Below, in pieces: positions 1-64,000 of a DNA stretch of 64,000 nucleotides. Position 1 is the stretch's first letter. Every line of letters starts with the position of its first letter. The translations under genes and the position numbers were made by a program. Source of the stretch: Corynebacterium jeikeium (lineage in GTDB: Bacteria; Actinomycetota; Actinomycetes; Mycobacteriales; Mycobacteriaceae); contig NZ_CP063195.1 in the NCBI RefSeq assembly GCF_028609885.1, positions 1-64,000 on the forward strand, given 5' to 3'. The notes under the pieces were generated by a model. The model searched no databases. It saw only the letters and a program-made list of their open reading frames with translations, and was not told where the DNA came from.

Positions 1-1752
1 ATGAGTAACTCGAACTTCTCCATCGAGGAACACTTCCCAGATATGTGGGATGCCATCATGCACGATTGGCTTGCCGATAGCTCGTCGGCTAATCCCGATC
101 CGGACCTACCGGTCATCTCCCCTAAGCAGCGCTCCCTACTGCGAAAGGTCACGCCAGTCGGACTTATGGGGCGCATTGTGGTGCTGGAAACCCCGAACAA
201 GTGGACTAAGGAGTCGATCGAAAAGGACCTGATCGATCCCATCAAACACGTCCTTAAGACACGTCTGGATCTCTCCGTAAGTCTTGCCATCACCAGCACC
301 AATGGGGAATCCGAGGATAACGCGAATAAGGCCGACGACACTCCCACCGATGCTGAACCTGTTGGCGATACCCACGAAGGGGCGTCACAAAAAGGGTCGG
401 TAGCAACCGCAGACGACCTTTCGATGTCGCAGGTAGAGGAACTGGTCAACAAGGCCGAGCAGAGGGACGGCGCGTCGCAGGCTGGGGTTAGCAGTGCGGC
501 CGAAACTGCTGAGGAAGCGGCACGGCGCCGGGAGCATGACGCCGACGAGCTCGCCGGGCAATATTCAGCGACGGAGAACCATATCGACCCGAACCCGTCT
601 CCGACGCCCACGCGCTGGACGAACAAGGAGACCGCGCACCGTCCGGCCCCGCGGCACACATCGCCCCACACCCCTTCGCCGCAACCGTCTTCGAGCTTCA
701 ACGATGGGCTCGACGGCGAATCGCTACTGAACAAGAACTACACATTCGAAAACTTTGTGGTCGGATCATCCAATAACTTCGCCGCCGCAGCCTGTCGTGC
801 GGTGGCCGAGGCGCCGGCCAAGGCATACAACCCTTTGTTTATCTGGGGCGAATCGGGCCTGGGCAAGACCCACCTGCTGCACGCCATTGGCCATTACGCC
901 AAAGAACTACAGCCGAATATGCGCGTGAAGTATGTGAGTTCGGAAGAGCTGACGAACGACTTCATTAACTCGATCGCAAACGACACCCGCGAATCCTTCA
1001 AGCGGCGCTACCGCAACCTGGACATGCTGATCGTGGATGATATTCAGTTCCTGCAGAACAAGGAGTCCACGCAGGAGGAGTTCTTCCACACGTTCAACGC
1101 CCTGCACCAGGCTAATAAGCAGATCGTTTTGAGCTCCGACCGGCCTCCCCGGCAGCTGACCACCCTGGAGGATCGTCTACGCACTCGCTTCGAAGGCGGC
1201 CTGATTACGGACGTGCAGACTCCGGATCTGGAAACGCGCATTGCGATTCTGACGAAGAAGGCAGAATCCGACAATGTGCAGTTGCCGGAGGATGTGAAGG
1301 TGCTCATTGCCAGCCGCTACGAAAAGTCCATCCGCGAGCTCGACGGTGCCTTGATTCGCGTGACGGCCTACTGCGCGTTAAGCCACGAACCTTTGACTGT
1401 AGAAACGGCCGAGATCGCGCTGCGCGATATTTCGCCGGCGGACCAGGACGTGGAGATCGTGCCCCAGCACGTCATTGAAGTGGTGGCGAATTACTTCAAC
1501 CTGACCACGGACGAACTGGTGGGGAAGGGTAGAGCCAAGAAATTTGTGCAGGCTCGACAGATTGCAATGTATCTCTGCCGCGAGTTAACGGATCTGTCCC
1601 TGCCGAAGCTGGGAAGCGCATTTGGCGGCCGCGACCACACCACGGTGATGTACGCCGAGCGACGGGTGCGGGAATCCCTGTCGGAGAACAAGAAGGTGTT
1701 CGATCAGGTGCAGGAACTAACACAAAAGATCAAGTCCCATGCCCGGGATTAG
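1..1752 (+). CDS. dnaA: Chromosomal replication initiator DnaA
   Basis: This 583-aa AAA+ ATPase binds DnaA boxes and melts oriC. Domain I lies at about residues 1-95. It is followed by an unusually long acidic, then Pro/Thr-rich linker (about 100-245), which makes the protein longer than the usual 450-520 aa. The AAA+ core has a Walker A motif GESGLGKT near residue 284 and a Walker B motif MLIVDDIQF near 342. Domain IV carries the DNA-binding signature [11 protein letters not shown] near 542. The ATG is the first base of the window, the usual numbering origin of a finished chromosome. The DnaA-box-rich region follows directly downstream. Confidence 0.98.
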
Positions 1753-2368
1753 CTGTTCCCGCGGACAACAGCACCCCCGAAGGCAAAAGGGAGCGTGGGT
1801 TTCCCACAGTTTTCCCCAGATTCGGTGAGTTATCCACAGCGAGCCTGGGGATAACTCACGCGGCCCTGACCTTTGCTAGACCGGGATCCAACGCAGTTAT
1901 CCACAATTCCACAGGGTTTTCCACAAGTGTAATTTCAAACTTGTAATTCAAGGGGTAGTGGTTTTCGCGTCCATCGGGTGCGCCATACAGGATGAAAAGT
2001 TATCTGCGTCACAAAACAGCGCACCGTCCCCTGGGGAAAACTGCCACTAAACTGGGCAAACAGCAGTGGACAAGATGTGTACAACTTGCGACCCGCCAAA
2101 GTTATCCACAGCCAAGGTTTGTTATTCACAATTTGTCCACCAGATCATCAACACCCAAACGCGCCCTGCGACGTGCATGGATTAGGGTTTGTACACAGGA
2201 TCCACAACACCTACTACGACTGCTATCTCTCTAAATAAAAGGGAATAAACAGAAATAGAGCTTGTGGGTTAACCTTGATCAGACGAACCTCGAGGACCGC
2301 TAGACCTCGAGAACCCCGAAAACCTCAAAAACTACGAGAGCGACGAGAGCACGGAAGTTAGGTTGAGC
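1753..2368. other. oriC: Origin of replication (oriC) between dnaA and dnaN
   Basis: This 616-bp spacer has no supportable gene. It carries perfect DnaA boxes TTATCCACA at 1830-1838, 1897-1905 and 2102-2110. Close variants are TTTTCCACA at 1917-1925, TTATTCACA at 2122-2130, TTGTACACA at 2189-2197 and a minus-strand TTGTACACA at 2076-2084. A-rich stretches near 1930-1960 and 2225-2260 could be unwinding regions. The dnaA-oriC-dnaN arrangement is the standard actinobacterial origin. The promoter of dnaN must lie in its right end. Confidence 0.9.
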
Positions 2369-3553
2369 ATGGATAGCCAAGCAGTGAGTTTCATTGTTCC
2401 CAAGGATGACTTCGCATCCGCCCTCGGTTGGGTAGCTCGCTCCCTGCCTAGCAAGCCGACCCAACCCATTTTGCGCGGTGTGATGATTGTCGCCGATGAC
2501 GAAGGGTTGGAACTTTCAGGATTTGACCGCGAAGTCTCCACTCGCGTGCGCATCAATGCCGAGGTTAACGAGCCCGGCAAGATTCTCGTAGCTGGCAAGC
2601 TAGCTTCCGACATCGTCGGCTCCTTGCCGAATAAGCCGATCAACATCGAGTTCGACGGCACCACTGTGATTCTCAAGACTGGTAAGTCCAAGTTCGAGCT
2701 ACCGGCAATGACCATCGAGGACTACCCGGTTCTGCCGGAACTGCCGGAAGTCACCGGCACTATTGACCCGAACCTCTTCGCGGAATCCATTTCGCAGGTC
2801 GCCGTAGCGGCTGGACGCGACGACACCCTACCGATGCTCACTGGCGTGCACGTTGAAATCGATGGCGAGAATGTCATCATGGTTGCCACCGACCGCTTCC
2901 GTCTGGCCGTCCGCAGTTTCCAGTGGAACCCGGCACAGGCCGATGCGCAGGCGAAGCTGCTGATTCCAGCCCGCACCCTGGCGGATACCGCGCGCTCCAT
3001 GGATCCGAATAACACCGATCCCATCGAAATCGCAGTGGGTAGTGGCGAGGACATCGGCGCCGATGGCCTGCTGGGTATTTCCACCGAGTCGCGCCACACG
3101 ACCACGCGCTTGCTCGACGCGGAATTCCCAAAGTTCCGCCCGCTTCTGCCGAAGACGCACACCGCCCTAGCCAGCGTGGAGATTGCTCCGCTGCAGGAGG
3201 CAATCAAGCGCGTCTCTATCGTCGCCGAGCGGAACTCCCAGATCCGGATGGACTTCAAGGACAACACCGTCACCCTTTCCGCGGGTGGCAGCGACGTCGG
3301 ATCCGCTACGGAAACTCTGGACTGCGCTTTCGCCGGCGAGCCGCTGGTCATCGCGTTTAACCCGAGCTACCTAAAGGAAGGCCTGGCGGCCATCCACACG
3401 CCGCGTGTTGTTTTCGGCTTCACCATGGCCTCCCGTCCCGCTATCTTGCTGCCGGATCCGGGCGAACTGCCGGAGGCCGATGCAGAGGGCAACTTCGCAA
3501 CTCCGGAAACGGACTTCACCTACCTGCTGATGCCCGTGCGCCTGCCGGGCTAA
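2369..3553 (+). CDS. dnaN: DNA polymerase III beta subunit (sliding clamp)
   Basis: DnaN forms the ring that tethers polymerase III to DNA. The product is 394 aa, the normal length, and shows the three-fold clamp architecture (domains at about 1-125, 126-250 and 251-394), ending in the typical YLLMPVRLPG. I chose ATG 2369 (MDSQAVSF), preceded by AGG at 2360-2362. A TTG six bases upstream (2363) is in frame with a GGAAG at 2353 and cannot be excluded. It lies between oriC and recF, the standard order. Confidence 0.97.
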   Translation: MDSQAVSFIVPKDDFASALGWVARSLPSKPTQPILRGVMIVADDEGLELSGFDREVSTRVRINAEVNEPGKILVAGKLASDIVGSLPNKPINIEFDGTTVILKTGKSKFELPAMTIEDYPVLPELPEVTGTIDPNLFAESISQVAVAAGRDDTLPMLTGVHVEIDGENVIMVATDRFRLAVRSFQWNPAQADAQAKLLIPARTLADTARSMDPNNTDPIEIAVGSGEDIGADGLLGISTESRHTTTRLLDAEFPKFRPLLPKTHTALASVEIAPLQEAIKRVSIVAERNSQIRMDFKDNTVTLSAGGSDVGSATETLDCAFAGEPLVIAFNPSYLKEGLAAIHTPRVVFGFTMASRPAILLPDPGELPEADAEGNFATPETDFTYLLMPVRLPG

Positions 3554-3595
3554 GCCAAGGTTGATTTGGTTTTCTAGGTTGATTTCAAGCTAACC

Positions 3596-4873
3596 GTGTA
3601 TGTCTCCAATCTTCGTCTGAGTAATTACAGGTCGTGGGAGGAACTCGACCTGCAGCTCAGCCCTGGCATCACGATCTTTTCCGGCCCTAACGGCCACGGG
3701 AAAACCAATATCGTTGAGGCACTCGGTTACCTTGCCCACTTAAGCTCGCACCGTGTTAACTCTGATGCCGCCCTGGTGCGACGTGGAGAAGAGATTGCCA
3801 ACATCTCTGCGACCGCCGTGAACAATGGCCGCGAACTCACTGCTCATCTGGCTATCCGTGCTCGGGGCTCGAACCGCGCGCACATCAACCGGGCTGCTAT
3901 GAATTCCCAACGGGATCTGCTCGGAGTCGTGCGAACGACGTTGTTTTCTCCCGAAGATTTGGCGCTGATCCGCGGCGAGCCTGAGCAGCGCCGTCATTTT
4001 CTAGATGCGATCATGGTCGCCCGATACCCACGCCTAGCTGCGGTAAAGGCGGATTACGACAAAGCCTTGCGCCAGCGAAATGCGCTGCTACGGCAGTCGG
4101 CCTTTGCTCTGCGGCTCGTCGTCGGCGCTCCGAAGGGAGCAAGCCACAACCTTTCGGAAGACATCAAGGCCGATGCTGAATCCGCCCTGGCTACTCTCGA
4201 TGTGTGGGATAGTCAGCTGGCCGCGCTGGGCGCACAGATCATGTCGGCGCGCGTTCAAATCGTTCACGACCTCGCCCCGCATCTTCAGCAGACGTATCAA
4301 TCTCTCGCTCCGCAATCGCGCCCCGCGCACATGTCCTACACGTCCACCATCGATGTAGAGCTTGCTGATCTGGGTATTCGCCTTGGTGTGAGCGAGCCGA
4401 ACCAGCCCACGGCTTTACTCAGCCCTGAGATCGCAGAGGCTACGCTGCTGCAGGCTTTCGCCAACAAGCGCCCCCAGGAGGTCGAGCGCGGGACCACGCT
4501 GCTTGGCCCTCACCGCGATGATGTGAATTTGATCCTCGGCCACCAGCCCGCCAAGGGCTACGCCTCGCACGGTGAATCCTGGTCCTTCGCTCTCTCGCTG
4601 CGGCTTGCTGCGTTTTTCATGCAGCGCGGGGACGGGGTTGAGCCCGTCGTGATCCTCGACGATGTTTTTGCAGAGCTCGATTCTTCTCGACGCCAGCACC
4701 TCGTCGACCTCATCTCCAGCGCCGAACAGGTCCTCATCACGGCCGCGGTGGATGAGGACATTCCAGAGGCTCTGCGGGATGTGGCGAAGATCTACACTAT
4801 TGATGAACTCAAGAATTCCGCGTTAAGCACGGCGGAACGCGCAGTAAAGGATGGCGAGGCTGATGGCGACTGA
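3596..4873 (+). CDS. recF: DNA replication and repair protein RecF
   Basis: RecF is an SMC-like ABC ATPase that, with RecO and RecR, loads RecA at gaps. The 425-aa product has Walker A GPNGHGKTN at residues 30-38 and Walker B PVVILDDVFAELD near residue 350. The start is GTG (MYVSNLRLSNYRSW), 42 bp after dnaN, so both are probably cotranscribed. The C-terminus overlaps the next gene. An insert with a run of Ala/Gly residues around 170-185 is somewhat unusual but lies in a variable region. Confidence 0.96.
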   Translation: MYVSNLRLSNYRSWEELDLQLSPGITIFSGPNGHGKTNIVEALGYLAHLSSHRVNSDAALVRRGEEIANISATAVNNGRELTAHLAIRARGSNRAHINRAAMNSQRDLLGVVRTTLFSPEDLALIRGEPEQRRHFLDAIMVARYPRLAAVKADYDKALRQRNALLRQSAFALRLVVGAPKGASHNLSEDIKADAESALATLDVWDSQLAALGAQIMSARVQIVHDLAPHLQQTYQSLAPQSRPAHMSYTSTIDVELADLGIRLGVSEPNQPTALLSPEIAEATLLQAFANKRPQEVERGTTLLGPHRDDVNLILGHQPAKGYASHGESWSFALSLRLAAFFMQRGDGVEPVVILDDVFAELDSSRRQHLVDLISSAEQVLITAAVDEDIPEALRDVAKIYTIDELKNSALSTAERAVKDGEADGD

Positions 4874-5390
4874 CCCAGTAGCCCAAGCCCTCGCTGCCAT
4901 GAAGAAGGCCGGTGGTTCCCCGCAGGCTGAGTTGCCGCTGGTGGCGTCACCAAAAAAGAACAAGAAGACAACGTTCCGCAAGGCGACCAGGTACAAGACC
5001 CGCATGGATGGGCGGCTCGATCGTAGTTACCGCGACCCGAAGCGTTTCGGTGCGCTGATTGGGCGGGAGATCAAGCGGCAGGGCTGGCAGCAGCGGGTGA
5101 GCGTTGCGCGGATCATGAACGCCTGGCCGGAGCTGGTGGGTGACAAGATTGCCGAACACACTCGCCCGGTGCGGTATGAGGAGGAAGCGCAGATCCTGGT
5201 GATCGAGTGCGATTCCACCCCGTGGACCACTCAGCTGCGCTACATGCAGACCGTGATCCTGCAGGCCATAGCCAAGCGTGCCGGTGAGGACGTGGTGGCT
5301 CAATTGCGGATCGAAGGACCAAACATCCGCCGGCCGAAATACGGCAAGCTGCGCGTGCAAGGGCGCGGACCGCGAGACGACTTCGGATGA
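4851..5390 (+). CDS. dciA: DciA-type helicase loader (DUF721 protein)
   Basis: The 179-aa protein has the DUF721 core AWPELVGDKIAEHTRPV with the following short strand VIECDSTPWTTQL and a C-terminal KH-like fold (about residues 60-160). Established knowledge: in bacteria without DnaC/DnaI, DciA interacts with the DnaB helicase and is needed for its loading. It sits in the usual actinobacterial place between recF and gyrB and overlaps recF by 23 bp. ATG 4851 or ATG 4863 could be the start; neither has a clean ribosome site, which fits translational coupling. The N-terminal 50 residues are basic and disordered and contain one copy of the dispersed GGCGTCA motif. Confidence 0.9.
   Translation: MARLMATDPVAQALAAMKKAGGSPQAELPLVASPKKNKKTTFRKATRYKTRMDGRLDRSYRDPKRFGALIGREIKRQGWQQRVSVARIMNAWPELVGDKIAEHTRPVRYEEEAQILVIECDSTPWTTQLRYMQTVILQAIAKRAGEDVVAQLRIEGPNIRRPKYGKLRVQGRGPRDDFG
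4940..4967 (+). repeat. Dispersed GGCGTCA/A-rich motif (instance in dciA)
   Basis: The sequence reads GGTGGCGTCA, then CC, then an A/G-rich tail AAAAAAGAACAAGAAG. It is one of the best matches to the recurrent motif described in the findings. Here it is read as VASPKKNKK in the disordered N-terminus of DciA. Confidence 0.5.
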
Positions 5391-5453
5391 TCTAAACACA
5401 GTTCAAATAGCTCAAACGGCCTGTCCAATGGCACCTTTAGGCCCGCGACGCGC

Positions 5454-5459
5454 TAGAAT
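5454..5459 (+). promoter_or_regulatory. Candidate -10 element of gyrB
   Basis: TAGAAT in the context GCTAGAATGGGG lies 42 bp before the gyrB start. The gyrA promoter region has the same TAGAATGG string (14248-14253), so the two gyrase genes may share promoter properties. No good -35 hexamer is visible. Confidence 0.45.
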
Positions 5460-5494
5460 GGGGTGGTTATTTACGCGCGAGAAAAGGAGTTTGA

Positions 5495-7525
<2,031 letters not shown>

Positions 7526-7534
7526 TCGAGTGCT

Positions 7535-8536
7535 GTGAGCGATTCGAAACACCAAGCGAAAACCACTCGTACGCAGCCACGCCGGGAGCCGACCCTGCTG
7601 CCGGTAGAGATGGCCGATGGCACCACGTCGCAGGTTCGCCTGTTCCTGCCTGGCACGGCGAAAGTAGGGGAAGAAGGTAGTGACGCCACCGCCTCCGGCA
7701 GTGCTGCGAACCCAGCGAACAACCCAGCGGATGCTTCGTGGGATCGTGCCCGTCCCTTGATTGTGGTGTGGCCAGGCTTTGGAATGGGCGCCCGCTACTA
7801 CGATCCGATCGCCTGGGAGCTGGCCGATCGCGGATACCCAGTAGTTACCGGCGAGCTGCGTGGGCAGGGTAGTTCCACGGCCGTAGCCACCCGCAAGCAC
7901 CAGTGGGGTTACCACCACTTGGCCTCTGAGGATTATCCGCGAACGATCCGGGCGGCGAAGGAAGCGTTGGGCGTCAATAAGAATCACCCCACGTTAATGC
8001 TCTGCCATTCGATGGGCGGACAGATCGGTGCGCTCTTCCTGGCGCGTCCCGAGGCTGCAGAGCTGGGCATTCGCGGGATGATGGGCGTGGGTTCCGGCAC
8101 CCCGTATTACAAGGGGTTTGAGGGTAAGCAGCGTACGCGCCTGCGCTTCGGGACGTACCAGATCATGCTGAATATCCTGCTGTTTGGATACCAGCCCGCG
8201 GGTGTGCTGGACCTGGCGGGTTATGGGCGCCAATCGGGCACGCAACTGCGCGAATGGTTCCGTTATGGGCAAACGAACCGCCTGCACAAGCTGGCGGATC
8301 AGGACATGGACTACGAAGAGGCGAAAAAGTCCGTGCGCACCCCGGTGCTGCTGACGCGTTGCGCGAATGACGAGGATTGTCCGACCGCTTCCGCGGAGAA
8401 CCTGGGCTCGGAGTTGCCCGCTGACGTGGTGCAGATCGAAGAGCTCGACTCACAGCTGGGGCACAACCGCTGGGCGCGAGAGCCGGAGCTGGTTTCCAAT
8501 CGGCTGGAGAAATTCTGGCGGGAAATAGCTGATTAG
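7535..8536 (+). CDS. Alpha/beta hydrolase (serine aminopeptidase/lipase-like)
   Basis: The 333-aa protein has an alpha/beta-hydrolase fold. The oxyanion region is VVWPGFGMG (about 77-85), the nucleophile elbow is CHSMGGQ with Ser159, a late acid lies in ANDEDCP (about 277) and the probable catalytic His is in LGHNRW. It has no signal peptide, so it is probably cytosolic. The GTG start lies 9 bp after gyrB, so it is likely cotranscribed. The substrate is unknown; monoacylglycerol-lipase-like and esterase roles are both possible. Confidence 0.85.
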   Translation: MSDSKHQAKTTRTQPRREPTLLPVEMADGTTSQVRLFLPGTAKVGEEGSDATASGSAANPANNPADASWDRARPLIVVWPGFGMGARYYDPIAWELADRGYPVVTGELRGQGSSTAVATRKHQWGYHHLASEDYPRTIRAAKEALGVNKNHPTLMLCHSMGGQIGALFLARPEAAELGIRGMMGVGSGTPYYKGFEGKQRTRLRFGTYQIMLNILLFGYQPAGVLDLAGYGRQSGTQLREWFRYGQTNRLHKLADQDMDYEEAKKSVRTPVLLTRCANDEDCPTASAENLGSELPADVVQIEELDSQLGHNRWAREPELVSNRLEKFWREIAD

Positions 8537-8587
8537 GGGCGCTCGAACTCGCGCCTGGGCGGCCAGGAGAGGGCCCGAAAGCATGTG

Positions 8588-8630
8588 AAAACCCGCGGCC
8601 CTTCCGGAGTAAGAAGGGGCCGCGGGTTTT
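8588..8630. terminator. Bidirectional rho-independent terminator
   Basis: The arms AAAACCCGCGGCCC.TTC (8588-8604) and GAAGGGGCCGCGGGTTTT (8613-8630) pair with one bulged base. T-runs follow on both strands. It lies between two convergent genes, the plus-strand hydrolase and the minus-strand surface protein. Confidence 0.85.
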
Positions 8631-8656
8631 ACCGTGTCTCGCTATGAAAGCGTGAG

Positions 8657-9280
8657 TTATGCCTGGCGGCGAGCGAACATCATCCAAGCGCCAGCGATCA
8701 TGGAGACCAGAGCCAGGCCAGCCAGGATGGAGATCTCCGGCTTAACACCGGTGTTAGCCAGCTGAGGGTTGCTTTCAGCCGGTGCCTCTGCGACCGGTGC
8801 CGCAGCCTCGCCCTCTGCCTCGCCCTCGGCCGGAGCGTCAGCTGCCGGTGCCTCGATGGCCTCCTTGGCCGGTGCCTCAGCGTTTGCAGCTGGTGCCTCT
8901 GCAGCCGGAGCCTTGGGCTTACCCTCGCCCTCAGCCGGAGTTTCTTCCTTCTCGCCGTCCTTCGGAGCCTCTGCCTCGTCGTCAGCTTCGCCCTTGTCAC
9001 CGGCGTTACCCAGGGCTGCGCCCAGAACGCCCAGGCCGACGATGCCGCCACCGATGCCGGCAGCGATCTTGTCTTCCTTGCTCATGTTGGAGGAGCCAGC
9101 CGGCTCCTCCTCGTTGCCAGCGCCCGGCTGTTCTTCGCCAGCGCCGTTGTCTCCCTCGGCCGGAGCCTCCGGAGCTGGGGAGCCCCCCTCTTCCTGAGCG
9201 CTAGCAACCGGGGTCAGCAGGGCCGCGGAAGCCAGAACGGTAGCAGCGGCGGTAGCGGTGATCTTCTTGGACAGCTTCAT
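8657..9280 (-). CDS. Wall-anchored Ala/Pro/Glu-rich surface protein (LANTG sorting signal)
   Basis: The 207-aa protein is secreted. It has a signal peptide MKLSKKITATAAATVLASA ending near VASAQ. A long low-complexity region follows, rich in Pro, Ala, Glu and Gly, with repeats of the type (A)PAEGEAEG. The C-terminal sorting signal is LANTG, then a hydrophobic segment (about 182-203) and the tail RRQA. The motif is of the LAxTG type, which class E sortases are known to use. A short hydrophobic patch near residue 70 (IGGGIVGLGVLGAALG) lies mid-protein. I chose ATG 9280 because AGGAGA lies 6 bases upstream; a longer in-frame start at 9310 has none. No sortase is in the window. Confidence 0.8.
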   Translation of the reverse strand: MKLSKKITATAAATVLASAALLTPVASAQEEGGSPAPEAPAEGDNGAGEEQPGAGNEEEPAGSSNMSKEDKIAAGIGGGIVGLGVLGAALGNAGDKGEADDEAEAPKDGEKEETPAEGEGKPKAPAAEAPAANAEAPAKEAIEAPAADAPAEGEAEGEAAAPVAEAPAESNPQLANTGVKPEISILAGLALVSMIAGAWMMFARRQA

Positions 9281-9479
9281 GTCATTCTCCTGAGTTTTGT
9301 GGGTAGCCAAACCATTTGGCTTCTGGGTGAAACGTCGGACATTCTTAAGGTAGCTTCCGCCGTCGGGTTCCTCAGCGCTAGGAATTGCAAAAACTCCTGC
9401 TCAGGCGGTTTACCGAAGCGCTTTCTTTAAAGAGACTGGTCAGCGCGAAATTGCACATATACGCAACTTTTCACACCAG

Positions 9480-10778
9480 TCACTTTGATTTACCCACGTA
9501 TGGGGGAACGAAAAGTCCCTTACCCAGGAAGTCATCTTTCCCGGACACTCCGGGGAACACATAGAAATATCCACCGCCGTAGGGTCGGATGTAATCCGCC
9601 AGCGGCTCGCCCTCTAGCCGCTTCTGCACGGTAATAAACTGCCGCTGCAGATCCTGCTGGAAGCACACAAACACTAAACCCACGTCCAGTGTGCCGTTGT
9701 CCAACACACCGTTGTCGTAGTTATAGGCGCGCCGCAGCATCAACTGGTCCGCCGTTTCCTCGGTTCGCGGGTTCGCCAAGCGGATGTGCGCATCTACCGG
9801 AATCACATCCCCTGTGGGGTCATCCAGATAGTCCGGCTCCTCCCACTCGTCGCCGCCGGAAAGCGGCCCGCCGCTGAAGCGCTCGCGGCCGAAGATCTGC
9901 TCCTGTTCAGCGATGGAGATACGATCCCAGAATTCGGTCAGCATCACGATCAGCCGCACGGCCATGTAGCTGCCGCCGGCTGCCCATTTCGGCTCGTCGT
10001 CGCCCGCCCACACCAACTCGTCGTGCTGCTCGGGCGTGGGATTAACGATTCCATCCTTAAATCCCAAGTGGTTGCGTTGCGTTCCGCTCGGACGGGGTGG
10101 GTTTTGGTATCCGGATTGACGCCACCGCACCGCCATCGCCCCGCGCGTGTGCCGCAGAATGTCGCGCAGCGCGTGCATCGCCGTATCCCGGTTGTGCGCG
10201 CAGATCTGCAGCACCAGGTCGCCGTGGCACTGCGCAGGATCCAGCGAATCATCCGCGAAGGCCTTCATGGTTTTGAGGTGCCTCGGCTTCTTGGCCTTTA
10301 GCCCGAAGCGATCGTCGAACAGCGTTGCGCCCGCCCCCAGGGTGATTGTCAGCCCGTCCACCGGCACGTCCTCGCCCAGCTCCCCGGAATCCGTTGCCGG
10401 ATACGCGATCCCATCGGGTGCCGCCGGACCCCCGGTGGTCAGCACGCGCGCCCGTTCGGTGATCGTCTGCAGCAACTCCTTTAGCTCTTCGCGCTTTTCA
10501 ACCAGCACGTCCAGACCACAGATGATCAGCTCCTTTTGCGGTGGCGTAATCACCCCCTGCTGGTGTTCGCCCTCAAAGGGATAGTTGGGTAGCTCGTCGC
10601 TACCGTCGTTCTCCTCGGCGGCGGCTCCGGTTTTTGCAAGGGTAGTGACGCCACCCACTCCAGCCAGCCCCAACATTCCGCCGAGCATGGTGCGCCTCGA
10701 AACCCGGGCGCCTCCGGGGCGGTTTTCCTGTTCGCCGTGGTCGTCTGTGGTGGCACGGGAATGAAAAGGACAGTTCAC
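9480..10778 (-). CDS. efeB: EfeB-type Dyp peroxidase/deferrochelatase (Tat-secreted)
   Basis: The 432-aa dye-decolorising peroxidase has a twin-arginine signal (SRRTMLGG, RR at residues 28-29) and the Dyp signature GFKDGIVNP. Further features are NYDNG and FVCFQQDL near the C-terminus. EfeB is a secreted haem peroxidase that oxidises ferrous iron or removes iron from haem. The start is GTG 10778, which overlaps the efeO stop as TAGTG and follows AGGAGG. A longer in-frame reading exists only inside efeO. It is the last gene of the phosphoesterase-efeO-efeB operon. Confidence 0.92.
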   Translation of the reverse strand: MNCPFHSRATTDDHGEQENRPGGARVSRRTMLGGMLGLAGVGGVTTLAKTGAAAEENDGSDELPNYPFEGEHQQGVITPPQKELIICGLDVLVEKREELKELLQTITERARVLTTGGPAAPDGIAYPATDSGELGEDVPVDGLTITLGAGATLFDDRFGLKAKKPRHLKTMKAFADDSLDPAQCHGDLVLQICAHNRDTAMHALRDILRHTRGAMAVRWRQSGYQNPPRPSGTQRNHLGFKDGIVNPTPEQHDELVWAGDDEPKWAAGGSYMAVRLIVMLTEFWDRISIAEQEQIFGRERFSGGPLSGGDEWEEPDYLDDPTGDVIPVDAHIRLANPRTEETADQLMLRRAYNYDNGVLDNGTLDVGLVFVCFQQDLQRQFITVQKRLEGEPLADYIRPYGGGYFYVFPGVSGKDDFLGKGLFVPPYVGKSK

Positions 10779-12037
10779 TACATCCTCCTGATCACAGTCA
10801 TCGTCGCCAGCGGGGCAAGCAGTTCGTTCAGCTTCCCAATGGCCGCTCCCAGCTCTCGCTGATCGGCCTGTTCCCACGCGGTGAAGGGCTTCTTTCCGTC
10901 GTATTTGGCCGCCATTCTCTTGGCTACCTTGTCCGTTCGATCCAGCTGCTTGTCGAGTTCACGCAGGTCCGCCCCGCGGTCTTCCACCAGGTCGCGCAGC
11001 GGATCGAGGGTAGAGCGGGTGGAGTAAAGCGCGGCCCGCACCGCGCTGCCCGTGATGTGGGCGCCGAAGTCATTGTGGCTCTTGAGGTCGAAGCGCTCGA
11101 CCTCCTCGGTGACCTCGTGTGTCCGCAGGCCATAGTTGGGTGCAAAGATCGCAAAATGCTCGGTGCCGTCCGCCACTTCGTGGACGTTCTGGTTCAGTTT
11201 CTCGGCGGGTGCTACCAGCGCACCCATAGGCTCTCCGTGCCACAGTCCCCACTCCAGCCGGTGGTAGCCCGAAAGGTCCTTGGCCTGCGCACCATTGGCC
11301 TTCGAACTGGTGCCGAAGTCCGCGATTTCATCCACCGGCCCTGACCACTCGTGGTTGGAATCGTCCAGCCTGCGGTAGGCCAGATAGGCTGTCTTCCAGG
11401 CTTCCTGCGCGGCCGCGCGGTCGCCGGAACGCACGGCGCGCAACAGCGCGTCGTCCTTGGAAACCCATTCGCGCACCTGAGGTTTTTGTGCACGCGCGTG
11501 GGCGATGGATACGTCGGTGACCTCTTTGTCCGTGATGGGTTTCATCCTGGGGGCGTCACGAAGAGAAGAATCAGTGACCCTAAACTCGTCGCTAGAGATC
11601 GCCTTTTTGCCCTGGAAAACGCAGGTCAGGTGGTATGAACCATCGGCCAGCTTCACGGACCAGGAGCGGGTGGCGGAGCTGCCGATGCGCTCGAGGGTCT
11701 GGTAGGCGAAACCCTCTTGGTCGGCGACGTAGACGGTGGTGAAGGCGTCCGCGGTGTTGGTCACACGGATGTGGTTGAGGTCACCGTGCAAATCGCCGGG
11801 GGAGGGGCAGGCGCGGCGGCTCTTGATGTGAATGTCGGCATCGGCGGAAATTCCGGTTTCGCCGGAACCATCGGCGCCGCCTGCGCCGTCGCCACCAGTG
11901 CCACCGCCGCTTTCCTCGCTAGAGCAGCCGGATAGCAGCAATGCGCTCGCCGAGACGGAGGCCACGGCGAGGGATGCGACAATCCGGGCGGGCTGCCGCA
12001 GCGGGCGGGGTTGATCCGATGGTTCAGGGGAGGTCAT
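10778..12037 (-). CDS. efeO: EfeO-type iron-binding lipoprotein (cupredoxin plus M75 imelysin domain)
   Basis: The 419-aa lipoprotein has a lipobox LLLSGC with Cys38 and then an acidic Gly/Asp linker. A cupredoxin-like N-domain spans about 65-165 and an M75/EfeO domain about 180-415. The latter holds the HxxE metal motif in GYHRLEWGLW. EfeO is the periplasmic or surface iron-binding partner of EfeB. The start lies 27 bp after the phosphoesterase stop. The third classical partner, the EfeU permease, is absent from this operon. Confidence 0.9.
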   Translation of the reverse strand: MTSPEPSDQPRPLRQPARIVASLAVASVSASALLLSGCSSEESGGGTGGDGAGGADGSGETGISADADIHIKSRRACPSPGDLHGDLNHIRVTNTADAFTTVYVADQEGFAYQTLERIGSSATRSWSVKLADGSYHLTCVFQGKKAISSDEFRVTDSSLRDAPRMKPITDKEVTDVSIAHARAQKPQVREWVSKDDALLRAVRSGDRAAAQEAWKTAYLAYRRLDDSNHEWSGPVDEIADFGTSSKANGAQAKDLSGYHRLEWGLWHGEPMGALVAPAEKLNQNVHEVADGTEHFAIFAPNYGLRTHEVTEEVERFDLKSHNDFGAHITGSAVRAALYSTRSTLDPLRDLVEDRGADLRELDKQLDRTDKVAKRMAAKYDGKKPFTAWEQADQRELGAAIGKLNELLAPLATMTVIRRM

Positions 12038-12064
12038 GGCTGGTATCGATGGGGGCTATTAGTA

Positions 12065-14011
12065 CTAGCTCTCGGATTCGCCCTTGCGGTTCGAGATCCA
12101 GGTGAGGAAGCCCAACACGATTACGGCCACCGCGCCCATGCCCAGCCAGGCGCCCAGGTGGTTGGAGTCGTCGGACTCGCCGGCTGCGTTGTTCTTGCCG
12201 TTAGAAGCTGCGGCGTTCTGCACGTCCTTCTCCGTGACCTTCGGGTCGTTCATGCCCTCGGCGACGTCCTTCAGCTTCTCGCCCGCGCGGTCGCTGTCAT
12301 CCACCCGCTCGATGGAGTCGTAGTCCTTGGCGACAGTGCCGTCGGTCTCGTTGAGGAACAGCTTCTCTGCGCTGGCGTTATCGAAGTCGAACATGTTGTC
12401 CAGCTTGCCCGCGCGGTTATCGAAGCTGTGCTCGCTGAGGCGGCCCAGCCCCCAGTTGTCCTGGATGAACTTCGTCACCGAGGTCTGCTCGGTGTAGGTG
12501 TTATCCACGTGGTTGACCTTGGAGTACGGCGAAATAACCAGCATGGGCTGGCGTGTGCCCGGGCCGCACTGGCCGTCCGCGTCGTCGGCCACGCCGACCT
12601 TCTTGGCGGCGTCGGTGCAGATCTTGGAATCGATCGGCTTACCGGTTTCTTCCAGCTTGGTCTTGTCCTTGGAGCCATTCAGAACCTCCGGGGCACGGTG
12701 GTCGTACCAGCCGTCGGAATCGTCGTAGGCGATGACGATGGCGGTGGAATCCCACTGATCAGAGTTCTGGATCTCGTTGATGTAGTGGGTCATGAAGGCC
12801 TGCTCGTCCAGCGGGTTGGAGTAGCCCGCGTGGCCGTCCTGGTAGTTGGAGGCCTTCAGGTAGCTCACGGCCGGCAGGTTGTTGTTCTCCAGGGCGGTAT
12901 CGAAATCCTGCAGGTCGTACTGGTGGTTAGCCTGGTCGGACTTGCCGATCATGTCCGGGCTGCTGGGCTCCAGGTGGTGCGGGTTGGCGGTGGATGCGAA
13001 GTACTGGAAAGGCTGGTGGTGCGGGTTGTAGTCCGTCTTCTCCTGGCCAGTCAGGGTCTTGTGGGTGGCACCGCAACGAGCGCGGGCATCATCCGTAGCC
13101 TTCTCCGTCGGGCGGAAGCCACCCTGGAACCAGCCCCAGGTGATGTCCTTCTCGTTCAGCTGGTCACCGATGTTTTTGTTGTGCAGCGCAGCAACCTCGT
13201 CGGTCTTGGAGGAGGAGCTGTTGGAGCAGTCGTCGTACAGCGGATCCGGGTCGCCCACGACGGTGACGGTCTTGCCGTCCTTAGATACTCCGGCGAACTC
13301 GTCGGACTCACCTGGAGTGATCTTCACCTGCTCGCCGTTCGACGGATCGTGGATGGTTGCGCCGGCGACGGTGGCGCCCACCAGGTTCAGCGCGCCGGGG
13401 GTCGACGGGCCGAAGATGGTGGAGTAGCTGTTGTCGTTCATGGCGTAGTGCTGCGCGTAGTTCCACAGACCCGTGACGGTGTTGCCGTCGTAGTAGCCCA
13501 TGGTCATACCCGGGCGGGCGTACAGCCCCTCGTTTTCCTTATCCACGTCGGTGGAGACAGTCTCCGGGAACTTGTCCATCTTGCCGCCGTTAAAAGCCTC
13601 CTGCAGCGCGGAGTACTCGTGGTTCTGATCCACGGTGACGGCCTGGTCCGGGCCTAGGCGGAAAGGCTTGACGGAGTTGGGGTTGTTCGAACCCAGCAGG
13701 TCCTCGCTAGCCAGGTTGTTGACCTTCGGGGTGCCCTTCTTTGCCTTGAACTTCGGCGCATCCTGGTCGTTGGACTGCAGCTTCTCGCCGTCCTTGTTCG
13801 CGGCCTTGGGGTAGGTGGCGAAGTAGTGGTCGAAGGAGATGTTCTCGCTGTAGATGACGACGACGTGCTCGATGGGAGTCTTCGGCTTGGCTTGAGCATC
13901 GTCGGCGGCGGCAATACCCATGCCGCCGGTGGCTGCGGCGACCAGCAGGGCGCTGGAGGCGGCCATCGACGCTACTTTGCGCAGGGCGGTGAAGGGCTTG
14001 AGAGAGTTCAT
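12065..14011 (-). CDS. Secreted, membrane-anchored phosphoesterase (phospholipase C/acid phosphatase family)
   Basis: The 648-aa protein has a signal peptide (LVAAATGGMGIAAADDAQA) and the phosphoesterase-family entry HVVVIYSENISFDHYFATYP. In this family the residue after EN.. in SENISFDHYF marks the active-site nucleophile position. A second conserved acidic/His motif is YDDSDGWYDHRAPE. The C-terminus has one membrane helix (about 620-640) and a basic tail, so the enzyme is anchored outside the membrane. ATG 14011 has GAGGAAG upstream; an ATG at 14041 is also in frame. It is the first gene of the operon with efeO and efeB. Whether it cleaves phospholipids, phytate-like esters or other phosphates cannot be told. 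Confidence 0.85.
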   Translation of the reverse strand: MNSLKPFTALRKVASMAASSALLVAAATGGMGIAAADDAQAKPKTPIEHVVVIYSENISFDHYFATYPKAANKDGEKLQSNDQDAPKFKAKKGTPKVNNLASEDLLGSNNPNSVKPFRLGPDQAVTVDQNHEYSALQEAFNGGKMDKFPETVSTDVDKENEGLYARPGMTMGYYDGNTVTGLWNYAQHYAMNDNSYSTIFGPSTPGALNLVGATVAGATIHDPSNGEQVKITPGESDEFAGVSKDGKTVTVVGDPDPLYDDCSNSSSSKTDEVAALHNKNIGDQLNEKDITWGWFQGGFRPTEKATDDARARCGATHKTLTGQEKTDYNPHHQPFQYFASTANPHHLEPSSPDMIGKSDQANHQYDLQDFDTALENNNLPAVSYLKASNYQDGHAGYSNPLDEQAFMTHYINEIQNSDQWDSTAIVIAYDDSDGWYDHRAPEVLNGSKDKTKLEETGKPIDSKICTDAAKKVGVADDADGQCGPGTRQPMLVISPYSKVNHVDNTYTEQTSVTKFIQDNWGLGRLSEHSFDNRAGKLDNMFDFDNASAEKLFLNETDGTVAKDYDSIERVDDSDRAGEKLKDVAEGMNDPKVTEKDVQNAAASNGKNNAAGESDDSNHLGAWLGMGAVAVIVLGFLTWISNRKGESES

Positions 14012-14073
14012 GATTGGGCTTCCTCTTGCGATAGCGGTCATAGCTACCAGTCGGCTATGGCTGCAATAGGGTC

Positions 14074-14087
14074 AGTGTTTGAACACT
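14074..14087. promoter_or_regulatory. Palindrome upstream of the phosphoesterase-efe operon
   Basis: AGTGTT-TG-AACACT has perfect 6-base arms and lies 63 bp before the minus-strand phosphoesterase start. It could be an operator of that operon. I could not match it to a known regulator. Confidence 0.3.
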
Positions 14088-14247
14088 CCTGATCTAACTC
14101 CTGGTTTAGCGGCCTTGCACGGCAAAGAGCATGCATTCGCATGAGTTCAACGGCTATTTACCTGTGTAACATCTCGAATTCACCTAACGGGGCGGGAAAG
14201 GTGGCGTCACAAAGCCTCCAAAGCGCAGGAAACCCACAACAAGGGGG

Positions 14248-14253
14248 TAGAAT
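14248..14253 (+). promoter_or_regulatory. Candidate -10 element of gyrA
   Basis: TAGAAT in GGTAGAATGG lies 40 bp before the gyrA GTG. It is nearly identical in context to the gyrB promoter. A copy of the dispersed GGCGTCA motif (14203-14209) lies just upstream, within the likely -35 to -50 region. Confidence 0.45.
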
Positions 14254-14293
14254 GGATAGGTCTGAAGGCTAAACAGAAAGGCTTCTCAAAACA

Positions 14294-16807
<2,514 letters not shown>

Positions 16808-16821
16808 TCCGATTAGCCCGG

Positions 16822-16840
16822 GCAGGCCGAGTAGGCCTGC
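16822..16840. terminator. Hairpin after gyrA
   Basis: GCAGGCC-GAGTA-GGCCTGC gives a 7-bp stem directly after the gyrA stop. There is no T-run. A second, longer hairpin follows at 16861-16890. Confidence 0.45.
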
Positions 16841-16860
16841 AGGGTAAGCCGTGAACCGAA

Positions 16861-16890
16861 GTAGCCTGGCGGTCGATACCGCTAGGCTAC
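16861..16890. terminator. Long 13-bp hairpin between gyrA and the DUF3566 gene
   Basis: The arms GTAGCCTGGCGGT (16861-16873) and ACCGCTAGGCTAC (16878-16890) pair over 13 bp with one G-T pair and a CGAT loop. No T-run follows. It may be a terminator without a U-tract or a leader element of the next gene. Confidence 0.5.
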
Positions 16891-16963
16891 TGTCGTATAA
16901 GGCACAAAATGCACGACCGAGTACGAACGAGTACTGAAGAGCACGACCGAGTACGGAGATGCG

Positions 16964-17620
16964 ATGACGCACAAAACGCCCCCGCCAAACGCGAAGAACG
17001 CGAAGGCCAAGAACGCGAAGGCCAAGAGCGCCAAGAACGCAGCGAACGCGCAGAATGCGAAGGCAAAGAACGCGAAAGCGACCGCGGAGAAGGCTAAAAA
17101 CGCTCCGGCGGAGCAGGCCAAGGCGCCGGTGCAGGATCAGGCTGCGGTGAAGAACCAGGCCGCTGCGAACTCTGAGCCGAACGCCGAACAGAAGGCGCCG
17201 GAGACTAACGCGGCTACCCAGCCGGCCAGCTCTAGCCAGCCCGCCCAGCCCAACAGCAAGCCCAACAAGCCCGGCAACCCGGCTAAGCGCGGCGTGCAGC
17301 GCACCATCACGTACATCGAGCCGATCAGTGCCCTGAAGATGGCGCTCATCTTCAACCTGGCGCTGTTTGCGGTGTGGTTTGTGGCTATGGCGTTGATCTA
17401 CATCGTTCTCGGCGCTGCGGGCACGTGGGACCGTCTGGATTCGCTGATCGGTGATCTGACGGATTCCTCTGGCATGTCCACTGGCATGTACTTCGGTGGT
17501 GTTGTCGCCATTGGTCTTTTCGAGGTCGTGCTCTTCACTCTTCTGGCGCCCGTCGCCGCGCTGATCTACAACGCCTCGTCGAGCATTCTGGGCGGTCTGC
17601 GCATCCAGCTGGATCGCTAG
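16964..17620 (+). CDS. DUF3566-type membrane protein with Lys/Ala-rich N-tail
   Basis: The 218-aa protein has a low-complexity N-terminal half made of NAKAKNAKAK-like repeats, then Gln/Pro/Ala. Two membrane helices follow (about 124-150 and 182-207) with a DUF3566-like core ITYIEPISALKMALIFN. A DUF3566 protein after gyrA is conserved in actinobacteria (Rv0007 position in M. tuberculosis). Its function is unknown. The basic repeats are typical of a disordered cytosolic or nucleic-acid-binding tail. Reasonable start: ATG 16964 with GGAG upstream. Confidence 0.85.
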   Translation: MTHKTPPPNAKNAKAKNAKAKSAKNAANAQNAKAKNAKATAEKAKNAPAEQAKAPVQDQAAVKNQAAANSEPNAEQKAPETNAATQPASSSQPAQPNSKPNKPGNPAKRGVQRTITYIEPISALKMALIFNLALFAVWFVAMALIYIVLGAAGTWDRLDSLIGDLTDSSGMSTGMYFGGVVAIGLFEVVLFTLLAPVAALIYNASSSILGGLRIQLDR

Positions 17621-17622
17621 CT

Positions 17623-17645
17623 CTTTTGTTCTTTTTGACGCCCAC
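17623..17645 (-). repeat. Dispersed GGCGTCA/A-rich motif (intergenic instance)
   Basis: On the minus strand it reads GTGGGCGTCA, then AAAAGAACAAAAG, very close to the dciA copy. It lies just behind the DUF3566 stop codon, outside any gene. Confidence 0.5.
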
Positions 17646-17724
17646 TATTCAGCTATAAAAACCGCTACTGACCAGGCGATTTGGTGATTGTCCGGGTTGG
17701 TGGGTAATGTTTCTACTCGTTCGA

Positions 17725-17801
17725 GGGCCTATAGCTCAGGCGGTTAGAGCGCTTCGCTGATAACGAAGAGGTCGGAGGTTCAAGTCCTCCTAGGCCCACC
17801 A
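17725..17801 (+). tRNA. ileT: tRNA-Ile (GAT anticodon)
   Basis: The acceptor arms GGGCCTA and TAGGCCC pair over 7 bp, followed by ACCA, so the 3' CCA is encoded. The anticodon GAT lies at 17759-17761 in the loop of CTTCG/CGAAG. The T-arm GGAGG-TTCAAGT-CCTCC is intact. Confidence 0.97.
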
Positions 17802-17866
17802 TCGAACACTCTTCGCTAGAGATTAAAGCGTCTGATATAGTTTCGGAAGCTTGGTTCGATAGTCAA

Positions 17867-17939
17867 GGGGCATTAGCTCAATTGGTAGAGCATCTGCTTT
17901 GCAAGCAGAAGGTCAGGAGTTCGATTCTCCTATGCTCCA
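17867..17939 (+). tRNA. alaT: tRNA-Ala (TGC anticodon)
   Basis: GGGGCAT pairs with ATGCTCC (one G-T pair). The anticodon TGC is at 17900-17902 in the CTGCT/AGCAG stem. The T-arm is GGAG-TTCGATT-CTCC. CCA is not encoded. Phage-integrase and IS remnants begin within 100 bp of its 3' end, so it is the likely integration target of an old element. Confidence 0.97.
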
Positions 17940-17954
17940 CAACTAAAAACGCAG

Positions 17955-18002
17955 GTCAGGGCTTTGCCGGGAACACTCCTAGCAAAGCCCTGACTGTTTT
18001 GC
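17955..18002 (+). terminator. Terminator of the tRNA pair
   Basis: GTCAGGGCTTTGC (17955-17967) and GCAAAGCCCTGAC (17982-17994) form a perfect 13-bp stem, followed by TGTTTTG. Confidence 0.9.
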
Positions 18003-18029
18003 TTCACACTGATTTCCACGAAGATTCTT

Positions 18030-18131
18030 CTACGCTGCGCTCTTGCGTATGAGGAAGTCGATTTCAGTCCCCACCCGGTCTAGATCTGAGTCAAAAAGAT
18101 CCGCGTAGGTGTCCAGCGTCATCTCGGCCCA
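18030..18131 (-). pseudogene. Remnant of a phage-type tyrosine integrase (C-terminus)
   Basis: On the minus strand an open stretch encodes AEMTLDTYADLFDSDLDRV and then about 14 more residues to a TAG at 18030. The pattern MTLDTYADLF is the familiar end of actinophage and integrative-element integrases, covering the region around the catalytic Tyr. Upstream it runs into a stop where the catalytic His box should be, so only about 33 codons remain. It lies about 90 bp from tRNA-Ala, the place where such an integrase gene would sit. Confidence 0.7.
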
Positions 18132-18159
18132 TCAAATGCCCGTATAAGCCAATACACTG

Positions 18160-18465
18160 ATGACGGTGGGGTACCGACAGGCATGGTACGTGGCTTGCGG
18201 GACTGGACCAAGTGAGCATGAGGCGCTCATGGCTTTTGTCTCGCCGGGTCAACCATGGCATAACGGGTTTGTCGAGTCATTGCATAACCGGATGCGCGAC
18301 GAGCTACGTGAGGATAATCTTTTTGAGGACCTCACCCACGCCAGGGTCATGGTTGACTGGTGATCGCGCCGGTTCAATTCTGAACATCCGCACTCGGTGT
18401 TGGGCTATCTCAGCCCGGGCAGGTATGCGGAGAATTGGAAGAAAAAGCAGCAGGCAGTCGCTTAA
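18160..18465 (+). pseudogene. IS3-family transposase remnant (C-terminal integrase core)
   Basis: Residues FVSPGQPWHNGFVESLHNRMRDE, HARVMVDW and, after an in-frame TGA at 18361 in place of Trp, FNSEHPHSVLGYLSPGRYAE match the end of IS3-type OrfB transposases (last DDE Glu in the FVESL block). The reading frame resumes without shift to a TAA at 18463. The N-terminal two thirds are missing, so the element is dead. Confidence 0.8.
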
Positions 18466-18526
18466 GCCTACTGAACCTAATTCTCAGGCCACCCCAGCAT
18501 GGGTATCAAACCTCGGGTGATAGCGA

Positions 18527-20428
18527 TCAAGAATTTGGTGCATAGCCGGTGTCGAGGTGTTCAAGCTGAATATATGCAGGCAGGAAACCAGTAACGGGAT
18601 GGTACCCAGCCGCCGTGACCCATGTTGAAACGTCGGTTATTTGGTTAGCATCGATAACCTCGCACGTGACATGTGAACCGATAGAGTTTTCGGCAAAAAC
18701 CGCATTCACTGCGAGGGTCAATTCCTGATTGACGGCCACTCTGTCTGCGTATTCAGACTCGAACGCGACCGCCACCTTAATCAGATGCCTCTCACTGGCA
18801 GAGGTTTTTCTAGCATGAGCTACCCCGATCCATGACAGGCCTTTGGTGCAACAGTGGCGCAGAGCACGGCGAACGGCGGCGAGCGCGAGTGCCTGATTTG
18901 TGGCAGCTATTGATCGTGCCCCTAACGCACGGGGCCATAAGATGGGGAGTTCCAGCGACGTGGCCTGTGGAGGTGCAGCGTTGGGAGAGGAGGTGCTGAA
19001 GTCGGCCTCTTTCGGTGGATCGAGCCACAGTAACTCAATCGGGAAGTCCGTCAAGGAATCGATGCCCAGGTCACCGAGAACATCACACACGTCATGTGCC
19101 ACGGTGCCGAGTGGCGCCTGCTCATCGACCTCAACTGTCAGCAGTGGTTGATGAATGGAACTTTCCACAGCGGAGGTGCTATTGGCACGCACGCTAAGTA
19201 CGGAACACACTGAACCTGCGGTGCTGTCGGATGCGAGACCCCAAGTGCTGAGAGATTCCCAGATCAGCGTCGGTGTTACAGCTGCGGCGAGACAATCAGG
19301 ATCAGCCATCGCCTTTTCCTGTTGTAATTTAGAAACAAGCTCCGAGGATGCGAGATAGCCGCCGCGGTGAATTGCACGATCGACGATGCTTGTTCCTGGG
19401 ATGAAGCTGCGTACCCGTATGATGCCGCTATCTGGAAGTCGACGAATACTTAGCAAACTCCGTTGGGGAGGCTCTCTTAGTGCGTTATCGGCTGTGCGGG
19501 CGGCGCTGTCACCCAACACCTGCGTTAAGGATTGGACAGGGAGAAGCTCAGCGCTGAGCGGGATTCGGTACAGAATGATTGGTGTTTCTTCAGTATCCGG
19601 TTCATGGACGGTGCTAGGGAACGCCTGGTGGAAAATGATGTTGTGGAATACCGACTCGCAATGAACGCTACTTCCACATGCGCTAGCGAAAGCCTGTGCC
19701 CGGTCAACGATGTGCCTCAACACAGATTCTGTGAAAAGAGGATCATCTTCCTGAACGTGCAGGGTGATCACCGGAGCGGTGGTTGCAGAGTCATCATCAA
19801 CTTGAAACGCCACGCTATAGGCGAGGCGGCCACAACCGAGAACTTCCTGGGTGTTTAGAGAATCCGAACGAAGATCATTTACATACTTCCGAGTAAGTTT
19901 CCGTACTACCGCGCCCGTGAAGTATTCACGAATAGCAAGAGCTAGCAGCCCTAATGACTCGGCCATATTCCAGGCAGGAATATGTTCTGAAAGAGCCGAT
20001 CCTATCGCGGAGTTGCTGAGGCGCTGAGCTGCAGCTAATGCTTCCTTGGGACTGTAGTCGGGGCGGCGATCAGCGGCAGACGACTGCCTGAAGGAGTAGT
20101 TTTTGCTCCCGCACGCGCTATCGCTGACATCCAGGATGGCGAAGTCATGGTCGATGAGGTCATAATGCGTTAAACAGAGCTGCTGGTGGTTCACATAATC
20201 CAGCACAGATTCATCACTAGGAGCTCCAGCTAGCAACCACTGGATATGTGTGTACTCACGCTCAATGTCCTCGAATGTTGTGGCGCGTCCCCCGGCGCTC
20301 TGGATTAAGATTCTTCTGGGAGAATCCCCCGGAAGAACAGCCAACGCCAGGCAGTTTCGTGGGATGGCTAAACCACTGGTCCACGCTGCAATTCCAATCC
20401 AGCGCACATAGTCAATTGACATGGTCAT
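18527..20428 (-). CDS. Unrecognised 633-aa protein, separated from its probable operon partner by a transposon
   Basis: I do not recognise this protein. It starts MTMSIDYVRW at ATG 20428, whose three bases are the CAT target duplication of the composite transposon. Longer in-frame readings run only into IS30 sequence. It has no signal peptide, no obvious membrane helix, no Fic, kinase, nuclease or Walker motif. Three regions (about 205-265, 415-475 and 545-620) each look like a beta-strand followed by an amphipathic helix of the type VxxALxxLGI, so an internally repeated alpha/beta fold is possible. Its base composition is less GC-rich than core genes. Removing the transposon puts it directly behind the VbhA-like gene with a TGATG overlap. 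Its native promoter is therefore 8 kb away and it may now depend on the IS. Confidence 0.7.
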   Translation of the reverse strand: MTMSIDYVRWIGIAAWTSGLAIPRNCLALAVLPGDSPRRILIQSAGGRATTFEDIEREYTHIQWLLAGAPSDESVLDYVNHQQLCLTHYDLIDHDFAILDVSDSACGSKNYSFRQSSAADRRPDYSPKEALAAAQRLSNSAIGSALSEHIPAWNMAESLGLLALAIREYFTGAVVRKLTRKYVNDLRSDSLNTQEVLGCGRLAYSVAFQVDDDSATTAPVITLHVQEDDPLFTESVLRHIVDRAQAFASACGSSVHCESVFHNIIFHQAFPSTVHEPDTEETPIILYRIPLSAELLPVQSLTQVLGDSAARTADNALREPPQRSLLSIRRLPDSGIIRVRSFIPGTSIVDRAIHRGGYLASSELVSKLQQEKAMADPDCLAAAVTPTLIWESLSTWGLASDSTAGSVCSVLSVRANSTSAVESSIHQPLLTVEVDEQAPLGTVAHDVCDVLGDLGIDSLTDFPIELLWLDPPKEADFSTSSPNAAPPQATSLELPILWPRALGARSIAATNQALALAAVRRALRHCCTKGLSWIGVAHARKTSASERHLIKVAVAFESEYADRVAVNQELTLAVNAVFAENSIGSHVTCEVIDANQITDVSTWVTAAGYHPVTGFLPAYIQLEHLDTGYAPNS

Positions 20429-22142
20429 CGTGCTGTCAAGGGGTGAATGCGCCACTTCGACCGGGAGGTAGTTGTGACGCGTTGGACTCCGAAGGATGTT
20501 AAGGATGCTGCTGTTGAGCGCGTGGTGGCAGGCGAGGCAGTTAGCCTGGTCGCGCGTGATGTGGGTGTAGGCCCCGAATCGGTTTACGGTTGGTTGAGGG
20601 TAAGAGGTGTCGAACCTCCAGGCAGGCGTGCGAGTCGTTTGCGTGATCCGTTTGTCCGTGAGGCTGTTGGGTTGGTGCGTGCAGGTATGTCGATCAGTCA
20701 AGCAGCACAGACTGTTGGAATATCGACTGGCTTGCTTCACAGCAGGTTAAAGAAAGCTGGTGTAATCGAAGTGCGGCCTAGACGCGCCCACTTGTCACCT
20801 GATGAACGTGCCCAGGCCGTGGAGCGAGTGCTTGCTGGTGAGAGCTGTCAGACAGTGGCTGATGCTATCGGTGTGCATCCTTCTACCGTGTATGGGTGGA
20901 TAAGGAAGCAGCGGTATGCGAAGTTACGCCGGCAGCGACATCGTCGAACGCCTGATGAGGCGGTGGTGTCTTTGCCAGATACAGGCAAGAAGCTGGGTAA
21001 AGATTCTGTTATGCCAGCACCGATGAAAACTCAAGCCGTTGATGGATTTCCTAGCGGCGTATTCGACAAACACGCCTTAGTAGGGCGTGGTCGCAGGCTT
21101 ACTGTTGAAGACCGTGTTGCTATTGAAGCGGGATGTCGTGTCGGTGATTCGGCACGAGCCATCGCGCAGAAAATAAATAGGCACCACAGTGTCGTCGCTC
21201 GTGAAATCACCCGTAATGGTTGGAAGATCGTCGATGAGGACGGCACAGAGCAGCTGCGGTATAACGCCCACAACGCTGCTGTTTCTACTGCTGGTCGGAT
21301 GGTGCGGCCAAAACTACGCAAGCTCGATGAAAGCCCAACGCTTCGGGGTGTAGTAGTCGATTGCCTTGCCCGCAGGTGGTCACCTGGGCGCATTAGTGCA
21401 TGGCTTGAGCATGCTTTCAGCGATGATGAAAGCATGCGTATTTCCCACGAAGCGATCTACAGTGCCTTATACATTCAAGGCAAAGGCAGCCTGCGAGCCG
21501 AGCTTGAAGAAGTCATGAAGACTAAAGACGTACTTATCCGCGGCGGCTCAACACGCAAGCGTCGTGCCCGAAACGCTGGCGTGTTAACCGGTCGCCCTTG
21601 GATCAAAGGTGCTGAGATCACCCACCGCAGCCCGGAAGCTGATGACAGGGCTATTCCCGGGCACTGGGAGGGCGACCTTGTTATTGGTAAAGGTGGCAAA
21701 AGCGCGCTGATTACCCTAGTAGAGCGCACCAGCCGTTACACCCTGCTTGGACACCTTCCCGATGAGCACAGTTCACACACCGTGGTCGCAACCCTGCAGG
21801 ACATGGTCAAAGACCTCAACACCGAGCAGCTAAAGACCATCACATGGGACCAAGGCGCAGAAATGGCTGTCACAGCACAAGTCCAGATTAAAGACGGCTG
21901 CCAGGTGTTTTTCTGTGAACCGCACTCACCGTGGCAGAGACCAACCAACGAGAACACCAACGGCGAGATCAGGCGCAGGTTCTACAAAAAGGGCACCGAC
22001 TTTGCCACCGTCACACCCGAACATGTCGCGTGGGTGCAAAATGAGCTCAACGAAACACCCCGACAAATCCTCGGCGGCGCAACCCCACGTGAAATACTTA
22101 ACGAACTATTCAAGCGTGGCGCATCCACCGCTTGATTCCGCC
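20429..22142 (+). mobile_element. IS30-family insertion sequence, intact copy 1
   Basis: The element is 1714 bp long. The terminal inverted repeats have a 20-bp core TCAAGGGGTGAATGCGCCAC at 20436-20455 and its near complement at 22116-22135 (18 of 20 matching). Each core starts exactly 7 bp inside its end, so the borders are symmetric. One transposase gene fills the element and its stop codon lies in the right repeat. Confidence 0.88.
20474..22135 (+). CDS. IS30-family transposase (intact)
   Basis: The product is about 553 aa, longer than the usual 320-380 aa. It has three successive helix-turn-helix-like repeats at the N-terminus (about 1-45, 60-95 and 105-140, each with VxxGVxxxxVYGW-like motifs), then the IS30 HTH (SARAIAQKINRHHSVVAREITRNG). 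The DDE catalytic core has Asp in HWEGDLVIG, Asp in WDQGAEM and Glu in NENTNGEIRRRF. I prefer GTG 20474 with GGGAGG upstream; ATG 20447 lies inside the inverted repeat. Confidence 0.9.
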   Translation: MTRWTPKDVKDAAVERVVAGEAVSLVARDVGVGPESVYGWLRVRGVEPPGRRASRLRDPFVREAVGLVRAGMSISQAAQTVGISTGLLHSRLKKAGVIEVRPRRAHLSPDERAQAVERVLAGESCQTVADAIGVHPSTVYGWIRKQRYAKLRRQRHRRTPDEAVVSLPDTGKKLGKDSVMPAPMKTQAVDGFPSGVFDKHALVGRGRRLTVEDRVAIEAGCRVGDSARAIAQKINRHHSVVAREITRNGWKIVDEDGTEQLRYNAHNAAVSTAGRMVRPKLRKLDESPTLRGVVVDCLARRWSPGRISAWLEHAFSDDESMRISHEAIYSALYIQGKGSLRAELEEVMKTKDVLIRGGSTRKRRARNAGVLTGRPWIKGAEITHRSPEADDRAIPGHWEGDLVIGKGGKSALITLVERTSRYTLLGHLPDEHSSHTVVATLQDMVKDLNTEQLKTITWDQGAEMAVTAQVQIKDGCQVFFCEPHSPWQRPTNENTNGEIRRRFYKKGTDFATVTPEHVAWVQNELNETPRQILGGATPREILNELFKRGASTA

Positions 22143-22175
22143 CCCCTGGCTTGAACATATGGCGATGAAAACTAG

Positions 22176-22193
22176 ACTTCAAGTAGTTGAACT
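22176..22193. promoter_or_regulatory. Candidate MntR-type operator and promoter of mntH
   Basis: ACTTCAAGTAGTTGAACT has TTCAA and TTGAA arms in dyad. From memory this has the same arms and spacing as the MntR operator of C. glutamicum; that is not verified here. A -35 TTGAAC at 22151 and a -10 TAGACT at 22173 (16-bp spacer) overlap it. The IS30 end is only 8 bp upstream of the -35. Confidence 0.5.
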
Positions 22194-22211
22194 TTTGGTA
22201 TGGAGATGCCT

Positions 22212-23396
22212 ATGCGTAAGACCTTAATCAGCCTCACCGGCCCCGCCTTCGTTGCTGCAGTGGCTTACGTCGACCCCGGCAACGTAGCCGCCAACATCAG
22301 CGCCGGCTCCCACTACGGCTACCTCCTGGTGTGGGTACTCGTCGTGGCCAACCTCATGGCCATGTTCATCCAGTACCACTCCGCCAAACTGGGCCTAGTC
22401 ACCCACCGCTCCCTGCCGGAAATCATGGGCGAGCGTCTCTCCCGCCGCGCGCGCCTAGGCATGTGGGCCCAGGCCGAGCTCATCGCCGCGGCCACCGACC
22501 TCGCCGAAGTCATCGGCGGCGCCATTGCCCTGCAACTCCTCTTCAACCTCCCCCTGTTCGCGGGCGCGCTCATCATCGGCGCGGTCTCCATCATTCTCCT
22601 CATCTTCCAGAAGAAGAACCAGTGGTTCGAGGGGCTTGTCATCGGCCTGCTCCTGGTCATCTGCATCGGCTTCCTTGCCGGCCTCGCCATCGCCCCGCCC
22701 GACCCCGCCGACGTGGCCGGCGGCCTCATCCCCCGCCTAGAGGGCAAGGACAGCATCCTGCTGGCCGCCTCCATGTTGGGCGCCACCGTCATGCCGCACG
22801 CCATTTACCTACACTCCTCCCTGACCAAGCAGCGCTACCCCGACCTGGAAATCCCCCACGTGCTGGCCGGCACCCGCGCGGACATCGCCGTGGCGCTGTC
22901 CATCGCCGGGCTCGTCAACGTGGGCCTGCTGGTCCTGGCGGGCTCGGCCCTCTACGGCGTGGACGGCACAGAGACCATCTCCGGGGCCCACACGGCGATT
23001 GCCAGCCACCTCGGCCCGCTGGCCGGCGTTCTCTTCGCCATCGGCCTGCTGGCCAGCGGCCTCGCCTCGACGTCAGTGGGCGCCTACGCCGGCTCCGAAA
23101 TCATGGACGGCCTGCTTCACATCAAGGTCCCCCTACTAGTCCGCCGCCTGGTCACGCTCATCCCGGCGCTGGTCATCATCGGCTGCGGGGTCGACCCCAC
23201 TATGGCACTGGTGGTCAGCCAGGCACTTCTTTCCCTGGGCATCCCCTTCGCCATCATCCCGCTTTTCCGCTATGCCGGCTCCCGGGACGTCATGGGTGAG
23301 TTCGCCGCGAAACCCTGGTCTATGGCCGTGGGCTGGACGCTTGCCGCGCTGGTCATCGCACTCAATCTCGCCCTCGTGCTCCTGCCGCTGCTCTAG
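22212..23396 (+). CDS. mntH: NRAMP-family Mn2+/Fe2+:H+ symporter
   Basis: The 394-aa membrane protein has about 11 helices. The metal-site motifs are DPGN (residues 21-24, helix 1) and MPHAIYLHS (helix 6), with Asp, Asn and Met ligands present. This fits manganese import. I chose ATG 22212 (MRKTLISLTGPAF) with GGAGA at 22202-22206; ATG 22200 and 22206 are also in frame. It is the first cargo gene of the composite transposon and shows a MntR-like operator, so Mn-repressed expression is likely. Confidence 0.92.
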   Translation: MRKTLISLTGPAFVAAVAYVDPGNVAANISAGSHYGYLLVWVLVVANLMAMFIQYHSAKLGLVTHRSLPEIMGERLSRRARLGMWAQAELIAAATDLAEVIGGAIALQLLFNLPLFAGALIIGAVSIILLIFQKKNQWFEGLVIGLLLVICIGFLAGLAIAPPDPADVAGGLIPRLEGKDSILLAASMLGATVMPHAIYLHSSLTKQRYPDLEIPHVLAGTRADIAVALSIAGLVNVGLLVLAGSALYGVDGTETISGAHTAIASHLGPLAGVLFAIGLLASGLASTSVGAYAGSEIMDGLLHIKVPLLVRRLVTLIPALVIIGCGVDPTMALVVSQALLSLGIPFAIIPLFRYAGSRDVMGEFAAKPWSMAVGWTLAALVIALNLALVLLPLL

Positions 23397-23416
23397 GCCG
23401 CCTACAATCAGCAGCC

Positions 23417-23806
23417 ATGATTGAAGTAGCAGCCGTCGTCATCCGCAACCCACAAGGCCACGTGCTTACCGTGCGCAAGAAGTCCTCCACCAAGTACCAA
23501 CTGCCCGGCGGCAAGCCCGAGGCGGGCGAGGCGCTTGTCGACGCCGCCCTGCGCGAAGTTGCCGAAGAAGTAGGCCTCACCCTCGACGCCGAGAGCCTCA
23601 ACAAACTCGGCACCTTCGACGCTCCCGCCGCCAACGAACCGGGCGAGGTCGTCGTCGGCACCATCTTCACCTACACCCGCACCGTCACCGCCGACGAACC
23701 CCATGCCGCCGCCGAAATCGGCGACACCGCCTGGGTCAACCCAGCAGCCCCCGACCGCGAGCTTGCACACCTGCTGCGCGACCGCGTCTTCCCCACGCTG
23801 GCCTAG
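23417..23806 (+). CDS. NUDIX hydrolase
   Basis: The 129-aa protein has a complete Nudix box GGKPEAGEALVDAALREVAEEVG (about residues 32-54) with the metal-binding REVAEE. It starts 20 bp after mntH, so cotranscription is likely. The fold is small and of the MutT/ADP-ribose type; the substrate is unknown. It resembles the NUDIX half of the NUDIX-LOG fusion at 54.6 kb (RKK.....QLPGGK, then APAANEPG versus AVAANEAG). Confidence 0.9.
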   Translation: MIEVAAVVIRNPQGHVLTVRKKSSTKYQLPGGKPEAGEALVDAALREVAEEVGLTLDAESLNKLGTFDAPAANEPGEVVVGTIFTYTRTVTADEPHAAAEIGDTAWVNPAAPDRELAHLLRDRVFPTLA

Positions 23807-23832
23807 CGCCAACTGTCAACACTTCGGCGTCA

Positions 23833-23888
23833 TTGACCTCGAAACCATCAAGAGCTACCCTTTTGAACATGTTCACTGAACACGTTCA
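23833..23888 (+). promoter_or_regulatory. Leaderless tetR promoter with two operator palindromes
   Basis: TTGACC (23833-23838), 17 bp, then TACCCT (23856-23861) place the transcription start at or next to the ATG at 23869. The ATG sits inside the perfect palindrome TGAACATGTTCA (23864-23875). A second near-perfect copy TGAACACGTTCA lies at 23877-23888, 13 bp further. This layout predicts self-repression by the TetR protein. Confidence 0.6.
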
Positions 23889-24444
23889 CTCATCGCGCTC
23901 GGCCGCCAAAGCTGGCACCGTCAGCAAGGTCCTAGCCACCGCCTACGAACTCTTCCTCACTCAGGGCTACGCCACCACCAGCATCCGGACTATCGCATCC
24001 GAAGCTGGCGTTAGCGTGGGAACCGTCATGGGAGTCGGCGACAAACAAACGCTGCTCATCCGCACCATTGGCCAACACATTTCAGAACTCCACGATGACA
24101 TCCGGGGACAATCCGATAGCCTTCTCGATGTCCTGAGACCTTTCCTCCAGATGTTTACCGGCCACGAAGAGCTCTCCCGCGCCTTTGGCGCAGCACTCAT
24201 CCAACAAGGCAATCAAGGCGAAGCGCTCACCGCACTCAAAACGCTCCTGACCGATGAAATCACCCTGCGACTCGGCACCAGGCTCAGCAGCGCCGATGCG
24301 GCCGAGTACGCCGACCTGCTGTACAACGTCTACCTCGGCTTACTCATCGGCTGGGCCGCCGGAATCTACGACACCGAGCACCTCACATCCCAAGCCGCCT
24401 CATCGATCGAACGCCTCAACACCGCATTCGGAGTAACCCAATGA
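23869..24444 (+). CDS. TetR-family transcriptional regulator
   Basis: The 191-aa protein has an N-terminal HTH (about residues 20-60: YELFLTQGYATTSIRTIASEAGVSVGTVMGVG) and a helical ligand domain. In the usual signature the HTH ends F/Y-x-H-F-x-x-K; here it reads VMGVGDKQ, which is atypical. The start ATG 23869 is set by the promoter geometry; an upstream TTG in frame is the -35 box. The stop overlaps the DoxX gene by ATGA, so it probably controls that gene and itself. Confidence 0.85.
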   Translation: MFTEHVHSSRSAAKAGTVSKVLATAYELFLTQGYATTSIRTIASEAGVSVGTVMGVGDKQTLLIRTIGQHISELHDDIRGQSDSLLDVLRPFLQMFTGHEELSRAFGAALIQQGNQGEALTALKTLLTDEITLRLGTRLSSADAAEYADLLYNVYLGLLIGWAAGIYDTEHLTSQAASSIERLNTAFGVTQ

Positions 24445-24803
24445 TCCTAGAATCTTCCCCAGCCTGGCCCTCCCTTCTACTAGCAGCCATTCTGCTTGGC
24501 GACGCCGCCCTCTCCCTCAAACCAGTCCCCTTCATCGAAGCCTGCCTCAGCGGCGTCAAACTCCCCAAGGACTGGTGGTGGGCGCTCATTGTCATCAAGT
24601 GCCTCGCCGCCGTAGGACTCATTGCCGGCCTCTGGTTCCCCGGCGTAGGAATCACAGCCATGATTGGAGTCATCGCCTATTTCTGCGCGGCCGCAGCAGC
24701 CCATGTCCGCGCCCACTTCCTCGGTAGCGCATTCTGGATCAACTGCTTAGGCATGCTCGCATTCTCCATCGGAGTACTGATCCTGACGCTCGCACTGAAT
24801 TAA
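24441..24803 (+). CDS. DoxX-like small membrane protein
   Basis: The 120-aa protein has four predicted membrane helices (about 8-25, 46-66, 68-88 and 95-117), matching the DoxX/DUF4281-like four-helix layout. It overlaps tetR by 4 bp. A TetR-DoxX pair is a common arrangement in actinobacteria, often linked to solvent or quinone stress, but the substrate is unknown. Confidence 0.7.
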   Translation: MILESSPAWPSLLLAAILLGDAALSLKPVPFIEACLSGVKLPKDWWWALIVIKCLAAVGLIAGLWFPGVGITAMIGVIAYFCAAAAAHVRAHFLGSAFWINCLGMLAFSIGVLILTLALN

Positions 24804-24856
24804 GACACCAGTCAACCTTTCACGGCTTCCTGAAGGCAGATACATCATTGCACCTC

Positions 24857-24885
24857 TTGAATGATGACTTGATGCTTTCTACCCT
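24857..24885 (+). promoter_or_regulatory. Leaderless promoter of vapB
   Basis: TTGAAT (24857-24862), 17 bp, then TACCCT (24880-24885) lie 6 bp before the ATG at 24892, so the mRNA probably begins at the start codon. The -10 forms part of the short dyad TACC-CTAAA-GGTA, a possible autoregulatory site. Confidence 0.5.
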
Positions 24886-24891
24886 AAAGGT

Positions 24892-25134
24892 ATGCGCACG
24901 ACGATAAACCTCCCGCCGAAACTCCTTGAAGAAACGAAGGTCCAAGCCAAAGCCAACAATGTCACTTTGAGCTCATACGTCGAAGAGGCGGTCCGCGCTG
25001 CCCTCAAGAAGGAAGCCCGCATCAGTACCGAAGACACCCCCGTTAACCTGCCCTCCTTCGATTGCGGCGGACCGGCTCTAGTTGATCTCAGCAACAAAGA
25101 AGCTGTGTGGGCGGTACTCGATGATCATTCCTGA
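24892..25134 (+). CDS. vapB: VapB-like ribbon-helix-helix antitoxin
   Basis: The 80-aa protein begins MRTTINLPPKLLEETKVQAK with the RHH strand-helix-helix (residues 1-45) and ends in an acidic toxin-binding tail. It overlaps the following vapC start by 14 bp, the usual antitoxin-toxin design. The antitoxin is intact while its toxin is cut by an IS30 copy, so it is an orphan here. Confidence 0.85.
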   Translation: MRTTINLPPKLLEETKVQAKANNVTLSSYVEEAVRAALKKEARISTEDTPVNLPSFDCGGPALVDLSNKEAVWAVLDDHS

Positions 25135-25300
25135 TGTCAACATTCTCGTTTATGCCTTCCACTCCGCTGCACCGCAACATAAACCCGCTCAACAATGGCT
25201 AAGTAGTGCTCTAAATCGGCATGAAACAATTGGACTCCTGGATGTTGTGGCAACGGGCGTGCTGTCAAGGGGTGAATGCGCCACTTCGACCGGGAGGTAG
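25121..25300 (+). pseudogene. vapC: VapC PIN-domain toxin truncated by IS30
   Basis: The start MIIPDVNILVYAFHSAAPQH carries the first PIN-domain Asp (PDVN). After 45 native codons the gene runs into the IS at 25258 and ends at 25300 in IS sequence. A normal VapC has about 130 aa with three or four acidic active-site residues, so the toxin is dead. The missing part is not found behind the IS at 28.4 kb. Confidence 0.85.
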
Positions 25301-25302
25301 TT

Positions 25303-26284
25303 GTGACGCGTTGGACTCCGAAGGATGTTAAGGATGCTGCTGTTGAGCGCGTGGTGGCAGGCGAGGCAGTTAGCCTGGTCGCGCGTGATGTGGGTGTAGG
25401 CCCCGAATCGGTTTACGGTTGGTTGAGGGTAAGAGGTGTCGAACCTCCAGGCAGGCGTGCGAGTCGTTTGCGTGATCCGTTTGTCCGTGAGGCTGTTGGG
25501 TTGGTGCGTGCAGGTATGTCGATCAGTCAAGCAGCACAGACTGTTGGAATATCGACTGGCTTGCTTCACAGCAGGTTAAAGAAAGCTGGTGTAATCGAAG
25601 TGCGGCCTAGACGCGCCCACTTGTCACCTGATGAACGTGCCCAGGCCGTGGAGCGAGTGCTTGCTGGTGAGAGCTGTCAGACAGTGGCTGATGCTATCGG
25701 TGTGCATCCTTCTACCGTGTATGGGTGGATAAGGAAGCAGCGGTATGCGAAGTTACGCCGGCAGCGACATCGTCGAACGCCTGATGAGGCGGTGGTGTCT
25801 TTGCCAGATACAGGCAAGAAGCTGGGTAAAGATTCTGTTATGCCAGCACCGATGAAAACTCAAGCCGTTGATGGATTTCCTAGCGGCGTATTCGACAAAC
25901 ACGCCTTAGTAGGGCGTGGTCGCAGGCTTACTGTTGAAGACCGTGTTGCTATTGAAGCGGGATGTCGTGTCGGTGATTCGGCACGAGCCATCGCGCAGAA
26001 AATAAATAGGCACCACAGTGTCGTCGCTCGTGAAATCACCCGTAATGGTTGGAAGATCGTCGATGAGGACGGCACAGAGCAGCTGCGGTATAACGCCCAC
26101 AACGCTGCTGTTTCTACTGCTGGTCGGATGGTGCGGCCAAAACTACGCAAGCTCGATGAAAGCCCAACGCTTCGGGGTGTAGTAGTCGATTGCCTTGCCC
26201 GCAGGTGGTCACCTGGGCGCATTAGTGCATGGCTTGAGCATGCTTTCAGCGATGATGAAAGCATGCGTATTTCCCACGAAGCGA
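25303..26284 (+). pseudogene. IS30 transposase copy 2, N-terminal part
   Basis: It is identical to the first about 327 codons of the intact transposase up to the motif MRISHEA, then runs into the IS256-type element and stops at 26310. It keeps all HTH repeats but none of the DDE residues, so it could in principle act as a DNA-binding fragment. Confidence 0.88.
26276..26284. repeat. Target duplication left of the IS256-type element
   Basis: ACGAAGCGA at 26276-26284 is repeated at 27727-27735. The intact IS30 copy has it once, which proves the insertion and its 9-bp duplication. Confidence 0.95.
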
Positions 26285-27726
26285 GAGGGTGTCAGGAAGT
26301 TTGTGTGTGAGGCTCTGATCTAGAAGGAGTTTCACTGATAATGACTGCTGTGTCACCGAAGAAAGGCCATGACCCGGCAAGGGTCAACGAGATCAGCGAG
26401 AAGCTGATGGAAAATCCTGAGCTCGCTAGCTTGATCAGCGAGCTGTCGACGTCCGCTGATGATGCAAGCGACTTGGTCAAAGGCCTGCTGCAGGCATCGA
26501 TCAACGCTGGTCTGCAGGCGGAAATGGATGCGCATTTGGGCTACGGACATTCCGACCGTAAGGCCAAAGCCCAGGTGGAAGCCGCGCAGGAGAGCAATCA
26601 CCGCAACGGGTCGTACACCAAGACCGTCAATTCTGGCTACGGTGCAGTGGAAGTGACCGTGCCCAGGGATCGTGCCGGCACGTTTACACCGAAGATGGTG
26701 CCCAAGGGCGCACGTCGGCTGACAGAGCTCGACGATATGATCGTCTCGCTGTACGCCGGCGGGATGACAGTGCGCGATATTCAACACCATCTCGCAACCA
26801 CGCTTGGGGTGGATATGAGCCCGGATACGATCAGCACGATTACCGATGCGGTGTTAGACGAGGTCATGATCTGGCAAAACCGCCAGCTCGACGAGTTTTA
26901 CCCGGTGATCTTCCTCGACGCACTCCGCGTCAAAATCCGTGACGGTCACCGCGTGGTCAACAAAGCCTGCTACATGGCTGTTGGCATCGACATCGACGGC
27001 ATCAAGCACATCTTGGGATTGTGGATCGCTGAAAATGAAGGCGCTGCATTCTGGGCATCGGTGTGCGCGGATCTGGCCAACCGGGGTGTCCAAGACGTGT
27101 TCATCGTCTGCTGCGACGGGCTGAAAGGTCTACCGGAAGCCGTGGAGGCAACCTGGCCGAATTCTATGGTGCAGACCTGCATCGTGCACCTAATTCGAGC
27201 TGCGAACCGGTGGGTGTCCTACCAGGACCGCAAATCTGTCTCCCGTGCGCTACGTGAGGTCTACACGGCCGCCAACGAGGACACCGCCCGGGCCAGCCTT
27301 GATGCTTTCGAGGCCAGTGAACTGGGCCGTAAATACCCGCAGTCGGTCAAAGTCTGGCGCGACGCGTGGGAGCGGTTCATACCGTTTCTGCAGTTCCCGC
27401 CGGCCGCACGCCGGGTGCTCTACACCACCAATTCAATCGAGTCGCTCAACGCTGAACTGCGGAAAGCTACCCGTAACCGGGGGCAATTCCCGAACGATAC
27501 TGCGGCGCTGAAAACGCTGTGGCTGATGATCTGCAACATCGAAGACAAGCGCGCCGCCCAGCGAGCGAAGAAAGCGAAACGCGACATCGAATGCAACGGC
27601 TATATTGAAGGAGCGAAAGCCACCGGGTGGAAACAAGCCATCAACCAACTAGCTGTGGCGTACCCCGACCGATTCGCGGACTACTTGTAACCCAAGCCCC
27701 CCGCACACAAAGAATCGGACACTCTC
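26285..27726 (+). mobile_element. IS256-family insertion sequence (1442 bp)
   Basis: It begins GAGGGTGTC and ends GACACTCTC, giving short terminal inverted repeats with one mismatch. A perfect 9-bp duplication ACGAAGCGA flanks it, typical of the IS256 family (8-9 bp). It carries one transposase gene and lies in the IS30 transposase in the same orientation, so it is the youngest insertion of the island. Confidence 0.92.
26341..27690 (+). CDS. IS256-family transposase
   Basis: The 449-aa mutator-type transposase has the DDE residues in FLDALRVKI, VCCDGLKGLPEA and TTNSIESLNAELRK. An upstream AAGGAG precedes the ATG. The gene is full length and has no visible damage, so the element may be active. 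Confidence 0.93.
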   Translation: MTAVSPKKGHDPARVNEISEKLMENPELASLISELSTSADDASDLVKGLLQASINAGLQAEMDAHLGYGHSDRKAKAQVEAAQESNHRNGSYTKTVNSGYGAVEVTVPRDRAGTFTPKMVPKGARRLTELDDMIVSLYAGGMTVRDIQHHLATTLGVDMSPDTISTITDAVLDEVMIWQNRQLDEFYPVIFLDALRVKIRDGHRVVNKACYMAVGIDIDGIKHILGLWIAENEGAAFWASVCADLANRGVQDVFIVCCDGLKGLPEAVEATWPNSMVQTCIVHLIRAANRWVSYQDRKSVSRALREVYTAANEDTARASLDAFEASELGRKYPQSVKVWRDAWERFIPFLQFPPAARRVLYTTNSIESLNAELRKATRNRGQFPNDTAALKTLWLMICNIEDKRAAQRAKKAKRDIECNGYIEGAKATGWKQAINQLAVAYPDRFADYL

Positions 27727-28415
27727 ACGAAGCGATCTACAGTGCCTTATACATTCAAGGCAAAGGCAGCCTGCGAGCCGAGCTTGAAGAAGTCATGAAG
27801 ACTAAAGACGTACTTATCCGCGGCGGCTCAACACGCAAGCGTCGTGCCCGAAACGCTGGCGTGTTAACCGGTCGCCCTTGGATCAAAGGTGCTGAGATCA
27901 CCCACCGCAGCCCGGAAGCTGATGACAGGGCTATTCCCGGGCACTGGGAGGGCGACCTTGTTATTGGTAAAGGTGGCAAAAGCGCGCTGATTACCCTAGT
28001 AGAGCGCACCAGCCGTTACACCCTGCTTGGACACCTTCCCGATGAGCACAGTTCACACACCGTGGTCGCAACCCTGCAGGACATGGTCAAAGACCTCAAC
28101 ACCGAGCAGCTAAAGACCATCACATGGGACCAAGGCGCAGAAATGGCTGTCACAGCACAAGTCCAGATTAAAGACGGCTGCCAGGTGTTTTTCTGTGAAC
28201 CGCACTCACCGTGGCAGAGACCAACCAACGAGAACACCAACGGCGAGATCAGGCGCAGGTTCTACAAAAAGGGCACCGACTTTGCCACCGTCACACCCGA
28301 ACATGTCGCGTGGGTGCAAAATGAGCTCAACGAAACACCCCGACAAATCCTCGGCGGCGCAACCCCACGTGAAATACTTAACGAACTATTCAAGCGTGGC
28401 GCATCCACCGCTTGA
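27727..28415 (+). pseudogene. IS30 transposase copy 2, C-terminal part
   Basis: It is identical to the end of the intact transposase from HEAIYSALYIQGKG to the stop in the right inverted repeat, including the three DDE motifs. It has no start of its own apart from a chance frame running in from the IS256-type end. Confidence 0.85.
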
Positions 28416-28424
28416 TTCCGCCCA

Positions 28425-28673
28425 TCACTCTTGCCTGTTTGGCTTTTCCTTCTTGTTCTCGGCGATGCGTTTACGAAGGAACTTGGCGCGTTCGCTGTCG
28501 CCCAAACCGTGTCGTTCCAACACTTCCAGTACAGCTTCGTCGCCGGTGATTTCTCCTCGGAGGATGCGTCGGACATCCTCTTCGTCTCGGGTTGTCATGG
28601 TGTATCCGGCCATCGTCATGGAGGCCCGGACCGCGGCTACTTTTTGATCTTCGGTGCGGTTGTCGGCGGTCAT
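28425..28673 (-). CDS. VbhA-like small antitoxin-type protein
   Basis: The 82-aa protein has the VbhA-type pattern RASMTMAGYT ... RGEITGDEAVLEVLERHG. In VbhA and related Fic antitoxins the motif is [S/T]xxxE[G/N]; here it is S18-MTM-A22-G23, so the inhibitory Glu is replaced by Ala. ATG 28673 has AGAAGGA upstream; the frame continues to 28718. The TGA stop lies directly at the right border of the composite transposon. Before that insertion the next gene on the minus strand was most probably the 633-aa gene at 18527-20428, not a Fic toxin. Confidence 0.7.
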   Translation of the reverse strand: MTADNRTEDQKVAAVRASMTMAGYTMTTRDEEDVRRILRGEITGDEAVLEVLERHGLGDSERAKFLRKRIAENKKEKPNRQE

Positions 28674-28831
28674 GTCGTGTTCCTTCTGATCTGCTGTGCA
28701 GTTGTCTATGGCGGGCAAGTGCTAAGGCATTTTTGGTGGGTGTAGAGGTCAGTTTAGTGACGGGGTGGGACATCCCAGTCGGTAAATCAGCGAGATAATC
28801 GAACGCTTGTCTGCCGGACTGTCTTGTAGCG

Positions 28832-28855
28832 AAAGGTCTGCGGGGTACCGCAGAT
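28832..28855. terminator. Hairpin downstream of dipZ
   Basis: TCTGCGG-GGTA-CCGCAGA gives a 7-bp stem, 10 bp beyond the dipZ stop codon on the minus strand. There is no strong T-run. Confidence 0.45.
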
Positions 28856-28865
28856 CCCGCCAGCA

Positions 28866-30578
28866 CTACCCAAACGTCAGCGAGTAGAGCTCCACGCCCT
28901 TACCAGCCCGCACGCTCAGCTCACCCTGTTGCTGTTCGGGTTCGCGGAGGATGTCCACCGTGCCATCCGAGTTGATGGGGAAGTGGCGGGTAGTGCCGTC
29001 GCCGTAGGCCACGAAGATCTCACCCCGGCCAGAGACCACCAGCTGCACGCGCCTGGCCTGGTAGTTCAGGTGCAACACCGCCGGTTTGTCCACCGGGCGG
29101 ATGGACTGCTCCGCCAACTCCCACTTGCCCTCCAAGCTGTAGTGCAGCGCCTCCGGCTGTACTTTCGCAAACTCGTGGGTTCCGTTCTTGTACTTACCTG
29201 CGGGATCAGAAAAATACTCCGCGCGCCGCGTGCCCAGGTACGTCTCCGGGTTCCGCTGGCGGGAACTGGTGGCGTCATTAGAAGAATCCCCACCTTCCTC
29301 TACCGGCGAAGGCAGCTTGATGCCCGGATTGGCCGCCGACAACAGCTCGCGGACCAGGAGTTCGGTCTCCGCATAGGCGCCCTCGCCCTCGTGGATCTGG
29401 CGGACCTTGCCCGTGTGATCCACCAGGTAATGCGCAGGCCAATAGCGGTTATTGAAGGCACGCCAGGTGGTGAAGTTATTGTCCTGCGCGACGGGGTAGT
29501 GGATGCCCTGGTCGCGGATGGCGGCGGCAACGTTGTGGGCCTCGTGCTCGAACGCGTACTCCGGTGAGTGCACACCTACCACCTGCAGTCCACTATCCCG
29601 GTATCGGTCGTACAGCTTGGTTATGTGCTCGTTGGCGCGCTGGCAGTTGATGCAGGCATAAGCCCAGAAATCCACCAGGGTGATGCTCCGCTTGCCGTTC
29701 ACCTTCGCCGGATGGCGCGGGTCCACAGGCGCTTCGGTATTCTGCCAACCCTCCAGGCCAGCGAAGGCCGGCACCGGCCCGCAGTCCTGCAACCTATCGG
29801 GCGCAGAGTTACGGCAAGATTCCAGGCTGCCAGCGCCACCGCCGTTGGCCTGCTGCAAAGCATTCTTGGTCCTGTCCGAAGCGTTGAACTGCTCCTGCAC
29901 TCCCGCAGTCCAATCCGGCAGCGCCCGTTGCAGTGCCGCCGGAGCGTTGAACGCAATCGCCACAGCCAGCACGATCACCAGCGCGCCCGCACCATAGGAA
30001 ATGCCCTTGCGGTGGGAGCGCACGAAGTCCGCCCGCGTACCGATCTGCTTGCCCGCCAGCGCGAAGAAGAACAAAGGCGTACACGCGCCGACCGCGAAGC
30101 TGACCGCCAGCACTACGCTGCCCCAGCCGATTTGCCCCGTAGCGCCCGCCACGGTCACCGCCGCCAGCACCGGCCCTGCGCAGGGCGAATACACCGCACC
30201 CAGCGCCAAACCAATGCCGAACCCGGAGCCCCTGCCCCTCGTGGTCCGCTGGATCCACCCCGGAATCCGGATCCGCGCGAAGGGCCGTTCCAACTGATCG
30301 CCCAGCGCGGGCCACAGCATGCTCACGCCCACGAGCACCAGCAGCACCACGCCCGCCCAACGCAGCAGATCCTTCGGCAGCCCCAGCGCACTGAGGATCA
30401 GCGTTCCCAGCAGCGTGACCAGCGTAAAGCTCAGCCCAATGCCCGTCGCCACCAGCCACGGCTTGCGCCGCTTATCCGCGCTGACCGCCAGCACGATCGG
30501 CAGCACCGGCAGAATGCACGGCGAAAGGCCCGTCACCAACCCGCCGATCACCCCAATCAGCGCGATGTCCCATCCCAT
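28866..30578 (-). CDS. dipZ: DipZ: CcdA-like membrane domain fused to an exported thioredoxin domain
   Basis: The 570-aa protein moves reducing power across the membrane. Residues 1-225 form a CcdA-type domain with six helices and the Cys-containing motifs LSPCILPVLP and YSPCAGPVLA. The linker is followed by an extracellular thioredoxin-like domain (about 275-400) with WAYACINCQRAN, a CxxC site of the CINC type, and then a C-terminal beta-rich module as in mycobacterial DipZ (Rv2874). In M. tuberculosis dipZ lies between mpt83 and mpt70 in the SigK regulon; here it is next to a SigK/RskA-like pair and a lipoprotein gene. AAGGAG lies 7 bp before the ATG. Confidence 0.92.
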   Translation of the reverse strand: MGWDIALIGVIGGLVTGLSPCILPVLPIVLAVSADKRRKPWLVATGIGLSFTLVTLLGTLILSALGLPKDLLRWAGVVLLVLVGVSMLWPALGDQLERPFARIRIPGWIQRTTRGRGSGFGIGLALGAVYSPCAGPVLAAVTVAGATGQIGWGSVVLAVSFAVGACTPLFFFALAGKQIGTRADFVRSHRKGISYGAGALVIVLAVAIAFNAPAALQRALPDWTAGVQEQFNASDRTKNALQQANGGGAGSLESCRNSAPDRLQDCGPVPAFAGLEGWQNTEAPVDPRHPAKVNGKRSITLVDFWAYACINCQRANEHITKLYDRYRDSGLQVVGVHSPEYAFEHEAHNVAAAIRDQGIHYPVAQDNNFTTWRAFNNRYWPAHYLVDHTGKVRQIHEGEGAYAETELLVRELLSAANPGIKLPSPVEEGGDSSNDATSSRQRNPETYLGTRRAEYFSDPAGKYKNGTHEFAKVQPEALHYSLEGKWELAEQSIRPVDKPAVLHLNYQARRVQLVVSGRGEIFVAYGDGTTRHFPINSDGTVDILREPEQQQGELSVRAGKGVELYSLTFG

Positions 30579-30588
30579 GTTGTTGTGC

Positions 30589-30615
30589 TCCTTCTTCTTT
30601 CTTATTGACGCCCAC
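30589..30615 (-). repeat. Dispersed GGCGTCA/A-rich motif (dipZ leader)
   Basis: On the minus strand it reads GTGGGCGTCA, then ATAAGAAAGAAGAAGGAG. Its A-rich tail contains the dipZ ribosome-binding site. Confidence 0.5.
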
Positions 30616-30681
30616 AGCGCGCGTAGCCGGGGCGCTCATACAAACGAGTTATGTGAATGACTACGGAGCCCATGCGGAAAA

Positions 30682-30720
30682 CGGATTGGATAAAAAATTT
30701 TTTGAAGAAGTTCCAATCCG
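30682..30720. promoter_or_regulatory. Inverted repeat in the dipZ-lipoprotein intergenic region
   Basis: CGGATTGG (30682-30689) and CCAATCCG (30713-30720) are perfect 8-base arms around an AT-rich core that holds AAAAAATTTTTT. It lies between divergent promoters and could be an operator or cruciform. Confidence 0.4.
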
Positions 30721-30809
30721 GTGTGGGGGAGGGCGCCGTATGTACCAATGAAGCGGCCCCGCGACGGGGTCGCGTGGAATACGATCGCTACCCCGAAGGA
30801 GCAGTACAA

Positions 30810-31205
30810 ATGATGATTCGCAAGACTAACTCTGCAGCTAACCGCGCAGCCGGATTCTCCGTTGGCCGTGCCGCCATGGCCGTAGCTCTGACCGGCGTGA
30901 TGGGCTTGGGCCTGGTTGCGTGCAACGAGGACGATGACTCTGCGGACTCCAAGATGAGCGAAACCTCTTCTTCTCAAATGACCAGCGAGAGCAAGATGAC
31001 CGAAGAGAAGATGACCGAGGAGAAGATGACCGAGGAAAACACGGAGAACATGATGGAGACCGAGGAGAGCATGATTCCGGACAAGCCCGCCATGTCTGAG
31101 AAGATGGACAACAAGATGGACGGCAAGATGGAAGACAAGGTCGAGAACATGATGGAGACCGACGAAAGCATGATGCCGGACCTGCAGGGCAAGCAGAACA
31201 AGTAG
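30810..31205 (+). CDS. Met-rich acidic lipoprotein
   Basis: The 131-aa protein has a long basic signal (MMIRKTNSAANRAAGFSVGR), a hydrophobic stretch and the lipobox GLVAC (Cys about 37). The mature part is built of repeats: three MTEE[KN] units, and two copies of NMMET[ED]ESM[IM]PD about 40 residues apart. Met plus acidic residues make up most of it, a composition seen in copper- or oxidant-buffering proteins. AAGGAG lies 8 bp before ATG 30810. It lies in front of the sigma/anti-sigma pair and opposite dipZ, so a role in extracytoplasmic redox or metal stress is an inference. Confidence 0.75.
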   Translation: MMIRKTNSAANRAAGFSVGRAAMAVALTGVMGLGLVACNEDDDSADSKMSETSSSQMTSESKMTEEKMTEEKMTEENTENMMETEESMIPDKPAMSEKMDNKMDGKMEDKVENMMETDESMMPDLQGKQNK

Positions 31206-31239
31206 AAAGCTAGCAGGTCGTAGGCCCAGGGGCACTACG

Positions 31240-31836
31240 ATGAAAACGGTGGCCGTAGTCGATAGAGAAACTCTCGAGAGCTTGATGCTGCTCACCCAGC
31301 AGGGTGATGCGGCGGCTTTCGCACGCCTCTACGACCACATCGCCCCGACTGTTCTGGGCCTCAGCCTGCAGATACTCCACGATCAGGCGCAGGCAGAGGA
31401 GGTCACCCAGGAAGTTTTCATCGAAGTATGGCAGCACGCTGCAGACTTCGACCCAGCCAAAGGCTCGGCCAAAGCATGGATCCTCCGCCGGGCGAGGCTC
31501 CGCGCCATTGATCGCGTCCGAAGCGCTATCGCCACCTTGAAACGGGATGACCGGGAGGCCTTCCTGGTGGCGTCAATAAAAAAAGAAAGCGTGGAAGACG
31601 AGGCCTTGAGGAATGTGCAACGTCACGCCGTGCGGACTGCGCTGGAGATCATGGGCGAGCCGCACAAGACCGCGATTTTGCTGGCCTACTTCGGCGACAT
31701 GACTCACGCGGAACTGGCGGAAGCCACTGGTGTACCGCTGGGAACTGCGAAGACGCGCGTGCGTGATGGGCTTCGTAAGCTAGAGAAGATCCTCAAGGAA
31801 CAACGTGACGCACTGGCGGAAGGGGGTGCCCGATGA
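31240..31836 (+). CDS. sigK: ECF sigma factor, SigK-like
   Basis: The 198-aa protein has the sigma-2 region (LYDHIAPTVLGLSLQIL..QAEEVTQEVFIEVW) at about 27-95 and the sigma-4 HTH (MTHAELAEATGVPLGTAKTRVRDGLRKL) at about 150-185. Its stop overlaps the next gene by 4 bp (ATGA), the usual sigma/anti-sigma coupling. Neighbouring dipZ and an RskA-like partner support the SigK assignment over other ECF groups. Confidence 0.85.
   Translation: MKTVAVVDRETLESLMLLTQQGDAAAFARLYDHIAPTVLGLSLQILHDQAQAEEVTQEVFIEVWQHAADFDPAKGSAKAWILRRARLRAIDRVRSAIATLKRDDREAFLVASIKKESVEDEALRNVQRHAVRTALEIMGEPHKTAILLAYFGDMTHAELAEATGVPLGTAKTRVRDGLRKLEKILKEQRDALAEGGAR
31566..31589 (+). repeat. Dispersed GGCGTCA/A-rich motif (instance in sigK)
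   Basis: GGTGGCGTCA is followed by ATAAAAAAAGAAAG. It falls in the linker between the sigma-2 and sigma-4 domains and reads VASIKKES. Confidence 0.5.
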
Positions 31837-32600
31837 AAGACGAGAAGCCGGACTTCGGCGAGCTAGAGGCCGACCTGGCGGAGTTGGCCGAACCTGTGGC
31901 GCCTCCGCCGCAGTTGAAGTCGAACATCATGGATGCGATCGCTTCGGGCGAGTATCCACAGGTCGCGCCGGGTGAAGAGGTTGGTGCGGATAACGTTGTG
32001 CCTTTGTCGAAGGCGCGCGGGACTCGCCGTGGATTCGCGCGCACTGCCTTTGCCGCGGCTGCCGCAGTTGTACTACTGGCCGGCGTGGGGATTGTGGGCA
32101 TCACCAGCGGGCTGTGGGGTGGCGGTGAGAACGCCGACCTTGCGGAGAACAACACCAACCAGTCCGGCGAAGACGGTGGAGGAGATGTCCCGGAGGTGTT
32201 CTCGGACTCCGAAGGAGCTGGTCAGGGTGCGAATGGCGATGAGCTGATGCAGGGTGCCGAAGCGGAAGACCACATGCACTCCATCATGGCGATGGGGGAT
32301 GTGCGCAGCGTGTCGCTGAAGGCCGAAGGGTCGACGCTGGACGTGGTGGTCTCGACGGAGATGGATTCCGGTGGGGCGATGGTCAACGGTGCACCCGAGT
32401 TGAAGGACGGCATGGGCGCCCAGGTGTGGTCGATCAACAAGAACGGCGCCGCCCGATCAGCCGGCGTGATTGGCCAGGATCCGCACGACAACGTGTGGAT
32501 GCCGCTGCCGGCGGACACGATGATGGTGCGCGTCACCGAGGAGCCGATGGACGGTAGCGCCACGCCGGGTGGGACCGTGCTGGCCGAGGGGAAGCTCTAG
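31833..32600 (+). CDS. rskA: RskA-like membrane anti-sigma factor
   Basis: The 255-aa protein has a short cytosolic N-domain (about 1-65) without a clear HxxxCxxC zinc motif, one membrane helix (about 73-93) and an extracellular RskA-type C-domain (about 145-255: MGDVRSVSLKAEG...VTEEPMDGSATPGGTVLAEGKL). The ending is the RskA signature (EP.GGS..P.G.....). It should hold SigK inactive until an external signal triggers proteolysis. Confidence 0.87.
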   Translation: MKDEKPDFGELEADLAELAEPVAPPPQLKSNIMDAIASGEYPQVAPGEEVGADNVVPLSKARGTRRGFARTAFAAAAAVVLLAGVGIVGITSGLWGGGENADLAENNTNQSGEDGGGDVPEVFSDSEGAGQGANGDELMQGAEAEDHMHSIMAMGDVRSVSLKAEGSTLDVVVSTEMDSGGAMVNGAPELKDGMGAQVWSINKNGAARSAGVIGQDPHDNVWMPLPADTMMVRVTEEPMDGSATPGGTVLAEGKL

Positions 32601-32744
32601 AGAGCAGCGCACTATTTCGGACGTAGAACCTGGGACCTCCGGGGGCACCCTGCACATAATATATGTATGAGTAGTTAGTAAACGCCGCATAGGTTTTATT
32701 AAGATAAGACAGTCTTGTTGAGGTTTTGAAAGGAAAACAGAAGA

Positions 32745-33296
32745 TTGTCGCATCAGAACAATAATCAGAATCCCTACGGTGGCAATGCCCCTCAGCAGCC
32801 GAATGGGCAGCAGTTTCCGCAAGGGCAACAGACGGTCTACGTTGTACAGCAGCCTAAGAAGACGTGGTACAAGCGTGCGGTAATCATGGTTCCACTCACC
32901 TTGGTGTTTCTTTTCATTCTCTTCGTGGGCGGTTGCATGGCACTCGTAGGCGGCGTGGCGAACGAGATGGATAAGGAAAGTAAGAAAGAGCACAACCTCA
33001 CCTACGTTGTGGAAGGTGATGCGCAAGACGCGACGGCTACTTACCACGTTGGCGATAGCGACTCCACGCAGGACTCGGGAATCGCGGCCGGTTGGAAGAA
33101 GGATGTCACCGTTAAGGGCTTCTTCGGTGCATATCTCAGCGTCACCAACGGTATTTACGATACCGGTACCGTTACCTGCAAGATTCTGGTTGATGGAAAG
33201 ACCGTAACGGAGAATACTGCAACAGGTGAGTTCGCAACTGCTACCTGTGATGCGTCTACCACTGAACTCGAGGAAGCTGTAGAGGGCGACAAATAG
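32745..33296 (+). CDS. MmpS-like membrane-anchored protein
   Basis: The 183-aa protein has a Gln/Asn/Pro-rich cytosolic tail, one membrane helix (about 45-70) and an extracellular beta-sandwich of the MmpS type (about 84-170: LTYVVEGDAQDATATYHVGD ... VTCKILVDGKTVTENTATGEFATATC) with two Cys that may form a disulfide. The start is TTG with AAAGGA 10 bp upstream. MmpS proteins accompany MmpL lipid exporters, but no MmpL gene is nearby. Confidence 0.75.
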   Translation: MSHQNNNQNPYGGNAPQQPNGQQFPQGQQTVYVVQQPKKTWYKRAVIMVPLTLVFLFILFVGGCMALVGGVANEMDKESKKEHNLTYVVEGDAQDATATYHVGDSDSTQDSGIAAGWKKDVTVKGFFGAYLSVTNGIYDTGTVTCKILVDGKTVTENTATGEFATATCDASTTELEEAVEGDK

Positions 33297-33453
33297 TCGA
33301 AAGAATGCAACTCTTCACCGGGTTCACGAATCCGATCCTGGTAACCCAGATATTCTCTAAGCTTTGCGTGGTGGTGCCCCCTCCGCTGCAAGTAATGTGG
33401 GGCGAGCGAGCCCAATCAAACCGCAAACCCCAACCCAGGGAGCCCCACGACTT

Positions 33454-33714
33454 ATGACCAGCACAACCGCCACGTATCGCTACACCGACCCCTTCACCGG
33501 CACGCAGCAAACCATCGATGGCCCTGAGGGGAAGGCGTACATGCTGGTAGAACGTGGCGAAGAAGTCCGTGTTGGTGACCCGTTGGGCTTCTACAACGAC
33601 CGCGAAAGCGCCCGCGAGGCCGTGATGGCCCGTCTCAACGAGAAAGCCCGCACCCTGCGGGACTACGAAGAGTACTACGTCACGCACACCACCCTGCGTG
33701 GAGCCCAGCACTAG
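33454..33714 (+). CDS. Small conserved-looking protein of unknown function
   Basis: The 86-aa soluble protein (MTSTTATYRYTDPFTGTQQTIDG...RDYEEYYVTHTTLRGAQH) has no recognised domain. ATG 33454 has GGGAG about 12 bp upstream. It ends 15 bp before the following hydrolase gene and may be cotranscribed with it. Confidence 0.6.
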   Translation: MTSTTATYRYTDPFTGTQQTIDGPEGKAYMLVERGEEVRVGDPLGFYNDRESAREAVMARLNEKARTLRDYEEYYVTHTTLRGAQH

Positions 33715-33729
33715 AACCGACCACCACCC

Positions 33730-35649
33730 ATGCGTAATCCGCGGCGAAGAATCCTTCCGGGCCTAAAACGGCGTGCGAAGTGGGCCTCCCTCACCACGCT
33801 GTCCTACTCCTTTCGTGCCGCCGCCGGCGCAATTGACCTCTACGCCAACCTCTTCCCAGGCGTGCGCCTAAACAGGCGCTATGCCCTGGATCCCCGCCGT
33901 GGCTTCGCCATCATCGGCGCGGAAATCGGCATGTGGAATGCCTTTTCGCCCTCGCTGCTGCCGCACCCTTGGTGGGCCGTCGCCGGTAACGCCTCTACGT
34001 CTCAGGCGGTCGGACACCTCAACGGCACCATCATCGCTAACGCAGTGCTTCCGGCCTTCCGTGCCGCTGGCCTGGACCTGCGGGAGCTGGTGAACAAACC
34101 CGGCTATCGCGAGGCCTACCGTGCCATCCACGCTGCGTTTACCCTGGCTACAGCCGTCGCGGCCTATCGCTTCTACAAGCGTCAGGGCGAGTCCGCCGCG
34201 TTGGTAAACAGCCAGCGCCTAGGCGCCCCCTCCGCCTTCGTTGGAGTGGCCGTCAGCACTCTCGGCTATGGCGCATTCCTGCTGCTCGGCGAGCTACTAC
34301 AGTCCAGCTTCGACTTCACCCGCCATTCGCTGCGCCGGTTCGTCCCCGCCCCCGTTGCTGTGCCTGTGGCCGCCGGGGCGGTGGGCGTCATAGCCTACCT
34401 CATCTCCGACAAGATCCTGCTGCGGCAATTCCTCGAGAAGTTCAACGAGAAGGCCGAGCTCGTAAACCGCCGCGTGTACTGGGGTTACCAGCAGCCTTGG
34501 GAGCCCGAGCGTTCTGGTTCGGTGTGGTCACACGAAAGGTGGATCTCCCTGGGCGCCCAAGGCCGCGTGGTCGTCGGCGGTGGCCCCAGGGCGCGCGACA
34601 TCACGGAGGTCACGGGCCTGGACGATGTGCACGAGCCGATCCGCATCTACGGCGGACTGGCCCCCGGACGAACGCTGGAGAGCATCGTTGAACTGGTAAA
34701 ACGCGAACTGCTGCGGACGGGCGCCCTGCATCGTTCGGCCATCGTTATCCACGCCTCCACAGGCACTGGATGGGTACCGGACTGGCAGCTGGATACCGTC
34801 GAGTTCCTCACGGGCGGCAACTGCGTGAACGTGACGATGCAGTACTCCTATGTGCAGTCGCCGGTGGCCTATGTGCTTGACCGCGATACCCCAGTGCGCG
34901 CTGCCAAGTTACTTATTGACGCCGTGTTTGAGCTGCTAGACGGCATGACCAACCCACCAAAGGTGTTTGTGACCGGCGAATCCTTGGGGGCCTACGGCAC
35001 GGCGGCGGCCTTCGATGGGCTGGAGGACATGCTCGCGAAGGTAGACGGGGCAGTATTATCCGGTGCGCCCCGCTTCACCACGATGATCAGGGACATGACC
35101 ACCAACCGCGGCGAAGGCTCGCCGGAGCGGCTACCGCTGTATGACCAAGGTCGGCATGTGCGCTTCATTAGCCACGCCGACCACCTGGACCACGACTGGC
35201 GCGGCCAGGAGTACGGCCAGGCGTGGCAGCATCCGCGGATGGCCGTGGTGCAGCACGCCTCCGATGCGATCGTGTGGTGGGATACTGATCTGTTCTGGAA
35301 GGAACCCGACTGGCTACGCGAGCCCGGAGCTCGGGGCGTGGCCGCACCCTCCACGCAGTACAACGACGTAGTGGATAAGCTCCGCTGGATTCCGTTTACC
35401 ACCGGCTGGCAAGTGGCCATGGACATGCTGAACTCTAAGCAAACTCCCGCAGGTCACGGGCATAACTACCGTGGAATTATGGTCCCCACCTGGGAGCGGA
35501 TCCTAGGCTCCGACTTGGTGTGCGTACCCCTGAACCCAGAGCTACAAAAGCGCATTACGGATTGGATCACTAAGCATTCGCGGGATACGCGCCGGGAGGA
35601 AGACCGCTTCCTAGACCGATTCGGCTTCGGCGTGGCACGGGAGGACTAG
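33730..35649 (+). CDS. Membrane alpha/beta hydrolase (Abhydrolase_9 type)
   Basis: The 639-aa protein has an N-terminal membrane half with about five helices (residues 25-245). The C-terminal hydrolase domain has the nucleophile motif VTGESLGAYG (Ser near 420). Other landmarks are SGAPRFTTMIRD and FISHADHLDHDW. This two-part layout matches a family found mainly in mycolic-acid actinobacteria. The substrate is unknown; a lipid ester is an inference. It is convergent with the next TetR gene (9-bp gap). Confidence 0.8.
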   Translation: MRNPRRRILPGLKRRAKWASLTTLSYSFRAAAGAIDLYANLFPGVRLNRRYALDPRRGFAIIGAEIGMWNAFSPSLLPHPWWAVAGNASTSQAVGHLNGTIIANAVLPAFRAAGLDLRELVNKPGYREAYRAIHAAFTLATAVAAYRFYKRQGESAALVNSQRLGAPSAFVGVAVSTLGYGAFLLLGELLQSSFDFTRHSLRRFVPAPVAVPVAAGAVGVIAYLISDKILLRQFLEKFNEKAELVNRRVYWGYQQPWEPERSGSVWSHERWISLGAQGRVVVGGGPRARDITEVTGLDDVHEPIRIYGGLAPGRTLESIVELVKRELLRTGALHRSAIVIHASTGTGWVPDWQLDTVEFLTGGNCVNVTMQYSYVQSPVAYVLDRDTPVRAAKLLIDAVFELLDGMTNPPKVFVTGESLGAYGTAAAFDGLEDMLAKVDGAVLSGAPRFTTMIRDMTTNRGEGSPERLPLYDQGRHVRFISHADHLDHDWRGQEYGQAWQHPRMAVVQHASDAIVWWDTDLFWKEPDWLREPGARGVAAPSTQYNDVVDKLRWIPFTTGWQVAMDMLNSKQTPAGHGHNYRGIMVPTWERILGSDLVCVPLNPELQKRITDWITKHSRDTRREEDRFLDRFGFGVARED

Positions 35650-35658
35650 CCCCAGCGC

Positions 35659-36354
35659 CTATTGCGGTGGCGTCAAGTAATCGTCGATTGGCCGCGCGAT
35701 GGCCTGCAGGGCGCGCTCCTCACTAACCCCCAGCATGCGCAGCAAATCCAGCGCTAGGTCGTCCCCGGCGGTCCTGCTGTTTAACGTCGCATCCTCGTGC
35801 AGGCGCTGCCCCAGCATCGCGTTTGCCCCGAAGACAATCGCTGCAGCCGTTTCGGTGCTGGCCACGTGGAAGGAGCCGTCGTCCACGCCCGCGCTGATCC
35901 GCTGGCGCAACTTTCGCACCAGCTCGTTGGGCATGGTGTAGAAGTCCGGGGAGCGGCGAACAATCGACTTCGACAGCGTTGGCACCAGTCGGTGCGCATA
36001 CGCCAGGATGCGGATGTTCATGGCCGCCGCATCGATCGAGTCCAGATCCTGGTCCGCCGCCAGATCAAAGATGCTGGCCAGGTTGTTAACCGCGTACTCC
36101 GCGACCGCGTCGAAGAACTGCGTACGGTCTTTAAAGAAGTTGTAGAAACTGCCGTTGGAAACCCCGGCCTTTTGGGTGATCGCCAGGATAGAGAGGTCCG
36201 TCTGTTCCTCCGCGATCAACTCGATGCCGGCGCGCAGTAACGCCTGTTTGGTCCGCTCGCGACGCGTACCTGCCTGCTCGCTGCGGTTGAAGATGGCCTG
36301 CATCCACGCGGCGGTGTCGATGTGTTGCTCGCCTGTTCGCACGCGCGGATTCAC
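35659..36354 (-). CDS. TetR-family transcriptional regulator
   Basis: The 231-aa protein has an HTH at about 36-80 (ALLRAGIELIAEEQTDLSILAITQKAGVSNGSFYNFFKDRTQFF) with the classical SNGSFYNFFKDR. A DtxR-like box lies about 80 bp upstream, so expression may respond to iron. The likely targets are unknown; the convergent membrane hydrolase and the pabB region are neighbours only. Confidence 0.87.
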   Translation of the reverse strand: MNPRVRTGEQHIDTAAWMQAIFNRSEQAGTRRERTKQALLRAGIELIAEEQTDLSILAITQKAGVSNGSFYNFFKDRTQFFDAVAEYAVNNLASIFDLAADQDLDSIDAAAMNIRILAYAHRLVPTLSKSIVRRSPDFYTMPNELVRKLRQRISAGVDDGSFHVASTETAAAIVFGANAMLGQRLHEDATLNSRTAGDDLALDLLRMLGVSEERALQAIARPIDDYLTPPQ

Positions 36355-36431
36355 CCCTCTTTTGCTTAGTGACGCCTACCGTTACAGCCACACCCGCCCC
36401 AGCATCGCTGGTATTGCGAATATGCATAGCT

Positions 36432-36450
36432 TTCTTTCAGGCTAACCTAT
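36432..36450. promoter_or_regulatory. DtxR-like operator
   Basis: TTCTTTCAGGCTAACCTAT agrees with the 19-bp DtxR consensus (dyad of TTAGGTTAG) at 14 of 19 positions by my count, with one good half-site AGGCTAACCTA. It lies upstream of the minus-strand TetR gene. Confidence 0.45.
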
Positions 36451-36471
36451 CGGCTTCCAAGGTTGCGAAAG

Positions 36472-36570
36472 AAGCTACTCGAAACGTACTCGAAACCTAC
36501 TAGAAACAACTTTCGAGCCTCTGACCTGCGATAAACAACGTACTCGAAAATGTTTCGAGTAGAATGTTAG
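36472..36570. repeat. 99-bp direct repeat, copy A (promoter of the AlbA_2-type gene)
   Basis: It matches 37972-38070 with two differences in 99 bp, exactly 1500 bp apart. It holds three 11-bp iterons (TACTCGAAACG, TACTCGAAACC, TACTAGAAACA; 36477-36509), then an opposite ACTTTCGAG. A perfect palindrome TACTCGAAA-ATG-TTTCGAGTA lies at 36541-36561. A TAGAAT -10 box (36560-36565) overlaps it. Confidence 0.9.
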
Positions 36571-36573
36571 ATT

Positions 36574-37965
36574 GTGAGTGTGCAGCGAAATATCCACGAG
36601 GAGCCGAACCAGCTTCTGCAGTTCCCCGAAGACCAGTGGTTCGAGCGCAAATCTTTCCGCATTAAGCCGAAGGACTTGGCTAAGACAATTGTCGGCATGG
36701 CCAATTCTGAGGGCGGCGTAATTGCGGTTGGCATTTCGGACCGGCAATTCGAAGGAAAGCCGACCGCTACCCAAGACAATGCTCTGCGGCAGACGTCGTT
36801 GGATCACACGGATCCGACGGTTCGCGTCCAGATCGAGTTGTGCGACGTGGATGATCGTACGCAGGTGTATCTTTTCCACGTCTTGCCCAGTGAGCGGGTC
36901 CATTACCTGAAGTCAGGGGACTGCTTCTTGCGAGTGGGTGATGAAACGAAGCACTTGAGGGCTGATGACATTCTGGAGCTTCGTTACACCAAGGGTGAGC
37001 AGCAATACGATGCCACGGTTCCCGCGAACGCTACCCCGAACGATCTCAACATGGATCTGGTTGAGACTTATGCCGAGACCATTGGTTCTTCGAGTGCCGA
37101 AGATGCTCTGAAGGCGCGCAACCTGATTGACCGGGAAGGCAGGCCACGTGCTGCTGGGATATTGCTTTTCGGGCACAATCCTCAAGAGTTCTTCCCGAAC
37201 GCACACATCCGGGTTTTACGTTTTGGCGAGGACGAGCGATTGCCTGGCCAGATGCAGCAGTTGATGGATGACCAGCGTTTTGATGGTCCGATACCGCAAC
37301 AGATTCAAGCAGCTCAGGAAGCAATTAGCGGAATGCTGCCAAATACTCGACGGCTCACCGGCGCGGGTCTTTTCGAGGATGAGAACCTTATCCCTCACGA
37401 CGTTTGGCTTGAGGGGTTGGTCAACGCGGTGGTGCATCGCTCGTACAGCATGGTCGGGGATCACATTCGTTTCGAAATTTTCCCGAGCCGGATTGAGGTC
37501 TCTAGCCCGGGGCGCTTCCCTGGTCTTGTAGATCCGACTAAACCGGAGTCCATTGCCCGCTTTGCGCGCAACCCTCTGATTGCGCGAGTAACCGCTGAGC
37601 TCCGCATTGGCCAGGAACTGGGTGAGGGAATCCGACGTATGTTTGCAAGTATGCGGCGGGTTGGGTTTGCTGATCCGGTATATACGCAAACTAGTGGCAG
37701 CGTAGTTCTTACATTGAACGCAACACAGCGTTTAGACGCCCAAGTGCTGGGTGGTCTCCCTCGTCATTCCGAGGATGTGCTTGCTGCTCTAGAAATGAGT
37801 GGTCGGCCAATGTCCACGGGTGATGTTGCCGAGGCGCTGGGCTTGTCGGCCCCGCCAGTGCGCCGTGCATTGCAGGCCATGCGTGATGCTGGGCTGGTTC
37901 ATTGGCGTGGAAATGGACCGCGCGATCCGCGTGCCGTGTGGTCTGTAAAGGGGCCGCTTAGGTAG
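36574..37965 (+). CDS. AlbA_2/Schlafen-type ATP-binding regulator with C-terminal winged helix
   Basis: The 463-aa protein has an AlbA_2-type domain (about 8-130: PEDQWFERKSFRIKPKDLAKTIVGMANSEGGVIAVGI). A GHKL-like HATPase_c_4 region follows (about 280-370: LVNAVVHRSYSMVGDHIRFEIF ... GRFPGLVDP ... GQELGEGIRRMF), then a C-terminal winged HTH (about 395-455: MSTGDVAEALGLSAPPVRRALQAMRDAGLV). Such proteins are known as putative regulators or RecG-like ATP-dependent factors. The GTG start lies 8 bp after TAGAAT, so the mRNA is probably leaderless. The iterons and palindrome at the promoter predict autoregulation. The whole gene lies in a 1500-bp repeat unit. Confidence 0.83.
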   Translation: MSVQRNIHEEPNQLLQFPEDQWFERKSFRIKPKDLAKTIVGMANSEGGVIAVGISDRQFEGKPTATQDNALRQTSLDHTDPTVRVQIELCDVDDRTQVYLFHVLPSERVHYLKSGDCFLRVGDETKHLRADDILELRYTKGEQQYDATVPANATPNDLNMDLVETYAETIGSSSAEDALKARNLIDREGRPRAAGILLFGHNPQEFFPNAHIRVLRFGEDERLPGQMQQLMDDQRFDGPIPQQIQAAQEAISGMLPNTRRLTGAGLFEDENLIPHDVWLEGLVNAVVHRSYSMVGDHIRFEIFPSRIEVSSPGRFPGLVDPTKPESIARFARNPLIARVTAELRIGQELGEGIRRMFASMRRVGFADPVYTQTSGSVVLTLNATQRLDAQVLGGLPRHSEDVLAALEMSGRPMSTGDVAEALGLSAPPVRRALQAMRDAGLVHWRGNGPRDPRAVWSVKGPLR

Positions 37966-37971
37966 CTAGGA

Positions 37972-38070
37972 AAGCTACTCGAAAGGTACTCGAAACCTAC
38001 TAGAAACAAATTTCGAGCCTCTGACCTGCGATAAACAACGTACTCGAAAATGTTTCGAGTAGAATGTTAG
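37972..38070. repeat. 99-bp direct repeat, copy B (end of pabB)
   Basis: This is the second copy of the iteron/palindrome repeat. Its palindrome lies at 38041-38061 and TAGAAT at 38060-38065 points into the 3' end of pabB in antisense. The pabB stop TAA (38067-38069 on the minus strand) is inside the repeat. Confidence 0.9.
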
Positions 38071-39629
38071 GCGATTTGGCCCCCGAGTGTATCGAGTAGC
38101 GCCGCCGCCTTCACTAGCGTTTCCTGGTACTCCGCCAGCGGGTCCGAGTCCGCGACGATCGCGCCGCCGACCCCGAAAGAACACTCCGCGCCATCGTCGA
38201 CGAGCGTGCGGATCGTGATGTTCAGCTCTGTGGCGGAATTGGGGGAGATCCAGCCGATCGCCCCGGAATAGAACCCGCGCGGATGCGGCTCCAGCTCCTC
38301 GATAATCTCCATCGTCCGGATTTTCGGCGCGCCTGTCATGGAGCCGCCGGGGTAACTGGCCGCAATCGCGTCGACGGCGCCGAGCCCCGGACGGAGCTGG
38401 CCGGTAATGGTGCTGACCAGCTGATGGACGTGCGAGAAACTCTCCACCGAAAAAATTTTCGGCACCTCCACACTGCCCGGCACGCACACTCTGCCGAGGT
38501 CGTTGCGCAGCAGGTCAACGATCATCAGGTTCTCCGCCCGGTCCTTGGGGTTGCTCATTAATTCCTGACGCCCCCTCGCATCCGCCGCTCCGTCCTCCCC
38601 ACGGGGGCGGGTGCCCTTGATCGGCTTGGCGGAGACCTCTCCCTCCGGTGAGACCTTGAGGAACCTCTCGGGGGAGGCGCTGAGGATGTGCAGTGGCGCC
38701 TGACCAGGGCGGTCGAAGCGCAGGAATGCGCCATAGGGAACCGGGCTGACTTCGCGGAGCCGCAGGTAGGCCAGTAATTCCGGTGACGGTGCGTAGGGCG
38801 AGTTCGCGCCGGGTTGCAGGTCGGCCAGATCTCGCAGTGCCGGCCCGCGGGCGGTATTTGTCAGGCAGACCTCGTAGCTATCGCCTGCGGCAATGTAATC
38901 CAGGCAGCGCTGGATGCTCGCCAGGTACTGCCGCTTCGGCTGGTCGAAGCGGAAGGCCGCCGCGCGCTCAATGGTCACGGACTCGGCGGGCACCGTGTCA
39001 CGGGGCGGTGCACCGCCCGGAATGCTGCTCGGAAAGGTTTCCGGAATGGCTTCCAGTCCCGCACCGCTTGTCTCGGAGACCTCGCCAGCGATCCGTCGCA
39101 CCTCGGCGACGGTGGTGTCCAGCCATTCCAGCTGCTCATCGTGGGTGCTCCCGGCATCCCCGGCATCTTTGGCACTCGGCAGCATTGCCATTGCATAGGC
39201 CACCGCGTGTGCGTGGTCGATCACGACCGCCCGGTCGGCGAACAGCAGTGCCGCATCCGGATGGTCTTCCCGGGAGCGGGCAATGTCCTCCACTCCGTAT
39301 CCCAATGCGCCCACCCAGCCGAGGGCGAAGTCGCACGGCCAGTCTCGCGGAATCTCAACCGACTCGTCGAAAGTGCTTCTGAGCTGCGCGAAGAACGTAT
39401 TCGAGCTTTCCACCTGCGGCATCCACGTTCGGGCTAGGGGACCCGCGCTATTTGCCAGCACACTGAGGGCGCCGCCGTTGCCGGAGGAATCCAGCCAGGC
39501 GGCGGTGGGGGCGTCATTAAATAAAGACAAAAAGACCCGCGGCGCGACACTTCCGGCGATGTCCCGACTACCTGTCTGCGGCAGTGGGATGGTGCGGAAT
39601 GTGAGGCGGCGCGGGGTCATGTACGCCAT
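38067..39629 (-). CDS. pabB: Aminodeoxychorismate synthase component I
   Basis: The 520-aa protein converts chorismate and ammonia to 4-amino-4-deoxychorismate for folate. The C-terminal chorismate-binding domain (about 235-515) has PIKGTRPRGEDG, whose Lys marks PabB rather than anthranilate synthase TrpE (PIAGT), then ENLMIVDLLRNDLGR and GGSMTGAPKIRTMEIIEELE. The start is ATG 39629 or 39620, both without a clear ribosome site. Its glutaminase partner PabA lies at 43.0 kb. The stop codon is provided by the 99-bp repeat copy B. Confidence 0.9.
   Translation of the reverse strand: MAYMTPRRLTFRTIPLPQTGSRDIAGSVAPRVFLSLFNDAPTAAWLDSSGNGGALSVLANSAGPLARTWMPQVESSNTFFAQLRSTFDESVEIPRDWPCDFALGWVGALGYGVEDIARSREDHPDAALLFADRAVVIDHAHAVAYAMAMLPSAKDAGDAGSTHDEQLEWLDTTVAEVRRIAGEVSETSGAGLEAIPETFPSSIPGGAPPRDTVPAESVTIERAAAFRFDQPKRQYLASIQRCLDYIAAGDSYEVCLTNTARGPALRDLADLQPGANSPYAPSPELLAYLRLREVSPVPYGAFLRFDRPGQAPLHILSASPERFLKVSPEGEVSAKPIKGTRPRGEDGAADARGRQELMSNPKDRAENLMIVDLLRNDLGRVCVPGSVEVPKIFSVESFSHVHQLVSTITGQLRPGLGAVDAIAASYPGGSMTGAPKIRTMEIIEELEPHPRGFYSGAIGWISPNSATELNITIRTLVDDGAECSFGVGGAIVADSDPLAEYQETLVKAAALLDTLGGQIA
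39507..39534 (+). repeat. Dispersed GGCGTCA/A-rich motif (antisense in pabB)
   Basis: GTGGGGGCGTCATTAAATAA is followed by AGACAAAAAG. It is antisense to pabB codons, which argues that the DNA rather than the protein is conserved. Confidence 0.5.
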
Positions 39630-39669
39630 TATCGCGCGCCGGATTCAGCGCGCGATCTGGGGGTGCGGG

Positions 39670-41160
39670 TTACAGGCGGTGCTTGCCACCCTCGTCCGGA
39701 TCCTCGCCCGGGCCATCGGACAGCGGGAAGTCGGCCTCGGCGGCGTCGGTTGCGTCCGTGGCCTCGGCAGCGCCCTGGTCGCTACCGGCCTGCGGAGCAG
39801 CCGGAGCACCCGGAACAGCTACGCCCGGTGCGGGAGCGCCCGGAGCACCCGGAGCAGGTGCAGACGGTGCAGCGGGGGCAGCCGGAGCTTGCTTCTCCGC
39901 TGCCTGCTCCTCGGTCTTTGCATTGGTCTTATCGCCGGTCTTATCGGTGGCCTTAGCCTCCTCGACCTTGGCCTCGGCAGTCTCCTTAACCTCGGCGGCC
40001 TTCGCCTTAGCCTTCTCGGCGGCGCCGGTGGCCTTGTCCGCGAAGTCCTGCACCTTCGGGGTGTTCTTCGGAGCGTTCTCGCCACCACGCAGGAACTTAA
40101 ATGCAGCAGCGCCCGCAGCAACCAGGATGGCCAGCAGCAGGAACTTGCCGAACAGGCCGTTCTTCTTCTCCTGCTTCTTCAGACCCTTCTTCTCAGCCTT
40201 CGCCAGCGCCTTGCTCTGCGCCTTGTTGGTGGCGCGAGTTACCTTCTTGTCCAGCTTCGCAGCGCGCTTACGGGCATCCTTCTGAGCACCCTTGGTCTGC
40301 TTCTGGGCGCGCTTGGCTGCCTTCTTCTTGGTGGCCTCCAGCTTCTTGGCCAGCTGCTTACGGTTCTTCTCCGCGCTCTTGGCCAGGTCGCTACCTCGGG
40401 ACTCGGCCTCGTTGTAAAGCTTGCTGGTCGTAGCCTGGCCACGTTCCTGCAGATCGTGAGCGTTGTCCTTCAGCGCCGCGGTGAGCTGAGCGATCTTCTG
40501 CTCACGCTTCTTGGCCTTCTTTCCGGCCTTCTTCTGAGCCTTCTCCTGCGCCTCGTCGAAACGGCTGCGCAGCTTCTGCGTACGCTTGTCGATCTTCTTG
40601 CGCAGCTTCTCGGCGTCCGCGCCCAGCTTCTCGGTCAGCTCATCGGTGTTCAATTCTTCGCCCTTCTTCTTTAGCGACGCCACCAGCCCAGCAGCCTCGC
40701 CCTCAACCTTCTTAGCATTCTTGGCTGCCTTGGCCTGTGCCTTCGCTGCCTTCTTCTTTGCAGCCTCGGCCTTCTTCTCGGCCTTCGCGCGAGCCTTATC
40801 CGCCTTGCTGGCGGTGTCGGCCGCATTCTGGGAACCGGTGGAACTCATGTCCACAACATCCGCAGAGGTGAACTCGTCGGAGTGGTGTACCTGGTGGTGC
40901 TTGCGGGCAGCCGCAGCTGCACGAGCCTGCTCGAGGGCAGCCGCAGCGCCCTCTTCCTTGAGCATAAGTTCCGCAACGGCCTTCACGTGCGCGGGGGAAC
41001 CAGCGATGATGCCCTCTCGCTCGCCCTCCGTGGCCAAGTTGTCGCGCAGCTGCTGCAGCGCGTCGAATTCCTGGCGGCGCTTAAATTCCTTGCGATTATT
41101 CAACATGGTGCGACCCTGCTTGGCGCCGCGCAGCGCCAGCTTCAACGTGGTGGGGTTCAT
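39670..41160 (-). CDS. Lys/Ala-rich membrane protein with long coiled coil
   Basis: The 496-aa protein has a short N-domain (NPTTLKLALRGAKQGRTMLNNRKEFKRRQEFDALQQL), then about 230 residues of Lys/Ala/Glu heptad-like sequence (105-335). One membrane helix follows (about 340-358: FGKFLLLAILVAAGAAAFKF) and then an extracellular tail of Ala/Lys/Glu and Pro/Gly/Ala repeats ending in acidic residues. No catalytic motif is visible. The charge pattern suggests a DNA- or membrane-associated structural protein with a disordered wall-facing tail. Function unknown. Confidence 0.7.
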   Translation of the reverse strand: MNPTTLKLALRGAKQGRTMLNNRKEFKRRQEFDALQQLRDNLATEGEREGIIAGSPAHVKAVAELMLKEEGAAAALEQARAAAAARKHHQVHHSDEFTSADVVDMSSTGSQNAADTASKADKARAKAEKKAEAAKKKAAKAQAKAAKNAKKVEGEAAGLVASLKKKGEELNTDELTEKLGADAEKLRKKIDKRTQKLRSRFDEAQEKAQKKAGKKAKKREQKIAQLTAALKDNAHDLQERGQATTSKLYNEAESRGSDLAKSAEKNRKQLAKKLEATKKKAAKRAQKQTKGAQKDARKRAAKLDKKVTRATNKAQSKALAKAEKKGLKKQEKKNGLFGKFLLLAILVAAGAAAFKFLRGGENAPKNTPKVQDFADKATGAAEKAKAKAAEVKETAEAKVEEAKATDKTGDKTNAKTEEQAAEKQAPAAPAAPSAPAPGAPGAPAPGVAVPGAPAAPQAGSDQGAAEATDATDAAEADFPLSDGPGEDPDEGGKHRL

Positions 41161-41302
41161 CGTGCGAGATGCTCCTTGGAGATCTATTTGTGTATTTCAA
41201 TATGCATTCGTGCTAGCACCCATCCTAAAGAAAAATCCCCGCCAGGATGGGCAATACAGCTTTTGGGTCGCTAAGGTGCCGGAAGCCGTCGTGGCTTTTT
41301 AG

Positions 41303-41308
41303 TACAAT
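41303..41308 (+). promoter_or_regulatory. Candidate -10 of ppiA
   Basis: TACAAT lies 8 bp before the GTG start, so the transcript would have almost no leader. Confidence 0.4.
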
Positions 41309-41316
41309 GGATCACT

Positions 41317-41841
41317 GTGACTAATAAGACTGCAACCGCAATTCTGCACACCAACCAAGGCGATATCGCCATCGATCTGTTCGGCAACCACGCGCCGGAG
41401 ACCGTAGCCAACTTTGTTGGCCTGGCTCAGGGCACCAAGGAGTACTCCCAGCCCAACGCCTCCGGTACCAACGAAGGCCCGTTCTACGATGGTGCGATCT
41501 TCCACCGCATCATCGATGGCTTCATGATCCAGGGCGGCGACCCGACCGGCACCGGCCGCGGCGGCCCGGGCTACCAGTTCGGCGACGAGTTCCACCCGGA
41601 GCTGCAGTTCGACCGTCCGTTCCTGCTGGCTATGGCTAACGCTGGCCCCGGCACCAACGGCTCCCAGTTCTTCATCACGGTGACGGCCACCCCGCACCTG
41701 AACAACCGCCACACCATCTTCGGTGAGGTCACCGACAAGGAGTCCCAGAAGGTCGTCGCGAAGATCTCTCGCGTCGCAACCGACCGCATGGACCGCCCGA
41801 ACGACGACGTCGTTATCGAGTCTGTCGAGATCCAGGAGTAA
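41317..41841 (+). CDS. ppiA: Peptidyl-prolyl cis-trans isomerase (cyclophilin)
   Basis: This is a cytosolic 174-aa cyclophilin that speeds proline isomerisation. The motifs FHRIIDGFMIQGGDPTGTGRGGPGY, MANAGPGTNGSQFFIT and LNNRHTIFGEV give a complete active site, including the Arg of FHR and the GSQFFI loop. GTG start. It lies at the position conserved in actinobacteria near crgA and the pkn cluster. Confidence 0.96.
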   Translation: MTNKTATAILHTNQGDIAIDLFGNHAPETVANFVGLAQGTKEYSQPNASGTNEGPFYDGAIFHRIIDGFMIQGGDPTGTGRGGPGYQFGDEFHPELQFDRPFLLAMANAGPGTNGSQFFITVTATPHLNNRHTIFGEVTDKESQKVVAKISRVATDRMDRPNDDVVIESVEIQE

Positions 41842-41848
41842 AAACTCC

Positions 41849-42574
41849 TTGCCGTGGCTGGACACGCAAGCCCGCCGGAACAGCTGGCGGTATTCCGTCA
41901 CCAACGTATTCATCGCAGCCTGCTGCCTTGTGTACGTGGTGACGGTTTTTCAATCCGGCAGCATTGCCAACCCCCTCGGCGGCCAATCCATGTTCGGCCT
42001 CAGCTTGAACAACCTGGGGCGGGAGATGCTCTTCAACGCCGCCAACGTCACCCTATTCGGTGAATGGTGGCGCATCCTCACCGCCGCATTCGTTCATTTG
42101 GACCCCGCCCACCTGGGCTTCAACATGTTGCTGATCTTCCTGATCGGCCGCGATGTCGAACGCTTTTACGGGCCAGTAGTGATGCTCAGCCTCATCGTCG
42201 CCAGTGCCGCTGGCGGTGCGCTGGCCTGCATGTACTTCCAGCCGAATGTGCCAGTTGGCGGTGCCTCCACCGTTGGCTACGGGCTATTCGCCATGCTCAT
42301 TTCTCTGTCGCGGATACGGCAGCGTGATCTCCGCGGGCCCATCATCCTGCTGCTGGTGAACCTTGGGTACTCCCTCATGTACTCCAATGTTTCGCTATGG
42401 GGACACATAGGTGGGCTCGCCGGAGGAGCCGTCATCGCATTCATCACCAGTACCGTTGGCGAGCAAGGCAATGGGGGCGTGGGGGCGTCAATAAGCAGAA
42501 AGACCGCCGCTGCACTAGCCGCGACGGTCATCCTGGCCTTCACCATATGGACCGGCCTGGGGTGGCACTACTAG
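41849..42574 (+). CDS. Rhomboid-family intramembrane serine protease
   Basis: The 241-aa protein has six membrane helices. The catalytic pair is Ser in GGASTVGYGLF (GxSx loop) and His in LWGHIGGLAGGA. The classic GASG reads GAST here. The family motif HLDPAHLGFNMLLIFLIGRDVE is present. I chose TTG 41849 (LPWLDTQARRNSW) with AGGAG at 41833; the frame is open further upstream but overlaps ppiA. Confidence 0.87.
   Translation: MPWLDTQARRNSWRYSVTNVFIAACCLVYVVTVFQSGSIANPLGGQSMFGLSLNNLGREMLFNAANVTLFGEWWRILTAAFVHLDPAHLGFNMLLIFLIGRDVERFYGPVVMLSLIVASAAGGALACMYFQPNVPVGGASTVGYGLFAMLISLSRIRQRDLRGPIILLLVNLGYSLMYSNVSLWGHIGGLAGGAVIAFITSTVGEQGNGGVGASISRKTAAALAATVILAFTIWTGLGWHY
42481..42503 (+). repeat. Dispersed GGCGTCA/A-rich motif (instance in rhomboid gene)
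   Basis: GGGGGCGTCAATAAGCAGAA plus AGA lies in the loop before the last helix, read as GASISRK. Confidence 0.5.
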
Positions 42575-42600
42575 AGCAGTGCCGGGAAGTGACGTGGGTG

Positions 42601-42876
<276 letters not shown>

Positions 42877-43012
42877 TCAAAACCTCGAAGCGATTGAATG
42901 CGGAGCGGACGGCCTACGAGGTACCGAGCGCCCATGGGCAAAATACGTACCAAACGATAGTACCAGCACACCACGGCAAAACTATGCATGCTGCCGCGCT
43001 AGACTCTTTGCT

Positions 43013-43741
43013 ATGCGCATTCTCGTGATCGACAACTACGACAGCTTCGTTTACAACCTCGTGCAATACATCGGGCAGCTGGGCTTCAGCGGGGACGACT
43101 GTGTGGTGTTGCGCAATGACGCCCCCGAGCTCACAGGTGCCGGCAACCCAGACGGAGCTGACACGGATGCGCTGGCTAACATGCTGCAGGGCTTCGATGC
43201 GATCCTGCTATCCCCCGGGCCCGGCGAACCGAGCGCGGCCGGCTGCATGCTGGACGTGTTGAAAATCGCGGTTGAAAAGCAGATTCCGCTGTTCGGAGTG
43301 TGCCTGGGGCACCAGGCGATCGGCATGCACTTCGGCGCGAAGGTCGTTCGGGCAGACGAACTCTTCCACGGCAAAACTTCGCCCGTGACCCACGACGGTA
43401 CTGGCGTGCTGGCCGGGGTGCCGAGCCCGTTCCGGGTGACGCGCTACCACTCGCTCACTGTTGATCCCGACACTGTACCGGAGGAACTGAAGGTCACGGC
43501 GACTTCCGATTCCGGCATGATTATGGCGATGCGCCACCAGACGCTGCCGGTCCACTCCGTGCAGTTTCACCCCGAGTCCGTGATGACACAGTACGGCCAC
43601 CTGATGCTGGCGAACTGGCTGAACGAAGCCGGGCGGTTGAACGGCACGGGCGAGGTAGTTTCAGCCGAGCTAGTGAATCGTCTAGTGCAGGAGCAGCTAG
43701 AGGTCACCGGCGCCATCAGCGCCGAAGCCTCGATGCTTTAG
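43013..43741 (+). CDS. pabA: Aminodeoxychorismate/anthranilate synthase glutaminase subunit
   Basis: The 242-aa class-I glutamine amidotransferase has the nucleophile Cys97 in GVCLGHQAIG and the His/Glu pair in VQFHPESVMTQYG. It supplies ammonia to PabB (38 kb) and possibly to TrpE. A TAGACT -10 box at 43000-43005 lies 7 bp before the ATG, so the mRNA is likely leaderless. The frame extends upstream into the crgA promoter, which I reject. Confidence 0.9.
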   Translation: MRILVIDNYDSFVYNLVQYIGQLGFSGDDCVVLRNDAPELTGAGNPDGADTDALANMLQGFDAILLSPGPGEPSAAGCMLDVLKIAVEKQIPLFGVCLGHQAIGMHFGAKVVRADELFHGKTSPVTHDGTGVLAGVPSPFRVTRYHSLTVDPDTVPEELKVTATSDSGMIMAMRHQTLPVHSVQFHPESVMTQYGHLMLANWLNEAGRLNGTGEVVSAELVNRLVQEQLEVTGAISAEASML

Positions 43742-43757
43742 GGTCCGCTGAGAGGCG

Positions 43758-43778
43758 CTGCTGCTATTAGGGCAGCAG
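43758..43778. terminator. Hairpin between pabA and pknB
   Basis: CTGCTGC-TATTAGG-GCAGCAG, a 7-bp stem whose loop holds the pknB stop codon. It serves the convergent pabA and pknB transcripts. Confidence 0.5.
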
Positions 43779-45965
43779 GTTGAAGACGTACACCGTCACG
43801 GTGATGTCCTCGTCCCGCTTAATCACCTGACCACTATGGATGGACTGCTGCGCGACCTCGTCTACGCGACCCAGATCTGCGGTGTTCTTGTTCTCCCGGT
43901 GTAGCTGATCCGGGGTGCCGCGCCAGCCGGCGGCCTGCAGCTCGCGGAACACGTCACCGAACTTCATGCCCTGCAGGGAAGGCATCTCGAACTGGTTGCC
44001 CAGGGATACCTCTAGGGTGATCTCGCTGCCCTTGGCCAGCTTCTCGCCCTCGCTGCTTGCGGACAGCACCTGGCCCTTCGGCTCCACAGAATCGACCTGG
44101 TTCACAACCACCTTGAAGCCAGCGGACTCCAAGTTCTCCCGGGCATCTTCGACCTGCTGGCCGGTGACGACCGGCACGCGGACATCCTCCGGGCCGGTGG
44201 AGACGGTGATCGTCACCTTCGTGCCCGCGGAGACCTGCGAACCCTGCGGCGGGGTCTGCGTGATGATCTTGCCCTTCGGCACATCATCGCTGGCCTCTTC
44301 CTTGACTTCGTTGTTCAGAACCAGCTTGGCATCCTTCAGCAGCTTTACCGCTTCTTCGGTGGTCTTGCCCGTCAGGTCCGGAACATCGGTGATCTCACGG
44401 CCGCTGGAGACCAGCAGCTTGATCTCGGTGCCGCGGGCCACGGATGCGTTGGCCGCCGGGTCGGTGCCGATAGCCTTACCGCGCGCGATCTTGTCGTGTG
44501 TGGTCTCCTCGACCGTTACCTCGAACCCCGCGTCCTTGAGGATCTTCTCCGCTTCGGCGCGGTCCTTGTTGGCCACGAGCGGGATCTTCACCTGCTCGGC
44601 TTCGATGGGCTTTTCTGGCTCGTCGTCTCCGGTGAATGCCTGGTAGGCGAAGTAACCACCGGCAATTACTGCGGCGATGCCGGCAACCCACGCGATTGGA
44701 GCCCACCAGCGACGCTTGGGTTCGTCCTCGTAGTATTCGTCGTCGTAGCCATCGCCGTACTCGTCGTCGTACTCGTCGCCGTAAGCTCCGTCGTAGTAAT
44801 CGTCACCTTCGTAATCGTCGTCGTACTCGCCGTAGTAACCGTCGCCCCCTTCGCCGCCAGTGGCAGCCATCCCGGCAGCAGCGCCGTTATTCGTGCTGTG
44901 GCTGGCAGGAATCACGGACGTCTGCACGTCATCGCCATTCGCGTGTGCACCTGCCACGCCCGCCGCAGCGGCACCGGCCGCTAGTCCTGCGGCGCCGGCG
45001 GCAGCACGGCCTGAGGTGTGGGAACCAGCATTAGCCGAGTCGGCGTCATTGGCATAGGCCTGAGCCACTAGCGGCAGTTGGTCCTCGGAAAGGCGCTTCA
45101 GATCCGTCGCCATCTCCTGGGCATCGTCATAGCGATCCGAAGGCGACTTCGCCATAGCGGTCAGAGTAATGGAATCCAGGCTCAAAGCTTCACGCTTCGA
45201 CAGGTGCATACCCAGAACCTGGGACGGCGCCTCCGGGTTTTCCTGCACGTGCTGGAAGGCGACGGACAGGGGAGACTCGCCGTGGAAGGGAGCCTTGCCC
45301 GTAGCCAGCTCATAGAACACGCAACCAGCGGCATAAATATCGGAGCGCGCATCTGCGGACTGGCCGCGCGCCTGCTCTGGGGAGAGGTACTGTGCGGTGC
45401 CAATCACGGCTGCGGTTTGCGTCATAGCAGAGGAGCTATCGCTCAGCGCACGTGCGATGCCAAAGTCCATGACCTTCACCGCACCGGTGTTGGTAATCAT
45501 GACGTTCGCCGGCTTGATATCTCGGTGAATGATGCCCGCCTCGTGCGAGAAAAACAGTGCCGAGCAGACCTGGGACATGACCGCCGCGGCATCGTTCAAA
45601 CTCATCTTGCCGGAGTCCTGGATGATGTCGCGCAGCGTTTCGCCGTGCACACGCTCCATGACGATGTACGGCACCGCGCCGTCCTCGTCCGGCGTTTGGC
45701 CTGTGTCGTAGACGGCGACGATGGCGGGGTGGTTCAGCTTCGCGGCGTTCTGTGCTTCGCGGCGGAAGCGCTCCAGGAAGGTGGTGTCCCGCGCCAGGTC
45801 GGGGCGCATCATCTTCACCGCAACGTCGCGACCGAGCAGTTCATCGGTAGCGGCGTACACGTCAGACATGCCACCGGTGCCGATCTTGGCACCGAGGCGG
45901 TATCGACCGCCCAAGGTTGTGCCGATTCGGTCCACGCCTTCTGCTCCTTTGTCTGCGTCTCTCAA
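43767..45965 (-). CDS. pknB: Ser/Thr protein kinase PknB with PASTA domains
   Basis: This 732-aa transmembrane kinase senses peptidoglycan fragments. The kinase domain (about 21-285) has GTGGMSDVY, Lys51 in VAVK, HRD with Asp149 and DFG with Asp167. A long cytosolic linker (about 305-430) includes Ala/Gly repeats and then a striking Asp/Tyr/Glu/Gly-rich stretch (about 380-425). One membrane helix (about 432-452) is followed by four extracellular PASTA repeats (about 465-730). It lies downstream of pknA with a 127-bp gap. Confidence 0.95.
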   Translation of the reverse strand: MRDADKGAEGVDRIGTTLGGRYRLGAKIGTGGMSDVYAATDELLGRDVAVKMMRPDLARDTTFLERFRREAQNAAKLNHPAIVAVYDTGQTPDEDGAVPYIVMERVHGETLRDIIQDSGKMSLNDAAAVMSQVCSALFFSHEAGIIHRDIKPANVMITNTGAVKVMDFGIARALSDSSSAMTQTAAVIGTAQYLSPEQARGQSADARSDIYAAGCVFYELATGKAPFHGESPLSVAFQHVQENPEAPSQVLGMHLSKREALSLDSITLTAMAKSPSDRYDDAQEMATDLKRLSEDQLPLVAQAYANDADSANAGSHTSGRAAAGAAGLAAGAAAAGVAGAHANGDDVQTSVIPASHSTNNGAAAGMAATGGEGGDGYYGEYDDDYEGDDYYDGAYGDEYDDEYGDGYDDEYYEDEPKRRWWAPIAWVAGIAAVIAGGYFAYQAFTGDDEPEKPIEAEQVKIPLVANKDRAEAEKILKDAGFEVTVEETTHDKIARGKAIGTDPAANASVARGTEIKLLVSSGREITDVPDLTGKTTEEAVKLLKDAKLVLNNEVKEEASDDVPKGKIITQTPPQGSQVSAGTKVTITVSTGPEDVRVPVVTGQQVEDARENLESAGFKVVVNQVDSVEPKGQVLSASSEGEKLAKGSEITLEVSLGNQFEMPSLQGMKFGDVFRELQAAGWRGTPDQLHRENKNTADLGRVDEVAQQSIHSGQVIKRDEDITVTVYVFNLLP

Positions 45966-46092
45966 TGTTGCTGGCTCAGCGCCGCTAGTTAACCCCAGAA
46001 TGGCTTTCTAGTCACTTTGATTAACAAATCCTAGTCCAACTTGTTGTATGGACATAGTTCTTTCCCTTTTACATGACTGAATTGAATGGTGC

Positions 46093-47715
46093 TTAAAGCA
46101 CTGGTTGGCTTTCCGGGTTCGTGCTCGGGCTGCGTAATTCGGCAGGCATATCGCTATCCTCTGAGGTCGCATTATCGTTTGTGTGCGGCTGGTTGGGCTC
46201 GGTTTGGCGGGCTGTGCCGTTCTCACCGTTGACGTTGCCGTTGCCGCGCCCGCCTCCGTTGGGGATGGTCGGCAACGTGGGGAAGGAAGGCTCGCGTTCC
46301 TCGGAGGTCTCGGTCTCTTCTCGAGACGTTTCGGTTTTCGACGTGGTTGACGGGCCGTTCGTCGTGTCCGTCGGCGACGGATTTACCGGTGCGGGCACGT
46401 TGCCACTCGGGTTAGCTGGCTCTCCTTCCTCCGTCGGACTGGTCGTGACCTCGTTGGTTACGGTCATCGTCGACGGGTTCGGCGCTTCGTCGTCGCCACC
46501 GCTGGTCAGTAGGAAGGTGGCTAAGGCGAGTGCGAGGATGCTCACCAGGGCAAGCACCGCAATGATCCAGCGGTTCTTTTTTGGTGACGCCCCCTGCGCC
46601 CCACCCGCCCCACGCCCTGTCGCGGGGTAGCCCGCGCCCGTGGGCGGAGCACCCGCGCCGACGACTGGAACGGAGGAATCAGGATAGCCGGGACCTTGAC
46701 CGGGCCTGGCCCCCGATCCCGGCCCGTACTGAGGACCAGGTACCGAAGGCACTCGAGTTCCCGGCCCGCTGGCAACGTTGCCCAGTTGCTCGGTTAGCGG
46801 GTGGGGTTCGGCGCTGACATTCGGCACGTTGTGCGGCGACGGGGGCTGCTTGCCCTCGGCCACCATAACGGTGGCAGTGGCAAGCTCCGCGCCATCGGCG
46901 TAGCGAGTGCGCGGACTCTTGCGCAGGCAGACCCTGATCAGTTCCCGCAGGTTGGGGTCGATCTCTTCCGGCAGCTCCGGCGGAGTTTCGGAGATGTGTT
47001 TGATCGCCACGGACACGGTGGATTCGCCGGAGAAGGGACGGTAGCCCGCCAGCATCTCGAAGCCGACCACGCCCAGGGAATACACATCGCTGGCCGGGCC
47101 GACCTGGTCGCCCTGAGCCTGCTCGGGGGAGACGTACTGGGCGGTTCCAACCACCATGCCCGTGCGGGTTAGTGGCACCGCGGCAGCGGCCTTGGCAATG
47201 CCGAAGTCCGTGATCTTCACGAACCCGTCGGAGGTGATCAATAGGTTGCCCGGCTTGATGTCGCGGTGCACCAGTCCGGCTTCGTGGATAGCCTTTAGCC
47301 CCGCGGCTGTTTGCGTCAATACGTCTAGCGCCAGATTCTGCGGCAGCGAGGATTCGCGCGAGAGCACATCGGCTAGGGACTCGCCACGGATGTACTCCAT
47401 GATGATGTAGCAAAACACCGTACCGTTGTCCGGGTCCTCGACCTCGCCGGAGTCGTAGGTTCTTACGACGTTAGGGCTGTCGAGGTCCTGAGCAGCGGAG
47501 GCCTCGTTACGGAAGCGCGCACGGAACTCCTCGTTTTCCGTGTACTCCGGCTTGAGGATTTTGACGGCTACATCGCGCTGCTGCTCGACATCGTGGGCAA
47601 GCCATACGGTGGACATACCGCCGCGGCCGATGATCCACTGCAGCTCGAAGCGTTCGCCCAGAAGCCGCTGCGTACGCTCAATCTCTGTGCGGTCGGGTTG
47701 ACGGGAATCGCTCAT
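46093..47715 (-). CDS. pknA: Ser/Thr protein kinase PknA
   Basis: The 540-aa protein has a kinase domain (about 22-285) with Lys52 in VAVK, HRDIKPGNLL and TDFGIA. A Pro/Gly-rich linker, a membrane helix (about 392-414) and an extracellular Thr/Pro/Asn-rich tail without PASTA domains follow. PknA phosphorylates division and wall enzymes. The start is 3 bp after the pbpA stop, so the cluster is one operon. Confidence 0.95.
   Translation of the reverse strand: MSDSRQPDRTEIERTQRLLGERFELQWIIGRGGMSTVWLAHDVEQQRDVAVKILKPEYTENEEFRARFRNEASAAQDLDSPNVVRTYDSGEVEDPDNGTVFCYIIMEYIRGESLADVLSRESSLPQNLALDVLTQTAAGLKAIHEAGLVHRDIKPGNLLITSDGFVKITDFGIAKAAAAVPLTRTGMVVGTAQYVSPEQAQGDQVGPASDVYSLGVVGFEMLAGYRPFSGESTVSVAIKHISETPPELPEEIDPNLRELIRVCLRKSPRTRYADGAELATATVMVAEGKQPPSPHNVPNVSAEPHPLTEQLGNVASGPGTRVPSVPGPQYGPGSGARPGQGPGYPDSSVPVVGAGAPPTGAGYPATGRGAGGAQGASPKKNRWIIAVLALVSILALALATFLLTSGGDDEAPNPSTMTVTNEVTTSPTEEGEPANPSGNVPAPVNPSPTDTTNGPSTTSKTETSREETETSEEREPSFPTLPTIPNGGGRGNGNVNGENGTARQTEPNQPHTNDNATSEDSDMPAELRSPSTNPESQPVL
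46571..46596 (-). repeat. Dispersed GGCGTCA/A-rich motif (instance in pknA)
   Basis: On the minus strand it reads GGGGGCGTCA, then CCAAAAAAGAACC, nearly identical to the dciA copy. It encodes GASPKKNR immediately before the membrane helix. Confidence 0.5.
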
Positions 47716-47718
47716 GGC

Positions 47719-49167
47719 CTACTGCTGCTCCTTCTCAGCTGCATGGATGACGGCTCGGCCGATGGGGCCAGCCACCGAACCACCGGTAGCTGCCTGCCCG
47801 CGGTCGCCACCATTTTCCACCAGAACGGCCACCGCCACGTCGGCCGTGGTGGAAAACGCGATGTACCAGGCGTGTGGCTTGGAGTTGCGGGAATCTTCGC
47901 CGTGCTCAGCGGTACCTGTCTTCGAAGCGATGGAAGCATCTCCGCCGGCCCACTTCTCGGCCTCCACCATCAGCTCCTTCAGCGTATCCGCCGTTTCACC
48001 CGGCACTGCGCGCTTGGCCTTCTGAGGCTTGGTGGTCCGCAGCGTAGATAGGTCACGGCCCGTGACCTTGCTGACCAAATACGGCTTCATGCGCACGCCA
48101 CCGTTGGCGATGGTCGCGGCGATCACCGCGTTCTGCAGCGGGGTCAGCGCAACGTCTCGCTGGCCGATGGAGGACTGGCCGAGGGCCGCACCGTCCGGGA
48201 TGTCACCCAGACGGGAAGGTTCCACGGGCAGACCCAGGTAATCGTCCTTATCGCCGACACCGAAGGCCTCGGCGATCTTCTTGAATTTATCCGCACCATG
48301 GCGGGTGGAGATGTCCACGAAGGCGGTGTTGCAGGAGCGCTTGAATGCTTCGCGCAGGGTGGTCGTGCCGCCACCACCGCAGGCCGCGCCACCGTAGTTT
48401 TCCAGCGTCGTGGCCGTATCCGGCAGGGTGATCTGCGGCGCGGCGGTTACGGACGTCTCTGGGGTGTCGCCCTCCTCCAGTGCAGCTGCGGTGGTGATTA
48501 CCTTGAACGTGGAGCCCGGAGGCTGGATCTGTTGAGTAGAGCGGTTCAACAGCGGGGCGGAATCATCATTGGCGTAGCTTTCAAAATTCGCCTTCGCCTG
48601 CTCAGCCGGCGGGCCGACGATCTGCGCCGGGTCAGCCGAGGGGGTGCTGGCCATCGCCAGCACCTCTCCCGTTGACGGGCGAAGGGCCACCACGGAACCG
48701 GAGTAGCCCTTGTTGGCTAGCTGGTCGTAGGCCACTTCCTGGACCTGCGGGTTAAGCGTGAGTTCCACGTTCGCTCCGCCGGCCTCCTTGCCCGTGAGCA
48801 TGTCCCACGTGCGGGTAGCGAACAGGGAATCATCCTCGCCGGTCAGAATTGAGTTCTGGGAGGACTCGATCCCCGAGGCACCGTACTGATCCGATAGGTA
48901 TCCGATCACGGAGCCGTACTTGGCGGACATGTACGGGTATTCGCGGTTATAGAAATCGTCGGAATCCTTCACCGACCTCGCCAGTACCTGGTCGCCGGCG
49001 ATGATCCTGCCGCGTTCCTTCGACTTAGCCTCTAGGAATTGACGCGAATTCAGCGGATTCTGCGCCAGTGACTTTTGCTGGAAGGCTTGGATATAGGTCA
49101 GGTTTGCGATGAGGGCGACCACCAAGATGAAGCTAAAGATGGCTACCGCGCGGATGGAGCGGTTCAT
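47719..49167 (-). CDS. pbpA: Class B penicillin-binding protein (transpeptidase) PbpA
   Basis: The 482-aa PBP has an N-terminal membrane anchor (about 6-26), a dimerisation domain and the transpeptidase domain with S219-T-F-K222 (SxxK), SCN (SxN) and KTGTAE (KTG). It makes peptide cross-links and pairs with RodA. The start overlaps the rodA stop by 4 bp. Confidence 0.94.
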   Translation of the reverse strand: MNRSIRAVAIFSFILVVALIANLTYIQAFQQKSLAQNPLNSRQFLEAKSKERGRIIAGDQVLARSVKDSDDFYNREYPYMSAKYGSVIGYLSDQYGASGIESSQNSILTGEDDSLFATRTWDMLTGKEAGGANVELTLNPQVQEVAYDQLANKGYSGSVVALRPSTGEVLAMASTPSADPAQIVGPPAEQAKANFESYANDDSAPLLNRSTQQIQPPGSTFKVITTAAALEEGDTPETSVTAAPQITLPDTATTLENYGGAACGGGGTTTLREAFKRSCNTAFVDISTRHGADKFKKIAEAFGVGDKDDYLGLPVEPSRLGDIPDGAALGQSSIGQRDVALTPLQNAVIAATIANGGVRMKPYLVSKVTGRDLSTLRTTKPQKAKRAVPGETADTLKELMVEAEKWAGGDASIASKTGTAEHGEDSRNSKPHAWYIAFSTTADVAVAVLVENGGDRGQAATGGSVAGPIGRAVIHAAEKEQQ

Positions 49168-50471
49168 GCTTCCTCCCTTTCCTTAATGGCCAGGGGCGTG
49201 CGGGCGTCATGAGAAATACGAAGAATAATCGCCAACAAGATGTAGTTCGCCAACAGCGACGAACCACCGTGCGACAGGAACGGCGTGGTGAGGCCGGTCA
49301 TGGGCAGCAGGCGGGAAATACCGCCGGTGACCACAAAAACCTGGATGGCGATCGTCAGCGCCAGACCCGCGGCGACAAGCTTGCCGTAGGAATCGCGGGC
49401 CCGCATGGCAGTGTTGAACCCACGCGAGACAAACACGATGTAGGCAATCAGAACGGCTGCTAGGCCGATCAGTCCCAGCTCCTCGCCGATGGCAGCCAGG
49501 ATGAAGTCGGAGTGCGCGACGGGAATGTTGTTCGGGTAACCCTCGCCCAGGCCACGGCCAGTCACGCCACCGAAGGACATGCCGAACAGCGCCTGGGAGA
49601 GCTGGAATCCGTTGCCGTCGTAGTTCGCCAGCGGGTCGACAAAGTTGGACACGCGATCCTGGATCTTCGCCGAAATCTGGTACACACCAAATGCACCAAC
49701 AAAGGCCAGGCCGAAGCCCAACACCAGCCAAGAGGCGCGACCGGTGGCTATGTACAACATGCCTAGCACGGTGCCAAAAAGCAGCAGTGCCGGACCGAAG
49801 TCGTTCTGCGCGGCCATGATCATCAGCGCGATGCCCCACACCAGAAACAGCGGGCCCAGGTCGCGCAAGCGCGGGAACTGCAAACCCAGGAAAGACTTGC
49901 CGGCCACGTTGAACAGACGGCGCTTATTCACCAACAGTGCCGCGAAGAACAGCAGCAGCATGATCTTTGCGAACTCGCCGGGCTGGATTGAGAACGGACC
50001 GATGCTGATCCACACCTTAGCGTCCGCGTTCAGGGAGGTAGGCCAGATAATCGGTAGTGCCGTCAGGATGAGGCCCGCCAGGCCCAGCAAGTAGGAGTAG
50101 TTTTGCAGCGAGCGATGATCCCGCAGAAAGCCAATCACTAGGCAGAACAGGACCACGCCCAGGGCGGTCCACATGATCTGCGACTTCGCCAGCGATAGGC
50201 CCGATCCGAGATCCAGCCGGTAGATCATCACCAACCCCAGGCCGTTGAGCAAGGCCGCGATGGGAAGCATTATCTGATCGGCCTCTGGTGCCGTCCAGCA
50301 CACCACCAGGTGCCCCACCAGGAACGTCAGGAAGAAGCCGCCGACCAGGTAGAACACCTCGGAGGTGATTTCTTTGCCCTGCGAGATCTCCAGCGCCACT
50401 ATGGCCAGCAGCAAAACGATGGCGGCCAGCAGCAACAGGCCGGCCTCAGTGCGTCGGCTAAAAAGTTTCAT
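49164..50471 (-). CDS. rodA: SEDS-family glycan polymerase RodA/FtsW
   Basis: The 435-aa polytopic protein has about 10-12 helices and the SEDS motifs LQPGEF-like SIQPGEFAKIM, AQNDFGPALL and HSDFILAAIGEELG. It polymerises lipid II in concert with PbpA. The RodA assignment rests on its place in the pstP-rodA-pbpA-pknA-pknB operon. Confidence 0.93.
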   Translation of the reverse strand: MKLFSRRTEAGLLLLAAIVLLLAIVALEISQGKEITSEVFYLVGGFFLTFLVGHLVVCWTAPEADQIMLPIAALLNGLGLVMIYRLDLGSGLSLAKSQIMWTALGVVLFCLVIGFLRDHRSLQNYSYLLGLAGLILTALPIIWPTSLNADAKVWISIGPFSIQPGEFAKIMLLLFFAALLVNKRRLFNVAGKSFLGLQFPRLRDLGPLFLVWGIALMIMAAQNDFGPALLLFGTVLGMLYIATGRASWLVLGFGLAFVGAFGVYQISAKIQDRVSNFVDPLANYDGNGFQLSQALFGMSFGGVTGRGLGEGYPNNIPVAHSDFILAAIGEELGLIGLAAVLIAYIVFVSRGFNTAMRARDSYGKLVAAGLALTIAIQVFVVTGGISRLLPMTGLTTPFLSHGGSSLLANYILLAIILRISHDARTPLAIKEREEA

Positions 50472-50474
50472 GGG

Positions 50475-52046
50475 TTATTTCACCTCGCGGCAGGAGACTC
50501 CGGGGGTTGTGAGATCTTCGGGCGCGTCGCTCTTCTTTGTGCTGTCCTGGCTGTCCTTCTTATCGCTCTTCTCTTTGTCCGCCGGCACGCGGGTCACACA
50601 TACCGGCAGGGTCTGCTCCGCCAAACGGTCGACCTGCTCCGTGATTTTGTCGTAGGAATCCTCCGGCAGGTCCGACAGTGCGCCCTGCGCCGCCGGGGTC
50701 AGGTCGGAAGTGTTAAACAGGTGACAATCGCCGCCCGCGCCCGGATCCACAAAGGTCGCCTTGCCTTGTTCGTCCAAGCAGACGTCCTGGTGCACCGAGT
50801 TCAGCTTTATTCCCAGCACCGAGGATTCGGTGCCGTTCATCACCTTGATCTGCGAGTTATCCGAGGCAACGTAGTACGTGTCCTTTACCCGCTGGTACAT
50901 CACGTAGGTTGCCGCACCGGCGGCTAACACTACGGCCAGAATGATCGCCAGGGTCACCCACAGTCCGCGCCGGGACTTCTTCGGCTTGGTGGCTGTGCTT
51001 GCCCCTGCGCCGCCCTCGCCGTGGTCGTCGCCATGGTCGCTGTTGGCGTTACCTGTGCGATCGTGGCCACTGTGGGCCGTCGCGGGGTCGGACTCGTCAT
51101 CCTCCTGGTCCTTTTTAGGGTCCTTTTTTGGCGACGCCGCCGTTGTCGTCGACAGCCCCTGAATTGCCGCTGCGCGGGCTGCCGAGGAATTCGGTCGGGG
51201 CATATCCATTGCTTCACCAGCAATAGCTCCCGCCATCACCGGGCGGGGTGGCAGGGTGAGCTCTGGGTCCGTCGGTGCGTTGGAGTTGGCGTCAAATTCA
51301 ACCACATCGGCAACAACAACGGTGACATTGTCCGGGCCGCCGCCCCGCAGTGCCATCTCTACAAGCTTCCGGGCAGCCTTCTCCGGGGTGCCGCGGGAGA
51401 GTACTTCACGGATCGTGTCGGTGCTGACGGGATCCGAAAGCCCGTCGGAGCAGAGCATAAAACGGTCGCCGACCTGTGTTTTTTCCCGCCAGAGGGTCGG
51501 TTCGACGGGGCGGCCGGTGAGGGCCTTCAAGATGAGGGAACGTTGCGGATGGCTGCTGACGTCCTCGGGGTCGAGTTTGCCCTCGTCGACGAGGGACTGA
51601 ACAAACGTGTCATCCTTGGTGACCTGGCGCAGCTCGCCGTCGCGCAGTAGGTAACCGCGGGAATCGCCGATGTGGCAGATCGCCACTTCGTTCTCTCGGA
51701 AAAGCATGGAGGTCAGAGTGCAGCCCATGCCATCTAGGTTTGGGTGTTCGTCTACGTGCGCAGCGATGTCCTGGTTGCCTTCGTCCGTGGCCGTGGCCAG
51801 CAGGTTCTCGAGCTGATCGCGGTTGTTGGGCTCGTCGATTAGTGGGGAATCCAGGGGGCTGAGTGCATTGATGAGGAACTGGGAGGCAACCTCGCCGGCA
51901 GCGTGGCCGCCCATGCCGTCGGCTAGTGCCAGCAGACGCGGGCCCGCGTAGGCGGAGTCTTCATTGTTGCCGCGAACCAGGCCACGGTCAGAGCACGCCG
52001 CGAAGTTCAGCGTGCGCCTGATGTTTCCGTTCTTATCCTCGGTCAT
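50475..52046 (-). CDS. pstP: PP2C-family Ser/Thr phosphatase PstP
   Basis: The 523-aa protein reverses PknA/PknB phosphorylation. The PP2C domain (about 12-240) has SDRGLVRGNNEDSA, LADGMGGHA (Asp43), GDSRGY and GGGPDNVTVVV, covering the metal ligands. A charged linker, a membrane helix (about 358-380) and an extracellular domain of about 140 residues with several Cys follow. The start overlaps the fhaB stop by 4 bp. Confidence 0.95.
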   Translation of the reverse strand: MTEDKNGNIRRTLNFAACSDRGLVRGNNEDSAYAGPRLLALADGMGGHAAGEVASQFLINALSPLDSPLIDEPNNRDQLENLLATATDEGNQDIAAHVDEHPNLDGMGCTLTSMLFRENEVAICHIGDSRGYLLRDGELRQVTKDDTFVQSLVDEGKLDPEDVSSHPQRSLILKALTGRPVEPTLWREKTQVGDRFMLCSDGLSDPVSTDTIREVLSRGTPEKAARKLVEMALRGGGPDNVTVVVADVVEFDANSNAPTDPELTLPPRPVMAGAIAGEAMDMPRPNSSAARAAAIQGLSTTTAASPKKDPKKDQEDDESDPATAHSGHDRTGNANSDHGDDHGEGGAGASTATKPKKSRRGLWVTLAIILAVVLAAGAATYVMYQRVKDTYYVASDNSQIKVMNGTESSVLGIKLNSVHQDVCLDEQGKATFVDPGAGGDCHLFNTSDLTPAAQGALSDLPEDSYDKITEQVDRLAEQTLPVCVTRVPADKEKSDKKDSQDSTKKSDAPEDLTTPGVSCREVK

Positions 52047-52540
52047 GCGTCCATCCTCACGTGGGTCTGGCCGATGCGGATTTCCATACCGGCGGAAAGC
52101 TTAACGGGCTGGTCCAGGCGCTCATTTCCGATCCAGGTGCCGTTGCGCGAGTCGAGGTCTTCGACGTACCAATCCGAGCCGCGGCGGATCAACCGTGCGT
52201 GAGTACCGGAGGCGAAATCATCCTCCAACACCAGCGTGCATGACTGCGAGCGGCCGATGGAGACATCCTGGTACCCCTTGAGGTTCAGAGTGGTGCCGGT
52301 CAGTGGGCCACTGGTGAGCTCCAGAGATTGCGGGGCCTTGTGCCTGCGGAAAGCATGACCGGAAGAAGAGGGTTCGTTCATGGGACCCCCGTATCCCGCT
52401 GCGATGGGAGCCATCCCGACGGGAGCCAAGCCAGAGGTGCGATCTGCATCCTTTTTGAGGGAGCGAACAGTCATCCAGATGAAGAACCACAGCAAAAGCA
52501 GCAGGCCAATCTTGACCAGCAGAAGTAGCGTGGTCTGCAC
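52043..52540 (-). CDS. fhaB: FHA-domain protein FhaB (FipA)
   Basis: The 165-aa protein has an N-terminal membrane helix (LLLLVKIGLLLLLWFFIWM) and a C-terminal FHA domain (about 75-160) with SIGRS, SGTHARL and DLDSRNGTWIGNERL, complete for phosphothreonine binding. It links PknA/B signals to division. GTG 52540 with GAGGAG is chosen; the longer frame to 52609 lacks a ribosome site. This matches the mycobacterial homologue, whose start lies directly before the helix. Confidence 0.9.
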   Translation of the reverse strand: MQTTLLLLVKIGLLLLLWFFIWMTVRSLKKDADRTSGLAPVGMAPIAAGYGGPMNEPSSSGHAFRRHKAPQSLELTSGPLTGTTLNLKGYQDVSIGRSQSCTLVLEDDFASGTHARLIRRGSDWYVEDLDSRNGTWIGNERLDQPVKLSAGMEIRIGQTHVRMDA

Positions 52541-52719
52541 GGTATTCAACTCCTCAGTAGGGTCGGTAAGGTCAGCAAGGCCAGTAAGGCCGAAAGGCCC
52601 AGTGAGCACTCAATAAACACAGGAGCACACTGGCACACACAGTCCCGCGGGGCACATGTGTATGTGAATAGCCTAGTTTAGATGACCCTGAAGGAGTAGG
52701 GCGGAAGGGAAAAACAGGG

Positions 52720-54000
52720 TTAGTGGAACTCCACGCCGATCTCGGAGTGGCCCAGAGAAATCACGTCGCCGCTGGCCAATAGCCAGTTTTCGATCGGAGT
52801 GCCATTGACCGAGGTGCCGTTGGTGGACTGCAGGTCCGTCAGTACGGCGTCGTAGCCATCCCAAGTGATGTCCGCGTGCTGACGGGAGACACCCGTATCG
52901 GGGATGCGTAGATCCACCCCGTTGCCACGCCCGATGATGTTGCTGCCCTTGCGTAGCTCGTAGGTACGGTCGGAGCCATCGTGCAGCGTGAGCGTGACCC
53001 GCAGTTCGCGTTCGCCACCGTCCGCGCCCACGCCTCCGCGCACGGGAGCGGGGGTGGACTGCACAATTACCTCGGTGCCCGGGTAGCTCACCGGACGTTC
53101 GAAATCATTGCCTTCCGGCTGGTTCTGCCAATCCTGCTGGTTGTGCATGGCGCTTTCCTCCTGTACTTCCGAGGCCTGCTGGTCGTGGGGCTCCGAAGAA
53201 TCCTGGGGCGCCTGGGGTTCTTGGGGCACCCGGGGCTCAGAGTCTTCCACTTGCTGCGCCTGATCCGTCCACTGGCTGCGAACGAAATCCGGGGCGGCGC
53301 GGTGCACGCCTGCTGCACCTGCCGGACCGACACCCGCAGCACCTGCAGCGGCACCAGTCGCCCCAGCGCCTTCGGCTGCGCCAGTAGAGTCGATGTGGTG
53401 GTGCTGGTCTTCCGCAGACGAAACCAGATCCCCGAGAGACCGCTCGGTACTGGGGTTTTGTACTTCATTGGAAGGGGCATCGTTGGAGCTAGGGGCGTCA
53501 TAGTTATGCGACACCAACGAACGCTCGCCGGGCTGCGACGATGGCCACTCCGGACGGCCTTCCTGCTCCGAGAAATCCTCACCGATAGCTACATTGGCGC
53601 CAGAGTGATCTGCGGTGTGAGGAACATCGAAGCGAGCATCAGCCCGCATCTGGCCGGAGTGCATGCCGTCGTGGGCAAAAATACTTACCTTGACTGGCTC
53701 GTTCGTACGCCAGCCCTGGTTGCGGATGAAGCGGCTCAGGCGATCGCCCATCTCTTCCGCCAGCCGCGGGCGAGATTCGGTGAGACTTGCGTAGTCGCGA
53801 GTGCTGACTAGCACCTGAAAGTAGCTGGGCGCTAGACGCCGCCCCTGGGCATCCGTCATGACGGACTCTTCTGCGTACTGCTTAAGAACCTCATCAATCT
53901 CGGTTGGAACGACCTCGCCGCCGAAGACACGTGCGAAGCCGTTATCCAGCCCACGCTGAAGCGAGCTGTCGAGCTTCTTGAATCGTCCAAACAGACCCAT
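52720..54000 (-). CDS. fhaA: FHA-domain protein FhaA (DUF3662 plus FHA)
   Basis: The 426-aa protein has a DUF3662 N-domain (about 1-120: MGLFGRFKKLDSSLQRGLDNGFARVF ... EIDEVLKQYAEESV). A long Gln/Glu/Pro/Ala-rich disordered linker (about 135-325) and a C-terminal FHA domain (about 340-425: NIIGRGNGVDLRIPDTGVSRQHADI ... LQSTNGTSVNG) follow. FhaA binds phosphorylated MviN and other PknB targets in mycobacteria. It is the first gene of the seven-gene operon. Confidence 0.93.
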   Translation of the reverse strand: MGLFGRFKKLDSSLQRGLDNGFARVFGGEVVPTEIDEVLKQYAEESVMTDAQGRRLAPSYFQVLVSTRDYASLTESRPRLAEEMGDRLSRFIRNQGWRTNEPVKVSIFAHDGMHSGQMRADARFDVPHTADHSGANVAIGEDFSEQEGRPEWPSSQPGERSLVSHNYDAPSSNDAPSNEVQNPSTERSLGDLVSSAEDQHHHIDSTGAAEGAGATGAAAGAAGVGPAGAAGVHRAAPDFVRSQWTDQAQQVEDSEPRVPQEPQAPQDSSEPHDQQASEVQEESAMHNQQDWQNQPEGNDFERPVSYPGTEVIVQSTPAPVRGGVGADGGERELRVTLTLHDGSDRTYELRKGSNIIGRGNGVDLRIPDTGVSRQHADITWDGYDAVLTDLQSTNGTSVNGTPIENWLLASGDVISLGHSEIGVEFH

Positions 54001-54405
54001 TGTCCGTAGTCCTCCTGTGTCGTACTGTGATCTTCCACTGCAGTCGCGTGCCCTTAAAAACTGGCGCTAGTTCTGCCTGCGGGGCAGCCCAATAACGTAA
54101 GTCGCGGGAGCCGGTTGGCGCGCTGTGCTGTTATAGCCCAAACCCCGAGGCTGCGAGTCCATGACGGGGTTGAACTGCGCGAAAAATCAGTCGCATTGCG
54201 AGTGTTTAGTTGGCCATTATAGGGGCAGTGCCGGGTCACGTGCACTTTCTTGCAGGTCAGATGTGTTTTTTGGATGCATGGGTGCATCGTGCTAGAGTTT
54301 CATTTCGTTGCCAGCGAGCATTACTTCCAAAAAGGAATGTGCGGCTTTAGCAGGCAAGACAGTGTAAACACTGTGGTGAAAACCATGTGTCCTACATAGT
54401 CACTC
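54001..54405. other. Gene-free region between fhaA and tRNA-Leu
   Basis: No supportable gene lies here. It must hold the promoter of the minus-strand fhaA operon and that of the tRNA. The only structure I see is AGTGT-AA-ACACT (54361-54372), a 12-bp dyad similar to the palindrome at 14074. Confidence 0.5.
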
Positions 54406-54488
54406 GGGCGAGTGGCGGAATGGCAGACGCGCTGGCTTCAGGTGCCAGTGTCCTTCGGGACGTGGGGGTTCAAGTCCCCCTTCGCCCA
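54406..54488 (+). tRNA. leuT: tRNA-Leu (CAG anticodon)
   Basis: The 83-nt class II tRNA has acceptor arms GGGCGAG/TTCGCCC (one G-T pair) and the anticodon CAG at 54439-54441 in CTGGC-TTCAGGT-GCCAG. A variable arm (TGTCCTTCGGGACG) and the T-arm GGGGG-TTCAAGT-CCCCC are present. CCA is not fully encoded. Confidence 0.97.
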
Positions 54489-54525
54489 CAGCTAGCAGTT
54501 GAACAAACTGCACTACCGGAGGTAG

Positions 54526-54560
54526 CAAACCCGAAAGGGAATGTTACCTCCGGTTTCTTT
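54526..54560 (+). terminator. Terminator after tRNA-Leu
   Basis: CCGGAGGTA (54526-54534) pairs with TACCTCCGG (54545-54553), followed by TTTCTTT. Confidence 0.85.
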
Positions 54561-54630
54561 CGTTTTCTGGTGTATAAGAGTCGAAGATTGCAGGTGCGTC
54601 GATTCAACAGATTGTTCTAAGCTTGCACGC

Positions 54631-55590
54631 ATGCCTTCTTCTGATATTCATGTCAGCGCTGTTGTAGTGAGGAATTCGCGGGGAGAAGTCCTTTGCGTGC
54701 GTAAGAAGGGCACTGCGCTATTTCAATTTCCGGGTGGCAAGCTCGAGTTTGCGGAGTCCTCGCTTGATGCGGTGATACGGGAAGTTAATGAAGAGCTGGG
54801 GATTTCGCTTGATGCTGCTCTCTTGGTTCCGATGGGAACATACCGTGCAGTTGCGGCTAACGAAGCCGGTAGCGATGTTGTTGCGGATCTCTTTTACTTT
54901 TCAGATTCGGTGGAGCCCGTGGCAGCTGCAGAAATTGCTGAGTGCGAATGGGTAAACCCGTCCGTGCCGAACGTTAAGCTGGCACCGCTTTTGAAAGATG
55001 AAGTGTTTCCGGAGTTGATTGCCAATCCTGTGCGTTCTGTAGCCGTATTTACAGGGGCGAGCAGTGGTCGCAACCATACCAATGCCTTTCTTGCTGAAGC
55101 CCTAGGGGCGGGTCTAGCTGAGCAGGGCGTACGGATGATTTATGGTGGCGGCAAAGTCGGCCTTATGGGTGCTGCGGCGGATGCCTGTCTGGCCAACGGT
55201 GGCTGTGTAATCGGTGTGATTCCTCAGAATCTTGTCGATGGCGAAATTGCACATGCGGGTCTTTCGCACCTTGAGATTGTTGACACGATGTATCAGCGTA
55301 AGCAACGGATGAGTGACCTGGTCGATGCCTACGTGTGTTTGCCTGGCGGCGCTGGAACGTTAGACGAATTTTTTGATGCGTGGACAGCTCAACAGCTCGG
55401 GCTTCATCGCAAGCCCATTGCCCTTTTTGGTTCAAGTTTCTGGGCGCCTACGGTATCGATGCTCAAGCATATGGCAGACGAGGGATTTATTCGTCAAGAT
55501 GATGTCGACACGCTTATTGTTGCCGACACCGTTGATGAACTTCTCGTCGCACTCAATTCTTGGGCTGCGCCGTGCCCCAAGTGGAATTAG
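54631..55590 (+). CDS. NUDIX-LOG fusion protein (NUDIX hydrolase plus nucleotide phosphoribohydrolase)
   Basis: The 319-aa protein joins two enzymes. Residues 1-130 are a NUDIX domain with the box GGKLEFAESSLDAVIREVNEELG (35-57). Residues 135-315 are a LOG/lysine-decarboxylase-like domain with YGGGKVGLMG (171-180), the conserved Arg in MYQRKQRM and the signature PGGAGTLDE (238-246). LOG enzymes split nucleoside 5'-monophosphates into base and ribose 5-phosphate. A fusion could turn a NUDIX product (NMP) straight into a free base, for example in nucleotide sanitation or cytokinin-like chemistry. ATG 54631 follows TAAGCT by 7 bp, so a leaderless mRNA is possible. The gene is less GC-rich than its neighbours. 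Confidence 0.85.
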   Translation: MPSSDIHVSAVVVRNSRGEVLCVRKKGTALFQFPGGKLEFAESSLDAVIREVNEELGISLDAALLVPMGTYRAVAANEAGSDVVADLFYFSDSVEPVAAAEIAECEWVNPSVPNVKLAPLLKDEVFPELIANPVRSVAVFTGASSGRNHTNAFLAEALGAGLAEQGVRMIYGGGKVGLMGAAADACLANGGCVIGVIPQNLVDGEIAHAGLSHLEIVDTMYQRKQRMSDLVDAYVCLPGGAGTLDEFFDAWTAQQLGLHRKPIALFGSSFWAPTVSMLKHMADEGFIRQDDVDTLIVADTVDELLVALNSWAAPCPKWN

Positions 55591-55656
55591 TTTCTAAGTT
55601 GTATTGCAATAAGTACCGAGTAAAGCGATCTTTATTTGCATCTGCTGGGCTGAACG

Positions 55657-56259
55657 CTATACCGCAAACGGGTCGTGGTCCGGGTCGCTATTGAATTGAA
55701 TCTCCAGGTCATGGGCGATCTTCTCCGCAAGCGAAGCGCCGAAGAAGTGAGACACGAAGGCGACGGCCATATCTATCCCCGCTGCCACACCGGACGACGT
55801 CCAGCGATCACGGTCGTGCACCCACCGGGCAGAGCTTTTCCAGTCGATGTCCTTGCCGAAAGACGTGGCCCAATCAAACGCAAGCTTATTGCTGGTGGCG
55901 GCGTATCCCTCCAGCAAACCAGCTGCGGCCAAAACCGCTGAACCCGTGCATATGGAACAGACAAGCGAGGTGCAGCTCGCCATTTTGTGGATGCGGGCCA
56001 GGAAATCCGCATCTTTGACGAGTGCTCGCGTTCCCTGACCCCCGGGGACTATAACGGTGTCGCAAACGAGGGAATCGAAGGTTGTGTCGGGGAGAATCTT
56101 TACACCTTGGGAGCTGGCTACAGGTTCCCCATCCGCGGAGGCGAATTCCACCTGTAGGCCAGGCACCTTGGAGAAAATTTCGGCAGGCCCAAAGACATCC
56201 AGCAGTTCAAACCCGTCGAACAGGATAAACGCTACGCGCTGTGGTCGTCCGTTATTCAT
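55657..56259 (-). CDS. DJ-1/PfpI-family protein
   Basis: The 200-aa protein has the DJ-1/PfpI fold with the nucleophile-elbow Cys in VCSICTGSAVLAAAGLL (about residue 104) and the acidic residue of DVFGPAEIF. The group includes isonitrile hydratases, glyoxalases and regulator N-domains; no HTH is present here. Start ATG 56259 overlaps the stop of the flavoprotein gene by 8 bp, so the two are cotranscribed and probably act together in stress or electrophile defence. Confidence 0.87.
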   Translation of the reverse strand: MNNGRPQRVAFILFDGFELLDVFGPAEIFSKVPGLQVEFASADGEPVASSQGVKILPDTTFDSLVCDTVIVPGGQGTRALVKDADFLARIHKMASCTSLVCSICTGSAVLAAAGLLEGYAATSNKLAFDWATSFGKDIDWKSSARWVHDRDRWTSSGVAAGIDMAVAFVSHFFGASLAEKIAHDLEIQFNSDPDHDPFAV

Positions 56260-57220
56260 GGGTCTGCCCTCGAACCTGCTGCAGTTCTTCGTGCAGTAAG
56301 AACTGATCGATCGCGATGGCAGTGGCCACGCCTGTGCCCATCGCCTGAGAAACCTGGTCGGGAGAGCTGGTGACATTGCCGGCCGTCCACAGTCCGGTTT
56401 TGGAGGTCTTGCCATCGGGCTGTCTAACTACCCAGCCGTTTTCGGATTCACAACCAGCTGCTAGCAGCAGTTGATCATTGGGGTGGAATTCCGGGCCGGT
56501 GAAGCACGCCTCAAAGGCGCGGGTAGTAAAGACAGAGTCGCCACTTTTGTTGGGATCGGCGATGCTCACCAGAACTCCCGTTCCTGACTCAGGGTCGGGT
56601 TGCACCTCGGTGACGTGGGCGTCCATAAGAGCAACACCGCGCTTTTCGAACAGTGCACGGTCGGCTTCGTCAAGGGAGAGCCCATTGGTGAAGAACGTGA
56701 CGCGATCGGTCCACTTCCGCATCAAGTGCACCATGTGCGTCGTAAACCTGGGATTCCTTCCGCCGATGACAGCAAGGTCGCGCCCCCGGACCTCGTAGCC
56801 GTGGCAATAAGGGCAGTGGAAAACTCGCGATCCCCAAAGCTCGGCTAAGCCCGGTACGTCTGGCAGTTCGTCGGTGATGCCCGTCGCCATGAGTATCTGT
56901 CGGGCCGGAAACTGCTGTTCGTCGGCCGTAGTGGCCGTCCATGCGTTGCCTGTTTGTTCGAGGGTGGTGACCTCACCCTGGGTTACTTCACCGCCGAATG
57001 TCATGAATTCTTTGCGGCCTTGGTCTAGCAGCTCCATTGGGTTAGCCCCGTCGCGCCCCAAAATGCCATGGGAGTGGGCGCTGAAGCGGTTACGCGGTTT
57101 TCCGCTGTCGATGATTCGGACGGTTCGCTGAGCTCGGGCGAGGGCAATACCCGCCGCAGTGCCCGCAAATCCTCCGCCGATGATGAGTACGTCGAGTGGT
57201 TTAGTCGCATTGCGTGCCAT
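56252..57220 (-). CDS. Thioredoxin-reductase-like FAD oxidoreductase
   Basis: The 322-aa protein has an N-terminal FAD dinucleotide fold (IIGGGFAGTAAGIALARAQ, about 12-30), a redox-active CPYC in FHCPYCHGYEVRGRDLAVIGG (about 134-137) and the NADPH-binding glycine motif (VIGGRNPR). The C-terminal end has TGLWTAGNVTSSPDQVSQAMGTG. It differs from classical TrxB (CATC) and resembles the small thiol-disulfide oxidoreductases next to regulators. Operon with the DJ-1-like gene. Confidence 0.87.
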   Translation of the reverse strand: MARNATKPLDVLIIGGGFAGTAAGIALARAQRTVRIIDSGKPRNRFSAHSHGILGRDGANPMELLDQGRKEFMTFGGEVTQGEVTTLEQTGNAWTATTADEQQFPARQILMATGITDELPDVPGLAELWGSRVFHCPYCHGYEVRGRDLAVIGGRNPRFTTHMVHLMRKWTDRVTFFTNGLSLDEADRALFEKRGVALMDAHVTEVQPDPESGTGVLVSIADPNKSGDSVFTTRAFEACFTGPEFHPNDQLLLAAGCESENGWVVRQPDGKTSKTGLWTAGNVTSSPDQVSQAMGTGVATAIAIDQFLLHEELQQVRGQTHE

Positions 57221-57304
57221 GATCTACTCCCTTCGAGGATTGTTACACTTGGCCACCGTACCTGCATGAATGGTGCAATTCGCGCGACGGAAAGGTGGAG
57301 TATC

Positions 57305-57808
57305 GTGCAGACCTACTCTGAAAAGGGGATTCGGAAGAGCTTTATCAACTGCTCTAAGGGTGCCGCTGCGCGCATTCACATTCCGGCACACGTTCTGGGC
57401 GCCGACTGGGAAAGCCAGGTGTTTGTGAGCTGGGTGGATCCCAAGGCACCTCAGAGGGCCTACCTCGTCGCGGAGACTGCAGAGGGTTTGCAGGGGCTCA
57501 CCATGGAGATCCGTAAAGCGCCGACGGGCGGTGGGGCGCGTATGTGCCAGATCTGTCGCACGCTGCACCCCTCGAGTGGCGCCTCTCTGATGTCGATCGT
57601 CACTACGAAGTCCGCGCAGGATAACTACGGCAGTATCGGTACGTACATGTGCAGTGACCTGGCGTGTGTGGATTATGTCCGAGGGGCGAAAACTCCGGAC
57701 GGAACCACGCAGATGGCGGAGACGCTGACGGTCGAGGAAAAGGAAGAACGCGTACTCACCAACGTTCGTAGCCTTATCGCCAGTGTGGAAAAGCGCCTGA
57801 AGAAGTAA
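57305..57808 (+). CDS. EF-G-binding-type zinc-finger protein (FBP/FusB-like C-domain)
   Basis: The 167-aa protein has a treble-clef zinc finger (CQICRTLHP at about 79-87 and MCSDLAC at about 118-124: C-x2-C ... C-x4-C) typical of the FBP C-terminal domain. Established knowledge: FusB/FusC use this domain to bind EF-G and rescue it from fusidic acid. Related proteins are widespread and need not confer resistance. The N-domain is short and basic. GTG 57305 follows AAGGTGGAG; the in-frame extension to 57068 overlaps the flavoprotein gene. Confidence 0.78.
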   Translation: MQTYSEKGIRKSFINCSKGAAARIHIPAHVLGADWESQVFVSWVDPKAPQRAYLVAETAEGLQGLTMEIRKAPTGGGARMCQICRTLHPSSGASLMSIVTTKSAQDNYGSIGTYMCSDLACVDYVRGAKTPDGTTQMAETLTVEEKEERVLTNVRSLIASVEKRLKK

Positions 57809-57899
57809 TCCGGTGACTAGCGCGCACTGCTTCTAACCAATATTTAATGAAAACGTATTGACAACGTAGCAGGTGAGGGGGCGTATAGGAAGCGTCGAA

Positions 57900-57947
57900 G
57901 CAACCAACTGGCCCACCTAACCAAAGGAGAGGTGGCTCCATGGTTGC
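57900..57947 (+). promoter_or_regulatory. Structured leader with 5-codon upstream frame before the His-rich gene
   Basis: GCAACCA (57900-57906) pairs with TGGTTGC (57941-57947), and inside it CCACCT (57913-57918) with AGGTGG (57930-57935). The loop holds AAAGGAG. The start ATG at 57940 begins a 5-codon frame (MVALY, stop at 57955-57957). A TTGACA at 57858 with TATA about 20 bp downstream marks the promoter. Confidence 0.45.
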
Positions 57948-57968
57948 CCTGTATTGAAGGAGTTCACC

Positions 57969-58112
57969 ATGAGCTGTACCACCCACGCCAACCATGATCA
58001 CAAGCACGGCCCGAACTGCGGCCACGTCGCCGTTCCGCACGATGATCACGTCGACTACGTCCACGACGGCCACCTGCACCGCGAGCACGAGGGCCACTGG
58101 GACGATCACTAA
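57969..58112 (+). CDS. His-rich micro-protein (47 aa), probable metal binder
   Basis: The frame reads MSCTTHANHDHKHGPNCGHV and then HDDHVDYVHDGHLHREHEGHWDDH to a TAA at 58110. About 13 of 47 residues are His, with several Asp and two Cys (C3, C17). GAAGGAG lies 7 bp before the ATG. The protein is below the size limit of common gene finders. Such composition fits zinc or nickel storage or sensing. The neighbours (an FBP zinc-finger gene upstream, a membrane protein downstream) give no further clue. Confidence 0.75.
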   Translation: MSCTTHANHDHKHGPNCGHVAVPHDDHVDYVHDGHLHREHEGHWDDH

Positions 58113-58204
58113 AGCTCGATCACTAAAGCTGCGGAGAAGAGTGACTACTCAATAGTCACTCCGGTAACATAGGTCACCTGAAACGCCGGTGAAAGGAGCG
58201 TTGG

Positions 58205-58786
58205 GTGACGTACCCGCAAGGAAACGACGACCAGACTCGCATTTTCAACACGCAGGGCAATGGCGGTTATGGCGGCTACAACTCTGGCTACAACAACCAG
58301 CAGCAGTACCCGCAGGGTTATAACTCTGGCTACAACCAGCCGCAGCACGACCCCCGCGAAGGTCTGCTGGCCGGCCGCTACGACGGCAAGAAGGTTGCGA
58401 TGAACCTCATCGTCCTCGCAGTCTTGGCCGCAGCCGTCACTTTCGCCGCTGTGTTCATCGTGGACCTCCTGGTGGGATTCATCCCAGGTGAAGCGTCCGC
58501 GGGCGTAGGTCCTGCTGTGCTGACTGGAGTGATTGCCGGCGTCATCGGCGTACTTGCCGGACTTCTGTACATCCCAGTCTCCGGCACAGGCAACGAGCAC
58601 CTCTTTGGCATGGCCGTTATCGCACTGGCGGCAGTGGCCGCGATCGCTTGGGTGCTCGCGGGTGGACTGCTGAGCGGCGACTGGGGGACGTTGGTCACGC
58701 TCACGGGTATCGTCTGCACCGCCGCAATCGCGTATGTGGTGCCTTCTCGCATCGAATCTGCTGCGGTCTACGGCCCGCGCCGATAG
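58205..58786 (+). CDS. Membrane protein with Gly/Tyr/Gln-rich N-tail
   Basis: The 193-aa protein has an N-terminal low-complexity tail with GYNSGYN and YPQG repeats (1-55). Four or five membrane helices follow (about 64-88, 102-124, 133-153 and 158-176). There is no recognised domain. GTG 58205 follows GAAAGGAG. The tail with aromatic repeats resembles phase-separating sequences, but this is only a resemblance. Confidence 0.7.
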   Translation: MTYPQGNDDQTRIFNTQGNGGYGGYNSGYNNQQQYPQGYNSGYNQPQHDPREGLLAGRYDGKKVAMNLIVLAVLAAAVTFAAVFIVDLLVGFIPGEASAGVGPAVLTGVIAGVIGVLAGLLYIPVSGTGNEHLFGMAVIALAAVAAIAWVLAGGLLSGDWGTLVTLTGIVCTAAIAYVVPSRIESAAVYGPRR

Positions 58787-59066
58787 TTCGGAGAAAGGGG
58801 CAGGGAATAACACGGGGGATAAGAAGCCCCTTAAATTTCGTTATCAATCCGAGGTTTTTTCGGGATTTAGCGCTTTTTCAGTTGACGCACCCCGGGGGAG
58901 GGTGCGTATGTTTGCGTGCTTAGTGGCAACTGCCCGGCAGGCAGCCGGGGCGCGATTCATTCGCGTAATTGCCAGCGTGCAGCCGCAAAGCGCGGCCGCG
59001 TAGACACCAAACAATCGATATGGAGCCAGCCACTCGGCCGGCTTCGCAGAAGGAGTTTTCGTCTAC
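58787..59066 (+). promoter_or_regulatory. Long structured 5' region of rpf
   Basis: The 280-bp gap holds no gene. A TTGACG at 58882 may be the -35. It overlaps a perfect 8-bp hairpin ACGCACCC/GGGTGCGT (58885-58907). Downstream is a three-way junction: TGGCAA/TTGCCA (58924-58929/58969-58974) enclosing CCCGGC/GCCGGG (58933-58949) and CGCGA/TCGCG (58951-58965). A further stem GTAGAC/GTCTAC (59000-59005/59061-59066) ends at the start codon. This could be a riboswitch or an mRNA-stability leader. Confidence 0.5.
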
Positions 59067-59417
59067 ATGAATAAGTCCGTAAAGACCGCTTTCGCCCGCA
59101 TCGGCATGGCCGCAGGCCTGGTTGCTGCTCCGGCAGCCGCCGCAGCTGTGGCAGCTCCGGCCGCGCAGGCCGCACCAGTTAGCGCCTGGGATCAGGTCGC
59201 ACAGTGCGAGTCCGGCGGCAACTGGAAGATCAACACGGGCAACGGCTACTACGGCGGGCTGCAATTCAGCGCTCAGACTTGGGCTGGCTTCGGCGGTACG
59301 AAGTACGCCCCGACGGCTAACCAGGCCACGAAGGCGCAGCAGATCGAGATTGCCGAGAAGGTTCTGGCCAAGCAGGGCGCAGGCGCTTGGCCGAACTGCG
59401 GCAAGGTGCTCGGCTAA
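59067..59417 (+). CDS. rpf: Resuscitation-promoting factor, minimal Rpf domain
   Basis: The 116-aa secreted protein has a signal peptide (1-36, ending AQAAP) and one Rpf domain (about 38-116: [33 protein letters not shown]) with the catalytic Glu after Cys (CESGG) and the paired Cys near the end (WPNCGKVLG). Rpf proteins are lysozyme-like and act on peptidoglycan to end dormancy. There is no LysM or G5 domain, so it is a short Rpf. GAAGGAG lies 11 bp upstream. Confidence 0.93.
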
Positions 59418-59458
59418 ATGCTGAGCTAGGTACCGGATTAATCAAGTACCGCGCTAAC

Positions 59459-60226
59459 TTAGGCGTCCAGGTACTTTTCCGGAATATCGAGAGCCACCAG
59501 GTCCTCCCGGGACTTGGTGGATTTTTCTAGCGCTACCTTCACCACGTGGCGCATCTGGTCCTCCGGGTCGGGGATGCGGCGCTGCTCGGACATCAGCACG
59601 GTCAGGATCTCCGGCTGGTCCTTGAAGCAGTGCCAGACCACGGCATTCGCCAGCGATTCCAGCACTAGGCCGCGCGGGTGCAGAGCCTGCTTCGGCTGGT
59701 CGGCGCGCTTGCCGCCACCACGCGGGCGGACGTGCAGATCCTGTTGGCCGATGCCCACGATGGAGCCGTCCTTGTTGTAGATGATGGAGGTGTACGGCAC
59801 GTTGCAGTAGCCGTCCTCTTCGACGGTTTCGGTGATCCAGTTGATCAGCTCTGGTGTGAGGTCCACTTCCATGTATGCCCCGCTGCGGCCGGGCTTGAGG
59901 AATTGGAAGGTGCCGGTACGGGTCCAGGCTTCGTATTCAGTGCCAAGACGGCGGGCGATCAGGGTGCCGAACAGCACATCCGTCATGGAGAATAGCGTTC
60001 CGCCGAAGGCTGCGCCGTGCATGTTGGCGTTCCACCAACGCAGGTTCAGCTCGATGCGCGCGTGCTCCCAGTCCTCGGAAACGTGGGTCATCTTAATACC
60101 GGAGCACAGCAGCGGTGGCCAGAGGTTCATCATCCGCCGCATGCGGTTCGGCTTCTTGATCATCTTGTCTGCGAAGGCCGGTACTGCCTTCATTTGTGCA
60201 CGGTAAATCTTCTTTAGAGGTTTCAT
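59459..60226 (-). CDS. Hotdog-fold thioesterase-like protein (DUF4442 type)
   Basis: The 255-aa protein has a hotdog core at about 50-155 (RIELNLRWWNANMHGAAFGGTLFSMTDVLFGTLIARRLG) with the helix residues expected of acyl-CoA or acyl-ACP thioesterase-like folds. The sequence Asn-Met-His-Gly-Ala-Ala-Phe-Gly-Gly-Thr marks the substrate loop. A C-terminal extension of about 80 residues has no recognised motif. Substrate unknown. Confidence 0.75.
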   Translation of the reverse strand: MKPLKKIYRAQMKAVPAFADKMIKKPNRMRRMMNLWPPLLCSGIKMTHVSEDWEHARIELNLRWWNANMHGAAFGGTLFSMTDVLFGTLIARRLGTEYEAWTRTGTFQFLKPGRSGAYMEVDLTPELINWITETVEEDGYCNVPYTSIIYNKDGSIVGIGQQDLHVRPRGGGKRADQPKQALHPRGLVLESLANAVVWHCFKDQPEILTVLMSEQRRIPDPEDQMRHVVKVALEKSTKSREDLVALDIPEKYLDA

Positions 60227-60280
60227 GATGCGTTTATGCTACCGCGAGACCGTCAGCGGTAAGCAGCTATAAAAGTATTC

Positions 60281-60299
60281 TCTTTTTATTGACGCCCCT
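60281..60299 (-). repeat. Dispersed GGCGTCA/A-rich motif (intergenic instance)
   Basis: On the minus strand it reads AGGGGCGTCAATAAAAAGA. It lies between divergent genes and so has no coding role. Confidence 0.5.
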
Positions 60300-60385
60300 A
60301 CGCCCGAGTCGCCCCGCACGCCTGTTCGAAACTTAAAGTGGATTGCCTCCTGGGCTGTCCGGGGCGATTGCTAGCGTGTTGGAAT

Positions 60386-61180
60386 ATGAGCAAGAGGGTA
60401 AGTGGGCGTGTATCCGCCCGTGCGGCAGCGCTCCTAGTGGGCGTGAGTTTGCTGCTCGGTGGGTGCGCCGAGGGTGCGGAGTTCCTAGAGGGCGGAAGTT
60501 CGGCGTCACAAAGCTCTACCGCACCGTTAGAGCCGACCACAGAAACGGTGCCGGACCAGCCGGAACAGGCCGAGCCGCCAGAGCAACCTGAACAAGAACC
60601 AGAGCAACCCGCAGCGCCGGAACGGTCGCTGCACCAGCAGAACATGCTGGATCTGCTGGAGACACTGGCAGTCAAGGGGCGCGCGCCGAAGACCGGCTAC
60701 AGCCGCGCCGAGTTCGGCCAGCGGTGGAAGGACATCGACCGTAACGGTTGCGACCAGCGAAACGACATCTTGGCGCGAGACCTCACCAACGTGAACGCGC
60801 CAAAGGGTTGCAAGGTGCTCAGCGGTGATCTGCAGGATCCTTATACCGACCAGCACATCCACTTTGTCCGTGGGCAAAAAACCAGCCAGGCGGTGCAGAT
60901 CGACCACGTGGTGGCGCTGGCCGATGCCTGGCAGAAGGGTGCGCAGCAGCTTTCCCCGGAACGGCGTGAGCAGTTCGCCAACGATCCGATGAACCTGCTG
61001 GCCGTTGATGGGCCGGCGAATATGCAGAAGGGTGCGGGCGATGCTGCGACGTGGCTGCCGGCGAACAAGGGTTTCCGCTGCACCTATGTCTCCATCCAGG
61101 TGCGCGTGAAGGCGGAGTACCAGCTGTGGGTCACGCAAGCGGAGAAGGAGGCGATCCAACGCGAGCTCGGCCGCTGCTAG
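60386..61180 (+). CDS. Secreted HNH-nuclease lipoprotein (DUF1524 type)
   Basis: The 264-aa lipoprotein has a lipobox LLGGC (Cys about 27), a Pro/Gln/Glu-rich linker (35-85) and an HNH/DUF1524-type nuclease domain (about 90-264). The catalytic motif is QIDHVVALADAW, then NDPMNLLAVDGPANMQKGAGDAATWLP. It should cut nucleic acids outside the cell, for nutrition or against invading DNA. A conserved Cys pair (C134, C151) may form a disulfide. Start ATG 60386. Confidence 0.88.
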   Translation: MSKRVSGRVSARAAALLVGVSLLLGGCAEGAEFLEGGSSASQSSTAPLEPTTETVPDQPEQAEPPEQPEQEPEQPAAPERSLHQQNMLDLLETLAVKGRAPKTGYSRAEFGQRWKDIDRNGCDQRNDILARDLTNVNAPKGCKVLSGDLQDPYTDQHIHFVRGQKTSQAVQIDHVVALADAWQKGAQQLSPERREQFANDPMNLLAVDGPANMQKGAGDAATWLPANKGFRCTYVSIQVRVKAEYQLWVTQAEKEAIQRELGRC

Positions 61181-61187
61181 AAGCCCA

Positions 61188-61829
61188 CTATGAGGATGCT
61201 CGAAGAGGGGTTCCCAGCTGCCGGCCGCGAGGGCTGGAAACGCTGCGGTCGCTGGGCACCCAGAAGCGGAGTAAGGCATCCGCGTTTTTGCTTATCCCTA
61301 TGCGTTTGCCACGGGTGATCTCTGGGATAGCTGTGCGTGGGGTCAGGGTAAACGGGGCAGAAGTGGGTGAGCTATCGCCCGCGCCAGAAAACACTTGATC
61401 AACCGCCGAGCCATTAAGGTCCAGGTTCAAACCAAGTGCTGCGCCCAAGTTTCCTGGCCCACGCGCAAGCGCTTCATCCGCGGGCTTTGATCCGCGCCGG
61501 GCACGGGCAATATCGAGCCCCTCGATGATTTTTCCTGCGCGCAGCAGTACTCCTCCAGCTTCGCCATCGGGGCTGCACACCAGGTTGCCGGCACGGTGGA
61601 TGCCGTAACTGGCATACACGTAGAGGTGCTGGGGAGGGCCAAACATAACTTCGCAACGAGGGGTCGGACCGTTGAAGGCATGGGAGGCTTCGTCTGCAGT
61701 CCCTAGGTAGGCCTCGACCTCGGTCAACTCGATAGCTACTCCGCCGTGGCGCAAGACCGCGCCCAACAAAAGTGGGGCGACGACGTCGGCGGGTTGGGTG
61801 AAGTCGATTCTCTGTGCGCTTCGATCCAT
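61188..61829 (-). CDS. mpg: 3-methyladenine DNA glycosylase
   Basis: The 213-aa AAG-type glycosylase removes alkylated purines. It has the catalytic Glu in ELTEVEAYLGTADEASHAFNGPTPR, the intercalating Tyr region YVYASYGIH and the RGPGNL segment. The C-terminal 15 residues overrun the family end (…LGTPLRASS). It is divergent from metB. Confidence 0.93.
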   Translation of the reverse strand: MDRSAQRIDFTQPADVVAPLLLGAVLRHGGVAIELTEVEAYLGTADEASHAFNGPTPRCEVMFGPPQHLYVYASYGIHRAGNLVCSPDGEAGGVLLRAGKIIEGLDIARARRGSKPADEALARGPGNLGAALGLNLDLNGSAVDQVFSGAGDSSPTSAPFTLTPRTAIPEITRGKRIGISKNADALLRFWVPSDRSVSSPRGRQLGTPLRASS

Positions 61830-61889
61830 GTAGCCATTGTGGTGCTATTGCCCTAAACCCGCCAAGGTTGGCCCATTGTTGCCGAAAAC

Positions 61890-61905
61890 TAGACTGCTTG
61901 GTCTA
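61890..61905. promoter_or_regulatory. McbR operator of metB
   Basis: TAGAC-TGCTTG-GTCTA is a perfect TAGAC-N6-GTCTA site, the known operator of McbR, the repressor of sulfur-amino-acid genes in C. glutamicum. The TATAAT -10 box (61904-61909) overlaps its right arm, so McbR would block the promoter. Confidence 0.85.
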
Positions 61906-61997
61906 TAATCGTTGAAACGATGCGCGCCGGGCCGTGAATTCCGGCGCAGATAAGCACCAAAACGCGCAATCAAGCACTAGTTCGAAGGGGAGTTTCC

Positions 61998-63161
61998 ATG
62001 GCCCACAACACAGACGCCATCCACGCAGGCTACGAGCCCGACGAGTTCATGGGCTCCATCAACATTCCGATCTACGCTTCCACCACGTTCGCCCAGAACG
62101 CGCCGAACGATCTGCGCGGAGGCTACGAATACGGGCGCGTGGCGAACCCCACTGTCGACTCGCTGGCCCGTACAATCGCCGCCCTCGAGGGGGGCGAGCA
62201 CGGTCGCGTGTACTCCTCGGGCATGGCCGCCACCGACCACCTGCTGCGCGTGCTTTTGCGCCCCGGCGACCATCTGATCATGGGGCACGACGCTTACGGC
62301 GGCACGTATCGCCTGATCGCCACGGTATTCAAGGACTGGAACGTGGACTTCACCGTGGTTGATACGACAGACCCCGAGGCCGTCCGTGCGGCGCTGACCC
62401 CGAAGACGAAGCTGGTGTGGCTGGAGACCCCTACGAATCCACTGCTCGCTGTAACTGACATCGCCGCCATCGCCGAGGTGCTCGCCGACGAGTTTGGTAG
62501 TGACGCCCCCACGCGCCCGAAGCTGATCGTGGATAACACCTTCTGCAGCCCCTACCTGCAGCGCCCCCTGGACCACGGCGCGGACGTGGTGCTGCACTCC
62601 ACCACGAAGTACATCGGTGGGCACTCCGATGTGGTCGGCGGTGCGATCGTCAGCAACGACGCACAGCTGGACGAGGATCTGGACTTCCTACTCGGCGGTG
62701 CCGGCCCGATTGCCTCGCCTTTCGATGCCTACCTGAATGCCCGTGGTCTGAAGACCCTGGGGGTGCGCATGGACCGCCACTGCTCGAATGCGCAGGCTAT
62801 TGCTGAATATCTGGAAGAGCGGGAGGAAGTCGCCACCGTCCTGTACCCCGGCTTGCCGCAGCATCCAGGCCACGAGGTGGCCAAGCGCCAGTCCACCGGC
62901 AAGGGGTTTGGTGGCATGATCTCCGTACGCTTCCACTCTGAGGAGGCGGCACTGAAGTTCTGCCAGGCCACCAAGCTGATCTGCCTGGCGGAGTCGCTGG
63001 GTGGCGTGGAATCTCTGCTGGAACACCCAGCGACGATGACTCACCAGTCGGTTGCGGGATCCCAGCTGGAGGTTCCGCGCGACCTGGTGCGCATTTCCAT
63101 TGGTATTGAGGATCTGGAGGATCTGCTCGCAGATGTCGCGCAGGCTCTGGAACAGCTTTAA
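61998..63161 (+). CDS. metB: Cystathionine gamma-synthase (PLP enzyme)
   Basis: The 387-aa Cys/Met-metabolism PLP enzyme joins O-acylhomoserine and cysteine to cystathionine. The PLP Lys is K204 in STTKYIGGHSD, with the phosphate-binding SSGMAA and the signature VDNTF..P. Length and motifs do not fully exclude cystathionine gamma-lyase or O-acetylhomoserine sulfhydrylase; the McbR operator favours biosynthesis. AAGGGGAG lies 6 bp before the ATG. Confidence 0.9.
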   Translation: MAHNTDAIHAGYEPDEFMGSINIPIYASTTFAQNAPNDLRGGYEYGRVANPTVDSLARTIAALEGGEHGRVYSSGMAATDHLLRVLLRPGDHLIMGHDAYGGTYRLIATVFKDWNVDFTVVDTTDPEAVRAALTPKTKLVWLETPTNPLLAVTDIAAIAEVLADEFGSDAPTRPKLIVDNTFCSPYLQRPLDHGADVVLHSTTKYIGGHSDVVGGAIVSNDAQLDEDLDFLLGGAGPIASPFDAYLNARGLKTLGVRMDRHCSNAQAIAEYLEEREEVATVLYPGLPQHPGHEVAKRQSTGKGFGGMISVRFHSEEAALKFCQATKLICLAESLGGVESLLEHPATMTHQSVAGSQLEVPRDLVRISIGIEDLEDLLADVAQALEQL

Positions 63162-63173
63162 AATACGGGGCTT

Positions 63174-63590
63174 ATGAAGTCCTTTTCTCCTTCCAAGTCC
63201 CTCACCGCCCTAGCCACCGCAAGCGCCCTAGCCGTCAGCGCCATCGCAGCCACCCCGGCGCAGGCCATTGCCCCGTCCGAGGGCAAGGGCTCCAGCACCG
63301 CCCCGATCACCCAGCCCGTCGACCCGGACTTCAATCCGAACAACCCGCAGGCCACTAACGAGGGCTCGTTGGCCGGCAGTATTGAAGCCGCGAACCCGGG
63401 GGCCGAATGGTTACTGAAAACCTTCCCTCTGGGCAGCACCGACCCCGCAGGTTCCCTGGGTAAAGATGCACCGCCGATCGCAGGCATCCTGGCCTGGGTC
63501 GGCGGTGTCTTAGGTGCGGTTGCCCTGGGCGCGGCGGTGGCTGGGGGCTACCAGTATGCCGTGCAGCAGGGCTGGATCAAGCCGCTGTAG
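63174..63590 (+). CDS. Secreted small protein with C-terminal membrane helix
   Basis: The 138-aa protein has a signal peptide (1-31, ATPAQA), a mature part rich in Pro/Asn/Ser, a Gly/Ala-rich helix (about 103-127: GILAWVGGVLGAVALGAAVAGG) and a short aromatic tail YQYAVQQGWIKPL. The start is 12 bp after metB, so cotranscription is possible. No known family. Confidence 0.65.
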   Translation: MKSFSPSKSLTALATASALAVSAIAATPAQAIAPSEGKGSSTAPITQPVDPDFNPNNPQATNEGSLAGSIEAANPGAEWLLKTFPLGSTDPAGSLGKDAPPIAGILAWVGGVLGAVALGAAVAGGYQYAVQQGWIKPL

Positions 63591-63594
63591 GGGG

Positions 63595-64000
63595 TTAGGC
63601 GTCCTCGCTCACGCCGGAGTAACCAAGCTCGTCGAATACCTGCTTGACCTCGCCGGGCTTCGGGGCGATGAGCTTGGACTCTAGAACGATATTCTTGTCC
63701 TTGTTGAAGATGAACACGATCGTGTTGCCCCGTTCCTTCACATAACCGGCATACTCGTTCGACTTATCGTTGACGATCGTTGCGCCGCCATCCTTGAATT
63801 CCTTCTCCTTGACCTCGACGTACTCCTTGTCGCTGATGAAGTCCACGTTCCAGTAGGCCCAGCCCGAACCCCGCACGCCCTTACAGTTCGCGCCGGTCAT
63901 CTTTCGGGACTTCTTGGAGGAGTCGTAGTAGTTCAGGGTGAAGGTTCCGTCTTGGCACTTATTAACGAGGTCGTTGACCTTCTCCGGCATTGCATCCTTG
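63595..64000 (-). CDS. Unknown protein, partial (5' end beyond the window)
   Basis: The readable 135 residues are hydrophilic and Lys-rich (CQDGTFTLNYYDSSKKSRKM ... VFIFNKDKNIVLESKLI) with two Cys. The frame is still open at 64000 (KDAMPEKVNDL), so the start lies outside. The pattern of short strands suggests a secreted or lipoprotein beta-domain, but I do not recognise it. Confidence 0.6.
   Translation of the reverse strand, partial: KDAMPEKVNDLVNKCQDGTFTLNYYDSSKKSRKMTGANCKGVRGSGWAYWNVDFISDKEYVEVKEKEFKDGGATIVNDKSNEYAGYVKERGNTIVFIFNKDKNIVLESKLIAPKPGEVKQVFDELGYSGVSEDA

Follow-up and report, generated by a model that had tools for sequence, protein, structure and literature searches.

The interruption at 20426-28425 of the window, the 64,000-nucleotide stretch of Corynebacterium jeikeium DNA that was analysed, probably arose in two steps: a composite transposon with two direct copies of IS1513 and a 3115-bp mntH cassette inserted at this locus, and a deletion followed. 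The original prediction was that this transposon had split a two-gene operon, in which the stop codon of a VbhA-like gene (vbhA) overlapped the start codon of a gene for a 633-aa protein. In all likelihood, this vbhA-633 operon never existed; the relatives have a third gene between these two genes, and it appears to have been lost in this strain. The DNA itself shows the IS copies, the 3-bp target rule, an independent composite with a duplication of its own, the gene order of the relatives and the occurrence of the cassette in further species.

Borders, cargo and target duplications of the composite element

CAT is found at both outer borders, as predicted. The left CAT (20426-20428) closes a GGTCAT at 20423-20428 and, read on the opposite strand, is the start codon ATG of the 633-aa gene; the right CAT (28423-28425) belongs to the native 3′ end of the vbhA-like gene. 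IS1513 copy L (20429-22142, + strand, 1714 bp) contains an intact transposase ORF at 20447-22135 (+); IS1513 was assigned to the IS30 family by NF033563, with 217 bits against a cut-off of 80. Copy R (25258-28422, +, 3165 bp) is split by a nested IS256-family element (26285-27726, +, 1442 bp; NF033543), the transposase of which is encoded at 26341-27690 (+). By visual inspection, the nested element is bounded by 9-bp repeats, ACGAAGCGA, and its subtraction from copy R together with one repeat gives 3165 - 1442 - 9 = 1714 bp. The equal length claimed for the two IS copies holds for copy R after this subtraction. The borders are symmetric, as had been noted: the 20-bp inverted-repeat (IR) cores, TCAAGGGGTGAATGCGCCAC and TCAAGCGGTGGATGCGCCAC, begin 7 bp inside each IS1513 end and are identical at 18 of 20 positions (by eye). 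The two 1714-bp copies enclose the cassette in direct orientation. The arrangement is that of a composite, with CAT/CAT outside, CCC/GGG inside and no inner duplication, and the inner borders are indeed unlike each other and unlike CAT.

The cassette (22143-25257, +, 3115 bp, with the ends CCC and GGG) carries mntH, encoding an Nramp manganese transporter of 398 aa (22200-23396, +; NF001923, above the cut-off). The genes that follow encode a NUDIX-domain protein of 129 aa (23417-23806, +), a TetR-type regulator of 203 aa (23833-24444, +), a DoxX-like membrane protein of 120 aa (24441-24803, +) and a small ribbon-helix-helix antitoxin-like protein of 80 aa (24892-25134, +), the last with weak matches below the cut-offs. 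The 5′ part of a vapC-like gene (25121-25257, +), presumably vapC, is severed at GGG by IS1513 copy R. The reading frame of this gene runs on in genome G167 (locus L091).

Target duplications of 3 bp were found at five of the five complete solo IS1513 copies that were read: GAT and GTA in the genome of this window, TTG in pTP10, and, in genome G084, CAG and CTG at two IS1513 relatives with 96% identity. The same IS1513-cassette-IS1513 unit is present at independent sites, L077, L078 and the contig-limited L082. The outer triplets match in L078, an independent composite in C. tuberculostearicum (AGA/AGA), and do not match in L077 (atg/aag), so that two of the three composites with both borders readable, including the one in the window, have matching triplets. 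The original proposal that the whole unit transposes is thus supported at the level of sequence, since the unit is found elsewhere and one of the two fully readable cases has its own 3-bp duplication. Two observations count against the composite account: a random match of 3 bp at the borders has a chance of 1/64, and the outer triplets of L077 are unequal. A preference of IS1513 for GGTCAT was also considered; it is not supported by the other targets (GAT, GTA, TTG, CAG, CTG, AGA).

Flanking genes and the history of the locus

The 633-aa gene (18527-20428, - strand) has lost its native leader, and a different leader is found in seven of seven near-identical copies. Scans with PADLOC, Pfam and NCBIfam placed the 633-aa protein in no family, and its alignment matched nothing when searched against PDB sequences. 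No outward promoter for this gene was recognized by consensus in the IS1513 end. The VbhA-like gene (28425-28718, - strand) scored 24.9 bits against PF18495 (Pfam; cut-off, 25.9), and no Fic family was found among the 10 proteins scanned. Relative to three relatives (L025, L026 and L027), it has a one-base length change near the 3′ end, where it is shortened, and the native last codons are gone. The original statement that neither reading frame is damaged is therefore wrong for both genes.

A tblastn search with the VbhA-like protein, covering 22 loci and approximately 1.5 kb on each side of the matches, returned only the window's own flank. A wider look was taken in L025, L026 and L027, which belong to other species than that of the window and are the relatives in which both flanking genes could be placed; the vbhA-like gene lies 2.2-2.5 kb from the 633-aa gene. 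The DNA alignment of all three to the window stops at 20428 and restarts at 28423. Between these two points lie 2236, 2236 and 2475 bp, respectively, with a 576-aa gene on the opposite strand in each. The product is an AlbA_2-type regulator, with Schlafen AlbA_2, HATPase_c_4 and winged-helix domains in the L025 copy, and its gene likewise adjoins the 633-aa gene in L024. The genome of the window retains no close copy of the regulator gene; the best match is 25%. GGTCAT is present at both native sites, on the vbhA side and on the 633 side, in L025, L026 and L027; on the 633 side, two of seven relatives have GGCCAT instead.

From these comparisons we infer, as the probable course of events, the birth of the composite, its insertion in vbhA and a deletion from GGTCAT to GGTCAT. 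An mntH...vapC locus resembling the one in G167 would have received an IS1513 insertion on either side, at CCC and GGG. The composite would have entered the CAT within GGTCAT near the vbhA-like 3′ end, duplicating CAT. About 2.2 kb would then have been lost by a deletion between the vbhA-side and the 633-side GGTCAT: the 3′ end of vbhA, the AlbA_2 regulator gene and the native leader of the 633-aa gene, so that the ATG of this last gene came to lie at the edge of the transposon. At some point, the insertion of the IS256-family element disrupted the transposase of IS1513 copy R. At the right cassette end (GGG), the birth model depends on a single 93% relative, L091. No genome was found in which the transposon occupies vbhA and the regulator gene persists, so that the order of insertion and deletion is unproven.

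The events may have occurred in the opposite order, which we consider unlikely: slippage between the GGTCAT repeats would have fused vbhA to the 633-aa gene, and the composite would later have entered the joint. CAT/CAT and the 6-bp repeat are then accounted for without extra matches, but an independent insertion would have had to hit exactly the 6 bp of the scar in a genome of 2.5 Mb, and the empty joint is present in 0 of 242 genomes. Two further routes are likewise doubtful. In one, the start of the 633-aa gene was the insertion site of the composite, and a deletion at the right border of the composite, by IS-end attack or 3-bp slippage, extended to the CAT of vbhA; in the other, two IS1513 insertions, one at each GGTCAT site, recombined. 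IS30 deletions that start at the edge of the IR are reported in the available part of PMC9333248; under these routes, however, the shared GGT, or even all of GGTCAT, would be a coincidence, and no preference for GGTCAT is apparent among the triplets CAT, GAT, GTA, TTG, CAG, CTG and AGA.

That the composite split a vbhA-633 operon is scarcely credible: CAT stands on both sides and the joint of the two genes, GTGATGACC, does read TGATG, but the vbhA-like frame of L025, L026 and L027 reads through GTGATG, so that these letters lie in frame inside vbhA rather than forming a native stop-start overlap, and all three relatives have coding sequence between the two genes, which the original prediction had named as the finding that would speak against it. 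The joined site, searched with 20 letters and one mismatch allowed, was found in none of 242 Corynebacterium genomes (one per species), and no conserved adjacency of vbhA and the 633-aa gene was seen in uninterrupted relatives at the loci examined. The locus illustrates how an operon junction can be imitated by a deletion next to a transposon: had the relatives not been compared, TGATG together with the matching target duplication would have suggested a split operon.

The cassette in other Corynebacterium genomes

The full-length cassette was found in 11 places in 10 other genomes of the 241 Corynebacterium genomes searched, with 99.8-100% identity. A manganese-transporter gene set is therefore nearly unchanged across several Corynebacterium species. 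Both IS1513 copies are missing at 6 of the 11 places. These represent three locations, with empty sites found for all three and IS1513 remnants at one of them, site (b). At site (a) the cassette is bordered by GAT and CTT without any duplication, and at site (c) it is joined over CTGG. In L091 a native-looking continuation runs past both cassette ends; L088-L090 share the left flank of L091 and diverge from it after the right end.

We regard it as very improbable that the cassette moved without the IS copies at some of these sites. The IS1513 transposase would have to cut at the inner ends, free CCC...GGG and join it to a new site without duplication, a route to which we give very little weight. 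Site (b) needs no such move because IS1513 bases remain there. An IS91-like or site-specific cassette end had been suggested by two right flanks that start with CTTG, and was dropped because the ends of the cassette agree with points of IS1513 insertion and bases of the IS ends remain at site (b).

Comparison with known systems

The IS1513 of pTP10 (NC_004939), in Tn5564, is 99.9% identical to that of the window over 1714 bp. It is a single copy near cmx, and the mntH cassette has no match in pTP10. According to the available part of PMC1590026, Tn5432/IS1249 and Tn5564/IS1513 target A/T triplets or CTAG; by eye, CTAG at the triplet is absent from all of the IS1513 sites read here. E. coli IS30 belongs to the same family by NF033563 but duplicates 2 bp, according to the accessible text of PMC9333248, rather than the 3 bp duplicated by IS1513. 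The same text describes IS30 deletions and insertions via IR-IR junctions, which serve as the model for IS-linked loss.

The IS1513-mntH composite is not described in the literature searched, and elements of this kind are already known. The element is not described in the accessible portions of the open-licence PMC papers that name IS1513 with Corynebacterium (PMC8304765, PMC1590026, PMC6037045). A search for Corynebacterium mntH with a composite transposon surfaced only work on Acidithiobacillus, and searches for IS30 with manganese and for C. tuberculostearicum with a manganese transporter returned nothing.

The closest comparison is Tn6330 (ISApl1-mcr-1-ISApl1), taken here from the available part of PMC5821093. 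Like the element in the window, Tn6330 has direct IS30-family copies around its cargo (about 2.6 kb in Tn6330), and one or both IS elements are missing from many copies. A further parallel is that its inner-end dinucleotides are retained from the birth insertions and that new outer duplications are formed on transposition. Unlike Tn6330, the window has IS1513, 3-bp duplications, a Corynebacterium host and a manganese-transporter cassette with 11 further full-length places. IS-free cargo with the same ends, empty sites and IS remnants are all found for this cassette, and by analogy its IS-free copies parallel the birth and decay of ISApl1-mcr-1. This adds another natural case of an IS30-family composite by which cargo passes between species and which afterwards loses its IS copies, here in a Gram-positive host and with a nutrient-metal gene, not a resistance gene, as the cargo. 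The IS-shedding model thereby becomes testable outside mcr-1.

Structure of the Composite Element

The coordinates of the original prediction were found to be right. Two directly oriented copies of IS1513 (IS30 family) enclose the 3115-bp mntH cassette and carry CAT on both outer sides, and the name IS1513 comes from 99.9% identity across 1714 bp with the C. striatum plasmid pTP10. The left copy (20429-22142) is intact, and the right copy (25258-28422) is interrupted by a nested IS256-family element (26285-27726) with 9-bp repeats at its flanks. Another IS lies inside each of the four right-hand copies read to both ends (the window and the cassette loci L077, L078, and L086), the interrupters being of the IS256 family twice, at neighboring points, IS3, and ISL3-like (score below the cut-off). 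Left-hand copies are uninterrupted in three of three cases; L082 and L087 end at contig limits.

IS1513-like matches of any length were found in 54 of 242 genomes, and 13 loci (L001, L002, L003, L023, L048, L049, L054, L055, L056, L077, L078, L094, and L096) were examined for copies in which both end words matched exactly at the right spacing; L054, L055, L056, and L096 hold no complete end pair with those exact words. Matching triplets flank all five solo copies in this survey, including two 96% relatives in genome G084, and the CAT triplet is thus meaningful. The two relatives in G084 (L094, 3570-8092) are directly oriented, lie about 1.1 kb apart with their own triplets, CAG and CTG, and are a potential composite in the making.

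The Native Locus and the Origin of the Left Border

The composite had been proposed to split a two-gene operon, formed by a vbhA-like gene and a gene for a 633-aa protein, whose TGATG stop-start overlap excision would restore. Of 201 genomes, 14 (its own included) have a match to the 633-aa protein, for which the libraries searched gave no family. Outside its own genome, seven copies of the gene (~90-97% identical) occur in six genomes (G133, G075, G078, G126, G035, and twice in G070), and much the same short leader, different from the right flank of the window, precedes the start codon in all seven. DNA alignment places the tRNA genes, the 633-aa gene, and the vbhA-like gene of G078 and G126 in the order of the window; that of G075 starts inside tRNA-Ala. 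The alignment of each of these three genomes stops at 20428 and restarts at 28423, with gaps of 2236 bp (G075), 2236 bp (G078), and 2475 bp (G126), and each gap contains a gene of 576 aa on the opposite strand. The proposed operon does not hold, since this gene and 2236-2475 bp separate the two genes in all three relatives.

The 576-aa protein of G075 contains Schlafen AlbA_2, HATPase_c_4, and winged-helix domains. The same gene adjoins the 633-aa gene in G133, where this vbhA stretch is present just as a weak remnant; the vbhA side has no match in the fetched stretches of G035 and G070. A close copy of this AlbA_2 regulator was not found in the window's own genome (best identity, 25%); a distant (25%) relative lies at 36667-37593. 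The ARAGORN call of tRNA-Asp at 38850-38934 (anticodon atc) is an unusual assignment and may be spurious. The 633-aa frame stays open into IS1513 (20429-20740, minus strand) as a 737-aa ORF, and a longer fused product is possible. Two vbhA-like ORFs flank an 82-aa ORF in G126 (L027, 9960-10842), the L024 homologue of which also gives a sub-threshold match to PF18495; small genes of the VbhA type seem to be multiplying at this locus.

In the three relatives, the vbhA-like gene itself contains the letters GTGATG within its reading frame, and its product ends in ...KSDDLTDNA. Compared with these relatives, the vbhA-like gene of the window has a one-base length change upstream of TGATG, which turns TGA into a stop, and its native end was cut off by the insertion; the expectation that neither reading frame is damaged was therefore not borne out. 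Because GTGATG is in frame within vbhA, and the start of the 633-aa gene is preceded by a leader of its own in relatives, the joined junction is not an operon junction. It combines a native vbhA stretch with a native start codon, the two having ATG in common by coincidence. The joined site is absent from the 242 genomes searched, one per species.

GGTCAT is found on the vbhA side in three of three relatives and on the 633 side in five of seven, the other two (L028 and L030) having GGCCAT. If the composite entered the vbhA site, CAT is a genuine duplication. The left border seen today would then follow, without any additional coincidence, from a deletion between the two GGTCAT copies, one of which touches the transposon. 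We infer the order, insertion and then deletion. Insertion into a deletion scar would also place the composite here, but requires an independent insertion exactly in the scar, and other routes require that some of the six shared letters agree by coincidence.

Copies and Ends of the Cassette

Copies of the cassette, 99.8-100% identical across 3094 bp or more, occur at 11 places in 10 other genomes (242 searched, own included), a lower bound with two candidates scored per genome. The carriers include C. tuberculostearicum FDAARGOS_993 (two places) and SK141, C. jeikeium Cj47444, C. phoceense, C. gottingense, and Corynebacterium sp. NML98-0116. The mntH product is recognized by the NCBIfam model of MntH manganese uptake with a score above its cut-off, and the cassette may be beneficial under manganese limitation.

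The cassette of G167 (L091) is 93% identical and carries other insertions, and its vapC-like reading runs on beyond CAACGGG. Its left flank is common to L088-L090, which are unlike L091 beyond the right end. The continuation in L091 and the shared left flank make the inner CCC and GGG the ends expected from two IS1513 insertions with 3-bp duplications; at the right end, the presumed ancestral state comes from one genome, G167. A shorter cassette (approximately bases 1-1621) is present in the C. diphtheriae plasmid NC_005001.1 (4817-6441) and in contigs L092/L099, L102, and L108 from other species. L092 has the same left end and is probably one record with L099. L102 is labeled Micromonospora and may be a contaminant contig; genes resembling those for a relaxase, ParA, and a resolvase (named by eye) are present on it as well.

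Cassette Copies without IS1513

Within the stretches fetched, IS1513 flanks the cassette on both sides in 3 of the 11 places (L077, L078, and L082, the last up to the contig ends), on the right only in two (L086 and L087), and on neither side in six, which fall into three locations. Location (a) (L079, L083, and L085) was read in 18 loci: three contain the cassette, the site is empty (CAGCGAT-CTTGAAG, aligned on both flanks) in five sister genomes, the locus ends there in two, and the alignment stops short in eight. The cassette lies between CAGCGAT and CTTGAAG, and no bases are duplicated. The three carriers have right flanks (400 bp) that are 100% identical, while their left flanks are 94.8-96.8% identical; the empty relatives differ by 5-17% on the right. 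Homologous recombination has therefore probably been a further route by which the cassette block passed between species. The genome set comprises one genome per species, the window's own strain representing its species.

At location (b) (L081 and L084) the empty site is found in one genome (L172). L081 has TTG on both sides, plus GCC and C, which equal the final three bases and the initial base of IS1513. In L084 the same TTTTTG is followed by the first six IS1513 bases (CGTGCT), which run into base 7 of the cassette through a GCT common to both. The simplest reading is that one insertion lost its left IS in two different ways. At location (c) (L080), 11 of the 13 loci read have the empty site (both flanks aligned in 10), TTCTGG or CTCTGG and then TTACC; in L080 itself the cassette joins the site over CTGG. 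Locations (a) and (c) alone are no proof of IS loss, and movement of the cassette without its IS copies is therefore kept as a novel but improbable case.

A comparable pattern for ISApl1-mcr-1 was reportedly described by Snesrud and colleagues. The published account of that system describes ancestral inner duplications followed by loss of one or both IS copies through abortive transposition (PMC5821093). The same pattern is read in the IS-free cassette copies, and IS loss is likely their cause here too.
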